A stretch of DNA of 64,000 nucleotides, taken from Nannochloris sp. 'desiccata' (lineage: Eukaryota; Chlorophyta; Trebouxiophyceae; Chlorellales; Chlorellaceae). Position numbers and translations under genes: made by a program. Each line of letters opens with the position of its first letter. Within the stretch, counting starts at the first letter, position 1. The DNA is taken from NCBI GenBank assembly GCA_019044685.2, contig JAGTXX020000007.1:124001-188000 (forward strand), given 5' to 3'. The notes below the pieces were generated by a model that saw only the letters and a list, made by a program, of their open reading frames with translations, did no database searches and was not told the origin of the DNA. Below are positions 1 through 64,000 of this stretch, one piece after another.

Positions 1-91
1 AAAGAACGAAATGAATAGTACAGTAACAGCGCTTTAAATACGTTTGAGACAGGTGATATATTATGTACGAAATTTAAATTAATTAAAGTAA

Positions 92-2484
92 TTACATAAT
101 GGAGCATCGACTGCTTTCTGCTGCAGTTTGTAAAGCGATTTGCTTCTCCTCCTCTTCTTGTTGCTGCCGGCGTTTATCCTGGGCAGAGTCTGTTCGTGGC
201 CTTTTTGCTGGTAAACCAATTACACCCCCTTCTGTTGCCCTGCCATCATCTCCATTGCCCATCAAATAATCATCGTCCATTCCTGCCTTTTGTATAGCCT
301 TTACTGTTCTATAGTCTTCAAAAGTTTTCACCCGGCACCCCGGCACAGATTTTTCAACCGCCATTTTCACATTTTGCAATATTTCCTCATTTTCTGCCAC
401 TTCTTTAGGCAGTTCCAATAAAGCAGTTGTCCCATCTTGCCCTAATACACTCACACGGATATACGCGCCATCTAGAAGTTCCTTTACTTCTCTTAATTTT
501 TTTACTACGTCCCCCCCATGTCGATATTTCGTAGGGTCAATTCGAGTGAGGTAGAGAATATTATTTCGGGGCAATACGTTATCTGGTCCCCATAAAGCAG
601 CATACCCCATATCTGACCGGGACACATTCATTCTCCAGCAGTACTCTTCCACAGCTTCGAGACTATACAAAATCGGAGCAGCAGCGGCGGCGGTTAAAGG
701 ATACGAAGACAGTGTGTCACCAGCAACGACATCATCCTCGTCTACTACAGTGCTCCTTTTCTGCAGTAAAGATAAGAACACTGCAAATACCGATCCAGTC
801 ATATATGCATCGTACCCTGCTTCGTGTGCGTACGATTTCGTACTATCAACTTCCGGAGTACTAGCAGTATTAGGATTAATTACAGGACCAGGTACGGGTG
901 TCAGACCACTACTCGCATCCACATACCGTCGAAACCCATCAGCATGGTCTACCTGAGGGAATGTCTTAAAATCAACAGTGTCTTTAAACGCGATGAAAAG
1001 TCGATCTGCTATGCTTTCCTCCACGGCGCCTTGGTCCACAACAGCATCCTCTTCCATGTGTTTTCCAATTCGCGTGGCAAGCTGGGTGGATTTGTAGAGC
1101 GCGCCAAGAACAGTATCCTCAAAAGGGAATTCATACAGACTCGCGATATATTTTGTATCGTACACCCCACCTGGAAACCATTTTTTGACTCGGTCTTTAA
1201 ATTCCATCCACGTCGGTGGTAGCGGTTTTGCAAAACTATGCAGAGTATATGCCACATCGAAACTCAAATTATGCCCTACAGCTGGCTTTCTAGAATCCCT
1301 CATTAACTCTACTACTTGACAAAACGAAGCAGCAGTATTAATGGCGTCAATCCGCTTTTGCTTCTCTTCCAGTTGCCTTGCAGCGACGCGGATAGACGTG
1401 GCCCTGATAAGTTTCAAAGCAACACGGCCGTAACGATTTTCAACACGATCTACATAAAACCCAGGTGGATCTTCAGCGTCAAAATGTCCATTATTGCGTA
1501 GTGTTTGATACTGTAGGGCGCGTTGATAGGAATTGACTGAGGTCAACTGTAAATACTCTTCTGTAGACTTGACTCTCGACAAATCATCATCATCACCTAC
1601 GTCTACTTCTTTGTCTTCAGGATTGATGATAGGAGTTTTATCTTCTTCATCTTCTTCACTGCCGCTGTAAATACTACCGCGCTCAATACCACCATCAGCA
1701 TCACAGCCATTCTCTTCTCTATTTAGCCATGTTCTGACTGTTTTAATTAAATTCTCAACAAAATCTATATCGGATTGCTTTGTCGGTAAAATATCTGGCC
1801 TGGGCTCTTTGCTGTCATTTGCTTTCTTTAATTTTATATCCCGTAAAGAGCTGGGCATATAGGGAATGCCGCCGTAGATCCATTTATTAAAGTCAAAGTG
1901 GCATTGAGCTAGAAATTGAAGGGATCCAGCTTCGGATAAGAATCGACATTCCCAATCTTCAAATGGGTGCGGGAAGGTATAAAAATTGAAAGTTTTTGCA
2001 GTCCAAGAAGAGGTAGCGTCGTCGAAAGTGAAACAAGAGAGGCCGAATTGGTTGATAGTGAACGCATTGCTACTTTCTAAGAGCTGCAAGTTGGAGAGAA
2101 TAGATGGGGGGGAAATATTTGATGTTACACGGGACATGGCCGGGGGGGGGGGAGGGGGAAAACTAAAAAAAAAACTTACTTCTTCGTAACGGTCCTCGAT
2201 GTCGCCTAGAAACGAGGGGGCTTTATTGTTTCCGTTGTTATTGTGATTGTTTTTGACAAAGAGGCCAGTCATCTCACAATCAAAGGCATAAAATTTGCAT
2301 TCTGCAAGTGCCTCGTTGACGAGAGGCAACGTTTTTGCAAAGTTGTGACGAGTTACCTGTGGAGAGAGCATTAATGGGATAAATAAAACGTGGGTCGGGG
2401 GCAATTATAAACTCTAAATCTATGCTCAGAATGACAAGCCGAGCCTCTGCAGGAATAAATAGTTAAGAGAAGGCGCACCTCCAT
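92..2484 (-). CDS. PARN: Poly(A)-specific ribonuclease PARN
   Basis: DEDD-family 3'-5' exonuclease that removes poly(A) tails. The best model has three exons (2484-2479, 2356-2180, 2083-92) giving about 724 residues. The first exon is only ATG GAG. Splicing it to the acceptor at 2357 gives MEVTRHNF, the usual PARN start. The second intron (2084-2179, 96 nt, phase 0) has no in-frame stop, so an unspliced reading would wrongly add 32 residues rich in Phe and Pro. Catalytic acids D28 and E30 (FDCEMTG) are visible, then GHNLSFD, then HEAGYDAYMTG, which holds the conserved His and the last Asp. An acidic stretch rich in Glu and Asp lies between the first motif and the central domain. The C-terminus is basic (AKRPR) and Gln/Glu-rich. 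Family assignment is firm. The tiny first exon is inferred from splice signals. Confidence 0.9.
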
Positions 2485-2959
2485 GTCGATCTCTGCTGAT
2501 GGGGGGCTAATAACGTCTTTGGAAGCTCCGAGAAAGCAAGATCTGCTACGCGTAGGACTTGGCTGTCGGTGGCTTTTAAATGCGCAGGTTTGAAGTCCTG
2601 GCTTTGCAAGTGCTACTGTTATTGTCCTGAAATTGATGTCTGTTTGCTTGATCAGAAGTGAAGCGCTCAGTTGCACTTGCCTCATCTGCCCCTAATGCAA
2701 ATTTATTTGCATAAGATGATCGATAACCCATCAGAATGCTCTTATGCTCAGCTGTGTCGCCCCTTTCTACCAAAAACCTTCCCCGCCCACCCACCGCTTC
2801 TCTTTGAAAGAGTCTTTCAGCGCGACTCCTTTACTAAATATATATATAATCTATCCCCAATCAATCAACTTACAATATCAACATTCGATACAAATTCAAC
2901 ATTCAAGCATGTACACCAGCGTATTCTTATCATTTAGTACTTTAACTAATCTAAATCTT

Positions 2960-4978
2960 TTATTCTCTATGTTCGTCTGCCATTTCAACCACCTCTCCAT
3001 CAGCAGCATCTCCCAAAGGACCCCACAATTTCTCAATTTCCTCCAAACTGCGCCCCTTTGTCTCCGGCACAATATTATTAATCGTCACCAACGCAACGAC
3101 CCCAATCCCAGAAAATACAAAATACATCGTTGCAGGGCCATATAAATCTTGCAAAGACGGTAAAACTAACGACACCAAAAAATTCGAAGCAAAGTTTGTT
3201 AGTGTGGCTAAAGCGATAGCTTGTCCACGGACACGTAAGGGAAAGACTTCGCCGACAAGTAACCAACTAATAGGGCCAAAACTCATTTGATATGCACCTA
3301 CATACGCCAATAGAGCAAAAACGTTGATCCATGCGGCGGAAGATTCCGCAACCGGTAAGAAACCAGCTTGGTTTGCGCCTAAAACGACTAATGAACCACA
3401 AATTCCTGTAATTCCTGTTAAAAGTAACGGTCTACGACCCCATGAATCGACAGTGGCAACTGCAATACCTGTCATTAACAACTTAAAAAACCCAAGAACA
3501 ACAGAAATGCCGGTAGCCTCCCCGGCTGAAGCGAAGCCAGCGTCTTGAAATATTTTTGCTGCGTAATAGAGAACTGATGGCTGTCCTGTGATTTGTTGAA
3601 ACAGCATAAGGGACACGCCGACAGTCAAAGGGCGGCGGTATTGGGGACGTAACACAACACTTAAAGCCTCCACTCCAGAGGCAAACGCAGAAAGGGGGGG
3701 CGCTCCTGCTAATCGCTGTTGTTGCGCAGTGGGGCTCGCTAAAATAGCAGTCTCGATTTCATCAATCTCCACTTGCACAGCAGCAGAACCTGCATATTTT
3801 CCTTTGGTTCTTTCCAACGCTTCTGCCGCTGATGTGGCTCCATTTCCCGACAGCAACAACCATCGAGGAGATTCAGGCAACCACGCCATCCCCGCTGCAA
3901 GGATGCCAGCTAAAGGGGCCCCAGCACCATACATAAACCGCCAACCACCGACTTTTTCTACAAATACATACCCTATAGCATACCCAGCAAGTATACCACC
4001 AACAATAAACGCCTCTTTCAGAGAGATTAGCAATCCTCTGACTCGAGCGGGACTCGTCTCTGCGATATACGCAGGTGCCGCATGCATTGCAAAGCCTATT
4101 CCAACACCATAAATCAACCTGCCAGTTAATACAGCAGGTAAAGAGGGTGCAACAGAGACGGTTAATGCACCTATAGTATAAAGAACGGATGCCAGAAGCA
4201 GTTCTTTTCTTCGACCCAGGGAGTCCCCGTAGATTAAAGCTCCGCCTGAGCCTAAAAGAGCTCCAGCGAGAGATAACGAGACGACGAGACCCGATTGGAA
4301 GGAAGAAAGATTGTACCAATCAGTGCCACTTACAGCGGAGGAGGTCATGGACAGCAAAGCGCCGGAAGAGGCGCCAATATCGTAGCCAAACAGCAACCCT
4401 CCCAGAGCGGGAAATAAGAATAGGAGCGAGGTCATTGTCCAGTCGATCGGCTCTGTGCTTTCAGGAGAGCTTGATATTTTTCCTGTGTTGATACCTCTTC
4501 CTTGTTTGCTCGTGTCTGGTTGAGGCAAGAGAGAGGATCGTTCGATATCTAAAGAGGTGCGAAGGAGTGAATCCTGGTTTGGATTATCGCTATTGTTGCC
4601 GTCGTCAATGGACTCATCACCTCGACCTGGAAGTGCGGCAGCCCCTCTGCGATGACCTAATGGGGAGCGAGCTCGAATATTGCCTTGATACATTGTTGTT
4701 ACGTAAGGTGGGCTGGGTTGGGAGAACCTTGAAGGGGGTGGAGTGGGCAGAGATCTTGAGTTGCTGGCCGCCACCCTGCGTTGTGATCAAGAAAATATAA
4801 TCGTGTATATATGGTATTGTTAGAGAGGTAAAGAAAATGAGAGATGCAGTAAAGGTTACATAACCAACCTTGATGACGCACGACGCGTGGAAACGTGTGC
4901 AAAGCCTATTCTCAACGCCAAGAATGTTTGTGATCGTGATGAATGGAAACGCCAAGGGGATGTAGTGCCTACTATCAT
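2960..4978 (-). CDS. MFS sugar transporter, D-xylose-proton symporter-like, probably plastidic
   Basis: Twelve-helix major facilitator of the sugar porter family. It resembles the plant chloroplast/vacuole D-xylose-proton symporter-like group (Arabidopsis At5g59250 and At5g17010 type). The main exon (4775-2960) has no usable ATG at its upstream end. An acceptor at 4776 joins a short exon 4978-4869 across a 93-nt intron in matching phase. The product is about 641 residues and starts MIVGTTSPWRFHSSR, a Ser/Arg-rich leader that looks like a transit peptide. Sugar-porter signatures seen in order are LLFGYDIG, GRRKELL, PESPRWLL, FQQITGQPSVLYY, DSWGRRPLLL and PETKGRSLEEIE. The N-terminal ~140 residues before the first helix are low-complexity. 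Substrate is not determinable from sequence. It is divergent from the next gene, with only about 270 bp between the starts. Confidence 0.85.
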
Positions 4979-5249
4979 AAGGACGATGTCGGTGTGTTTA
5001 AAGCAAGCCTACGTCAACTGCCAAGGTTGTACTAAAGTTTCAGAGTGGCTGGGGCAGGCTGCCTGGGCTGGGCTTTCATTGAAAAGCCCGGCTTTCAAAG
5101 TTTTGGGGGTTACGTGACTCGAGCTTGTGTTCCAAATTTTAAAACTTGGGCAACCCCACCTTTTATGAAACACAGCTTTCAATGATCGATAAAGCATAAT
5201 TTGCTATATTTAATCTAGCTGCCAAGCTGCCTTTGGAGGCTCTGCCAAG

Positions 5250-6310
5250 ATGCCCCGCTCCAGGCTTGCCATCGATATCAGTTCCGACCTGGTATTCTCC
5301 GACCCTGATCTCGAAGAAAAGTATAGAAAACATCATACAGAGGCTCAGGTAAGATTTTTTGCAGGGTCCTCTGCCAATTCTGCCTAGCAGTGTACATAAT
5401 TACTAGCACTTTTTTACTATAAAAAGCTATACAAAAAAGAATAAACCTTTGCCTTCCCCCGCTGCAGCGCGCTCTTGACATACAATTTCACTATGCACGT
5501 AGTCTAGCATGGGTGGCCGTAGGGTTACGCATGCTCAAGGATAGTTCTGCCTTTCAACATTTCATGGCCTCATTCGTTGTACTCTTCGGTGCCTTTACTA
5601 CTTTGATTCCCGCATTTGCTCACTCCTGGGAATCCAATAAGGCATTTGTCACATATAGACCAGCTATTGTCCTTGCAGACAATATCCTTCAAGTCATATT
5701 AGGCTGTTTTACTCACCAACACATCTACCCTGAGGCAGCAACGTCATGGAGAACAGCAGCCCCATTACGTGCAGTGGGGGTACTTGTCACCGGTTCTGGT
5801 GTCGCATGGTTGAATATGAGTGGTCTCCTAGGCTCATTGATCTTCAGGTTCGCTATTGGACAACAAGCTGCACTTGCAATTTTAATGTTACTGGCGTCCC
5901 CAGAAATGTGCCACCGCTCATTCTCTTTACAAAAGGGGCACATGGCGATGCATACTATTACACGACGATGGGCTGGAAGACTCCTTCCGCGGAATATTTA
6001 TTCAGCAATCTCGCTGTTTAATTCCCCAACTGGCGCTCCAAGCTCTCCACAAGATGCCGCCTATGCATTGAACGTCTGCTTGGCATATCAACCTTTGTTA
6101 ATTTTAACTTTAGGCTTTATTGCGCCGACAATGTACCTGTTTTGGCGGGAGATGAAGACGAGGAAACAGTTTGCAGTGTCTTTCGGTAAAAGCGTGCCTA
6201 CTGTGACTGAAGTGGTTTTAAATCCACCGCCGTCGATGCTTCAATACTTTGCTTTTGCCACGCCGGCGGTGGCTGCCCTGGCGTATTATGTAGTTATTAG
6301 AGGGGTGTAG
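5250..6310 (+). CDS. Multi-pass membrane protein of unknown function
   Basis: I do not recognise the family. Two exons (5250-5348 and 5468-6310, phase 0 junction) give about 313 residues starting MPRSRLAIDISSD. The donor CAG|GTAAGA and acceptor CTGCAG are good matches to the other introns here. The N-terminal ~50 residues are soluble and charged. The rest alternates about five or six hydrophobic stretches, for example FVVLFGAFTTLIPAFA, LLGSLIFRFAIG, ALAILMLLA, LILTLGFIAPTMYLF and FATPAVAALAYYVVI. The C-terminus ends in a hydrophobic helix followed by RGV. No signal peptide is seen. It shares a short divergent promoter with the sugar transporter. It could be a lineage-specific envelope or endomembrane protein, but that is only inference. 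Confidence 0.7.
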
Positions 6311-6811
6311 AAAACACACTATAGTGTCGACTACGTAGTAGTAGTTTTAATATCGTTATTTTGGAATATAATTTCCCTTCCAGTATAAATCGTTGTTTTA
6401 CAATATTGAAGCATATCAAAACTGAAAAAGATTGCAAGCTTAAATAATTTCCATCTTCTTTTATATACGGTAAGACCGGCTTCCCACTTTTTTCCTCTAA
6501 ACCCTTTCTTTTTTATTCAAATGGAGCCCTTGCTTCTATTTTTTTTTCCTTTCATTATTCCCGCTCATTTCTCCTTATGCTTCTCTGCGCATACCTACCT
6601 ACCTACCTACCGCTTCTTGTTCTTTATCCGCTACGTCGTAGTATGCGCACGTCGGTGTTTACGTTTATTTGATTTGTTTTGAGCGATGATTTTTTTCTTA
6701 TGTTAATAAAAAGCTGAAAATTCAGCACCAAGTCGGACAACAAACAACAACAATGGTGAAATTAATTATTATTTAAAAAAAAACCTAATGTGGCACGAAA
6801 ATTAATAATTT
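6311..6811. other. Convergent intergenic region with ACCT microsatellite
   Basis: Convergent 3' ends of the membrane protein and the SBP gene. It holds AT-rich sequence with pyrimidine runs and a short ACCT repeat at 6593-6611. I see no gene here. Confidence 0.6.
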
Positions 6812-8164
6812 TTATTGAATAGAAGGAGGTAGTGTACTCATACCTACATGTCCTTGGCCACCACTACCAAGATTAAACATCCCAGCACCAGCAACATTTA
6901 CACCATTTCCACTATTCACGGCCTCTGCTCCCGCAGCAGCAGCAGCTGCAGCAGCAGCTGCATCTCCATACTCGTCTCCTACACCACCACCACCAGCAGC
7001 AGCAGCAGCTTGCTGTGCCTGAATCGCCATCAAATGCGCTGCAGCAGATTCATTTCCATGCATCTCGGTAGCTGCGGTCATTGCCGCTGCTGCTGCAGCT
7101 GCTGCTGCCTCCATTGGTGCCGACAGCTCCTCTGCGCTTGTTGGTGGCGCCCGTGGCTTTAAATGCATACTTTCAATGGAATAATGAAACATCCCAGCAT
7201 ATCCTTTCAATAATAGTGCCATTACTTCCTTTGAAGGGATAAATGGCATGGATTGAAGCGTACCTCCAAATGGCATCCCCGCAATTGACGCAGAAGCGGT
7301 TGCCGCCTCAATATCTACATTTGCTGGCTGTAGCATAGTATTAGCAGCACCGTTAGCATCTGTATTTGTACCGGTAGTAGTTGTGACAGGTAAGCCACCG
7401 CCTTGTGCAGCAGTTGTTTGCATCAGTGTAGCCGATGCAAACTGCATTGCTTCTTGCATTGCGGCAACTTCCACTGGATTAAATCCAGCCGCGATCGCTG
7501 CTTGTGCTGCTGGATCATAATGATGAAGATACATTCCAGCAGCAGCAGCAGCAGCAGCAGCAGCTGTAGCAGCAGTACCGTGATCGCCACTAGCTCCCCT
7601 GCCGTCTCTATTCCGCTTTCTTCTACGAGCATTGTGCTTATCTAATCTGGTTCTACAAGATCTTTTCAAGCCGTCAAAGTCTTCTAAAGGTTGAAAACGA
7701 CCACATTGCTGACAAAATCTAACTTTGTTCCCTTCCCGTTCAATCCATTCTATTTTCAAATGCGTATCACAGACTTTGTAGCGTTGGTGGTAGTCTTTAA
7801 GACCTTCAAGTGGGGCTTGGCATTCATCGACTTGGCAGACTAATTTTTCAATAATTCTTTGAGATTTTGCACTGCCACTCGCATTGCCACGGGCTGAGGC
7901 TGGAGAGGCCATCAAAGATAAAGAGGATGGACCGGGCTGAGAGGAATCAAGAGGCGTGCCTGTGTCAGCAACGGCAGTTACCGTGGCAGCCGCAGCAGGG
8001 GCCCCAGGTTCTAGGTCTGAAGACTGAAGGATCATTCCAGGGTGATCGTCAAGGGTAGTAGCGTGGTTTCCATTGGCATTTCCAGGGAATTCTATACCTT
8101 GAGGCGCAGGGAGAGAGTTGCCGCCAGCCCCAGAGCCAGAAGGGTGATAGGTAGCGGGGTCCAT
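6812..8164 (-). CDS. SBP-domain transcription factor
   Basis: Green-lineage DNA-binding regulator of the SQUAMOSA promoter-binding family, 450 residues in one exon. The SBP domain spans roughly residues 108-187. The first zinc site is intact (CQVDEC, then KVCDTH). The second reads FCQQCGRFQ and ends at KRSC. The position that is normally the third ligand, His in SRFH, is Gln here (codon CAA). The basic nuclear-localisation tail RRRKRNR follows the domain as usual. The rest is low-complexity: several poly-Ala tracts, the longest coded by nine or more CAG-type triplets near 7537-7563, and Gly- and Met-rich segments. No ankyrin repeats or membrane segment are seen. Targets cannot be inferred. 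Despite the altered ligand, the overall spacing is canonical. Confidence 0.9.
   Translation of the reverse strand: MDPATYHPSGSGAGGNSLPAPQGIEFPGNANGNHATTLDDHPGMILQSSDLEPGAPAAAATVTAVADTGTPLDSSQPGPSSLSLMASPASARGNASGSAKSQRIIEKLVCQVDECQAPLEGLKDYHQRYKVCDTHLKIEWIEREGNKVRFCQQCGRFQPLEDFDGLKRSCRTRLDKHNARRRKRNRDGRGASGDHGTAATAAAAAAAAAGMYLHHYDPAAQAAIAAGFNPVEVAAMQEAMQFASATLMQTTAAQGGGLPVTTTTGTNTDANGAANTMLQPANVDIEAATASASIAGMPFGGTLQSMPFIPSKEVMALLLKGYAGMFHYSIESMHLKPRAPPTSAEELSAPMEAAAAAAAAAMTAATEMHGNESAAAHLMAIQAQQAAAAAGGGGVGDEYGDAAAAAAAAAAGAEAVNSGNGVNVAGAGMFNLGSGGQGHVGMSTLPPSIQ
7537..7563. repeat. CAG trinucleotide run in SBP gene
   Basis: Nine consecutive CAG units on the + strand, read as poly-Ala on the - strand inside the SBP gene. 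Similar shorter GCA/CAG runs lie at about 6935-7010 and 7083-7110. They are likely length-variable. Confidence 0.85.
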
Positions 8165-8643
8165 AGATGTCCTGTTGATCGAGAGATTATTAGGTTAGTG
8201 TGGAGGTGGCGCGAGATCAAGGTACAAGCGCAGGGGCTGTTGTAAATTGTCGAGGGTAATTTTGGGGGTAATTGCGGACAAAGCGGAGAGAATTTTGTCG
8301 TCAACGGAGCTATAAATTGAAGGTACGCATGTACAAATTAGATGTTTTTGAACGCGTGGTGAAGTTAAATGACAGCTTCAACGAATAGACAGATGATAAT
8401 ACGATATGCAATTTTCTATGAAAATTATAGGAAGCAACAAGAATGGCAACTCTTATGTTTTGGTTTCTTCGCGATCGCTGGCTGCTTCGCCTTGCCGAGC
8501 ACTCGGTGACTGGCAGTCCAAGGCCCCCACCTGCTATTGTTTTACTACAACTTCTCCGTCTATCTATGTCTATCTCGCTCCTGTGCAGCATCAAACGTAT
8601 CTTTGAGGGGCTATACACTCACTGTAAAGCCTCTCCAAAAGTT
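8165..8643. other. Intergenic, upstream of SBP gene
   Basis: Promoter and 5' leader of the SBP gene plus the 3' flank of the MEA1-like gene. I see no coding potential with conserved features. Confidence 0.5.
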
Positions 8644-9286
8644 TCAGCCCTTGGCTTCACGTCCTTCGAGTCTATTTTGCAGCTGCTGCCTCCAAGCGGT
8701 TTCTTCTACTGTCTCTGCCCAGTCAGGCTTATACTCTATATTAATGTTCTGCATTCTTACTTTCACAGAGTTTAATTGATCTGGATTTAGATCAAAGGGT
8801 ACAGCAGACTCGTCTGAGGAAGGTTTTAGATCGTCAAAATCCGCTCGCCAGGTTTGCATTGACGGGGGCTTGATGAGTGACGTTCTTTCTGTTGTTCCGT
8901 TACTATGTCCATTACTATGTCCATTTTCTACTCCATCTTCATGAAAATGGGTAATTCCGTTACTATTGTACAGAGGTAGGTCTTCTAAAGCAACCCATCC
9001 TTCAGAATCACTGTCGCTTTCGGAGTCGTTTATATCAGAAGTTGCAGTCGAGTCATCAGCCGGGAATGAGGCTGCACCTCTACTTTCTGAGTTTGCAAGA
9101 TCAGCGGCGCGGGCAGGGCTATTGGCAATTGGTGGCAAGTCAGCGTCATCATCCGTCAGAGTTGTATATCCTGCAAGAGAAGAAGGGCGTCCAAGGGCTG
9201 AGCGATGTTAGGGAGAGATCAGTATATTGCAAGCCAGATCAACTCATCGTACCTGCAGGAAGATTATTTTGCTCTGCAGGCCCCAT
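8644..9286 (-). CDS. MEA1-like small acidic protein
   Basis: Two exons (9286-9253 and 9170-8644; G|GA junction) give 186 residues starting MGPAEQNNLPAGYTTL. The N-terminal half is rich in Ser, Asp and Glu. A central block GWVALEDLPLYN and a C-terminal block (DLNPDQLNSVKVRMQNI, followed by PDWAETVEETAW) resemble the two conserved blocks of male-enhanced antigen 1 (MEA1). MEA1 proteins have an aromatic Tyr-Gln-Pro-Leu-like block, then a helix ending in Pro-x-Trp-Ala and a final Trp. The ending is basic (RLEGREAKG). No membrane segment or enzymatic motif is seen. Family assignment is tentative and comes from motif layout only. The gene is divergent from the CCR4-type gene, with 241 bp between the starts. 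Confidence 0.6.
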
Positions 9287-9527
9287 GGTAGAAGGTATAT
9301 GATTTGCGTATTTAATTGATTTGTGTATACCTTCAACTTAATCAGCTTTTTGCTGGTGGGTCCTCTAAAGATTTTGATAAAAAATATCTGCACACACAAA
9401 ATCACCCTGCATGTACGCTATTTATCAAATTTCGTTTATAGTCTCTAGGATTGTATACACCATGATATGTGTATTAGCGTCGGTCGCTTAAGAGTAAAAT
9501 TATATCTTAGATCACAGTTTGACCACA

Positions 9528-10959
9528 ATGGCATGTGCTCGCAGTTTCAAAGCTGTCCTACCTGCAGCTACCTCCAAACCTGTTCAGGAACTCACTGTGG
9601 TTACGTACAACATGTTGGCTGACAAATATGCTATGAGCGGGCACCATAAATACTGCCCAACAGAACACCTTGAATGGTCGTCACGATCCCCCCGCTTGCT
9701 AGATGAAATAACAAGCTACAAAGCAGACATCTTGTGTCTGCAAGAAGTAGAACGGCCATTTATGGAAGATGAATTAGGACCCAAGCTACGTAGCCTGGGA
9801 CACAAGGTAATAATGTTGGCTAAAGAGTTGCAGTGCTGCCGGCACTACCACCTGAGTTATTATTCTGATGTTATAATGTTCCTTTTACTTACAGTGGCTG
9901 TATTATGGAAAGCTACGTAAAGCCACAGACCCTGTCCCAGGGCCTGAAGACGGTGTCTGCCTTTCCTACAACGCATCTCGCTTAGAAATACTCGCCTCTA
10001 TGAAAATACGTTTTGGTGATTATGCCACCAAGACGCTTTTTTCCTCCTCTCGCGGCAGCAGCCCCCAAAGGTCAACACTCTCTACACCATCAGATACCCC
10101 AGTATCTAAATTCCTAGATTCCGTTAAAGATAAAGAAGACGGTGCTATTGTAGCCCTGCTTCGAGACACACAAGCCAATCAATTATTAATAGCAGCCAGT
10201 ACCCACCTCTATTGGGACCCTCGTCACCCCGACATCAAAGCAGCACAGGCCACACTCCTCTGCGCTGCTATCCGTGAATTCTTAGAAACACAGAGCACAC
10301 GTAGTTTTATTCATACTTCAAATGTAGTAAATCAAGAACAAAATCAAGATCAACCTCAAAAAGCAGCAGCAGCAGAATTAGTTGTTACAAAGAAATTAAA
10401 AAGGCACGATGCAACTACGGTGCCGATACTCATTGGCGGTGATTTCAACAGTTTGCCTGTTAAACGATATAGCGATGCATTCGACAAAGTTCCTGCCGGT
10501 GGAGAGCTTGTCAGTGGGGTGTATGAGCTGCTGACAAAGGGGCAAATTAAACCTGAACATCAAGACCATCCTGCTTCACGAAGGAAAGGAAAGACGAGGG
10601 GTGGCAACAGCAGTGGTGGTAGTAGCAGAAGTGATCAGTTGCAAGATATTGAACTAAATTCCAAGGGATTTGTGTTTACTTCTGCTGCCAAAGAAGCATG
10701 GGGTAGTGAGCCTATGTTTACAAATAGAACACCAGGGTTTACTGGGTGTTTAGATTATATTTTCTTTACATCAAACTCTTCTCAAGTTTCTGAAATATTA
10801 AAAATGCCGTTTGGCAATACTAACAGTAGTTGTGCCGGAAGTGGCAAAGTTGAAGAAGAGGAGGAAGCTGAAGTTATGAGGAACTTTCCTCCTATTCCTA
10901 ATGCGGTATGGCCATCTGATCATCTAGCGGTAGGGGCGAAACTACGTTGGAAATTGTGA
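9528..10959 (+). CDS. CCR4/Angel-type EEP-family nuclease (probable deadenylase)
   Basis: Endonuclease/exonuclease/phosphatase-fold Mg-dependent nuclease of the CCR4-Nocturnin-Angel group. Two exons (9528-9806 and 9895-10959, phase 0) give 447 residues. The first in-frame ATG at 9528 gives MACARSF. Motifs in order: YNMLAD with the metal-binding Asn28, LCLQEVE with catalytic Glu73, THLYWDP, GGDFNSLP, GCLDYIFF, and PSDHLAVGAKL with the catalytic Asp-His. A low-complexity insert (RKGKTRGGNSSGG) sits between the fourth and fifth motifs. No leucine-rich repeats precede the domain, so it resembles plant CCR4 homologs 3-6 and Angel more than yeast Ccr4. The substrate is probably mRNA poly(A) or 2',3'-cyclic phosphate ends. 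It lies near PARN, which has a related role. Confidence 0.87.
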
Positions 10960-11126
10960 ATGTAAGAGGAAAGTAGAAGAGCTAGCCTAGGGTATAGAGG
11001 GAAGCATATATTGATAATTTTGTGTCTCGTGATATTAGTAATAAATCAGATAGACTATCCAGAAACTAATTTGAGCAAATGAGACATTGATACAATAAGA
11101 GTAAACATAGCAATCATATAAACTGG

Positions 11127-12489
11127 TTATATTAAAAAGTTATGAACGACAGAATGGACTACTCGACCACCACCAGCGACAGCAATGATGGACGCTGCCA
11201 GCACGACAGTGGCTCCAAGATTCAAGTAAGAGGACATCGCTGCTGCAGAGCTTGTTGGCGTGTTCGTACTAGTTGTTTCAGTAGGAGTACTCTCAGTTTC
11301 ATTTTTAATAGGCGCAGGTTTCAGGGGGCCAGTCGTAGAGGGAGCACCATCGGGACCTAAGGCAGCACTATCTATCCCGGTAGGTCGGGCCATTGTCGCA
11401 TCGTTCCAGAACACCCAAAATGCGTTCCCATCAAGGCTTATGCTGGTTTCATCAACTACACCAGTGCGATGATAGTTGAGGATTTGTAATTTTGGGTAGG
11501 GTTTACAGCCGGTTTCTTTAATCAATGAGGACTGCGCACCGCTGGCGAGGGACATTTTAAGAATGCAGTTGCTGGTAGGCTTGTTGTTCCTATCAAAGAC
11601 TTTAAAATAGATATCTGATTTAAAGATGCCATTAGGGGAATCCTAGAAAGGGAATATAAAATCGTTTTAGCTGCTAATAATGCGCGACTCAATCTTGAAA
11701 GTAATTTTCAAGATGTAAAAAAACTGGACGCTTCGACTTACTTTCAGTTCTTGGCCAGCTTCAAATTTCTGAGCTGAGTTTGAGTCAATGTACTGAGGAT
11801 TTGTGTCTTCTCCAATGCACCATTTCCCATTACGCTGCATAAGTGGAAGAAGGGAAGCAAGGTGTGGTGAGAGGAAAGAAAACATCCGTGGCAGGCGGAG
11901 CGGCTCTTGGGGGAAAGGAAATAGAAACTTACAAAAACAGTCATATTTCGTAGATACTCGAGCTTAGGGCCAGCATTGTAGCCAAATTTAACGTCTTTAC
12001 TATATATTCCATATTTAAAAAGCTCCTCTCCGTCAGCATACCTGCAAAAGGGGGAAACCAACTTGAAAGTTTATAAAGCAGAAGGAAAGCAGCCTCGCTG
12101 GGCATTGTGGTTGAGCTACACTAGAGATGTCTGTAAACTAAATTACGTAGTATACGACATACGTTGCAACAACAGCTGCATACATAAAACGGAGGAAATG
12201 CTTTAATTAGTTTCCATTCGTTTCTTATTGGATCCTGCTTTCTTTGCCAAGGAGTTTATGAGAGAAAATCCCAGCTGAAGCTTTACAGCAACAGCAACGG
12301 CGACAGATTGGCAAAGAATGTTTCACTCAATCCCTTTAACGCACCCGAAACGAGATATTTATCGCATCTTTCTCCAACGGAAAAGGCCCAGAACGTATTA
12401 AATAATCTGTCTGCTCTTTCCGCTGTCGCCGGAGCAGCGATGATTGCAAGAACACATAGTAAAGCAGCTATCAGAGGGAAACAAGTCAT
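11127..12489 (-). CDS. Secreted or surface-anchored protein of unknown function
   Basis: I do not recognise the family. Four exons (12489-12287, 12041-11933, 11834-11742, 11642-11127) join in matching phase to 306 residues. It begins with a clear signal peptide (MTCFPLIAALLCVLAIIAA, cleavage after ATA). The middle region has few Cys (GERCDKY, KWCIGED, SNCILK, TGCKPY) and one NMT glycosylation site near YLRNMTVF. It is followed by a Thr/Ser/Pro-rich stalk (STPTETTSTNTPTSS). The C-terminus is a hydrophobic helix (LNLGATVVLAASIIAVAGG) and a short tail. This fits a type I membrane protein or a GPI-anchored cell-surface protein. Splice donors and acceptors are all GT-AG. The exon model is inferred but every junction closes. 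Confidence 0.72.
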
Positions 12490-13206
12490 CGCATCAGTTT
12501 CTGGTGCGTTTTAAATGATCGATTCATGGATGTCTATGACTAGTTTGCCAACAACTGGTTGTGCCCTTCTGTACTTGATTTGGATGGGATTAATTGAACG
12601 AAGACCACTTTCTAGGCCCGAGTGCGGCCCATTGATAGTATCCTAAAATGTTTCTGACGCCGATTCCAGGTTGCTTAAAGATTTCAATGTGCGAACCCGC
12701 CACAAGAACTCTTGATTTTGTAAGTAAAGCTGCAACCTGTACGAGACAGAACGCTCCGAATCATTCGATTGAATCGACGATCAATCGAAGGTCAAGAAGG
12801 GCTTCGGTTAAAAGATAGGAAGAAGGAATGAAAAACGCTCCCAAAATGGCGTAGAAATGCCAGATGCTAGAGTGGCACCAGGAACAATTACAATTATATT
12901 TTTATAAAGTTGAGCATTTGAAGCTTGAGGCTCTTCTGCGTCTCTTGTTTGCATCGCGATCACACTTTTAATTGCAACAAAGTTTCTAAAACGCTTGCAA
13001 ACCTCGTAGTAAATAGGCATCGCTATTGTCGTAAGTATACATGCAACGTATTCCAAACGATTGTAGACCTTAATTTTGCCTTACACTGCCTCAAATTATC
13101 TCCATTCTCGATGAAACACACAAGGCCATCCTCCTATGTTTACTTATCTCTCCCTAAATGATATTTTCCTCCCCTATATGCAATTCTCTAAACAGACTGT
13201 GCAATC
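12490..13206. other. Divergent intergenic region
   Basis: Shared upstream region of the secreted-protein gene and the kinase. A small inverted repeat TTCGATTG...CAATCGAA lies near 12763-12788. Short open frames here have no recognisable features, so I call no gene. Confidence 0.5.
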
Positions 13207-14316
13207 ATGGGCAACACAATCGGCAAACAAAAGTCCAAGAAGGAGAAGTTGCGTGCCATGTCTCGCCGGGTTTCCCGAGACACTGCCAGCCACCTCCGTA
13301 CCGATGCAACCGTCCGTGAGATCTACAAAATTGGTCGTACCCTGGGTACCGGTGGCTTTTCAGTCGTCAAACTTGCTACAGACCGTTCTACAGGCGATAT
13401 CTGGGCATGTAAAATTATGACTTTACCCGCACCGGGTAAAAGCACCGGCGACGGGGAGTCAACTCGAGAAGATATCTTAAAAGAAATAGATATCCTGATG
13501 TCTTTATCTCACCCAAATATCGTTTTCCTCAAAGAATATTTCGAAGAACCAGGCCGTGTGTACGTTATTATGGAATATCTCGGTGGTGGTGAGCTGTTGG
13601 ACGCGTTGTTGAGTAAAGACAAGGGCGCCGATGGACTTGATGCACACTACTCTGAAGCAGATGCTAGGCTAGTTTTTAAACAATTAATCGCTGGAGTGAA
13701 GTATCTTCACGATATTGGGATCGTACATCGTGATTTAAAGCTCGAAAATTTGTTGTTATCGACAAAGGGAGACGTTACTTCAATTAAAATTGCAGATTTT
13801 GGCCTCGCTAAAAAATACGGTCACTCTCAATTAAGTACCATTTGCGGTACACCTCAGTACGTCGCACCGGAAGTAATCCGGGGAGGATCTACCCCATACA
13901 CATACGGTACAGAATGCGATCTTTGGTCTTGTGGAATCATTCTGTTCATCTTACTGGCAGGGTACCCTCCATTTTACGATGACTCCGAACCAAAGTTGTT
14001 TAGAAAGATCCGTGCGGGCAAATACAACATGAAAGACCCAGTTTGGGATTTAGTTAGCGATGAAGCCAAAGATTTGATTGCAAAATTACTTGAAGTTGAA
14101 CCTGAGAAGAGATTGAATGTCAGTCAGGTCCTGGAACATGCTTGGATGAAGGATGACGATAAAACGGTACATCGTAAAGACCTGGGAACTATCTCTAGGA
14201 TGAGGACGTCGATGAAAATGAGGTCAATGCCGAGTCCAGAAGCGTTAGGGTTGAGTCCTGACGAAGTGGCAGAGATTGATGCAAAGAATAATACTAATGG
14301 CGTTGCTACTGCTTAA
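13207..14316 (+). CDS. CaMK-like Ser/Thr kinase with N-myristoylation signal
   Basis: Single-exon 369-residue protein kinase of the calcium/calmodulin-dependent type. The N-terminus MGNTIGKQKSKKEK fits a myristoylation site (Gly2, Ser/Thr near position 6) followed by a polybasic patch, which suggests membrane tethering. Kinase subdomains: LGTGGFSVVKLA (Gly loop), ACKIM (catalytic Lys), HRDLKLENLLL, DFGLAKKYG, GTPQYVAPEV and DLWSCGIILFILLAGYPPF. The domain ends near residue 305. The C-tail of about 60 residues contains a basic stretch (SRMRTSMKMRSMPSP) that could be an autoinhibitory or calmodulin-binding segment. No EF hands are present, so it is not a CDPK. Upstream sequence is AT/pyrimidine-rich. 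Kinase identity is certain, and the CaMK subgroup is a motif-based inference. Confidence 0.9.
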   Translation: MGNTIGKQKSKKEKLRAMSRRVSRDTASHLRTDATVREIYKIGRTLGTGGFSVVKLATDRSTGDIWACKIMTLPAPGKSTGDGESTREDILKEIDILMSLSHPNIVFLKEYFEEPGRVYVIMEYLGGGELLDALLSKDKGADGLDAHYSEADARLVFKQLIAGVKYLHDIGIVHRDLKLENLLLSTKGDVTSIKIADFGLAKKYGHSQLSTICGTPQYVAPEVIRGGSTPYTYGTECDLWSCGIILFILLAGYPPFYDDSEPKLFRKIRAGKYNMKDPVWDLVSDEAKDLIAKLLEVEPEKRLNVSQVLEHAWMKDDDKTVHRKDLGTISRMRTSMKMRSMPSPEALGLSPDEVAEIDAKNNTNGVATA

Positions 14317-14698
14317 ATATTAAGAAGAAGAAAAAAAAAAGTGGTTTCTGTCATTTGGTCTTGATGGAGGGTACCACAGGTGGAAAGAATCTAGAATCGT
14401 CGGTTGGTTGATTGGTTTTTACTTTTGTGTATAAAATATGGAAAACAACCGGCGTTTATTAGTAGATCATCCTACATGGCGTGTTATTTCATTTAAGAAA
14501 AATAAACTATCGTATATCGATAGTATCGATATATTTTTTCCCCGCCCTTTTACTTTGTGTGTTTTAACCCTTTTTTAAGGTGTAATACCTTTTTTTGTTT
14601 GAGAGCGAGGCGACAGTTTAGAAAGAAAGAAAGAAAGACAATCTTCCATTTTTTGTTAAATAGAAAACAGTAGTTGCTTCATGTTCCATGCTGTATCT
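14317..14698. other. Convergent intergenic region
   Basis: 3' flanks of the kinase and the next gene. It contains short overlapping ATCGAT palindromes near 14509-14532 and a GAAA microsatellite near 14620-14637. No gene is seen. Confidence 0.5.
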
Positions 14699-16940
14699 CT
14701 ATATTTTCATAATACTGGTTTTGCAGGCGTCTACCAATGCCCACAGCCTTGCTGGCTGCCTACTATTAAAAATCTCTCCGGCCATCAACCGCATGGCAAC
14801 GACCGCCCTTGATGCCGCCAGATTGTTTTCTTTCATTGCCAGTTGTTCTAGGAGATCTACCTTGGTGGCACTTTGTTCTATATTATAAAACGCTGCTAAG
14901 AAAATAGTAGTTGCATCAACTGCAGAGGAGTAGTTACTCGCTTGGCGTGTGTACTTTTGCCCTTTCCAGCTATCAGTACCACCACCACTAGTACTACCAA
15001 TTGCACCCGCCTGACTCTTCATCTTAATTACGTGTGCCCGAAGTCTTGCGCAGGCCGCTGCGCACTGTGTAAAAGTCTGGATACCTGAAACCGTCAGTTC
15101 TGGACCTACTGCGGCGGTACTATGTGCAGCACAGGTTTCAAACGCTGCAGCTGCTTGGTCGTAGACACTTGCACTTGCTGCTGCTGTTGAGGTGGCAGCA
15201 GGAATATCAGAGTCAGCAGGAGCAGTCGTAGTAAGAGGAGCCGTCGTAATAGTAGTCGTCGTAGTATTGCCGTTATTACCACCAGCTGCTGCTTTATTTT
15301 TAATAACAATCGATTCTATTTCCATGAAAATTGCTGCTTCGAATAAAGCGACAGCTCCAAGCATTTCAAACATTAAACTAACGTGCGTGTCCTTGCCGTT
15401 TTCGGCAGTGCTGCGTTTCTCAGCAGCAAGACGGGACATGCGCTGTGCTGTGGCTCTGGCTTGAAGAAGCTTCTCTTTGGCAGTGCAACCCGCCTCGTGA
15501 GAAGGGGAAGAAGCTCCCTTAGTATATATGGTGGCAGTTCCAGAAGCTCCTAGAGTGTCTATGAGAGTATTTAATCCAGCAAAAGGAGCGGCAAGTGCAT
15601 TTAAAGCAGAAGACAACTCGCTCAGTGCAGGAGGCACCGGGGCAGCAGCAGCAGCGGCAGCAGCAACGGTATCCTGTGGGTGGAGAATTTTCAGACGCTT
15701 TGCAGGACTAGCAACTTCGTCTGCTATGTGTGTATTATTGGTATCTTGCAGCTTGTTTTCTACGTCTGAATGGCCTTTGACTTCTTCTTTTTCTTTTCTT
15801 TTAGAAGCTTTCTTCTTTACGGCAGAAGGAGCAGGAACAGCAGCAGACGACGCCTTCTTCTTTTGCTCTATAACGCAAGTATCTAAACCAGGAGTAAACG
15901 CTATATCTTCATTTTGACTCAGGGGTTCTACCAAGACGACATCTTTGTGCCTCGTCAACATTTCTGTCACTGCAGCGGGAAATTTGTAGAATGAAATTTG
16001 ATTTTGATTTTAATTTTTCTTCAAGGAGATGAAGAGTTAAAAGTAAATATGGTGAGAACGTACACATTTCTATGATTTTAGGGGTCTTGGCATCTATACT
16101 ATCCACTCCTCCATTGCTCGCTTTCTTCTCGTCCTTCTCGGCTGTTTTTGGCACTAGGATCGGAATACACTTTCCACCTAGAGAAAAAAGGCAACCTGTC
16201 TTTTGGACCGCAGTTGAAACTGTATTTGCTACGTTGAGGGGCTTAGGACGTAGCTTTTCAATCTTGGAAACTCTTTTAATGGCCGTCGTTGTTGTCTTTT
16301 TAGACGTCGAGGTACCCTTGGTAGCGTTAGTACCTTTGCCAGTCATAGTCGTTTTGCTAGCGTTAGTACCTTTCAATGCTACATTAGGAGGTATATTTAA
16401 CTTTATCTGTGTAATTTTGCGGGGGAAAGGTGCCGTCTTGGCCTTGTTTTTAACCAGCAGAGCTGCTGCAGTCTTTTCACCGGCGGATTTTTGGTTCTGC
16501 TTTCGTTGAGACTGAAGTCGTGCCTGCGCTGCTGCAAGCTTAGTAGGATCAGCTGGCTTGCGTTTAGGAGATGCAGGCCATAGTCTGGGAGCAGGTAAGG
16601 TGGCGATGTATTCTCTATAGGTCGGCTTCTGTTTATGAGAAGCAGCAGCAGCTGCAGCAGCTGAGTTATCGGGGAGCAAGGCGACGAGAGAATCACATCT
16701 TGTTTGAGATTCTTCTAGTTTTCGAATATACTCAGCAGATTCATCTTCATTGAGAAATACTCGAGGGTATGTGTGCTCCAATGTACCCCATACTTCAAGT
16801 TTATTTGCTTCTTCGCTTGGCAACAAACTACCGAAAAGATTAAGATTGATTCGACTCAAGGAGGGGGCGGCATTCCATGATAGGTTGTCTAGATTCTCCC
16901 CCATCCCATCTATGATTTGATGGATGTATACATCATCCAT
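14699..16940 (-). CDS. Large low-complexity protein with C-terminal helical domain (possible AF4/FMR2 CHD-like)
   Basis: Two exons (16940-16064 and 15969-14699; T|TG junction) give 715 residues. The N-terminus is ordered (MDDVYIHQIIDGMGEN), with the motif SEEANKLEVWGTLEHTYPR. A long basic, Lys/Thr/Ala-rich linker with nuclear-localisation-like clusters (KKKASKRKEKEE, AKRLKIL) follows. The last ~260 residues are helical and Ala-rich (AKEKLLQARATAQRMSRLA; then LFEAAIFMEIESIVI; then FTQCAAACARLRAHVIKM; then ESR-free helices ending in SIMKI). Arrangement of these helices, including a long TPR-like bundle with an aromatic Tyr-rich turn, recalls the C-terminal homology domain of AF4/FMR2 proteins and plant CW-zinc-finger proteins. 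That assignment is weak. I see no zinc finger or DNA-binding domain. Confidence 0.65.
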
Positions 16941-17407
16941 TGGCAGGGTTTGATCTTCTTAATATGAGTCTAGTTTCATTTGTAATTTGAAATTTCAAAG
17001 GTTGTAAAAGCCCCGAACCTCCCAGATAGGGGTTGTTTGAAATATAGCAGCTATAAATGTATTGGTTGGAGCATTAAGAAGACCTGGGTTATGTCTATAA
17101 CTACATATTCTATGATCTTTAGGCCAGCTTCCTTCAGTATTCCGTCAGCCTGTGGCCCATTCATTTTTGCAAAAAAGAAAACTTGGCTTTTTGTGACATT
17201 TTGGGCTTTTTCGTCGTATAGATACATTTTCGACCCATGATTTGATGTATATCTACTCTCAAGGCCATAATTAATCTGCATTACCTTGCAGATCCCGATA
17301 TGTTGAAGATTTAACTATACATTTATTTCTAATTGATCATCGATCTGGGTTTATAAAAAAGCCCAAAGCATTTCTCCTCAGTTGAATCCATATCAAATCC
17401 AAATAAA
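16941..17407. other. Divergent intergenic region
   Basis: Upstream of the helical protein (-) and the methylesterase (+). A TATA-like TATAAAAA at 17353-17360 lies about 50 nt before the methylesterase ATG. A 76-residue minus-strand ORF (17281-17051) is present but has no recognised feature. Confidence 0.45.
17353..17360 (+). promoter_or_regulatory. TATA-like element upstream of PME-1
   Basis: TATAAAAA about 48 nt before the start codon. It is suggested only by sequence and spacing. Confidence 0.3.
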
Positions 17408-18898
17408 ATGGAAAACACTTCCCATCCATCCGATCAACCTCCGGAATGCTCTGTCGCTTCCATCTCTTCTCCTTCTTGGACCGCCTACTTTGACACCTGC
17501 CGCTCCATCGCTTGCCCCAGCCGTGGTGCCACATTTAACGTCTATCTCGCTGGATCCACCGGTCCAATCGTACTCTGTCTGCACGGGGGTGGATATACAG
17601 GCCTAACTTGGGCAATAATGGCTTCCCAATTGAAAGACACGTGTCAAATTGTCGCACCCGACCTACGAGGCCATGGACTCACTTTTTCAGAAAATGATCT
17701 CGATCTCTCTGCAGAGACTCTTGCTGCAGATGTAGCAGCACTGTGGAATACACTCTATTGTGGTTCTCGGTCTTCTCTTCCACCCACTTTAATTGTGGGC
17801 CATTCGATGGGCGGCGCCGTTGCCGTCCACACGGCCTCGTTAAATATTCCTACATCTACTTATAACGCTACGAATGGTACCAACACTAATAATGATGGTA
17901 CTACTAATGCTACGAACATGTCTGGACATATACCCACATTAGAAGGGATAGTAGTCATCGATGTAGTGGAAGGTACCGCCATGTCATCGCTGCCATTTAT
18001 GAAAACTGTACTACAAAAACGACCTGGAAGCTTCCCAGATCCATCAGCAGCAGTGGAATGGGCATTAGAAACGGGGTTTAGTAGAAATACAGAAGCGGCC
18101 TGTATATCAGTGCCGGCGATGCTTAAAAGAAGAGGGAACAGGAATGGGACCGGCAATGGGGATAGCGGAAATGCCGATGACGGTGTCCTTGCTGCTAAAG
18201 AAGCAGCTGTCGCTGCAGCAAACGCTGCATGGAATACTGCTGGGAAGACGAAAAAGATGTGTACGAGTGCTGCTTCTGAACTAGAATCCATCTCCGAGCA
18301 ACAAGGACAAAAACAATCTATGGCACCACCAATAGGGCGACCACCTCGACCTCCCCTGCCAACCTCCCCTGCCACTGCCGACAGCACCAAACCTTCTGCT
18401 TCCTCTTCTCCCTCTTGTTTAAACTATCTAAAAACTTCGTTCGGTCCTACTGGTGCCTGGGTATGGCGCACCCCTCTAGAAGAAAGCTCTTCATACTGGG
18501 AAGGGTGGTATCGGGGTCTTTCTACCTTGTATTTAAATTTGAAAATCCCAAAAATGTTGATATTAGCAGGCACAGACCGACTTGATCGAGAATTAACAAT
18601 AGGTCAAATGCAAGGAAAATTTCAATTGGTGTTGTTATCGCGTGCTGGGCATGCTGTGCATGAAGATGAAGCGGGGGAGGTGTCTGCTGCAGTGAAAGGG
18701 TTTCTCCATAGGTTTAAAATTGGACAGGCCGATAAAAGTTTAGGGGTGCCTGGACTTAATAACTGTAGTGAAGATGGTAGTGGATCCTTGTTTAGGACGC
18801 CAGAAAATAAAGCTTCTCCTACAATGAAATGTGAAGAACAAAATAATGGAGAGGGGCCTGGGTTTTCTCGGTTTCGGCCATGGCCAGCATCAGACTGA
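17408..18898 (+). CDS. PPME1: Protein phosphatase methylesterase 1 (PME-1)
   Basis: Alpha/beta hydrolase that removes the methyl ester from the C-terminal Leu of the PP2A catalytic subunit. Single exon, 496 residues. Key parts: LHGGGYTGLTWA oxyanion-hole loop, APDLRGHG, nucleophile elbow GHSMGGAVA with Ser at about 133, LEGIVVIDVVEGTAM, and ALETGFSRN. Then comes a Ser/Pro-rich insertion of roughly 120 residues where family members also carry a variable loop. After it come the acid LAGTDRLDRE and the catalytic His in RAGHAVHEDEAGE at about 412. The Asn/Thr-rich loop after the elbow and the poly-Ala/Ser insert make it longer than the ~385-residue animal protein. Active-site residues are complete, so it should be functional. 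It is likely cytosolic or nuclear. Confidence 0.92.
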   Translation: MENTSHPSDQPPECSVASISSPSWTAYFDTCRSIACPSRGATFNVYLAGSTGPIVLCLHGGGYTGLTWAIMASQLKDTCQIVAPDLRGHGLTFSENDLDLSAETLAADVAALWNTLYCGSRSSLPPTLIVGHSMGGAVAVHTASLNIPTSTYNATNGTNTNNDGTTNATNMSGHIPTLEGIVVIDVVEGTAMSSLPFMKTVLQKRPGSFPDPSAAVEWALETGFSRNTEAACISVPAMLKRRGNRNGTGNGDSGNADDGVLAAKEAAVAAANAAWNTAGKTKKMCTSAASELESISEQQGQKQSMAPPIGRPPRPPLPTSPATADSTKPSASSSPSCLNYLKTSFGPTGAWVWRTPLEESSSYWEGWYRGLSTLYLNLKIPKMLILAGTDRLDRELTIGQMQGKFQLVLLSRAGHAVHEDEAGEVSAAVKGFLHRFKIGQADKSLGVPGLNNCSEDGSGSLFRTPENKASPTMKCEEQNNGEGPGFSRFRPWPASD

Positions 18899-19023
18899 CC
18901 TAACACATATGTACAGCTCAAGTTTATAAAATTGCTGTCTAAATGAAGTAAATGTAAAAATCTAAACGTTATATGTAATCAATTTGTTGTGAATCCTTTC
19001 TCTTGCACGCGAGATTGAGATTG

Positions 19024-20340
19024 CTATTCTTTTCTCTCTTTCCTCGCTGTCTTGAGTTGTCTCAGTGTTGCGCGCTGCCTTTTCGCTGCTCTCTGGGCCA
19101 ACCTCTTCAATGCAGGGTTCTCAGATTCAGCATCTAATGTTCTATGTCTTGAGTATTGGCGTCTTCCAACACGGGCTGCAGCTTGCAAAAGCTGCGCTGT
19201 CACAGCAGCAGCTTGGGGGGTTGCCAACGGGGGTGGAGGACCTGCTGCCCTCCTAAAGCCCCTCCCTTCTACACTTTGAGCACCACCACGCACCCCTGCT
19301 GCGGCTGACGTGACCCCTGTAAAATATGGATGCCGCAGCGCTTGTTCTGCAGTCAATCTTCGCTCTGGATCCCAGCAACACATCTGAGCAATTAAATCTA
19401 TTGCATCAAGACTTGCTTCACGCAGCAGCTCTCGCAAATTATTTATTGCTGGAGCACGCGCTTGATCGACTTGGCCATCGTTATCTGGGAAAGCAAAGCC
19501 CAATCTGGCAGCCAAGCGTACCCCTTCTGGCCACGTTTTCTGTGTAGGGTATCCTAAGACGCTTGCAATACACGCAAGCTGATCAGGTTCAGAGGTTCCT
19601 GGAAACAAAGGACGCAAAGAATAGAGCTCTGCAGCGACTGCTCCGAGAGCGAAAATGTCGACAGGGGCACCGTAGATTGGACTTCGTAGTAACACTTCAG
19701 GTGCACGATACCACCTGGTACTTACATACTCTGTCCAGGGTTTTTCATCTTCACTTGCTTCTTCCATTCCACTCTTAGAGCCACCGCTATTCCTACCATC
19801 ATCAGTTGTGCTATTCATCATATAATTTTTACTATTTTCGTTCATAGGAGAGATTGGAGAAGCAGTGAGAGTAGATTCCTCAGTTGTAAAGGTTCTCACA
19901 AGCCCCAAGTCGGCTATTTTCAAGGTAGACGCACCTCTCAATAAAAGATTTTCTGGTTTTATATCCCGATGAACGTAGCCAGCGCGATGCATATACGCCA
20001 GGCCTTCTAAAGCTTGCCGTAACCACGACCTAATCTTCACTTCAGCAACTGGTTGCTTCCGAGTTTTAATCGCTTCATATAAGTTAGGCCCTACAAACTC
20101 AAAAACGAGGTACAAACGCTCGTCTTGGCGAATCACAGCAAAGAGCTTTACGAGTGAAGAATGGTTTTGTAAAGCGCACAAAGCTTGGATTTCTCGAAGA
20201 GCAAGGCACTCTTCCCAGGTAGGGTAGCGTTGGCGCATCTTTTTGATCGCTACTTTCATGCCTGTGTCGCGGTGAGTTGCTCGATAGACAGCTCCAAAAG
20301 CTCCAGAGCCCAGCTTGTCCTCGATTTTATAGCGATCCAT
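19024..20340 (-). CDS. MOK/MAK-family (LF4-like) protein kinase
   Basis: CMGC kinase of the RCK group (MAK, ICK, MOK; Chlamydomonas LF4), whose studied members control cilium or flagellum length. Single exon, 438 residues. Subdomains: LGSGAFGAVYRA, VAIKKM, YVHRDIKPENLLL, DLGLVRTF in place of DFG-L, and activation motif TEYVSTRWYRAPEVLL. The TEY form is typical of MOK and LF4 rather than the TDY of MAK. About 50 residues rich in Ser, Asn and Asp are inserted between the DLG motif and TEY, which is unusual. The C-terminal ~120 residues are Ala/Gly-rich, then strongly basic (AQRAAKRQRATLRQLKTARK). I infer the flagellar link from the family, not from the locus. Confidence 0.85.
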   Translation of the reverse strand: MDRYKIEDKLGSGAFGAVYRATHRDTGMKVAIKKMRQRYPTWEECLALREIQALCALQNHSSLVKLFAVIRQDERLYLVFEFVGPNLYEAIKTRKQPVAEVKIRSWLRQALEGLAYMHRAGYVHRDIKPENLLLRGASTLKIADLGLVRTFTTEESTLTASPISPMNENSKNYMMNSTTDDGRNSGGSKSGMEEASEDEKPWTEYVSTRWYRAPEVLLRSPIYGAPVDIFALGAVAAELYSLRPLFPGTSEPDQLACIASVLGYPTQKTWPEGVRLAARLGFAFPDNDGQVDQARAPAINNLRELLREASLDAIDLIAQMCCWDPERRLTAEQALRHPYFTGVTSAAAGVRGGAQSVEGRGFRRAAGPPPPLATPQAAAVTAQLLQAAARVGRRQYSRHRTLDAESENPALKRLAQRAAKRQRATLRQLKTARKERKE

Positions 20341-20826
20341 CTTTCACCCTCTCTCTCGTTTTTTTTTTGGAATTTCTCACTGGTTCTATTAAGCTACTTC
20401 ATGTATGTGTCGTTAAATAGAACTAGCGTTTTAGGGAATAGAAGTATAAAGAGAATTACTATGTTATTTACCCCAGTTCGGAGAATTCTTGTTGGAAATT
20501 TAAATGGTGGGCCAAAAAAAAAAAAAAGTCAAACTGGTTGGTCAAACGCCTAGCACAGCATGCCTAGGGTATTAGCAGCACCGAGTTCTATAACTTGGGT
20601 AGAATATTTTAGTCATTTATTGTGATATCATCATCACGAGACATAAGCACGAGCAATAGGAGAAGGAAGGATAGCAGGGGAAAAAAATAGTTAGAATCCG
20701 ACACCTACACCCCGAGGGCAAAAAAATCGCCTTGCTGCTCACTCCAGCAATTGTGGGCGAATTAGGATAAGTGTATAGAATTTGAAAAGTAAAAAAAGCC
20801 GCACGTCATTAAGTCGTCCATCCTGT
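20341..20826. other. Intergenic, upstream of MOK-like kinase
   Basis: Promoter side of the kinase and 3' flank of the protease. It has A-rich runs near 20515 and 20680 and no supported gene. Confidence 0.5.
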
Positions 20827-22071
20827 CTATTTGTACCATCCACTAGTACAGTCCTTAATCTTCACACTCTTCCCTTTGCCTGGAAGTAAAAAACACATGC
20901 TACTACTCTTCACGTGCGTCCACGCTTTGCATGCTGCGTTCGCTCTACATGCATCGCAGCATTTATACCCTGCGCTCACTTTCAATGTCTTCAACGCCGC
21001 TCCAGTTCCAGAATAACATGTCCCATATTCAACAGTATTCATTCGTACAGGTGGTGTTGTACCACGTAAATTTTGGTACGACAAAATATCTTCAATCCAC
21101 GTTCTCCAATAGGCAACACTGGTGTCTACGTTTATATTTTGTCCATCAATTTTGCCGCAACTGCTATGGTCACCATAGCCGTAGCTCGTCACAGCGATCT
21201 GTACAGGCTTTTTTCCTGGTCGTTCAAGGACCGTAGGCCCACCAGAATCACCTCCACAGCTTTGTATTAAAGGGCTTTTAGCACCACCAGTGCATATATG
21301 ATCTTTTTCAATCGGCTCTCCCTCAAATAGCTCATTATAAATCGCCATACATTGTTGTTTATTATATCTAAGTGCGGCGTAGTATAGATAGTCTGGCATC
21401 TTCCCGCTTTCCAGCTGTCCCCAGCCAATTAGAGTCAGTTCCTTCACACCAGCAAGGCTAGTGGAAGCGGAGGCCATAGTGACTGGCTTGCTTACTGAAG
21501 AAGGGACTGCAGTGGTTAAGCCTACGACCGCAATGTCGCCGTAGAGACCATAGCCATTACCTTTTTCATAAACTTCAGGAATCCAAACTCCTTTGACCCT
21601 GTATTCCAGCATATCGTCATCATACCAGTAGTTGGATCCAATATAAATGGCTGATTTGCTCGAGCGACTCCAGACGCCGTCCTCATAGACACAGTGTGCG
21701 GCAGAGAGGGCTGCACGAGGGGAAATTAAAGAGGCGGTGCAGACGCCTTCGGGATCAAAATAAGCTACGAAAGGGAATTGGCCTTTAGCTGCTCTTTGGC
21801 CGTTCGCGACACGTCCAGTGGCTACGCGTTCTTCAGTAGAAGTAGTAGTTCGATTGCTTGTGCTTGTTGTCAGCAATTTTCTTCGATCAATCTTGGTGGA
21901 AATTCCAACATCCTTTCGGAAGATAGCAGCAGGGTCTTCGGAGGAAATTGGGCGAATAGGGAATTTTTGGATGTCTTCAGATCGGAAAATGTCGGGTCTT
22001 GCTGCCTGGGTGGTTTGAATTACAAGGGCAATGAACACCAAAATAGTTGCAAAATAAATTTGAAGCGACAT
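20827..22071 (-). CDS. Secreted S1 (chymotrypsin-fold) serine protease with C-terminal PAN/apple domain
   Basis: The best start is the ATG at 22071, because it opens a signal peptide (MSLQIYFATILVFIALVIQ, then TTQA). Further upstream the frame is open but lacks a convincing leader. Product is 414 residues in one exon. A propeptide of about 65 residues precedes the activation region RVANGQRAAKGQFP. Triad residues are in SAAHCVYED (His), YGDIAVVGL (Asp) and SCGGDSGGP (Ser). The residue six before the catalytic Ser is Gln, not Asp, so trypsin-like Arg/Lys preference is unlikely. The last ~70 residues hold six Cys (GTCYSG, YKCCDACRANAACKAW, SMCFLL, KDCTSGW), in line with a PAN/apple adhesion module. 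Role could be wall or matrix remodelling or defence. Confidence 0.88.
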   Translation of the reverse strand: MSLQIYFATILVFIALVIQTTQAARPDIFRSEDIQKFPIRPISSEDPAAIFRKDVGISTKIDRRKLLTTSTSNRTTTSTEERVATGRVANGQRAAKGQFPFVAYFDPEGVCTASLISPRAALSAAHCVYEDGVWSRSSKSAIYIGSNYWYDDDMLEYRVKGVWIPEVYEKGNGYGLYGDIAVVGLTTAVPSSVSKPVTMASASTSLAGVKELTLIGWGQLESGKMPDYLYYAALRYNKQQCMAIYNELFEGEPIEKDHICTGGAKSPLIQSCGGDSGGPTVLERPGKKPVQIAVTSYGYGDHSSCGKIDGQNINVDTSVAYWRTWIEDILSYQNLRGTTPPVRMNTVEYGTCYSGTGAALKTLKVSAGYKCCDACRANAACKAWTHVKSSSMCFLLPGKGKSVKIKDCTSGWYK

Positions 22072-22424
22072 GAGAGCCACTCTTGAAAATGAGCTCTCAA
22101 TCCGCTGTGGACGATCGAAATATATAACTGTTAATTTAAACAACAACTCCGCATCAGAGAATCCTACAATTGTAGGCGCCAATATCTCTTTCAGATCTGA
22201 CGGCGGCCACCCAATGAGAATTGTCAGGGGATATTTAAGGCAGCTCTGTGCCCTCTCTATTTACATAGCGTGATGGAACAAGTTACATCGTCAACAAAAA
22301 CAACGGATCGTGTGCTGCAATTGTGTAGGTCAAGTAAAAAAAGAAAATAAAATGCTACCTAATAACTTAAAAATGAACCGCCGCCACGGCCGCCACCCAG
22401 CTCAACGGAACTATACTAACTTGT

Positions 22425-22583
22425 TTATGTATACTTGATCACCAGGATGATAGCCACAGCAACACATGCCAACAACAACGTAATCAACAGGCAGCATAAA
22501 CATCTACGAGATCTTTTCTGGAATCTTTTAGCCTGTGTTAAGTGCGTAACGCCCGTCTCGATATATCCACGAGATAATTGGAC
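22425..22583 (-). CDS. Alternative last exon of the syntaxin gene (distal SNARE end plus second membrane anchor)
   Basis: This 53-codon open exon begins right after a polypyrimidine tract and TAG acceptor (CGACTAG|GTCC) and ends in TAA. It encodes VQLSRGYIETGVTHL, then TQAKRFQKRSRRCLCC, a 20-residue hydrophobic helix and the tail VIKYT. The proximal exons of the syntaxin gene encode VARSAEFVQSGVTHL, then QSAKETQKKTRKWICC, a hydrophobic helix and VKGF. Lengths match residue for residue through the SNARE end. Joined to exon 2 (end at 23670, phase 0) it gives a 304-residue protein. It lacks the internal intron found in the proximal version. It is either a working alternative terminal exon or a relic of a duplicated gene end. 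Splicing must be shown from RNA. Confidence 0.7.
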   Translation of the reverse strand, partial: VQLSRGYIETGVTHLTQAKRFQKRSRRCLCCLLITLLLACVAVAIILVIKYT

Positions 22584-22703
22584 CTAGTCGAAAGAATAGG
22601 GAAGAAAGGGAGGGGAGGGAGGGAGAAGGTAAAAAATGTCAATTGCTTAATTGATTGGTATAAAATCACGGTCCCATGCTGTTGGAGCTGACTTATTTCC
22701 CAT

Positions 22704-22717
22704 GAGAGAGAGAGAGC
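22704..22717. repeat. GA dinucleotide run
   Basis: Short GAGAGA tract followed by alternating CG, between the two syntaxin terminal exons. Confidence 0.7.
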
Positions 22718-23095
22718 GCGCGTGCAGAGAGAGGAAGGAGAAGAAGAGCATACAGAAGCAGAACCTATTTATTCAAAATTATTTTGGGCAATTTTTAAAT
22801 CTTTCATCAAAATGGGCAATATGGTAAAGATAAAGCAAATATAGTGATAATAACAAGTAGCAAAAACTGGAAGGCAGATCTTCATGCTGGGTGGCGGTGA
22901 AGGGGCAGGCAGTTGGGGGCCCAAAACGGAAGTAAAGTAAACAAAACAATGGACTACGGATAATACAGTAATTTAATCAAAGCATTATACCTAATGCCCG
23001 GCTTTATATCCAAAGTGGCAGTAATCTTATCTATTATCAAAATGGTCGAGAACGGCAAGTAAATACTAGCACATAATTTTCCACTTATCCAACAA

Positions 23096-24576
23096 CTAAA
23101 ACCCTTTGACGATGCCCACCGAGGCAATAATAATTGCAATAAGCACCACCAGACCCAGAATAATCGCACAGCATATCCATTTACGTGTCTTCTTTTGTGT
23201 TTCCTTGGCAGATTGAAGATGAGTGACCCCACTTCAAAAATAGGGGAAGGAAAAAAAGAAAGGGGGAAAAGGTTAGTAAAAAAAAAACAAAAAAAAAACA
23301 ATTAAAATTATCAGAAAACTGAAAACAACCGACGATAGACTGACCTTTGAACGAATTCTGCACTCCTTGCAACCTGTGCGAGCAAAAATTAAGAGTTTAG
23401 AGAAATGCATTGATAAAAGCAGGTGGTTAAGACGCATAGGGACAGCAAACTGGGCAGTAGAATGGGCAAGGTGGGGGTTCTTCTCTAGGTACAGAACAGG
23501 GGGCGACAAAAGAAAAGGATGGTCCTCCCAAGAAGCAACTGAAGAGCTCTCAAAAAGAGTATAAATTAAAAAATTATAATCCCCCTCCTCTTTCTTGGTT
23601 TCTCTCTCACACCCACCAAATAAAGATCATCCCCACCCAAGAAATAAAGCTTCTCAAAATAATTCTTACCTGTGCTTCAATATTATCTATCATTTGACCC
23701 TGGGCTTCCACTAACACAGCCATATCTAAAAAAATCTGATGCAATTCCATCAACGATGCCTCTAGTTCCATGACTGCATCCCTTCTTTCTCTAATTTCTG
23801 CTAGAGTATCCATCACATAGCCACGTCCCTGTTCCAGAATTGCACGTTGGAATACACTCTCTGCTTCCCCGTTTTCAATCATGCGGTCTATCTCGTCATC
23901 TGAGGCGTGCTGTCCAGTGACTGTATACACTCGTCTTTCTACGACTTCCCTGTATTCTCTTTGGACACGTGTACGTAAGCTTTGGAACTCCCCCATGATT
24001 TCTTTAAGTTTTTTCTTTAATGCAGCAGTAACTGCAGTACGGGTACGTTCAGAAGCGGTGCCTGGACCGGAGTTCTTCTTTTTTAATGCGGCTTCATTCG
24101 ATTTGTCGAGATCTTGTAAAAGGCGTTTGATCTGGTCTGCAGCTTTGGAAATAGCGTTGGCTTCTTCTTGCATTTGACCACGTAAGACGTGCATATCAGC
24201 GCTACGGGTGACGGTTTTACTGCGTTCGTGGGCTTCTTCAAGGGCGTTGTGGTGGTTGCGAATGTCGGCCAGATGGCCTTTGATTTGAGCTACTTGGGCG
24301 AAGAATTTATCCATCTCAGGGTCTGCTGCTGCCATGACATCTGGCTGGGCTGGCGCAGGGGCTTCAATGTCGCCAGCACGAGCATTTATAGAGCCTCCCT
24401 GTGGAAAAAATTAGAAGTAAAGGTGGTTGGTTCCAGAGGGGAGGCGGGCGGCACAAGTGGCAGCAAGAGTAGTTGAGAAGACTGGTGAGGGCGGGCGGGA
24501 AAAGTGCTAAAGCTTTGTTTGGATACAAATTGGGAGATTGTATACGTACCTTGACAAGTCCTAGGAGGTCATTCAT
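23096..24576 (-). CDS. Qa-SNARE syntaxin (plasma-membrane SYP1-like)
   Basis: Target-membrane SNARE for vesicle fusion. Four exons (24576-24550, 24398-23670, 23373-23345, 23231-23096) join in matching phase to 306 residues. The start MNDLLGLVK matches the usual MNDL beginning of SYP1-type syntaxins. Residues ~40-165 form the Habc helices (FFAQVAQIKGHLADIR). The SNARE motif follows, with the zero-layer Gln region IFLDMAVLVEAQGQMIDNIE. A basic juxtamembrane segment (KKTRKW), a C-terminal helix (AIILGLVVLIAIIIASVGI) and a four-residue lumenal tail end the protein. A second candidate terminal exon lies 500 bp downstream (22583-22425). The gene is head to head with alpha-SNAP, whose product disassembles SNARE complexes, with 583 bp between the start codons. 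Confidence 0.92.
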
Positions 24577-25159
24577 TGTATCTGCCGCTAGTTTTCCCTA
24601 AAAATAATAAGTTGTGATTAACTGAAACCTCTTTGAAGCTGGGATTGAAGCTTTATCAAAACCCAACTCAATCAGCTCAAGGTAGATCCTAGATACGTAT
24701 CTCAAAGATGATGCAATGCACGTATCAGATTGTCCAGCAAGTTTATAAAAAAGTTGCTCAACAGCTCCTGAATTTGATTGATGGCAAGTCTAGGTCAGAC
24801 TTTTGTGCCTTTACTCTTAATGACCCGGGTTCAAGCGCGTTGGCTCTGTAAATTTAATGGAGTCACAAAGGCTCCAAGGTCAACTAAAGTTTTGAAACTG
24901 TTTTATTTTTATTTTTTTGGTTGGCCCGGCCTTTCTTCTTAAAAGCTGGCTGCAGGTCTTCAAAGCACATTCTCCAGGCTAGACAGTGCTATTTTATAAA
25001 GTGGTATTAAAGTATAGTCCATAGCCAAAGCAGACAAGAGCCCGTGTTTATTGCTTTGATCAAATTTGCTAGTGATCTTTTTGCTTCGGAGGCCTTGCAT
25101 CTAAGTTTTATTAGCACCATAGACTTTCTCAGACGTATTTTCACAACAATATAACTCCA
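24577..25159. promoter_or_regulatory. Divergent promoter region between syntaxin and alpha-SNAP
   Basis: 583 bp between the two start codons, with no coding potential. The layout would allow co-regulation of the Qa-SNARE and its recycling adaptor. I see no sharp shared motif by eye. Confidence 0.5.
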
Positions 25160-26366
25160 ATGTCTGAGTTTATGTCTCGTGCCAAGGGCTATGTAGCCCA
25201 GGGCGACCGTAAACTGCTCTCATTGGGTTGGTTTAGCAATAAATATGAAGAAGCAGCAGAGTTTTTCGAAAAAGGAGCCAACCAGTTCAAACTTGCCAAA
25301 GCATGTAAGCTAGAATGCATAGTTGCATTGTTCTTTCGTGGGCGGGAGGCGGACCACGGTTTTTTCTTTTTTTCTTTCTGTCGGCCGACCTGGTGCCCTG
25401 CCGCCACACCTTGCCCCCTCTGTTTCTTTTTGGTAATAACTAACTTTACTTTTACTACAGGGAAAGAGGCTGGCGACACCTACATCAAACTCGCTGAAGT
25501 TAACATCAAATTGGAAAGCAAACACGACAGCGCCACAGCATGGGTAGAAGCTGCCAAAGCCTATCAGAAATGTGACCAAAAGAAGTCGGTTAATTGTTTA
25601 CAAAAAGCCGTCTCCCTGTACACAGACATGGGTCGGCTTGGCATGGCAGCTCGCCAGCTACGTGAAGTCGCTGAAATTCTTGAAAAGGAAGACGACTCTA
25701 GGCCGGAAAGCTTATTATTCTATGAACAAGCCGCAGATCTTTTTGGCGCTGACAACTCCACCGCTGAAGCAAGCAAATGCCTTTTAAAAGTAGCTCAATT
25801 CTCTGCTGAAGCAGAAAACTACCCTAAAGCAATCGGTATCTACGAACAAGTCGCCCGTGCTGCTGCAGATAACAATTTACTTCGATTTTCTGCAAAAGGC
25901 CACTTGTTACATGCCGCTTTGTGTTCTTTGTGTTATGCCGGCCCGGCAGCCACTCGTGATCGTTTAGAGAGGTATAAAGACATTGACGTCAATTTGGATG
26001 GGTCAAGAGAGAGTGTTTTAGTAGAGAGTTTGGTGAATGCCACTGAAGAAGGGGATCCTGAGGCATTTACTGCTGCAGTGGCTGAGTTTGATGCATTGAC
26101 ACGACTGGATGCTTTCAAAACGGCGCTCTTGGTAAGTATAAGATTTTATATATTTTCTTCTAGTAGTATGATATGCAGAGCGTGTTTGCTTGAGTATTTA
26201 TGGTTTATCAAGATATGGTTTGGGTACTAGTTTAGAAAATAATTGTTATTCAAATGGTGGAATTAACTTGCTTTCTTTTCGTTCTTTCTTTCTAATTTTG
26301 TTGCAGTTGAGGGCAAAGCGGAAGTTGACGGAGGCACCTCAAGATGAAGAAGAAGATTTGACTTAA
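25160..26366 (+). CDS. Alpha-SNAP (NSF attachment protein)
   Basis: Adaptor that binds SNARE complexes and recruits NSF for their ATP-driven disassembly. Three exons (25160-25304, 25461-26131, 26307-26366) give 291 residues, the family's usual length. The first intron (156 nt) is in frame without a stop, so unspliced reading adds a spurious Phe/Cys/Pro-rich segment. Splicing restores AKAWKEAGDTYIKLAE, the expected repeat. The fold is TPR-like helical throughout (YEEAAEFFEKGANQFKLAK, SKHDSATAWVEAAKAYQK, YTDMGRLGMAARQLREVAE). The last exon supplies the acidic end APQDEEEDLT, close to the family's Leu-containing NSF-stimulating tail. It pairs functionally with the divergently transcribed syntaxin. 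Confidence 0.93.
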
Positions 26367-27168
26367 ATAGAAAGGAAGAATTAGATACTAAGGATCTCTT
26401 CAGTATTATACTTTGCGATGGCATTCTTTTCTGTCTCATCGACCCAAGGTGTGTATTTCTCCATCTCTTTTTATGTAAAGCAAAGCATATTACAAACCCA
26501 CGCAGCTTGCTGCGTCAATCTACAGTAAGTTGCTTCCCTTTTGCAAATAAGAGAAGCTCATTCTGTGAGATAAATGAAAACAAAGCAACAAAGTATCATT
26601 TACGGTAGTGAAAAAAAAATATATTAAAAAAAAAAAAATCTATACGGCTGATTCAGAATGTTATATGATGACTAGACTCGTGAGCAGGTGGAATTAGTAG
26701 AAGCGAAACTGGAAAGTCTTGGTTCTAAATGGTAGTTAGATTCAGATAGTCCGAGCATTCGTACCACGAGTGCTACCTTGTTTTCTGGAAGGTGCACGTG
26801 AACTGAAGAAAAGACAGGGCAATGATGTGTTGCTTATTTATTCAAGGGAAATAAAGGTTTCTAGATATCTTCTTCTAGGGGTAAAAAACAATACTACTTT
26901 TTGAGGACCGCTGAACCGCCCCAAGATATAGATATAAAGTCAAGAGCGCTGCATGCATATATAATTTATTTTGAGAAAGAGAAACTCATATTGAACTCTA
27001 GTTGTTACATTAATTGACTATATCGTTTGTGATGGGCACACGCTCCAATTTAAAGCTAAAAGAAAGAAATCTGAAAGAAAAGACTTGGAAAAAAGAAGAA
27101 AAAAAGCTTGCTTATTTATTTCATCAACAGCAGCCTACCACCGCCCCGCTGCACCGCTCTACCTACAT
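26367..27168. other. Convergent intergenic region
   Basis: 3' flanks of alpha-SNAP and the reductase, with A-rich runs near 26610-26638. No gene is supported. Confidence 0.55.
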
Positions 27169-28225
27169 CTACAACTTTGAAGCCGTCCCGACGCCTCTAC
27201 TTTTGGCTTCAATCGCCTTTGAAGCCTTCAAAACTTGATCTCTCGGCACCACTTGGGGTCTCCACATCCACTCCCCACCATCAACTACTAGGGTATGCCC
27301 ATTGACATAATCACCAGCTGGTCCCGCCAAATAAAGTACCGCCATGGCGATATCTGTTTTTTTACCTAGTCTACCCACAGGAATTCTTTCCCCCCATAAT
27401 TTTGCCAATGCTTCAGCTTGCCCGGGTGCTAGTTTAGTTAGACCTGCAGTGCCTTCTATTGGACCTGGGGCGACACCATTAGTTCTAATTCCATAATTGC
27501 CCCATTCGAGTGCTAATGTGCGAGTTAGAGAATCTATTGCAGCTTTCGCTGCAGATGCGTGAACTTGATACCAGGTAGCTCCATAATGTAATGTGGCTGA
27601 TATATTGATGATAGAAGCAGTAGGGGCAGCTTTAAGAGCTGAAAAGGCAGCTCTTGAGGCGTTGAAGGTACCCAATGTGTCAATTTCAATAACGGTTTTA
27701 AATCCGTTAGAGCTGAGTTGTTCTGCTGCGGAAAGGAAGTTGCCTGCAGCGCAATTGATGAGGATAGAGAGAGATCCGAAATGGGAGACGGCTTCTGAGG
27801 CCATGCGTTCACAATCTTGGAATGAGCGGACGTCGCCCTGAAAAAGTAAGATGAAGAAATGAACATGGAAATGGGGACTTTTACGGATTGGGAGAAAGAT
27901 ATCTCCCTAACAGCTTTAAGCAATGGTGTGCTTCAGTAAAAAGAATTTCATAAGATCTGTGTAAGGTTTTTAAAGCTTCCGAAAAAATGTGTGCGATCAT
28001 AAGAATCATTAATCTTACCTGAACTCCGTGCGCTGTGACGCCATCTTTCTCCAAATCTTGGCAGGCATCGTTCAATACATTTTGTCTCCTTCCACTAATG
28101 ACGACTTTGGCTCCATGCAAGCCAAGTTGCCTTGCAATTTCAAGTCCAATGCCACTGCTGCCTCCTGTAATCAAAGCAACCCTGCCTGCAAGCAGGTCTG
28201 AACGGAATGGAGATACTTCTGACAT
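27169..28225 (-). CDS. DECR2: Peroxisomal 2,4-dienoyl-CoA reductase (SDR)
   Basis: Short-chain dehydrogenase that reduces 2,4-dienoyl-CoA with NADPH so that polyunsaturated fatty acids can enter beta-oxidation. Two exons (28225-28019 and 27837-27169, phase 0) give 291 residues. The Rossmann motif is ALITGGSSGIGLEIAR, and NADP preference is suggested by ISGRRQ. Next come INCAAGNF and the active-site region LHYGATWYQVHASAAKAAI with the family's Tyr and Lys arrangement. The end region WRPQVVPRD is also typical. The C-terminus is exactly SKL, the peroxisomal type-1 targeting signal. The Rossmann exon and the rest join in phase to restore GDVRS after HGVQ. Assignment to the plant/animal peroxisomal form is strong. 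Confidence 0.92.
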
Positions 28226-28337
28226 GATAAAATTTTAAAAATGAAGCAAATTATGCTTGCTTTGAGGACATTTTATGGGTCTCATTTTCCTCTCGCCTAC
28301 CGACAGCAGTTGTGCTCCTGCAGGCTTGCCAACGTCT

Positions 28338-28686
28338 TCATTCTTCACTTAGTGATACGAAGTTTCTGTGGCTTGTTACTACCACTGGCAATAAAGGTCC
28401 CCGGTAAGTATTATTGAGAGAAAGACATAGCAAAAAAATGATGAATAGAGTAATAATAAAAAGAGCTAGGAAAAACATTGGGGGTCGGTCTGTAGGAAAA
28501 TAAAGAATAAAAAAATTCAGCACTTGTATAATTACTTTTGATACAGCAATATGAGCATAACGTATTCATAAGGAGTTGGTCCCAAATGCCATTGAAACAA
28601 ACAAAGCAAAAATAAGATAGTATTCTGGTACCTTGACAGAATAGGTAAACACGTGGCATTTCATCTTCCTCGAATGCAGACGGCAT
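28338..28686 (-). CDS. Possible small single-pass membrane protein
   Basis: Two short exons (28686-28632 and 28489-28338, G|AC junction) would give 68 residues starting MPSAFEEDEMPRVYLF. A hydrophobic helix (FFLALFIITLFIIFLLC) and a short tail ending SLSEE follow. The donor is G|GTACC, the acceptor is a good TTTCCTACAG, and the total length closes. No family is recognised. The AT-rich context makes a chance hydrophobic ORF possible, so I hold this weakly. Confidence 0.35.
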
Positions 28687-28717
28687 TTCCTCTCTTCCAC
28701 TAAAAGTTTCTTTCTTT

Positions 28718-30468
28718 TTAATTCGAATTAACTAAGCATTGCCCCTGAGCATCACAATCTTCCATCATCTGTCTATTCCACACAAATTCCCACCTTGCTA
28801 ACCATTTTTTTCCATCAGCTAAGCCAGCAGTATCCAATAAAGAAGCCAGCCTCTCCGAATGGGGACGAGCCCTTGCCACAAGATCTTTATACTGTGACAA
28901 TTCCATTGGCCAGCCTCCTTGCTTTCTGCTATTCAAATTCTGTAGTACAATGTCAGGTAAATTAGGATCCATACCTAGAAATACTTTCAATTCCGTAACT
29001 ACCCTATTAGGATCCTCTTGAAGCTCCTCAAATTGAATGATTTTTATTTGGTGCGTCGGGAAATGTTTTAGCCAGCCCTCCAGAGCCTCGTCGTAATGGC
29101 CATGTCCACTGCGTTGTTGCTCCCCGTGTTCTTGGAAAAATGGACTTAAGCAATCGTACAAGGCTAAACCATCAAAACACCCTTTGCCTGTATGGTTCTT
29201 CTCGGTATACATCCGAGAGTACGAGATCATTCGGCTTATCGGTTCGCGTAAAAATAGTACGATTTTAATCCAGGGAAAAAGATTATAAAGCTCGGAAGCG
29301 AGAGGTTCTCCCTTTTGGGCGTAATCTACAGAGGCGTCAAAGGTGATGTGCTCTAATCCACCGGCAGCGGCTTCTTCGAGTCGTAAAAATTCTCTCATAT
29401 ATTGTGACGGTGATTTTGCATAGCAATTCATGCTATTTATATCAGATTTGCATTGGGTGAACCAGTGAGACTCTTTGCGTAAACCCCACATGTACTGAGG
29501 GTGATGTCTAAAATAGGCATTGACTGAAGTTGTAGCGCATTTCTGCCACCCAGCGAGGAAAAAATGCGGGAAATTGAACCGAGTGCGCCCGTTCAAATAT
29601 TCATGAGCTTTTTTAACGCAGTCAAACGTATGGCATCGACGTAGATACTCTAGGGCTGTGCCTAGGTCTGTATTTGCGCCTTGTGGTAGGTCCTCCATTT
29701 CTTCTGCTTTTATGTCGTAATGAACGCGATTGCCCAAGTACCTGTGTGCTTTTTGAATACACTCAAAACGGCGGCATCGACGTAGATACTCTAAAGCTGA
29801 TGTAACATCTATTTCTGCACCTTCTGGAAAATCTTCCATTTCTTTTTCTAGCTTCGATTTATTTTTATGTTTTACTCGTTGCTGGAGCGTAGCTTCTTCT
29901 TCTATGATATCTCCTTTTTCAACTTTCTTTCTTTTCAACATGTCATCGTCAGCCGTGGTGATCTTTTGACTAAAATGTATAACTTCCCTATCATCGTCAT
30001 CGTTAGCACTACCTTGGCTTGCCTTTAATTTCATTTCTTTATCGTGTTTCTTTGCAGAAAGCGCGACCTGGAAGCCATCAGTTTTCTTGGCTGTTCTCAT
30101 TGAACGACGGCACCCGCCACTGCTGGTACAATCAAAAGAATCATCAAGATGTGGTCCCGTGCTAGAAAATGCGCCTGTCGATAGTCTGCAGTGATCAGTT
30201 GTGATGGATATACCGTGAGAAAAGGGGGCCTTGAAGTTTTAAAATAAAGAGAAAAGGCGAGATGGAATTCTTACAGTGCAATTATACTGAAAGACGTGAC
30301 ATAGCCCACGATTTCGATCGTCCGTCTCGATTTCCTTCTGCATTCAAGTGGAGCATATTATGGTTATTATTGCGCAATGGAATTCTACATTGAAACGAAT
30401 CGGATTATTAGTTGCTCTAAAAATAATTACCTCTTTCGTTTCATTTTGTTGGCCGCCAAAGGCGCCAT
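28718..30468 (-). CDS. Golgi-type carbohydrate sulfotransferase A (CHST15-like), with duplicated stem module
   Basis: Transfers sulfate from PAPS to a glycan, by family. Three exons (30468-30431, 30337-30275, 30185-28718) join in phase 2, phase 2, to 522 residues. Type II topology: basic N-terminus MAPLAANKMKRKRRKSRR, then one anchor helix (IVGYVTSFSIIALLS), a charged stem and the catalytic domain. PAPS-binding 5' loop: FPHFFLAGWQKCATTSV. KESHWF follows, and the 3'-phosphate motif is LREPISRMISYSRM. Ending: EDCDAQGQCLVNSN. A stem block, EMEDFPEGAEIDVTSALEYL with its following RRCRRFECIQKAH, recurs about 47 residues later as EMEDLPQGANTDLGTALEYL and RRCHTFDCVKKAH. The other three copies have this block once. 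The donor LPHF/KEPHW pattern resembles animal GalNAc4S-6ST. The glycan substrate is unknown. Confidence 0.9.
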
Positions 30469-30687
30469 CTGCACAGTGGTTGAAACGCTAGACGCTTGTC
30501 CAGATCTATATTATCGTGTAGATATCATAAACCAAGCCGATTCATAGTTTTAATTATTGCATGCTTTTTCAGTTGAGGGAACACAAATGCACAATTTCAA
30601 AAAACTGCTGGCCATACTGCCAGCTATGGCATATTAAAGTTGTGCACGTCAATACTGGCTATGCATTAACATGTCAATAAAGACCTG

Positions 30688-31100
30688 CAGTGTTTTTATT
30701 AAGGATTTTGGGGTGACGAAAAATTTCGGCGAATTTTCCTCCTGTCGCAAATTTTCGGCGAATTTCTGCCCGGCGATTTTCTGCTCAAAGCTGGCCTTGC
30801 CGGCGGCTCAAAATTTTCAAAGTCTGGAGGGGCGCCTGTGTAACTAGTAATTATACAGAAAAGAAGAAGCAATATGAATCAGAAGCTCATAAACTGGCAC
30901 CTCGACGCTCTTTTGCTTTCCACGCAACAAATGCCAGCCAAAAGTTGAAATTTTGAAAATTTTACCTGCAGTTGATCCGGCGAAATTTGTCGCCGTCGCT
31001 GCGCGACGGCGAAATTTTGCCGGCGAATTCTAGGCTTCAAAAAATTTCCGGCGAACGAATTCGGCGAATCCCGGCGAATCGCCGACTAATAAAAACACTG
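30688..31100. mobile_element. hAT-type MITE (non-autonomous DNA transposon)
   Basis: 413-bp element with perfect 14-bp terminal inverted repeats, CAGTGTTTTTATTA at the left and its reverse complement at the right. It is flanked by an 8-bp direct target duplication AAGACCTG (30680-30687 and 31101-31108). TIRs beginning CAGTG and an 8-bp duplication are hallmarks of the hAT superfamily. Eight copies of CGGCGAA lie in the subterminal regions (two near the left end, six near the right), as expected for transposase-binding sites. It has no coding capacity. It sits between sulfotransferase genes A and B. Confidence 0.88.
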
Positions 31101-31394
31101 AAGACCTGATTGACAACGTATTTTAGCCTTCAGGAGCTGCGTCCATCCAAACTTTCTTCCTCGTAGTAGACCACTGGAGTAAACTTGGCAGAAGACTTCT
31201 GAACTTCAGGAAAAGAGCTCTTTTTGACAAATTTATCTGCCGCTAGGAGCGCCTAGATAACAGCATTTACAATCTATACTGATACGTACGTTAAGCTTGC
31301 ATCTTGAAACTTGGTAAAAATCTTGAAATAGTAGCTTGAAAGTGAGAAGAAAGAAAAAGTAACCCGCGTCAGTATTCTTAATTATATCTCACAC

Positions 31395-33148
31395 TTATCT
31401 ATTTGAATTCACTTCACATTGCCCATCAGCATCGCATGATTCTTCAATCACTTTATTCCACACGGATTCCCATCTTCCCATCCATTCCTTCTCATTTTTA
31501 ATCCCCTTGTCACCCAACAACTTGGCCACCCGCTCGGCCCCAGGTCTCACCAAGGCAATTAAACTTTGATATTCTTCTAACGTGAGAGGATATCCACCAC
31601 CACTCCTTCTAGAATTCACATTCCTCAAATCTTCTTGCACAGGCAATTGCGTATCCATGCCTAAAAACACCTTTAAATCGTGTAAAACTCGTTGATCGTT
31701 TTCTTGCAATTCTTCAAATTGAATCACATGTACCTGTTCAGCAGGAAAGGTTTCCAACCAAGCTTCCAGAGCATTGGCATATACTGCGCTTTCTCTACTT
31801 AGACCTTTAGATAAGCATCCATAAATGGTCTTGGGAGGCATGCACCCTTTGCCCCTAACATCTTTTATAGTAAACATTCTAGTATAAGAAATCATTCGAG
31901 AGATAGGCTCTCTCATCATCATGACAATTTTCAACCACGGGAACAAATCATGAATCTCTTTAGATAACGATCTTCCCTTCCAGGCGTAATCTACAGAGGC
32001 GTCAATCGTTGCTCTTTCCAGGCCACCGAGGGCAGCGTCTTGAATCCTCAAGAACTGTAAAAGATAATTCCGCAAGCTTGGAGCTCTACAATTAGTATTT
32101 TTTCGACTGTTTCTGCACACTGTAAACCAATGAGATTCTTTGGAAACGCTCGGTAAGAACTGAGGGTGACTTCTTAAATGTGTATTCACCGATGTCGTTG
32201 CACATTTTTGCCATCCAATTAAGAAGAAATGTGGGAAGTTAAACCGAGTACGACCATCAATTTCATAATGAAGTCTCTTAATGCATTCATAGTTACGGCA
32301 TTTGCTCAGTGCAAAGAGGGTTGCACGTAGTTTTGGGTCGGTGAGGTTGCTGTTCAGGACCATCTGTTTTGATAGCGCTGCTCCCATATTAGGCGACATT
32401 AATGGATTGTTTTCATTATCACTATCCTCGCTATTATCTTCATTATCAATAGTGTCATTCTTATAATCATCAAAATAATCGTAATCTTCTTCGTCATTGT
32501 AATCATCACCATCATTACTGGTGGGTTCGGTACTGGCTGCAGTTGAGGTTGGGAGGGTAGTTGAGGTGGTGGTGGTCAATGATTTATCATTATCAGATCT
32601 GGATGAATTTGATGGATATAGTTCTGTTACTGGTGATGTCGTGCGTTGCTCCTTTGCATCCTTTTCTATAGAGGATGAGGATGATGATTTTCCAGGGGTT
32701 GGCAGTGGCGACGGCGGGTCAGGGTCCAGAGTTGCTTTGATGATGACCTTCGCAGGGGATGCAGCGACCTTCTTGGTGTTTTGTTCTTTGTTTTGGGATG
32801 AAAAAGGAAGTAATCCAGGTCTGCATACGTGATGATATGAAGGGAGAAGTTAGAAAAATGAAGGAGAGAGAAAAATTGCCAAAACTATGAAGCGGGTGAT
32901 TAGATATAGTTGTGGTGTAAAAACGTACCTAGCCCATAAAAGAGACAAGACAAGGAGACCTCCTACCAAGACTAAAATCACTTGCCATATTATACGCCTG
33001 CAAGCGTGGGTCTAGACTTTCAAAAAGCTGCTTTTGTTGGCGAATTGAAAAATTGTACAATGAGGTGGTTGGCATTAAAGAGTATATTTGTCTACCTGGA
33101 TGCCGTCCCGCGCTCCTGTGGGCCCGGTTTCGCACTTCTAAAGTCCAT
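31395..33148 (-). CDS. Golgi-type carbohydrate sulfotransferase B (CHST15-like)
   Basis: Second gene of the array. Three exons (33148-33096, 32997-32929, 32820-31395), both introns phase 2, give 515 residues. N-terminus MDFRSAKPGPQERGTASRR is followed by the anchor helix IIWQVILVLVGGLLVLSLLW. The stem is very acidic and Asn-rich (NDEEDYDYFDDYKNDTIDNE). Catalytic domain: FPHFFLIGWQKCATTSV (5'-PSB), SKESHWFTVC, then MREPISRMISYTRMFT (3'-PB). It ends ESCDADGQCEVNSNR. The exon layout (short cytoplasmic exon, anchor exon, large catalytic exon) is the same as in gene A. It has no intron inside the catalytic region, unlike genes C and D. Confidence 0.9.
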
Positions 33149-33357
33149 TGGTAAATGAAACAGCTATTAATATGGCTTTGGGATATTTAGCAGGGTGGAA
33201 TACAGCTAAATTTTAATTTAGCGAATGTAGCTCCAAACCCTTTGATCCTTCATTTATTCTCAGCGTATAGGACGTTTATGATCATTTACTATCTAAAAAT
33301 AAAATATAGTGCAAAATTGTTTTATTACCAAGATCTTGTAAGCTTCTGCAACTGCCT

Positions 33358-33411
33358 TGGTCGGTGGAAAAAGGCAGTGCCTTAGGCACTGCGGCAGCAT
33401 ACTTTTCCGAC
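33358..33411. repeat. Imperfect hairpin
   Basis: GGTCGG(TG)GAAAA on the left pairs with TTTTCCGACC on the right, with an inner palindrome GCAGTGCCTTAGGCACTGC. It could be a degraded MITE core or a small RNA hairpin. Nothing in the sequence decides this. Confidence 0.45.
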
Positions 33412-33607
33412 CACGCTTTTTTAAATTCCATTCTTAGGCTTGAACCCTCAATGAAAAAGTGATCGAGTCGCTCATTCAGTCAGCTGGTACAATTTGCAAA
33501 GCCGGATAGGGCTGTCCTCCTTTCTAAAAGTAGTAGTCACTGGTCCTATAAAGTCAACAACTACCTGAATTTGGGGGCAGGTAATCAAAACATGAACGCA
33601 TAATAGA

Positions 33608-33637
33608 ACACACACACACATATATATATATATATAT
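33608..33637. repeat. CA/TA compound microsatellite
   Basis: About six CA units followed by about eight TA units. Confidence 0.85.
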
Positions 33638-33745
33638 TAGGGTCGCAGTACGTAACTAAACAGAAAAAGCCCGACGCTGGCGGCGGCAGCTGCAAAACCA
33701 CCGCTACAAATTTTCCTCATTGAATTAGATTCAATTTCATTTTCT

Positions 33746-35447
33746 CTAATTACTATTAATAACACATATTCCATTATCATCACACGTCTCTAAATTCTCA
33801 TCCCACACCTTCTCCCACCTTCCCAACCATTTCGTCTTATCTCCCAATCCCTGCTCCGACACCATACTTGCAATCCTTTCACTGTCCCACCGAACTTGCT
33901 CTAACAACCTTCTATATTCTTCTATGGTCATTTTATATCCACCAGATTTACGTAAATTGGTGTTTTTGAGCTCTTTTTTAGGTAAATTTGGATCCATTCC
34001 TAAAAATTCTTTTAATCTCCTCATTACCGACGCGGGATCCTCTTGAAGCTCTTCAAATTGAATAATATGAAATTGAGAAGCAGGAAAGTATTGAAACCAT
34101 GATTCTAGTGGAACTGAGTAATTAGAATTCGCTTCTTTGGGATCTGTTGGAACGGGGGGGGGGGGGGGGGGGAGATTAGGGGAGAGGAAGGAGAAAAAAA
34201 AAAAAAAAAAAAAAAATCAACACAAAGGTGACGACGTCAGCATGAAAAATATAAGAATAAAAATTATGGTCAACACCCCAATCTCCCTCTCTCTATTTAG
34301 AGGGTATCATATCTTACCTAAATGATATTGTAGGCAATCGAACATTGATCTCCCTGCTAAACACCCTTTAATTTCATGTTCCCTTTGAGTATACATCCTC
34401 ACATATGAAATCAATCTCGACAGGGGCTCCCTCATAATAACCACTAATTTGATCCAGGGAAATAAATTATACAACTCAGGGGCAATCGAACCTCCTTTCC
34501 ATGCATAATCTACCGATGCGTCGACCGAAACACGCTCCAATTTGGACTGTACGGCGTCTTCAAGGCGCAAAAATTCGTGAATGTAGTGGGATGTGTTGTG
34601 TGCCATACAATTTGTATGATTCCAAAAGTGCTGGCATGTAGTGAAGTAATGGCTTTCTTTCACTGGAGATGGGAGATACTCTGGGTGTGATCTTAAGTTT
34701 AGATTCACTGACGTTGTAGCGCATTTTTGCCACCCAATGAGGAAAAAATGCGGAAAATTGAATCTGGAACGGCCGGCAAGGACGGTGTGGGCTTGTTTGA
34801 TGCATTCGAAGGTCTCGCAGTAGGAGAGCTGCTGGAGAGCCGAATCGAAATCTACTGGAGTAGCAGTAACCACTTTCTCTTCTTCTTGTATCTGTTGCTG
34901 CTGTTGTTGCTGCTGCTGTTGGCCTAGTAGGCCATCAGCTCCTCTGCCGTCAAGGCTGCCTTCTACTGCTACTGCTTCTGCTTCTGCTCCTCCTCCTTTT
35001 TGTGATGAAGTAACGAATTCTAATCGATCTCCAGATAGTAGATCGTCTTCTCTTTCAGGTAAATGATGTGCGCTAAAGTTTGGTCTGCATAGAGAAAAAG
35101 AAAAGAAAAACAAATTGAGCAGAGGCGGGAAGGAATGCCACAGCAGCACTAATGCTGTATAAAAATCTTACTTCGTTGCCAAGACAATGGAAATGAGGGC
35201 CAACGGTAACATCACTTTGATGATACTTGATCTCCATTTCCTGAAATTGTAGAAGAGGTAAAGAGTGAGCGAACAATTGATGTACGTGCAGCGGTGATGA
35301 CTTTTAGACACTTGCTGCAAAGAATTCTCACCTTCCAGGTGTAGGACGCATCCTTCCTGGTGTGAATCGTGCCAAGGGAGACGGCCTGATTGGAGTCCTG
35401 CCCATCGCTGCCTTGCTTGCTGTTTTCAACGGTGTTTTCATCATCAT
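33746..35447 (-). CDS. Golgi-type carbohydrate sulfotransferase C (CHST15-like)
   Basis: Third gene of the array. Four exons (35447-35332, 35240-35172, 35084-34318, 34143-33746) give 449 residues, with introns in phases 2, 2, 1. The N-terminus MMKTPLKTASKAAMGR is basic. The anchor helix is IIKVMLPLALISIVLA. The stem carries a poly-Gln run coded by CAG/CAA triplets. Catalytic domain: FPHFFLIGWQKCATTSV, VKESHYFTTC, IMREPLSRLISYVRMYT. The last intron splits the catalytic region after CLQYHL and has an extreme tract before its acceptor: 23 T then 19 C on the coding strand, interrupted by a mixed stretch. Ending: ETCDDNGICVINSN. Apart from length it matches the other members closely. Confidence 0.9.
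34154..34216. repeat. Homopolymer pair inside intron
   Basis: A run of 19 G (34154-34172) and a run of 23 A (34194-34216) on the + strand. Read on the gene strand, this is a pyrimidine tract before the last acceptor of sulfotransferase C. Confidence 0.9.
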
Positions 35448-35897
35448 GAATTCAGTTTAAAATTAACGATCAGAGAAGCAGGAAGCAGATTTTGTCTGAT
35501 GCCCGCTATGCATCACATATTATGTATGGCTACTAGAGTTTAGTGATCTGATATGATGAGCACAACGACCTCTTCTAGCATTTGACTACGAGTAGAGAGC
35601 TCTTTCCTCAACCTATTCAAATTGAAATTGAAGCAGACAGGCTAGGCTGCACATGCTCTACCTGTGCTCTATTTCTAACCTCAACCATATGCATAATTAT
35701 TAAACAGGTAGGCCTAAAAAGGATACAGTTATTCAAAATTATCACTCAATAAAAACTATAAATATCCTAGAAACCATGCATCCATCAAGCAAGCAACCGC
35801 CTCTAACCAACTTGAGTCAACTCTCTAAACTAACTAAAATAATCATCTTTAACCAGCTAATTACCACTCACTAGCTATGTTATTATGATATTAGAAT
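35448..35897. other. Intergenic region in sulfotransferase array
   Basis: 450 bp of AT-rich sequence between genes C and D. No gene or clear repeat is seen. Confidence 0.55.
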
Positions 35898-38128
35898 CTA
35901 ATTCGAATCTATACTACACTCTTCTTCGAATGTAGGACATTCGTTCAACCACTCATTCCAGACAGATTGCCATCTCGACAACCAGGCCGTCTTATCTGCT
36001 AATCCATACCGATCCAACATCTCAGCTGTCCTTTCTGCATCTTGTTTAACCATACGCACTAATCGCATGTATTGGCCACGCCCCATTGGGTATCCACGCC
36101 CTTCTCTGCGAGAATTCACGTTTGCAATTGTGCGATCAGGTAGATCGACATCCATGCCTAAAAAGGCTTTTAAGTCATAAAGAACTTTTTCAGGGGTTTC
36201 TTGGAGTTCTTCGAATTGAATGACATGGAGTTGGTCGGTAGGAAAAGTGGTGAGCCAGCCCAAGAGAGCATCTGAATAATTAGAATTGGCTGCACCAGGA
36301 GCTGCAGGAAAGAGAGGGAAAAAGAAAAAAGATTAGATTTCAGGGGTTTTAAGTAAACACAGTAGCAGAGAATAAATTTTATATTAGAATAGAATAAAGG
36401 TACGCAATCATTTAGAGTTAAGGATAACAAGAATAAGAGAATGGGGCAAAAACAAAATATATGAAGAGACGGTGTGGGCTGGAAAGCTCAAGGAACACTG
36501 AAATGAAGCAACAAAAATCATCTCTGCTTCAAAACTTACTCAAATGAGGTCTAAGACATGTAAACAACGACGAGCCAGGACTGCACGCCTTCCACTCCTG
36601 GAACGTACTTTGTGTATGCATTCTTGTATACGAGATCAATCTAGATATTGGCTCTCTGATCATAATCACAACTTTAATCCAAGGGAACAGGCGATACAAT
36701 TTCCTGGCAAGCACCCCACCACGCCCAGCATAATCAGCAGACGCGTCCAAAGTAACCAGCTCCAAACGAGAGGCAACGGCATCTTCAAGGCGCAAGAAGT
36801 CTCGGAGATATTCCGCCTCAGTTTGTGGCAAACAATGAGGTGCCTTTAAATTGTTTTGACAGACACTAAACCAATGTGGCTCCTTCTTAACTCCGGGTAA
36901 ATACTGAGGATGGTACCGAAGGTACGCATTTACTGAAGTTGTAGCACATTTTTGCCATCCAATTAAAAAGAAATGTGGGAAGTTAAACCTGGTACGACCT
37001 TGGAGACGATCGTGCGCTTTGATAATACAAGCTAAAGTTTGGCACTTGCCCATCCATCCAAGGACTTCTTTAACATCCTCATCTTGCGCTTTACCAAATA
37101 CCATATCTACAAGGCCGGTGTTGTTGAGAACCCCACTTCCAGGGCTTTGTTTAGCCTCCATTGACAAGGAGATATCATCGCCAGCTTGTTCTACTCCATC
37201 CTGCTCATCGCCAGCATCCAGACCTTCCCCAGAGAAGGCTGCCCCTCCTGTAGGATCTTCATCATCATTGAGTTCCCCACCATCATCGCCGTCTATTCCA
37301 CTCCCAGCAGCAGCTTCTTCAAAGGCATCCAAAGGGGAGTCGTGATCTCTTGGTACGAAGCTTGCATCACCACCCTCGCTATTATTATTTTCTTGATTGG
37401 TATCATTGCTCATATCTTCATCGTCTTCAGGCCAGGCAACGTCATCACCTACACGACCGTAATCCGATTGTTTATTTGCAGCACTATCGTTATCGTTATT
37501 GCTATCATTTGCTGGTGCATAGTCAACGTTATTGGTCCCATCGCTGCTGGTACGGCCCCCTTCACCGCCTTTGTTGACATCAAGTGTTGGAGGGAATAAA
37601 TCTTCCTCAAGCTCGTCTTCTGAGATCGCTTGAGTATGAAGCAAGTCGGAAGAGTCTACAGATTGGGTGGTGTGCGTGTTTGCTGTGTCTTCAACGGCCG
37701 CTCTAGTGTCTTTAGTATAGCTGTCGCCATCCAGCATCACTGAGATTGCTGAAGACTCTCTTCTGCGAAAGTGATTGAAAAGCGAATATGGGTATAAAAT
37801 CAGCAAATTTGAACATGAAGAGGCGCGTAAAATATAGCGCCGAGCTTAGAAGAAACACTTGTACTGGCCTTTTCAACGATGATTGATTTCAGCAAGAAGA
37901 GTTTTTGGCACAGTTGATTAAAGAATTGCACGTTGCTTCTTACCTAGATAGTGCATATGCCACTATGGCTAGAGGTGCTACAAGCAAGAAGAATTTAAGA
38001 GCAGACCTCCTGTAGAGCAAAAATAAAAGAGTCATGAGCCAACTGACAGCTAAAACTGAATCGGAGCAGTATGCATGTGCACAAAGAACCTACCTCTTGG
38101 TTTGCGGTGTCCTATGATTCTTCATCAT
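35898..38128 (-). CDS. Golgi-type carbohydrate sulfotransferase D (CHST15-like), long acidic stem
   Basis: Fourth gene of the array. Four exons (38128-38094, 38009-37944, 37762-36540, 36301-35898) give 575 residues, with introns in phases 2, 2, 1 at the same places as gene C. N-terminus MMKNHRTPQTKRRSALK, then the anchor FFLLVAPLAIVAYAL. The stem of about 200 residues is dominated by Asp, Glu, Asn, Gly and Ser (NDDEDPTGGAAFSGEGLDAG), longer than in the sisters. Catalytic domain: FPHFFLIGWQKCATTSV, KKEPHWFSVC, MIREPISRLISYTRMHT. KEPHW matches the animal GalNAc4S-6ST form more closely than the KESHW of A and B. The end is ECPTFEEECSIDSN. Confidence 0.9.
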
Positions 38129-38768
38129 GCTGATGCCGCCCTAGATTGCCTCTAGCTACGCAGTTATGTCGCCGATTTTGCAGTCGATGTATTCCCAACA
38201 AAAAAGTGAACTTATTCGAGGTGAAGCTCGCTAGCAGCGCATCTAAAGTATCGTGGATGTTGAATATCTACAGCATTATTGATTTGTCTCTACAATTGGC
38301 GACAGCAGTCTTATGATAGGACTCTTATCAATATTAACCTTCACTAGAAAGCACTTACCAACTCCTGTTAGAGGCCCACTTTTGATCGGGCTCTAGACTT
38401 GGGAAACAGAGAAGATTTATGGATCTGGGAACTTTACCTGACCTCTAGGGTAAGAGGAGTTCGAAGATAGCAGGGTCCCATGGGTTGAAATCTTGAAGTT
38501 TTTTTAACCAAGGAAGGGCGGCGGCGGCGGAAGCAGGTTGAAGCTGGAAAGAAGGTGCAAGAGAACTAATGCAACGCGTTGAGGCTCAAGCCGAGACAAA
38601 GAACCTTGACGCAAAAGCAGTCTGCATCAAAGATCACATACTCGCAACAAGGCTAAAAGAATTCTGGAAGGACGAGGAGCTCTCTTTTAAAGCTCACCAA
38701 CTTCATCTCTGAGCCCCCTCCCCGGCCGGCATTTTTGTTTTGGGGGAAAGCAGACTAAAAAATAAAAT
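38129..38768. other. Divergent intergenic region
   Basis: 640 bp upstream of sulfotransferase D (-) and the zinc-ribbon gene (+). It contains a GGC/GGCGGC patch near 38517-38530. No gene is seen. Confidence 0.5.
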
Positions 38769-39097
38769 ATGGATTGCATTCCCTGTATATTCGTATGTGG
38801 CACCAGAAGCCGCACAAAGCCATTAGGTCAGAGTCGATCCTGCCCTAATTGTGGCACCAAGGACGGGGCACAGCTCTACCAGGTAACAACCAACCAACAA
38901 AATGTTTAAATTGATACCTGCTCTCATCCCGAAGCACTACTCTCTTCAGATTCCTCTTCCTCCACTCACTTATTTCACCCCCTTCCCCACTGCAGACGTA
39001 TAATCGTTTCCACTTTTGTTTCCTCCCATTATGTAAAACTGGAGGAAATGGGAGATACTTCCGCTGTGGCCATTGTGGGGCTCAATATCCTGGCTAG
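38769..39097 (+). CDS. Small zinc-ribbon protein
   Basis: Two exons (38769-38882 and 38996-39097, phase 0) give 71 residues. It has paired Cys motifs: MDCIPCIFVCGT at the N-terminus, RSCPNCGTKDG, and YFRCGHCGAQYPG at the end. An aromatic stretch (FHFCFLPLCKTG) lies between. The layout (CPNC, an aromatic-Pro segment, then CGHC) matches small eukaryotic zinc-ribbon proteins of the zinc_ribbon_15 type, whose function is not established. The gene is too small to appear as a long open frame. Both splice sites are consensus (CAG|GTAACA; CTGCAG|AC). Confidence 0.75.
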
Positions 39098-39183
39098 TAA
39101 AGTACTCGATTAAATTGTTTCGATGGATTTCCTATGCTTTCTATAGTTTACATATGTAAATACTACAATGAAACTAATATAAT

Positions 39184-41753
39184 CTAAAACTCCTGCTCTT
39201 TATTTCCGTGATTTTTCATCTTCCCGCCACCACGACCCCCACCGCCACCACCAGGGTCACCACCACCACCTGCCGAAGCATACGACGTGCCCTTATGCTT
39301 GGGTGTAAACCTGAACCCATCAAGAGCAGGTCCCAACACCATCTCCGTAATATAAATCCAATCTCTTGGATCTGGAGAAGACAATAACGTCTCTAAATCA
39401 TTTCTACCGACAAAGGCTGGCGGCCGTTGGTTTGTTTTTTGCGGCAACACTTCAATTAACCCTACAGGCACGTATCTATTCGCAAAGGAAAGCCATTCTA
39501 ATAAAAATCGACGTGTATTTTCAATCCCACGGGTATCAGAGCCCCAATGCTCTATTCCATTTAATGCGAATTTTTTAACGAGATCTAATCTCTCGGATGC
39601 GGAGATGTCCCAATGTCTCCTTTCTTTAATTTCTGTAAATACCCATGGTTTCATTAACGCACCACGTGCGACGTAGGTGGTAGCCACACCTGCTTCGGTG
39701 ATTGCTCGTTCATGGTCTTCAAAAGACATCACATCACCGTTGCCGATTAATTGCATCTCTTGATTGATCGTGTCATACCCCCCACAAACTTTTTCTTCTG
39801 CTACTCCATTGCCATTCACATCGGTCTTGACATTAGTCCCCCCGAGGTTTTTAACTACATCAGCACAGGTCTTTATATATTCCCAATCAGCCAGTCTCGA
39901 GTATCTCTGTTCTCTTGTTCTACCATGCAGGGTCACCGCCGCTGCCCCCCACCGGGCAACCTTTGGTAACAATAAATGCGCGATATCTTGTTTGTCTGTA
40001 TACCCTTTCCTCATTTTAAGTGTTAATGGACAACTAAGAATCGAAGTCATGCTTTGAATAATATTTTTTATTCGATTTGGACGCAACAAACATGCCGAAC
40101 CAGCGCCTTTATTGATCACAACGTCAATTGGACATCCGAAATTCACGTCGACAAAATCAACTTGTAAGTTTTCTTCTACCATTTGGGCACACCGTGCCAT
40201 GGCGTCACCAAATCCACCACAAAGTTGAACGCCAAAACAATCTTCTTCAGGGTGTCTTTTCAGTAAAGCCCATTCACTCGCTTGCCCTTGAAGTAAATTA
40301 GTACCCAGAGCCATTTCGCCACACGTGATGTCGGCGCCCAAAGATTTGCAGAGACGGCGGAATGGGAGATTTCCAACGGTGGTCAAGGGGGCGAGGAAGG
40401 TTTTGCCGCGGAAATCGATGGATTTCTTGCGTTCTCTACGGTGGAAAGGGGTTTCTGTGTAGAAAGAAGCAGGCTCAGCGGTAGGCTCAACAGAAGGAGC
40501 GGCGGCGGTGGTGGTGATGGTGCGAGCTGCAGCGACAGTAGCAGGCTCTGTTTTCTTCTCAAGAGAATTAAGAAAATCAGCATCTGAATGTATAGCAGAC
40601 ACTGCCTTTTCTGCTTCAAGGTCAAGACGAGGTCGTTTATTGCTCTCTGGCTCAGCGGTGCCATTCCCATTCCCATCCCCGTCAGCATCTGCATCAGCTC
40701 CATGGATAGGGTTCTCCATCTTCTCTACCTCGGCTTCACTCCCTTGTTTCCCGGCTTTATCATACCTATTCTTAGCAGGATTATTAATACCAAGCTTTGC
40801 CAATACAGCATCTGTCGTGGAAAAATCATATTCTCCCTTTCTAATTTTATTTTGAATTTGATTGTCCAAGATATTCATTGTGGGCGCAAAGATACTGGTG
40901 GGTTCGAGAATTAATGGCTGGGAAGGAATGGTACCGTCCATCTTGTAAAAGGCGTCTTTGGAATCTTCAGGCTGCTCAGAAGCAGCAGTACGAATAGCAG
41001 CAGCAGCAGCAGCGATGGCGGCAGGTGTCACCACCGGCGGCTCAGCTCTGGGTTGTTGCTCTTCTTCTTCTTCTTCTATTTTTTCTTCTTCTTTCCTCAC
41101 TTTCTCCATATCCTCCTCCATTTTCTCTGCATTCTTCTCTACATCTTCTTTCTGCTTCTTTTCTAGGTATTCTTTGACTAGAGGGTGTATATTTTTATGG
41201 CTCCCAGCCCACCGACACATTACCCCATAGGGACACCCGCCTTCTGCAGCCGCAAATGGACACTTTCCAGGATAGTCAGGTCCTTTTGATTGCATATATG
41301 CGAGAATGTCGTGGCTATATTTGCATGCAGAGTCACGGGGGCATGAGCCTTGAGCGTAAGCGACGCAGATTTTGGGGCCAGCTTGTTTGCGAGCCTGTGC
41401 CCTCTCCTGTTATTAATTGATTGATTCCGTTGGAAGTATTATTAGTTTAGATTTAGAAGAGACTAAGAGATAGATAAATTTAGTTTAAAAGTATTTCAAA
41501 GTAACAAAAGGTGAAAGCCTACCCTTTTCAATGCATTTCTGCTCTTTTTTTGGCTCATATCAGATGGTTTTACCGCATTGCCAGTGGCACCATCGCCGTC
41601 GATGGTGCCGTCGGTGACGTTGTCCTTGGCAGAAGTCCGTCTTAAATGCTCCACATACGCAACACGGGCATTTTGCAGACGGCAATACTCGTATTTAACA
41701 GGGAGTTCCTGACGCTCGAGACGAGCTTCTATACTTTCGATTGGAACAGACAT
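39184..41753 (-). CDS. DUS3: tRNA-dihydrouridine(47) synthase, Dus3 type
   Basis: FMN enzyme that reduces uridine 47 in tRNA variable loops. Two exons (41753-41523 and 41406-39184, phase 0) give 817 residues. The N-terminal region has the two CCCH zinc fingers typical of Dus3 (CVAYAQGSCPRDSACKYSH, then CPFAAAEGGCPYGVMCRW). A Glu/Lys-rich coiled segment and a low-complexity linker follow. The TIM-barrel part runs from about residue 375: FRGKTFLAPLTTVGNLPFRR, GVQLCGGFGDAM, VDVNFGCPIDVVINKGAG with the catalytic Cys, LKMRKGY, LHGRTREQRYSRLADW, and ARGALMKPWVFTE. The last ~30 residues are Gly-rich (GGGGDPGGGGGGRGGG). Family assignment is firm. Confidence 0.93.
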
Positions 41754-42417
41754 TTGAAATAAAAGTGGAGGTGGATGCGAATCTCAGTGCATGCGAATTT
41801 AAAGTGACCGACGAGGCGGAAAATTGGAGTGCTTCGTGTGTTTTAAAATTTTCTTATATGTATAGTTAGCTTATATCGAGTTAAATTGTAGTTTTTGCAT
41901 GAAGGAAAAACCTTCAATCACCTTTGCCGCTGATGGCGCAGCTCCTTGCCTTTTTGTTCTTTGTTTTGAAACATAGTTTTCGATTGCTCAGCTGATCACG
42001 CGAGTTGCTAATGAAAGGTTCAGTATTTACAAGGAATTTACCTGCCTACTATGTTTAGAAAGAATTGTATCAAGGAAAATACAAGGATAGGCGGCGGCAG
42101 GGTCGGCGGGTTTCAATCCAGTCTCAGAGCACTTCTTTGCAGCCTAGATGGTTTGTTGGTTAACCCATGCACATCCTATGCTGAGCAAACGGCATATTCT
42201 CCCCATTCTATTGCTTGAAATTGTCTCTTTAAAATTCAGTGCACTCCCCTCCGAGCTCAGATTCATGAGAAGAGGATTAGATCCTGGTCTCAAAATCACT
42301 TCAATCAGAAATCTGCAAATTTCAAAGGCAATTTTTGAGATAAATCGCAGCAGTGCCTCGCTCTTCTTCACTTGCAATTTATAAATATTTACTCAAGTCA
42401 AATAGACACTCCTCAAA
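41754..42417. promoter_or_regulatory. Divergent intergenic region, Dus3 and CP29
   Basis: 664 bp between starts. A TATAAATA at 42380-42387 lies about 31 nt before the CP29 ATG and would set a short leader. No gene is seen. Confidence 0.45.
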
Positions 42418-43524
42418 ATGAAGGTTCAGGCTTTGTTCAAGAAATCTGGAGGTGCCAAGGTGGCTGCCCCTAAGAAGGCTACTGCCGCTAAGAAGGCTAC
42501 TGTCCGCAAGAGCTCTTCCTGTGAGTGATTACAACCGATTCAGAGTATATCAAAAATACTGCACTTCAGATCTCGAGCTAGGGAGCGAGTTTGGCACTAA
42601 AAATCAACCATCTTTGAGAGATAGAGTGAAGATCCACCACTTTAGCCCTCTTCTCGCTTCCTTTGCTGTTTGATCGTGTATAGTATAGCTTAATCTGTCT
42701 AGATTTGTAGGATTTGGGGAAGATTTTGCTGTCAAGCAAACCCTCATTCCATGCTTTATCCTATCTCTTCAAAGATAGTTTTTCTTATTTTCCTCTTCTA
42801 TTTACCCGCACCCTTGCTCAAACTAACCCATATTCATCTTTTATTTACAGCCGGTGAGGCTCTCTGGCTCCCTAACACCGTCCGCCCCGACTGGCTCGAT
42901 GGCTCCCTTCCCGGAGACCGTGGCTTTGACCCTCTTGGTCTCTCTAGACCCACCGAGTTCCTCCAGATCGATGTCGATCAGCTCGATCAGAATGCTGCCG
43001 TCAACAAGCCCGGCCGTATCATCGGTTCCTTCGCTTCCAACGCTGATGAGGTCTCAACTGACACTCTCTCCCCTTACTCAGAGGTGTTTGGTCTCCAGCG
43101 TTTCCGCGAGTGCGAGTTGATGCACGGTCGCTGGGCTATGCTTGGTGCCCTCGGTGTGCTCGCTTGTGAAGCTTCCACCGGCGTCGCATGGCAGGATGCT
43201 ATTGCCCTTGAGTACGGCCAGCCTCAATACGCTAATTTTGATCTTCCCTTTGACATCAACCAGCTCGCTGTTGCCAACTCTGTCTTGATGGGAGGAATTG
43301 AACTCTTCCGTAACTCTTCCACCGATCTTGAGAAGCGTATCTACCCCGGTGGTGTCTTTGATCCCTTGAAACTTGCTGATGGTGAGAAGGGTGATTCCCT
43401 CAAGGAGGCTGAAATCAAACACGGACGTCTTGCTATGGTGGCCTGTCTCGGATTTGCTGTCCAGGGTTTGGCTTTTGGTAAGGGAGCTCTTGGCTCTCTC
43501 GCCGCTTTCTCTGATACTTTCTAA
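42418..43524 (+). CDS. LHCB4: Chlorophyll a/b-binding protein CP29 (Lhcb4 type)
   Basis: Minor antenna protein of photosystem II in the thylakoid membrane. Two exons (42418-42520 and 42851-43524) give 258 residues. The short first exon encodes a Lys/Ala-rich N-terminus, MKVQALFKKSGGAKVAAPKK, similar in style to the retained N-terminal extension of Chlamydomonas CP29. Core signatures: ALWLPNTVRPDWLDGSLPGD, RGFDPLGLSRPTEFLQIDVD, YSEVFGLQRFRECELMHGRW (helix with chlorophyll ligands), FRNSSTDLEKRIYPGGVFDP, and EAEIKHGRLAMVACLGFAVQ. Codons are strongly biased toward C-ending forms compared with neighbours, as expected for an abundant product. The Lhcb4 call rests on YSEVFG, NQNA-like DQNAA and the EKR-YPGG-FDP block. 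Confidence 0.93.
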
Positions 43525-44171
43525 ATAATTCTCATTTCTATTCATCTTGAAATAAAAAATGAAATTTAGAAAGTAATCTGATTTGGTGTTTTAAAAAAAA
43601 TATAGTAGCAGTCCTTGAAGGCGTAGTTTTGTTTTTATCTTTTTGCTTTAAGAAATTATCTATGGAATTAGTGGAGTAATTGAGAGAATTAAATAGTAGT
43701 ATGTAACATCACGAGAAGATAGAATTTAATTGAGTAGTGAGGACGGGTAATGGCGGCAGTAGGAAGCTCTGTCGGTAACAGAAAGAAAGACTCTGCCTGC
43801 CAGTTCCAAGAGACAGAGACCCACTTTTGCAGTTCTTCCAATTTATTGATACAGTTTACAGGGAACCTGGACAAAAATATTGGTCGCCACGGATATATGT
43901 AAGGCTCGAGTTTGTTAGGGAGGTACACAGCTACCACACTGTGACCGTCAGACAGCTCCCTGCACTGCGGCAGCCAGCTTCAATTTCACTGCACTGGCAG
44001 TGGAAGCAGCTTCAATTTCACTAGTTGAAAAAATAAAGCCGTGTTGCCGCTTAAACTCAGCCAATCTCAATTTTTTATATATTTCAGGTAATACTTACCT
44101 CAATTGGATCACTCTGGCACGTTGATAAAGCATTGTAGCTGTCTCAAGGCCCAATCGAGAACTGAAGCAAG
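43525..44171. other. Intergenic region with short direct repeat
   Basis: 3' flank of CP29 and upstream of the secreted glycosidase-like gene. A 16-bp unit CAGCTTCAATTTCACT occurs twice at about 43975-44023. No gene is supported. Confidence 0.5.
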
Positions 44172-47100
44172 ATGCTCACGCGGGCGCCGCTGCTTGTGGC
44201 CTTATGCCTCGTTGCATCCTTGGGAAATGTAGCTGCCAAGACATACAAGGTATATGCAACCGGAGAAGCTCCTGCTACTACCCCAGAGCACTGGGGAATA
44301 GGTAAGATTTCTGCAGATCTTCAAAACTTTTGAGATTTGCTACTTGTACTGCAGTAGGACAATGCAATCCGCCTGCTCCTATGGTCAATTGATTTGATGT
44401 TGTTTGACCATTGAGATAGCCGCCAAAAGCCTTCCCCGCTAGTCGTTCAGCGTTGGTGCTCTGCCTTTTTCAATTCAAATCTAATATTCGTTTTCTCCCT
44501 TTTTCCCGCTTTGCTGCAGCAATGAGCATGGGCAATGAAGAGAGTAAGTCTTGAACACGACATACCCGCGCCTAGTCGCCACTGCACGTCTCCAACTAAT
44601 ATATTGCAATATCAGTTAGCTCTTGATCCCACACCACCACTGGAGAAATCCTCTTCTACCCAATTGAAAACTCACTCTTTCGCTCCTTCTTCCTTACAGG
44701 TAACACTATTCAGATGCTCAATTATCTCAAGCCGACCTATATGCGTATCTTTATCCAACCTTTATCTGGCCTCAGGTGGCGTAGATTTGTTGCCAACCAA
44801 TACCGCAGTGGTGCCTATGGCAACCAGTTTGGCTTGGACTTTTCTGGTGTCCCCGTTGTGGATGTGGAGGCGTACAAAAGTGCAGTCAAGGGCCTTCGAT
44901 CAGGTCCTGGAAACGGCCGTTTCTTCGACTGGCTGGACAAGAACCCTCAAGTTGACTGGCCCAGGATTCTGCAAAGATTGTCGACTACTGATGAAGGAAT
45001 TTCAGGTGCTTACGGTAACCCTGATAGATATATCAGGGATTTGCAATCCAATGGATACGATATCATGGCCCTTTGGGATGCTCGTTGCAACACAATGGAT
45101 TTAAACACCACTGATCCTAATGATCCTGAATATTGGAAGGAGCGCTGGGAATTATACAGGATCAATTACTTTGGTGGTCGCTGGTTTGCTGAACGTAATA
45201 TCGTTGAAATCGAGCTTTATAATGAACCTGATAAAAATCCAGGGTGCATGAATGGAGAGAAATGGGTAGACGATGTCCGCATTCGTTCACGTGCTATGCA
45301 AGATGCCTTTGCAGATCACAATCGAAGTGCTGGCAAAGAGTTAGTCCCTCATTTGATTGGACCTGCCACCACTGTTTACTGGAGAACGACTTATGCCGAA
45401 CCTATGTTCAAATATATGAATATTCCATTCCCTGAAAACGTTGAAGATCCTAACTTTACTCTTTTCCATGCCTACTCTTACCACAAGTATGGATCATTCA
45501 CACCTCGTCCTTGTTCTAAATACGGCAACGGGTGCCGTAATGAGCGAGGTAGTCTCATGCGTGTCAGCTACAACAAGGCAAAAGAGTCACTCTCCAAAGC
45601 TGGCTATGGAGATATGGATATTATGCTTACTGAATTTAATTGCTTCACCGCTGCCACCTCTGACAATGCTTCCCATCCTTTCTTTGCTGGAAAACACGTG
45701 GCTGACCTGCCTTCTACCGGAGCGTGCCTTGCTGCACAAATTTCCCATTTGATTAAAAGCCCTGGTGGCCCCAATTCTCTTAATATCCATAGACTCACCC
45801 AAAGTGCTAATAACAATTTCCCATCGAGGACTACTAAAAATGGCATCATGTATGGCTCAGTAACCGAGAGACCTTTCTTTTTAACTGGAACTACGAAGCT
45901 AGGTGAAGTCTACCGTTTAGTGCGTCGTAAAACCGGAAGCCTTCAACAAGTTTGGAATTTTGCTGCTGAAAATACTGATATTGATAGGAACACCTATTTC
46001 ACCATGTTTGCCGTCGCTGACGATTACGTAAGTGATTTTTAATAGATAGCATTTTCTTTTGATATATTTTATTTTCTTTCTCAAGGGCTCTCAAGATCAA
46101 TTACTTCATTTGATTGGAACTATAAATATTACTAGTAGTACAGCATTCATTTATTATAGCCCACCATCTCTTTCTTCATTGCTACTTTGAAATATTTTCC
46201 CGCCTTCTTAAAATGATTGATATTTCTTCACTCATTACTCAGCCTAACGCTTCTTTCTCTCCCCCCTTAAAATTCTCTTCTCTCTACAGGCCTATTATAT
46301 CTACGTTACTAATGAAGAATGGAACGCTCACCGTGTCATCTTGAATTTAGATGCACTTCCCGGCGTCGATCCCTGGGGCAACATTATCGCCACATCTGTC
46401 GGTATGAATCGTGAAATGGAGTCTACCTACCACGGAGAAGTTGCTTGGATGCAACAATTAGGTGCTACCAAGGTTCTCAATTACGTCCATCCTCCTAGTA
46501 CCTTTATGATGTTGACAGTGCCCAAGGTGATGACCCAGCAGTTGGCAGTGACTGCTGCTGGTGACGCCACTGTCCGATCTTCTGGTGAAATTGAAGGTTT
46601 AGCTGATCAGCTTGTTGTTTCTACTGCTGAACAGCTTGCTGTCTCTATTTTAAAATTCGAATATGACCAGAACACAGTCAGCGAAGGTATTGTTTCCGCA
46701 GTATTGAAGTTGCACTTACGTGAAGCAACCAATGAAGAGCCTCAAGTTGTAACTGTTCTTGGATTACCTGATGACTGGCATGAGGAATCTGTCTCTTGGT
46801 CTAATCTTATCTTCCTCAAGCCTGCCGGTGCGCGCATCACCAAAACGAATGAAAATTTCATCAATTGGTGGTCTAACCCCCAGCCTTCTATTGTGGGCCA
46901 TATTACCATCCCTCCTGCTTCAAAGGTGAAATACGGTACCGGAAGATTCCTTCATTTGGATGTCACTGATGCCGTACAAAAAGGTATTACTCAATTTATG
47001 CTTGTGCGCGTGTTCCGCTATGACGCGTCCCGTGTTGAAACTGCGTCCAAGTTACCTGCTGATAACGTACAAGGATCCTATTTCTTCACTTCTAAGGATT

Positions 47101-47468
47101 CTACTGAAGTGGAAAACCACCCTAAGTTGTTGATTGATTATAAAGTCAATGAATACAACTCTCCTCCGCCGCCGCCAGAGCCTTCTCCACCTCCTCCTGA
47201 ATACGACTCTCCTCCTCCTCCAGTGCCTTTCCCACCTCCATCTAACGTGGTGGCAGCCGGTAGCAAATCCCCTTCTCCTCCCCCCGGAAAGACGAGCCCT
47301 GAGCCTGCAAAGGCCAATGGACCCAAGCCTAAACCTTCCCCAAAGACCCCAGCGCCAAAGCCAAAATCCCCTAAACCCCGTCGTCGTCCCCCACCCAAGT
47401 CAAAGCAAACTCAAAATTTGGCAACTCCTGTTGAGCAGTACGAGTTCCAGTACGAAGGCATGCAGTAG
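44172..47468 (+). CDS. Secreted GH-A-like glycosidase with DNRLRE domain and extensin-like tail
   Basis: Four exons (44172-44301, 44520-44543, 44700-46027, 46290-47468) give 886 residues. Exon 2 is only 24 nt. It has a signal peptide (MLTRAPLLVALCLVASLG, then NVAA). Residues ~40-480 look like a clan GH-A barrel: MSMGNEESNTIQML, VEIELYNEPDKNPG at about 225 (candidate acid/base Glu) and DIMLTEFNCF at about 361 (candidate nucleophile Glu). Residues ~585-780 resemble a DNRLRE/CBM96 beta-sandwich (GDATVRSSGEIEGLADQLVV, LHLDVTDAVQKGIT). The last ~105 residues are extensin-like (SPPPPPEPSPPPPEYDSPPP), with a basic Lys/Pro run, and end YEFQYEGMQ. This suggests a cell-wall matrix protein that may act on glycans. 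The exact GH family is not recognised. Confidence 0.82.
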
Positions 47469-48512
47469 AAAGAGCTACATATGTACCTACCGCTTCTTAG
47501 GGTTGGTTTAATCGTAAATGAATTGTGAAACGCATCATGTTTCTTTCCGTTTCCTTTTTTTTCCCTCTTTAGAGGTCTCCCAAGCAAGCTTAGATATTCA
47601 CATATCGTATTCTTTCTTTCTTACTTCTCCATGCACATCCGTTTCTATCCCTCAACAGCCATCACACTAAGATAATATTTACTTTATTTTCTTCTGTTCT
47701 ATTCACTCTTCACTCTAACTCTAAGTCTTAGATACCATATTTTAGACACGGAATAACCCCCTGCTTTTATTATTTATTCTATTTCAACAATCTTTGTTGT
47801 TGCTTCTGTTTTTGCATTTGTTAATCTCTACTTTTTTCCTTGATCCTCTCCTGGGATGGTTGTCAATACTCCAATTGGATATGTTACTTTGTGTAGAATC
47901 TAGCCTGAGCTAGGTCGTGACACGTGCTCTCCCCTAGCAAGGTTGCAAATCAACGACTTTTCTTCTTTTTCTTACTATTCAATGCCCCCCCTCCCTGATT
48001 GTAAAGAGATATTTCTAATTGCTAGTTACACCATAGATAAAACAAAGAACGAGCGAAGACACAGCCAAGGTAGGTAGTAAAAGAAAGTAAGGAACAAAGC
48101 AGAAAGAACGAGGGAAAGAACCATCCACGGAGAAAAAGGAAGAAAATTTTTGCTATTTAAAGCACGTTTAAAGGAAAATGTAGATTGAAATTCGTTGAAA
48201 ATTTACCACACGCGACATATTTCCTGTGGTTCGCAGGAGGAAAGGAAAGGAAAGGAAAGGACAAGGAACAGCAGCTCCTTGTCGCCCGCCTTTCAAAAAA
48301 AAAAAAAAATGTCGGTGGGTGAAGGAAAACTTTATATATGTATCTACAGAAACTCATTTCATCATTTATAATCGCATCATCATTGGAGGTATACAAGTCA
48401 TCAAAATCTTCCCAGCCAGCCAGCCAGCACGGGAGACCTTCAGGCCTTTGGGAGAAAAAATTGGGAGCGTGGGGCTAGGGCTGGGGAAGTGGGGGATCAA
48501 AATTGTGTAAAT
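47469..48512. other. Convergent intergenic region with GGAAA repeat
   Basis: 1 kb of pyrimidine- and then purine-rich sequence. A GGAAA array lies at 48237-48260 and an A run near 48297-48309. No gene is seen. Confidence 0.6.
48237..48260. repeat. GGAAA short tandem repeat
   Basis: About four to five GGAAA units in intergenic DNA. Confidence 0.85.
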
Positions 48513-48929
48513 TCAACGGAATTTAAGCTGGTAAGTATACGTGGCCTTTGAAGGATCCTCGTCTTGTTCTTTACCTTCATGGCAGTTAAGGGGGGGAAAC
48601 ACAGGAAAGGGTGGGTAAGCGTGGTGTTCTTATGTTTAGGTTCTGTGCATTGTGAACACTGAGCAAGCAGAAGAACAGTAAACTCACCAGTCATGAGGGT
48701 CGTTGCGTCAACCCAAGCACTTCTACCATGCTGCATAGTGTAATAGAAGGAGCCAATCACCGAAGCGCTGAACAGCGTGGTGGCAATCGCTGAATGTCTG
48801 CAGAAAGTTAAAACCGGGTTTTGGTTAGACGCTCCTGTGCCAAAGATCAGGCAATGTACGGTCACTTATATAGTTGGTATAGATCACTCCAACTTACTTG
48901 CGCAAAAGCAACTCTGTGAAAGCACCCAT
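48513..48929 (-). CDS. Small single-pass membrane protein, 67 residues
   Basis: Three exons (48929-48898, 48797-48688, 48574-48513) join in phases 2 and 1 to a 67-residue protein. It starts MGAFTELLLRKHSAIATTLF, then has a hydrophobic segment (SAIATTLFSASVIGSFYYTM), HGRSAWVDATTLMTG and a charged tail (GKEQDEDPSKATYTYQLKFR). No long open frame marks it. The evidence is that all junctions close and the protein has a sensible single-helix layout. The last acceptor (CCATGAAG) has a good pyrimidine tract but lacks the common CAG. It may be a small organelle or complex subunit, but I do not recognise it. Confidence 0.5.
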
Positions 48930-49259
48930 AGAGTCTATTCCGAAAACTTTAAATTAAAGCAAAATCACACTCAGCAACAGTGATTAGTCAGCCTGCGCTT
49001 CAAGCTAGGCTCTCCAAAGTGGATATTGTAATTTAAAATAATTAAAAATGTATAAAACCTTGCGGTTTAGGTCCGGTTCAGCAACTATAGGCCCCTTTAG
49101 CTCGACTGAGTTGCACATTCCGGGTTTCTTTCGGCAGAGCGCCCTGATTTCACCGAAAGGAGAGACGAAATTTTCTTTAAGCTGGAGTTTTTACAGTCTG
49201 CAAGCCCAGGTCAAGTAGGCATATTCAAACAGACATATTTTAATCACAAAACGGCTATT
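48930..49259. other. Intergenic region
   Basis: 330 bp between the small protein start and the 3' end of the SpoVS-like gene. No gene is seen. Confidence 0.5.
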
Positions 49260-50225
49260 TTAATCATCCTCATCTTCTCCAACTTCTTCTCCATATAATC
49301 GAAACCTCATCGTTGTAACATAACTCCACCTCCCATCTCCCCCTTTTAATTCCGCCTCTTCCACTACCGCTACAAACCGAACATCCAAATTATCATCTTC
49401 TAGATACAGTCTTGTTCTTCCTATAGCCATAATTGCGTTGCAGACTGCTTCTTCACCAATTGCGGTCACTAAAGGGTTGGATCTTTCACGTACCCGGGCA
49501 GCAATCGCGCCCGCAACGACTACTGGGTTGGATTTTTTTGAAACACTAATCACCGTTTTGCTGTCTAGAACGTCTTCATATCTTTTCTTCAACGTAGAAA
49601 AGTAAATAGCCATCGATGCTAACTTATTCTCTGCTCTAAATGCTGGCTGGCATACTAATTCTAAGGGCCTGTCGTCTTGGCCAAGAAATCTACGAGCAGC
49701 GGCAGTGGCTTCCATTGCTTTGTAGATCGCCGCAGCACCTGAAGCGAGGATGGGAAGGTTTTCTCCTCGGCGTGCATTCCATGCGATCTTTCCACCGACA
49801 CGCGCACTTTCATCGTGTCGGGAGATCTGATCAGAATTAAAAGAAAGAAGTACTTGATAAATAAACAGAGAGGAAAGTTTTTGGAAAGTAAAGGACAGCA
49901 CTGTTTAGAAATTATAAATTTTTAAGAAATTGTTTAGATACCTACTTTCACAAATCCGCTTAAATCCTCCTTTTCTGGTGTATCTCTATCTCTGCTAGGA
50001 GGGGATCTGCCTCTTTAAGAAAACAAAAGACAAAGAAAAAATTATGAGAACTTCTTTGCACGCGAGCGGGCTGTTTTGTCAAGCTGTTTGGGAATTAAGA
50101 TGTTTAAAAGCGCCAGCGCTTTATGTGCTTTATTTATCTGCGCACCTATTCGGTCTTCTTCCAATAGGGTCATAGCGAGAGTTTTTACGTCTATCATTGC
50201 CACGACGATCGTTTCTCCCTGACAT
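49260..50225 (-). CDS. SpoVS/Alba-like protein with two tandem modules
   Basis: Three exons (50225-50146, 50012-49946, 49826-49260) give 237 residues. The N-terminus is an Arg-rich, disordered segment (MSGRNDRRGNDRRKNSRYD). Two modules follow. Module 1 (~45-125): FVKISRHDESARVGGKIAWN, ILASGAAAIYKAMEATAAAR, LELVCQPAF. Module 2 (~130-230): VISVSKKSNPVVVAGAIAAR, TAIGEEAVCNAIMAIGRTRL, DVRFVAV. Both repeat the plan of bacterial stage V sporulation protein S: a strand with VKVS-like start, a helix with AGA, an IGAGAL-like turn, a long helix, then a strand. SpoVS belongs to the Alba-like fold. The end is acidic (GEEVGEDEDD). An RNA- or DNA-binding role is a fold-level inference. Confidence 0.75.
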
Positions 50226-50516
50226 TTTTGCACAATGAATCTCTGCCCTTAGCTGTTCCGGCTGACAACTCTCATGCCTGGAAATAGTGTATAATTGCGT
50301 ATTCTATGAACGAAATTAGATGCTGCTGTTCATAGACGACGTTTTTATGAAATTTTCTAGTTTCAGTCAAAGAAATAAAGAAGGTGGTTGAGAAAACCAA
50401 CTTTTTCTTCTGATCACTGCTCCTCCTCCTTATATTTTGAGCATACTGTAAAGGATCAAATATACAGGATGCCCTAAAGTGGGTCCAAACGCCTTCATTT
50501 AAATATATAGCTTACA
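50226..50516. promoter_or_regulatory. Divergent intergenic region, SpoVS-like and ARF-GEF
   Basis: 291 bp between starts. It is AT-rich and no distinct motif is identified. Confidence 0.45.
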
Positions 50517-53500
50517 ATGTCGCACGAAACAAATGTCGAAATTTTCATTAATAAACAGTTGGATGTAATCCAATCACAAGCATCGAGTAGATCAAGAGAA
50601 CATAAAGGGTTACGTGATGCGTGCCAAGAACTTAAAGGCACGTCTACTCTCAATCTTGATGATCATCTCACCTGTCCAAAGCTTTCATTTATTTTTCCAA
50701 TGTCCTTTATTTTTTCTCCCCCTCTTACTTGCTTCTCAAATCTCCTCTACTACAGATTTGCTCCGAGGTGGTGAATTTGGCACACCAGGCAGCCATCTTG
50801 CTATCCCTTTCACAGCAGAGGTTACAGATTCTCTAATCTCTGTCCTCCGCTCGGCCCTCGCCCAAGACACCCCCAAAATAACAGAACCAGCACTCGCATG
50901 TCTTCACAAACTTGTAGCATACGCCTACCTACAAGGCGAAACCCGCCCCAGCGGTCGCTTAGACGATACAACTAGTTTGGTAACTTCAGTCGTCGGCATG
51001 ACAGTTAAGGCTGGAGCCTCAACCACCGCCTCTGTTCAACTTTCAGTGGTCAAAACCTTGTTAACTCTAGCCACTGCTGAGCATTTTATGTGCCATGGAG
51101 ATACGCTTATGCAAGCTGCACGTACTGTGTTCAATATCGCTGTAGGTGGGGCTGCTGAAGATATAAAGTCAACGGCAAAGTCAGCATTGTTGCAAATGCT
51201 GAATACCATAGTCAAAAGGGTTTCTCAGCAAATCATGGTAAGTTCTGTAGTTTACTTCGTGTAGTTTTTATTTGATTCGATTAATAGTTATTATCAGAAG
51301 TGTACCGTTGCTTGTTGCTTATGAAATGATATAAATATAGAATATAAGTGGAGAGCTGTGCTGGTCTACTTCTTACCCAAAATATTTGCCGTTTGTCAAA
51401 TTTTTTCCCCAATCTCTCTTCTCTTTTGCAGACACCAGGCGGCACACCAATGATCTCTCCGGTACAAAATGCTTTTAAAGACGTGTATGAAGAAGATACA
51501 GGCAGTCCACTTCCTGCAGCATGGCCTGGAACGTCAGGCGCCATCACACCTGAGCTAATCAAAGATGACAACCGCAGCAGTGGTTTTGGCGGTGCTCAAG
51601 GACGTCGACAAGGGCTGCAAACACAGGAACAACAAGTCTCCCTTTCCCCTGCTGAGTTGACAATAGCATTAGAGCATCAATCTAAATTACCTAGAATACG
51701 TACAAATGCCTCTCACGATAATGCAGAAGACCTGGAGGTCGATGCAGCCGCAGCAGCAGCAACGACCGCAGCGGCACAGCAACAGAAACATGTAGAGGAC
51801 ACACGTACAGCGCAGCTGGCGAGTCTTGCAGAACAAGCTGATCTTAGGGGACTTGAACAAGCTATGGCTGCGCTACCTTTACACTCCCAAAACTCTCAAA
51901 TTGAAGCTGGTGCAAGAAGCCAAGCTCCTTTTACGTTTTCCGATCGTGGCAGCGACAGTTATAATGGTGTTGTTGCTGGTGTTGTTGCTGGCGGTAGTAC
52001 CAGTAGTTTGAATGAGGGGCCTCCATTAAGTCCGTCGGCGTCTGCAGCTGCAGCTCTCCGTGAAATCGATGCTCAAGAATCATCCACTTTTGCTGGTGAT
52101 GGTGCTGGTGGTGGTTTTACTACCACACCTCCACCAGGATATCAAGATAAAAATAGCAGTGACATCAGTGGCGGTACTGCAGAAGCTGAGTTGTCTTCAT
52201 CTGCTACCAAACAACTAAATCGGTCTGAAAAATTGCTTCGTGTCGATACCCCACCTGATCCACGTCGCGCCCTAATGAAAGAACGTCGTGCAGCAGAATG
52301 GCGTCGTCTCACTGTCCCAGAACGTGACGCAATTATCGTGATTCATGCTATGTGTAAGCTTGCCGCCAGGGAAACTGGAATTGGAGCGGGAGAAACGTAC
52401 ATGCATGTCGGTAAACTCCTCGCCCTTGACATGTTGGTAAAAGTACTTACTAACCCAGTACATGATTGGAGTCAGGTTAGACGAGAGTTTTCGCATCAAT
52501 TACGACAGCCCTTGTGTCTTGCGTTATTAAGAAATTGCATGTCGCCTTATAACCAAGCAGTTGACGCAGCAGTTTCTATATTAACTGCGATTATAGCTTC
52601 GCCTAGACTACGTGAATTTCTCAAAGCAGAAGTAGGGGCATTGTATCCACTGCTGTTATTAAGGCCATTGGAAGCAGAAAGGCCGGAAAGCCCTCATCAA
52701 GTGCTGGCGGCCTTGACGGGGCTTGCAGGGGTGTGTAGTTCTCCCCAAGTCTTGGTCGATATCTTCGTTAATTATGATTGCAATTTGCAAGCGGCGAATT
52801 TATTTGAACGGACGGTTAAATTGCTAGCTAAATACGTTCAATTAGGGACTAGTTCTGGTAGTGGCAGTTCTGCAGCTAAGAATTCATTGCCTGCAGCAGC
52901 GGTGCCAAAAGCGAGAGCAACTGCCTTGAAAGCTTTGCTTGCTGCTGTGAAATCGATGGATACCTGGGCTGGGCCTTTAAAAGAAGAGATTAAAGAGTCA
53001 ACTCCACAGTCTGCCACTGCAGCAGACGCTGAAGCTGAAGCTGCTGCTGTGGCTGGTTCTTCGTCTTTCTCTTCCCCTATGTTTCCACAAGACCAGCTAG
53101 ACCCAGGTACAAAGCATCTTCATCACGATGTCCTTCATAAAATCCAGACAGATAAAGCCATTAAAAGCAACCTAGAAGTAGGCATTGAGGCCTTTAATAG
53201 AAACCCTATCAAAGGTTTGAAAACCCTAACTGAACTGGGAGTCCTTGGAGTGAACGATCCTTCCGCTGCTGCTTTATTTCTAAGGGAACATTCCGATCGG
53301 TTAGATCCTACTGCTGTAGGAGAACTTTTCGGCCACCAAGATGATTTTAATATAGCAGTGATGCATGCTTATATAGAAAATGAAAAATTTTCTGGTCTGG
53401 CAGTAGACACTGCTCTCCGATCTCTTCTCTTCAATTTTCGATTGCCTGGAGAAGCCCAAAAAATCGATAGAATCATTGAAAAGTTCGCTGCACGGTATTG

Positions 53501-56500
53501 TGTAGAGAATCCTGGTATGTTTGCTACTGCAGATGCACCATATCTACTTGCCTTTGCGATTATTATGCTTCATACCGACGCCCACAATCCTATGGCGGAG
53601 GCGAGGATCTCTAGTGAGGATTTTGTGACGATGTGTGTATATCAAACTGAAGCTGGAGAGTATGAAGAGATTTTACCTGCTGAAGAAGTGCAGCAGCTGT
53701 ATAAAAGAATCGTTGCTGAAGAAATTGCAGTAAGGAAAAGTGCTGTTAATGTTGTTGCGGGTGGCGCTGCCAATGGAGCCAGCGGTGGTGTTAACAACAA
53801 CACAGGTGGTAATAATGACAATAACTATAATAAAAAGGGTGATTTATCGCGTAGAGCTCGTTTAGCAGCGGCAGTCGGTCTCACCCAACTCGCAGCCCCC
53901 TTTTGGGCAGGAGCCTCCTGGGACAAACAGCACGGCGTGGATGTAGAGCGCCAGCGCCTTTTAGAGTTGACTGGTCAACTGTTATCCACCCCTGGTGCTG
54001 GTGCAGGGATGGGAATTAACGCTGTTCCTGGGTCAGGGACTATGTGGCATGCAGCAACGCACGCGGAGCATGCTCGGCCTATGATGCAAGTATCTGGCGT
54101 AGCTGTCGGGAAAGCCTTAGCGACCGCTCTTTCCGGAGCTTCCAATTTAATTGAAGCAATGGCTATTCTTGATGGATATGAGCAAGCTATTCGTCTTGCT
54201 GCTTTACTACGATTGGAGAATCTTTGTGAAACTTTGGTTGCGGGGTTGGCGGCGGCGGCTCGGCTAGGGGCCCCCGCGCCTCCTCATACCCCTGAAGAGG
54301 CTCGACAAGTTGCTTCTTTGAGTCGATTGATTTCTTTGGGTAGTTGCAGTGAAGCGGGGGCGTTGGGTAGTGCCTGGGTCATTATATTAAGAGCTTTGAG
54401 TGAACTTGAAGCTTTGAAATTGAATCTGGCGACCTCATCCTCATCATCTCATGGTGGTACTGGTAGTGGTGCAGGCGGTGGAATATTCCCTTCTTCTGCT
54501 GCTGCTCTTAATGCATCAGGTGCTTTAGCTCCTCGCCCCACCACTTCGCCTACTGTCCTGGGGTCATCAACAACAATGGCTATGACCACCATATCAACGG
54601 CGACCCCAGATTCTTCCTCGTCTTCAAGTTCCTTCTTAAGCCGCTTATTCAATAAATCAGACGCGGATAACACCTTTAAACCGACCACGACTATTGTTAG
54701 TGAACGTCGGGGCCCTCTTTCCGTTCAAACTGGGCCCGGGATGGGAGCTGTGCTCTGGGCGGAAACTGCAGGCGCCTTGCCAATTGACAGGATCTTCACA
54801 GAAAGTGATAAACTCGATGGCGAAGCAATTTTGACCTTTTTCCGTGCCTTATGTGCTGTTAGTCAAGAAGAACTCGACCCTGGTGTACCTGGAGCCGTCC
54901 CGAAAGTATACTTGTTACAAAGACTGGTCGAGTGCGCTGCCCGTAACACAGAAAGGATTAGATTGGTGTGGCAACGACTCTGGACAGTAGTTTCACAGCA
55001 TATAGTCTCTGCCGCATGCCACAGTGATAGCTACATTTCCATGTTTGCTGTAGACGCGTTACGCCAGCTAGCTGACAAGTTACTTTGTAGAGCAGAAATA
55101 GCAGGGTTCACCGCTCAAGGTGATGCTTTGCGACCATTTTCTGCGGTGCTACGCTGTTCTGATAACCCTTCTGTTCGTGAATTAGCTGTTGCGTGTGTTT
55201 CTCACGCTGTAGGAACCCATACACGCCGAATAGGCAGTGGATGGAAAGCAGTTTTGGAATGTTTAGCTGTAGCAGCGGCAGATCTGTCTCCTGCGGTTGT
55301 CTCCCAAGCACTCGATGCTCTCTCAACTGTATTTATGAGTTTATACGCTGATGATGAAGGCGATGGACATGGGTGTTTACGTGAATGTATGTGTGCTGTC
55401 ATGGCTGCTGTTTCGAATGTGTCCCCCGAAGTACAAGATCTGGTACCGACAGCGTTATATATGGTACAGATTTTAGCTCGCCGACTTGCTGAAGAGACCA
55501 GTAGTAATAGTAGTACGAATAAAATTAATACTATAGAGGGTGGTGGTGTAAAAGAGGCGTGGTTGGCGATTTTGTGTCCTTTAGCAGCAGTCGCTCGATC
55601 AGATCCTCGTCCAAAAGAAAGCGATACCGCTGCTGCAGTACTATTTCAAATCATCCAGACACATTCAGCTGCAATACCAGTTGAAATATGGGAAGATATA
55701 TTTGATGGATCTATTGGACCTATGCTTGCTTTATGTATTGGAACAACACGTGTTGTAGGTGCAGCAGCAGCAGCAGCAGCGGCGGCGGGAGGATCTGTGG
55801 GAGCTGTTTCTCCAACTATAACTCGTCGTGCAAGCACCCCTGCTGTTGCTCTCTCCATGCCCTTACCTATTCCATCTGTAGACAGGCTCAGTCCCGAAGG
55901 CATGAAACGTGTGCTGCGTCATGCAAATACGCACTTACCTGATCTCTGGTCTATGCTTGCTACTTCCTCTTGTTCTACGAGTTCTTCTGGTCAGCATACT
56001 ACTACTACTACTACTACATCAACTTCTGCAACGACAGCACTGCTCCGACCTAGTCTTCGCCTTCTCCGTACCTATGCTGACTCATCTGATGAAAACGCAG
56101 CTTCTCTTGGGACCCGTCAACTCCATGCTTTACTCCACCAAGCAGGGCCTAGGTTGAGTGCAAGTAGCTGGAAAGATGTTGAAGCAGTCGTGGGTGGTAT
56201 GCTGTTGATCCCGGATTTAAATGATATCTCGACAAGCCCATCATCTGATACTACTCCAGATGACGATTCTGCAAGAGCAGAGACTATGGGTATTCTTCGT
56301 CGTCGGTGTAGAAGTTCCCTGTTAGCTCTCCGCTGCGTGGGAGAACTACTCCAAGAAGCACCTGGATCCATGCCAGCAGAGGTGCAATTGCGATTTTTAG
56401 CATCGCTGGAGCGGGTCGTCGAGGCAGCGACTGCGGTGAACGATGACTTAAAACAGAGGAAGGTTTTGGCTCGGTTGTTGGATGCAGAAGAAAGATATTA

Positions 56501-57245
56501 TACGAGTAAAGAATATAGTAGCAGTAGTAGGTATTATAGAGAAGAGAATACTCCTGGAGTTGGAGTTGGTGGAAGGGGTCATGGTGGCCAAAACGGTGCT
56601 ACCACCACCAAAGCGACTGAAATGGCTCCTTCTTCTTCCTCTTCTTCTTCTGTTAATGGAGCTGCCACGACCTCTACTACTCCTACTCCTATTACTACTA
56701 CTCCAACTCCAACCAGTACTACCGTAGCTGGGTTGGCTGCAGCTGTCCGTGCAGAAGCAGGTGATTGGGACGATCAACTCTTCGTTCTGCCCTCTTTCCT
56801 TCGCCACGAAGTCGAAGGCGGGAGGATATTAATTGGTGCGTTGCGTCGCTGTGTGAGCCACCCGGCTGCACTGGAGGGAGGAGAAGGGGATGGATATACT
56901 ACTTTACAAGCGCTTCAGAAAGAATGTGAAGGGATGCTGGTTTCTTTAGCTTTGCGTACAGTGAGTAACGCAGCTGCGCAGATTTCACCCATGGGGGTTA
57001 CCTCCTCACCTAGGAGTGGTAATGCGTGTGGTGGTGGTGGCGCTGCTGAAGATGCTGTGCGTGCTGCGCTCGTTCGCGACGCGTTACTCGCGCTAAATGA
57101 GCTTCCTAGTTCGGCTTGGCAAGATAAAAGAAGCGAGGTGTTTGCTCAAGCGGCAAAGTTGGTGTGCAGTACAGATTTAGTTGTCAGAAAGGCTGTGCAA
57201 ACGTTGATGAGATCACAAGCAACAGCAGTATTATTAAAGACATAA
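50517..57245 (+). CDS. BIG-type ARF guanine-nucleotide exchange factor (SEC7 domain)
   Basis: Large ARF-GEF that loads ARF GTPases with GTP at the trans-Golgi to start coat assembly. Three exons (50517-50637, 50756-51237, 51432-57245) give about 2,138 residues. Intron 1 appears to start with GC rather than GT (AAAG|GCACGT), which alone restores the frame into exon 2. Exon 1-2 hold the DCB domain (ITEPALACLHKLVAYAYLQG). The N-terminal linker is rich in Ala, Gly and Ser. The HUS region is in exon 3 (PEAERPESPHQ). The SEC7 domain lies near residues 775-955: GVNDPSAAALFLREH, then FRLPGEAQKIDRIIEKFA with the catalytic Glu finger, then MLHTDAHNP. HDS repeats follow to the end, with Thr/Ser- and poly-Ala-rich linkers. 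Confidence 0.92.
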
Positions 57246-57473
57246 ATTCAGGAGTATTGTAAATATCTTAGAAGAAAAAAAGATCTAGTATAATCTTCAA
57301 TCGAGCTGTTTCTTTATTTATAGTCAATACTTGTTCTTGTGTGTTTGTTACCAGTCGGTCATTGTATCTTTTTTGTTGGCGGTGTTCAAAATAAAATGAA
57401 ATGAAAATTGGCCGGAAAGTTCTTAGATATCAGATAGAAAGAAGGCGTTAGAGTTCTTCTTATTATGACCTTA

Positions 57474-58928
57474 TTACCTCTCAGTCCACTTTGTAACTTC
57501 ATCAAATGATGCAAACGGCAGCGTCAAGGTCAAAACTTTTTTATTTTGTGGCAATAATGATACAACTGCTGTTGCCTTGTCAGCGTGTACTGCCAAAGGA
57601 AGCTGCACATGCACAGGGGCATATCCAGGAAGAGTCACATTGACAGAATCTATCTTGGAGGTGATTTGGATAGAATTATCTAGAGTGCTTTTAGAGTTTC
57701 TAGAGCTATTGGTGCTTGTTGGCGAAGGATGTGTGGGAGGCAAGTGCAACGTGACCACCGCCGATGTCGCTTTGGGTTTTCCCTCAAACCGAACGACGCT
57801 ATGCTCAATTTGTGGTAGAGGCAGTACAGAAGATGATTTTGTAGTATTTTTGGCATTAATTGCAGTTTTTTCGTGTTCTTGTTCTTCTTCAATCAACATA
57901 ACTTTCTTCCTTGTAATAGAATCTTCAATTTTTTTTCCACCAATGACGGTACCAGGCAGCCGAAGCTCTAGATTTTCAGAGCTTTCCTCGCCTTTCTCTA
58001 AAATCTGATTTCCTCTTTCTAGAGAAGAAGACACATCTCTACAACCTTGATTAAGTAAAGATGTTTCTAGAGGAGCGAGCTCTCCCTTTGTCCTCATTTT
58101 AGGCAATTTAAACTGAGGATCTACCTGTCTACTTAATTTTTTTTCCGTCTCCCCCAAGGCAAGTTGCACCAAAAACATCTTCAACGGCCTCGATTGTGTG
58201 GTTGCTTCAAGTACGACTGGGTTGATGACACAATCTAGGACCATGCAGGTGTTGCCCAGGTGGTCAACGGTTGAGCGAGGCGGGGAAGAAAGATGCATTG
58301 GAATGGCCAAAGCTGACTCAGCTTTCTTCTTTGAGTCTGAATCCATATGTCCATGTAGACAATGTGGTGGAGCTGTCAGGTAGGTGGTGATGAGGGTTCC
58401 TAGTGGTGTGGGTGACGATTGGGAGAATGGGGAGGGTGTAGAAGGAGGGTTTTGATGCCATAGAGGTGGGAGAGGGACTAAAGGAGAGGAGCAGATGTTG
58501 AGAAAAATTTTGTGACCAACTTCATCTCTCGTCTTGACCGTAAACCTGCAGCGAGAAAATTTGAATTTTGTTTAGTTTATGGAATAGGTAATTGCTATTT
58601 TATGGAATACAATGGTTGCTGAGAGATATAAAAAATTCAGGAATGGAAGCTAGAAATATGAATGAAGAGGTTTGCTTACCCTGGAGTTGGGAGAGGGCTG
58701 CCACCGCCACCACCCTCGAGGTCACCTATTTTGCAAGACTGCATAGAAGTAATATATGAGTGAACTACCTTGAGACTACATGTATAATTATGTCCTTTAC
58801 ACGTTCTAAGTATTGAACTTGAGTGTTTTGGGGAAAACTATACCAGATGTGATTAAAATCCTTACTTGATCTAATGCTTGATCAGCGCTTTGTAGTAGAG
58901 ATACGAGCTGCTCCCCGCTTACAGACAT
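57474..58928 (-). CDS. PIH1-domain protein
   Basis: Chaperone co-factor of the PIH1 family, by family members of R2TP complexes or dynein-arm pre-assembly. Three exons (58928-58866, 58738-58680, 58545-57474) give 397 residues. PIH1 signatures: PTPGFTVKTRDEVGHKIFLN, then IPMHLSSPPRSTVDHLGNTC, then VLDCVINPVVL, then FKLPKMRTKG. The middle region is charged and low-complexity. The C-terminal ~100 residues (VRFEGKPKATSAVVTLHLP, then DSVNVTLPGYAPVHVQLPLA, then ADKATAVVSLL) have the strand pattern of a CS-like domain. I cannot place it among PIH1D1, PIH1D2 or Kintoun/PF13 types. A start in a non-coding exon is suggested by an upstream splice acceptor at 58952. Confidence 0.85.
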
Positions 58929-59528
58929 ATTGATATTGATATTTTGATAACCTGTAATTAAATTCATGTATTCCTGCTGGTGTTCTCAGGATCTTCTTTC
59001 TAAATTGGCAGTCTTACCTGTCTAAGTGTCACCGGCGGTGCTGCTCTCATTTTCAAAGGCTGGAAACGTGTGGTTGTCATTTTACAGTTAACATAGTACT
59101 ACATTGAAGACTTTAAATTAAGTTAGGAAAGCCTAATGACCAAAAAAGGAAGAAGAAAAAAGAGAGAGAAGGCACAACGACGATGATTTTTTCCCCCCGG
59201 CCGACTGCCAGGAGGAGGAGCCAGGAGGAGGAGAGGAACGAAGATAAAGGAAAGCAATAAAAGCATCTTGTTCGCTCTGATTGCCCTTTCTCCTATCAAT
59301 GGTTGAGAAGAAAGCAATAAAAGCAAAAATCAAAGTAGATTCGAATCTGATTATTAGAAAGAAGAACGCACACGTTGGTGAAGCACCATTGCTATTATAT
59401 AGAAAGAAGAAAAATACATAGAAAAAAGATAAGATTAAAACAAAAGCTTAAAAATAATAACCCACGCTGCTCGGGTCAAAGGCATATGTATGTCAAATTA
59501 ACAGCGAAAAGACGCCACCTACCGCTAC
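58929..59528. other. Intergenic; 5' exon and overlapping upstream ORF of PIH1
   Basis: An acceptor at about 58952 and a donor at 59017 suggest a 5'-UTR intron. An upstream ATG at 59050 would start a short frame (MRAAPPVTLRQ) that crosses the main ATG and stops soon after. The rest shows a purine-rich patch near 59140-59260 and no gene. Confidence 0.35.
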
Positions 59529-60919
59529 TCACAAGCTATCACTGCGGACAGGATAGATGGATTTACGCCTTTTCGCCCCTTTCAAAGCTTTACGAGAGAC
59601 CATCATCATAGCACGCTTGTAAGCATTGCTGTTCCGGTTTTTAAAGTTGTTATTAGAATAGTAACAGTCTTCTCCGTCTTCTTGGTCGCTGTTTGACGCA
59701 GTCGTACCAGCAAGATTATTTCCACTCCCGTACTTTGTACTACTCCGCTTTCCACCCTTGTTGAAAGCACCGGTGTTTGTGGTAGTAATAAACGCTATGA
59801 CCCCACCACTAGGCACACTACGATCGTACATGTTGCCACTTCCGTACATTGGATTAGTAGTTGCCCCTTCGCCTTCCCCTGCCCCAGCAAGACCGAGTTT
59901 GCAAGAAAGTGAGCAATACGCCCATTGAGGGTCTAAGCACCTACCGCAGCCACCATCGCACATACTACTGTACGGCGATTTATTCGCAGGGGGTCCCATT
60001 GGGCGCAAGTGTACCGCAGGATGACCGTTTGCACGGTACTGCTGGATACCAGACAGATCGATCAGATGGTTGACTGCAGTGACACGGACGATATCGTGGT
60101 ACATGTACCTGTAGAGTTGAATACAGGCGCCGTCACACTGGGTGGTATGCTCTTGAGCGCAATATTGACACATCAAGGAGCCCTCGCCTCCGGAAGGACC
60201 GCACCCGAGACAGAAGAAGTTGAGTTCATTTTTACGTTGACCTGCGTGGGTAGCGCAGGTACCGAAGAAATGGGTGGAGACCATCGCTTGAGGCCAGGAA
60301 GAGTCGACGAGACGGGAGTTGGAAGAGGATGGAGGGCGACGGATTGAAGGGGCTGCCTGGGCGCTGGCAACTGCAGCAGCGTTGGGTGCCGCAGGAGGGG
60401 TGATAGTGGTGGTTATGGGAGGAAGGAGAGGCTTTAACGTAGCAGGTTTAGGGCTGGAGGTGATCTCCAAGATTTCAGTAGAGGAGTGATCGCTGTTTTT
60501 ACTTTGCTCGGAAATATGGTCGATCACTTGGGCGAAAGCAGCAGTGGTGGCGGTGGCGGCAGCGGGGAAAGTGTTCTGAGGGCAACAAGAATCATTTTCC
60601 TGTGGCAGTTGTTCATCAGTGGCGAGGAATGACTTGGAGGTTGCATCGAAAAGAGGACTGCAGTGAAAGAGTAAGGAGGCTCAAGTTAAATGAAAAGGGT
60701 TCATACAAGCTCTAAAAAGGCAACCGTGCGATATGCAAGGGCAAGTGTGACAGCAAAAAATTTAGCGAGTGCAGGGGCAGTTCAAGGCAAAGAAGGCAAA
60801 TTTGAGGCAATATATACTTACTTGATGCATTTCATAGGCATGGCAGGGCCTGCCAGCTCCACACGGTTGCCCTCAAGGGTGCGTGTGCCAGGCATTGGTA
60901 CATCAGGAGCAACCAGCAT
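59529..60919 (-). CDS. PLATZ transcription factor
   Basis: Plant AT-rich-sequence- and zinc-binding protein. Two exons (60919-60822 and 60657-59529, AA|T junction) give 408 residues. The PLATZ domain spans about residues 155-290: WPQAMVSTHFFGTCATHAGQ, RKNELNFFCLGCGPSGGEG, CQYCAQEHTTQCDG, the hallmark YRYMYHDIVRVTAVNHLIDL, then CDGGCGRCL and WAYCSLSCKLG. The Cys/His set is complete by eye. The N-terminus holds Ala/Thr/Pro-rich sequence and the C-terminus is Asn/Ser-rich and ends basic (KALKGAKRRKSIYP). DNA binding to A/T-rich elements is known for the family. Targets cannot be read from here. Confidence 0.9.
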
Positions 60920-61178
60920 GGTGATCTGCGCGTGCAGCGACGTTAAATCTAGAGTTACCGCTCAGTCAAATATATGTTTGGAGAACTTTATAAGAACAAA
61001 TGGAAGTGTTGGACACAAGGGTAGCTCAAGGGGCGCAAGCGACGCTGCCTCGAAAAAGGGCAGGTTTTGCAACCTCTCGGCGCAACTCACCTTCCTAGAC
61101 AATCGGCTTAAATAGGATGGGGTAAAGAGAGCAAGGTTTGGGGAGAACTAGGCTGGATTTGCGGCCGAGTATCAAGCA

Positions 61179-61547
61179 CTAATTTTGAACTGCATAGAGA
61201 AAGAGTGATTGCGGGGGATTTGTCAGCGATGTTGAGTGCAACAATATCACAATAATTGTCAATAGTTTAAGTAGTAGAGGGGGCGGAATAGACAGCGTGT
61301 GTGGAGCTTGAACTAATGAAGTGACGGTCCCACTTCCAAAGTTGCTCTTATATAGCACATTCGCAACGCAATGCTCACCTGCAGGTTTTCTTGTGTGTTT
61401 ACAAGTCCAACAATTAAATTCAATTGCTCGCTGTGCGCTCCTTGTGGTGTCAAACAAGGCATTACAGATGTTTGCAGTCTTTGACATTCTTTTCTTGGTG
61501 CCTGAGTTCGACCACTCGTCTCCCCAAGCTTGGACCGATGCGAACAT
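61179..61547 (-). CDS. Small ORF, doubtful gene
   Basis: An ATG at 61547 opens MFASVQAWGDEWSNSG, with a Lys-rich patch (TKKRMSKTAN) and a CWTCKH pair. Reading without splicing gives 122 residues, the second half strongly hydrophobic. A donor CCTGCAG|GTGAGC and an acceptor TATGCAG would instead give 59 residues ending KPAVQN. Both readings reach the same stop. I know no family, and a chance ORF between PLATZ and primase is possible. Confidence 0.3.
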   Translation of the reverse strand: MFASVQAWGDEWSNSGTKKRMSKTANICNALFDTTRSAQRAIEFNCWTCKHTRKPAGEHCVANVLYKSNFGSGTVTSLVQAPHTLSIPPPLLLKLLTIIVILLHSTSLTNPPQSLFLYAVQN

Positions 61548-61784
61548 CTTGTTGAAATTTAACCCATGAGCGCAGTATTTGCAGTTAAATATGTACTTAA
61601 TATTGTAGTATAGTACTGTGATGTCTTTAAGTCGGTATTGGAAAGGTTAAAGTAAAGCTAATTATCAAGTCAATTGCATCATCGCACAAAGAAAGGGAGA
61701 AACTAGCCAAGCTCCATCAGCTTCAGTGCTGTATAATTTGGGTTAAATAGCTTTTCTTCGATTCTAATTCGACCAAGATTTTAT

Positions 61785-63436
61785 TTAGTCTACTCTCTGC
61801 AGTTTGGCAGGTCCAGCGGCATCCTCCCCTTCCTCAGCAGGTCTCCTTTCACCAACATTTACACCGCCCACAGCAGCACCAGCTCCCGCTGCCCTATCTC
61901 CCACTTCATCTCCAGCAAGTACTTTCCTACTCTCTTCATAATATTGATTCGGATGGTTAATACCGCTATCACAAGAGCATCCCATCTTCCCTTCCCACAC
62001 TGCAGCACACGCCAATTGATAATGTCCAGCTTTAGATTTCCCTATTGCCTCTTCCAAATTAGTTGGCGTTACCGACAATCTCGTCAATGCAGCACGCAGC
62101 TGATCTTCTCCGAACACTCTGTATGGGCATCCATGGACTTGTCCTACGCCTGGAATAGCATTGATAATCGATGCACACGAATGCGGAGTATAATCCTGTC
62201 TTTTCCCTTCTTTTCCATAGTTGTGTCTAATATTATATAGATATTCCTTATCGAATTTGTCCCCGGGAGCGTGTGGGGCCATTTCTGTTCTCCAAAACCG
62301 TACTGCCTCCTCCAATGGGAGACCTATTCCTTTTAAAAATAATCCCAATTGCATACGGCCAGTGTGCTTCAAATGATGTTGGTCATGGAGCGCCGCCGTC
62401 ATTGTCGCCATACACAATGGGAAGCTTTCTTGGGCTAATCGAGGGATATCCTTTGCGGTAACGACATCGCCAGCAAGTCCACGTTTACTAGGGTCTGAAT
62501 AATCAGGGCCAAGATATCGCTGAGATAAGCCTTCTATTAAGGGGGCCAACCGGTCAGCTTCATCCCGTGCCATGAATGAGTTCCAATCACGTGCAAGTTT
62601 GACCATTGCTTTCGACATTTCTGCTCTGAAGGGTTGTACGACTAAAGAGCCAACTTGATCTCTGGAGACGTAAGCAAAGCCTGCGTGGAGATAGACTTTG
62701 CGCGAACCAACAAGATCTGGGACGCTCTCGAATGGCACTTTGTAGAAATTTTCATGAGGAGAAGTGCCTTGAGCAATAGCTTGAGCTTGTTGTAAAGATC
62801 CAGTGATTGCTCTGGTCGTGGCGATGAGGCCGTCTTTAACTTCCTCGTAGTCATCGCGGGAGAGGGTGGTGAAGGGGAGAGCGTTGGTTGCCATGAAAGC
62901 CCGCTGTTCGTCGGCTAAAAGAGCACGGAATCTAGCACGGAAAAGATCACATTCTTGAGAAAGAAGCCATTTACGTTTGTCTTCGGTGAGGCAGAAGCCT
63001 AGGCGGACAACGAAGTGAGAAGCAAGGTCCTTGCGGACGGTCTCTTCACGGGTTGATCCTTTTAAATGTGCATCGACTAGAGCAGCGATTTTGTCTTGCA
63101 TCTGGTCAGGACGGAATCCTTTGACTTTAAGATCTTCAATGCCACGCAAAACTGCATAGAATTAGACAGAAAGAAGGTTTAGATCACATTGTGACGATAA
63201 TAATTTCAAATTCTTAGTTGCGATTTTTTGGATGACTTTGCTATTCAAAGCTTACCCTTCAATCTATCTAGAGCGAATCTTTCAAATTCTTCCAAGGCAA
63301 CCTCCCCAGATGGCACCTCTGAGTACATGCTGAGAGTAGACCTCGATAATCGCTGCTGTTGAGGTTTGCCAGAGGTGGTTGCCAGAGTAGCAGCAGCTTT
63401 GGCATTAATAACTTTATTAGACGCCACCCAAGCCAT
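61785..63436 (-). CDS. PRIM2: DNA primase large subunit (PRIM2)
   Basis: Regulatory subunit of the replicative primase that makes RNA primers with DNA polymerase alpha. Two exons (63436-63256 and 63151-61785, G|TT junction) give 515 residues. The N-terminal exon has LDRLK, which joins VLRGIEDLKVKG, a family landmark. The C-terminal Fe-S domain shows the four Cys: FPLCMATM, HSCASII, HGCPYRVF and QLACAAVW, spaced 79, 16 and 40 residues. That fits the [4Fe-4S] cluster. Other motifs include RMQLGLFLKGIGLPLEEAV and KGRQDYTPHS-like KRQDYTPHS. An acidic, Gly-rich C-terminal tail of about 45 residues follows the domain. A [4Fe-4S]-dependent role is well established for the family. Confidence 0.94.
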
Positions 63437-63855
63437 CTTTTATAATTTTGCGACAAGTGTTTTGGATTCCAGAGGTTGTTGACAACAAACTTCAAATTTG
63501 AAAATTAAAAACAATAGAACTGTTTTAATTGAAGAGCAGTCTCATCAGTTACTTCGATTTTCTAATTTATGTAGTGTGAAATTATCTATAGAATATGGGC
63601 CTCTGAGACTGGAGCTAAAATATCTCAGTTAATTGTTTAAAATAGAGGAGGGGCCAGCAGGCTCAGCAGCTGGAAGAAGAGCCCTCTTACGCTCCAAAAC
63701 CCTGTCAGATCGTCTTTTCAAACCCTTGGTGAATTATACTAAGCTTCAATGCCGACGCTAGAGAGGCGCATGATGCTCGCCATTGCATTTTCGCAATAAT
63801 TTCCGCAACCTCGTCAATCCATTATTTTTTTCCCTCTACACTGTCGACGCTCAAA
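63437..63855. other. Divergent intergenic region, primase and last gene
   Basis: 419 bp upstream of PRIM2 (-) and the truncated + strand gene. Short stretches rich in T and A are present. No gene is seen. Confidence 0.45.
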
Positions 63856-64000
63856 ATGCTATCATTTCGTGAAAAGGTGAGGAGGATGAACGCTGCACGC
63901 GCTGCAATTCATACACAAGAAGCTGGGGCCCCAGCTGCTCCATCGAACATTTCACCAGCGGCGCCCAATCACGGCGGCGCTCAGGAGGCACCAACTCAAC
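63856..64000 (+). CDS. Start of a gene truncated by the window end
   Basis: An ATG at 63856 opens a frame that runs to the window end without a stop: MLSFREKVRRMNAARAAIHT, then an Ala/Pro-rich stretch (APAAPSNISPAAPN). Forty-eight codons are visible. The start resembles a disordered or targeting-type N-terminus. No family can be named. A donor-like AAG|GTGAGG at 63876 could also end a short first exon, so the reading after 63876 is uncertain. Confidence 0.4.
   Translation, partial: MLSFREKVRRMNAARAAIHTQEAGAPAAPSNISPAAPNHGGAQEAPTQ

Follow-up and report, generated by a model that had tools for sequence, protein, structure and literature searches.

We analyzed a stretch of 64,000 nucleotides from the genome of Nannochloris sp. 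'desiccata' (the window), which is part of contig C7 in a genome of 21.55 Mb and 18 contigs. The minus strand of the window contains a four-exon syntaxin (Qa-SNARE) gene, that encodes a 306-residue product with a first C-terminal end, anchor A (Table 1). This end (exons 3 and 4) reads VARSAEFVQ-S-GVTHL...IVKGF, and the N-terminus MNDLLGLVK of exon 1 is common to two of the relatives described below (P0010 and P0068). Exon D lies 512 bases downstream of exon 4 and comprises an open frame of 52 codons closed by TAA, in which a single frame reads VQLSRGYIETGVTHL...VIKYT. The first-pass annotation had placed a second, complete end exon at this position, directly after a pyrimidine tract and a CTAG acceptor. 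Both the exon, open to its TAA and in phase 0 with the exon 2 donor at 23670, and the acceptor are borne out by the sequence, and the two-ended layout of the syntaxin gene at the sequence level is confirmed.

Table 1. Exons and signals of the syntaxin gene, in window coordinates
Feature	Position	Strand	Content
Exon 1	24550..24576	-	Start codon, MNDLLGLVK; donor AAG|GTACGTAT; based on sequence and translation
Exon 2	23670..24398	-	Habc domain and SNARE motif through layer +2; donor CAG|GTAAGAAT, phase-0 junction IEAQ|V
Exon 3	23345..23373	-	29 nt; opening part of anchor A with layers +3 through +5
Exon 4	23096..23231	-	Remainder of anchor A, with layers +6 through +8, then linker, transmembrane helix and tail IVKGF; stop TAG
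Exon D	22425..22583	-	Whole alternative anchor (B), with layers +3 through +8, a basic linker, CLCC, the transmembrane helix and tail VIKYT; stop TAA
Exon D acceptor	22584..22636	-	Long pyrimidine tract and CTAG (CGACTAG)
Two ATGTAA motifs past exon D	22261..22287	-	Candidate poly(A) signals

The syntaxin gene (24576, minus strand) is oriented head to head with an alpha-SNAP gene (25160-26230, plus strand; Pfam SNAP 277.8 bits), with 583 bases between the likely start codons. Their products are parts of a single fusion-and-recycling pathway, and the two genes may have a promoter region in common. A trypsin-like protease frame (20827-22260, minus strand; 82.8 bits) follows immediately downstream of D and has a C-terminal PAN-like stretch that scores slightly under the cut-off. 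The window also contains a chlorophyll a/b-binding protein gene and, at 28718-37845 (minus strand), four reading frames with the common motif RFNFPHFFL.GWQKCATTSVN; the three of these that were checked match sulfotransferase families, one of them under the curated cut-off.

Possible splicing to either end

Exon 2 joined to either A or D reads through to the stop codon of that end, yielding proteins of 306 aa (A) and 304 aa (B), so that two complete in-phase anchor ends are found behind one shared front. The joins of exon 3 to D and of exon 2 to exon 4 are frameshifted, with stops after 276 and 268 residues, and intron phase by itself therefore enforces A or B. The proposed mutual exclusivity of the ends holds at this level: A needs exons 3 and 4, D replaces both, and mixed joins are out of frame.

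Only 0.34% of the 8553 AGs in the window are preceded by a pyrimidine content equal to or higher than that of the D acceptor. By the same measure the acceptor of exon 3 is ordinary (10%), that of exon 2 good (1.5%) and that of exon 4 strong (0.12%). The switch would most likely lie in the ordinary acceptor of exon 3 competing with the strong one of exon D. From the exon 2 donor at 23670, splicing to the 29-nt exon 3 and then to exon 4 would give anchor A, and splicing to exon D would give anchor B.

On the minus strand between 22060 and 23600, TGTAA occurs only past D (at 22287 and 22265); between exon 4 and D it is absent and a single AATAAA is present at 22773. We take ATGTAA/TGTAA to be a chlorophyte poly(A) signal. 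Past 15 usable ORF stops TGTAA is about twofold enriched (14 in 7500 nt, at 10 of the 15 stops), which is only a hint of such a role. As TGTAA is found only after D, A transcripts may end near the AATAAA at 22773 or may carry D in their 3' UTR.

Domains and exchanged residues

Both joined proteins score far above the cut-off of the Pfam Syntaxin model (168.2 and 167.2 bits; cut-off 26.7). For Pfam SNARE the scores are 54.7 bits for joined isoform A and 39.1 for joined isoform B (cut-off 26.8), and exon D by itself reaches 26.5 bits, slightly under this cut-off. With either end the protein has Habc and SNARE domains over the curated cut-offs, a zero-layer glutamine and a C-terminal helix, as in syntaxin-type Qa-SNAREs. 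Named matches among the listed relatives include syntaxin-131/132, and the PDB matches are syntaxin-1A and Sso1; these matches point to a SYP1-like Qa-SNARE of the plasma membrane.

The zero-layer glutamine is the Q in VEAQGQMIDN that aligns with the Q in VESQGEMIDR of syntaxin-1A (residue number, layer scheme and SNARE layer numbering as we presume them to be). In the alignment to syntaxin-1A the junction residue V is at layer +3, and everything from there on is exchanged: SNARE layers +3 through +8, linker, helix and lumenal tail. The layer residues are V S V G L A (anchor A) and V S I G L A (anchor B), identical at five of six positions, versus 3/12 at the other SNARE positions between them (Fisher p 0.03). 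The inward-packing SNARE faces are therefore retained, and a large part of the outer surface differs. The first-pass annotation had called the 15-residue end of the SNARE motif the same in both; the two stretches are alike, with 7/15 residues identical, but not the same. Its description of a different linker, a Cys-rich start of the helix and a different tail in D agrees with what we find (KRFQKRSRRCL, CLCC and VIKYT, versus KETQKKTRKWI and IVKGF in A). The linker is basic in both ends. Cysteines are limited to CC in A and comprise CLCC plus one more in B. The 19-residue hydropathy of the helix is 3.25 (A) and 3.32 (B), with runs free of D, E, K, R, H, N and Q of 24 and 22 residues, respectively. 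The A and B proteins would thus have the Habc domain, the first SNARE half and the inward-facing layers in common, and would differ in the SNARE surface of layers +3 through +8, in the juxtamembrane linker and its cysteines, and in the helix and lumenal tail.

Conservation of exon D and relatives of the two ends

A profile built from 97 algal and plant syntaxin tails was run over the six frames of the window. It recovered exon D with 62.3 bits (E 3e-18) and exon 4 with 61.7 bits, and the next-best match scored 6.8 bits (E 0.62). On the family tail profile A reaches 78.0 bits versus 62.3 for D, a low score for a family tail (3 of 103 are lower, P0010 included) that is explained only in part by D having been held out.

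A and D share 19/48 residues and 48.6% of the DNA over 144 bases. Only 4 of the 19 shared residues are encoded by identical codons, which fits an old duplication. We simulated neutral decay in 20,000 runs by randomly mutating copies of A to the DNA identity of D, with the simplification of uniform mutation along one branch. An open frame survived in 16.5% of the copies, and in 0.17% it survived together with the helix; an open frame with 19 or more identical residues was seen in 1/20,000. We also considered the identity of A and D by codon position (23, 27 and 20 of 48 at positions 1, 2 and 3) as proof of selection, but dropped it as too weak, because third positions are likewise above chance (20/48). 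On the basis of the simulation and its pairing with P0010 (see below), D is probably an old anchor exon under selection.

The higher scores of A on both the Pfam SNARE and the tail profile would fit a D that survives only as a relic or as a cryptic exon, so that the duplicate end is no longer spliced in and A is the sole used anchor. A search with the B tail (residues 250-304), in which four proteins shared words and none matched at E <= 10, would fit this as well. We regard this reading as unlikely, given that a neutrally mutated copy so rarely keeps frame and identity, that the acceptor tract of D is among the most pyrimidine-rich of the window, and that a similar tail is found in Picochlorum-type transcripts.

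At E <= 0.001 the D peptide has no match in the genome other than D and exon 4 (two candidates, each of them scored), and the SNARE family profile gives 13 matches, two of which are exon 4 and D. The genome may have a single plasma-membrane syntaxin, although the remaining profile matches could be SNAREs of any type. If D were the end of a separate second syntaxin gene, with its front lost or elsewhere, a parallel might be seen in Chromochloris, which has two syntaxin models numbered near-consecutively (9245 and 9249). This is very improbable here: D starts at an exon junction with an acceptor and without a start codon, and no second copy of exon 2 was found in the genome beyond itself and a 34% match on contig C11 (12 candidates scored).

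As relatives we used all 136 different proteins from the best 120 of 1094 matches to isoform B and the best 120 of 851 matches to P0010 (relatives are referred to by P numbers). The best named relatives among the listed matches include proteins of Parachlorella, Micractinium, Chlorella, Auxenochlorella and Coccomyxa, presumably all trebouxiophyte green algae. The 136 include no spliced protein from this species or from its nearest kin, and relatives were not found in the viral contigs or the genome contigs scanned (prokaryote genomes). In 27/136 listed relatives an unspliced ORF leaves the family right after IEAQ, IENQ or IQAQ, and therefore an intron at the IEAQ-type junction is widespread. 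The next residue was V in 27 of 27 cases, a count that is partly built in, as the junction pattern demanded V or D at this position. Three of the 136 (P0121, P0131 and P0132) lack the junction motif and were left out.

P0010, a cluster of MMETSP transcripts with 12 members, carries an intact B-type tail. The first 44 tail residues of P0121 (Picre1, which we take to be Picochlorum renovo) are, by eye, those of P0010, as is much of the body, and we therefore refer to P0010 as Picochlorum-type; the P0121 gene model is broken in places and its overall identity to P0010 is 66%. In a tree of 104 tails (without P0040, P0115 and P0118, and with P0052 entered as two pieces instead of intact), D pairs with P0010 (support 99/92), and A groups with Auxenochlorella, Prototheca, Helicosporidium, P0037 and the first tail of P0052 (96/92). 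A tree of 38 chosen tails likewise recovers D with P0010 (97/89), and A with Auxenochlorella, Prototheca and Helicosporidium (94/95, not starred); the neighbors of the D-P0010 pair differ between the trees. The tail trees are based on 55 columns, and A and D are both long branches. On the 38 tails, A and D as sisters were rejected by the AU test (p 0.018), a comparison named after the 104-tail tree had been seen, and a clade of A, D and P0010 was not (p 0.098). In a body tree (45 rows) the window gene is placed beside P0001-P0003, P0011, P0013 and P0023, and all of these, together with P0005 and the Picochlorum-type rows, make up a clade of 14 (100/99).

The B-type tail of P0010, together with the strong acceptor of D and the ordinary one of exon 3, would also be consistent with B as the used end and A on its way out. 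We hold this to be quite unlikely, since both exons of A are intact and A falls, in the tail trees, with annotated sequences from Auxenochlorella, Prototheca and Helicosporidium.

Tails also differ at the same junction in other algae. Pair statistics excluded P0040, P0052, P0107, P0115, P0118 and P0122 (the spliced set lacked P0107 and P0122 to begin with), and all pairs with the window's own two ends. Body identity reaches 95% or more (gapped) in 11 protein pairs, whose tails average 92% identity, with a minimum of 51% for Coccomyxa sp. Obi P0022 and C. subellipsoidea P0025. These two are identical over the final 45 body residues (45/45) and share 21/48 tail residues (ungapped by segment 7/15, 7/15 and 7/18), and judged by their sequences they switch tails at the same junction as A and D; KRYFKRSRRCMC of P0025 resembles KRFQKRSRRCLC of B. 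P0071 and the Ostreobium protein P0078 have bodies that are 86% identical, with 44/45 identities in the last 45 body residues and 7/15, 7/15 and 7/18 in the tail. The gene model P0052, of which the body groups with Chlorella and Auxenochlorella in the body tree, has two tail domains in series (285-320 and 321-366), the first cut inside the helix and the second beginning with VARALEHVEQG. The simplest reading is an annotation error, in which the predictor probably placed two alternative ends one after the other. The tails in these three cases may also stem from exon shuffling, gene conversion or paralogues. Algal gene models may, as a warning, display one end only or fuse two.

Two further candidates were dropped. 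P0032 and P0043 (88% body and 53% tail identity) do not switch at the junction, because their first 15 tail residues are alike at 13/15, and P0122, a Lactuca model with two tail matches, consists of two whole genes that were fused.

Interpretation and known systems

The sequence, the splice phase, the constraint on D and the relatives give good support for a Qa-SNARE gene with two in-phase anchor ends that exclude each other. We consider it probable that this is one SYP1-like syntaxin gene with two alternative C-terminal ends, A and B, that are both used in this species. A single syntaxin gene would then most likely yield two proteins with different partners, sorting or lipid preference.

More tentatively, and with the balance somewhat against it, A and B might be an ancient pair long kept in trebouxiophytes, with the B type in this alga, Picochlorum and Coccomyxa and the A type in the relatives of Chlorella. 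One ancient B clade of P0025, D and P0010 (p 0.29) and a Coccomyxa-only clade (p 0.30) were neither demonstrated nor rejected. If the ancient pair were real, annotations would show one end or the other per species, and a single-celled organism with just one plasma-membrane syntaxin would have carried both anchors from a time before these lineages diverged. Such a pair would be convergent with animals and dicots and would offer a clean natural test of the effect of the anchor by itself.

The first-pass annotation had named animal syntaxins as precedents. Animal cases do exist: in C. elegans, alternative terminal exons 8a and 8b of unc-64 give different membrane anchors, as in the alga; the switch is controlled from the last intron by UNC-75, and in locomotion the B form failed to substitute for the A form (PMC4946901). 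The alga differs from unc-64 in that the SNARE half changes too, besides the anchor. For vertebrate STX3A/STX3B, transcripts and tissue specificity have been shown (PMC11476516). Within the green algae, mutually exclusive exons were verified in cyn23 of Volvox (PMC4378016). Among publications judged largely by their titles and abstracts, with thin coverage of subscription journals, we found none on an algal syntaxin with two ends.

In dicots, the alpha and beta forms of SYP132/SYP13II were reportedly the subject of earlier studies by Pan and by Huisman in 2016. The dicot event is younger than the split between dicots and algae. Splicing of dicot SYP13II produces an alpha and a beta form, and the surveyed mycorrhizal dicots have an extra exon 14, with the exception of Aquilegia (PMC7145992, PMC9158536). 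SYP132 of Medicago and other mycorrhizal dicots, a plant gene and not an animal one, is the closest precedent: like the alga it has a green-lineage Qa-SNARE gene with an extra last exon, and the two isoforms arise via alternative splicing or polyadenylation (PMC7145992, PMC9158536). In Medicago, silencing of the alpha form harms arbuscules and a deletion that forces the beta form only leaves them normal (PMC7145992, PMC9158536); the two ends therefore need not differ in function, for instance by serving two membranes or two lipid environments as the first-pass annotation had proposed. As the extra exon of dicot SYP13 is ascribed to an unequal crossover within dicots (PMC9158536), the algal case would be of independent origin.

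An independent case in a unicellular alga would separate anchor function from tissue specialization and, for a gene body without a second copy found, would suggest that splicing, and not duplication, diversified plasma-membrane fusion here. The algal gene, as read from its sequence, adds to the known alternative-anchor syntaxins STX3, unc-64 and SYP132. It differs from SYP132 in that one exon replaces two, and from both SYP132 and STX3 in that it is known from sequence, whereas both isoforms were shown in Medicago.
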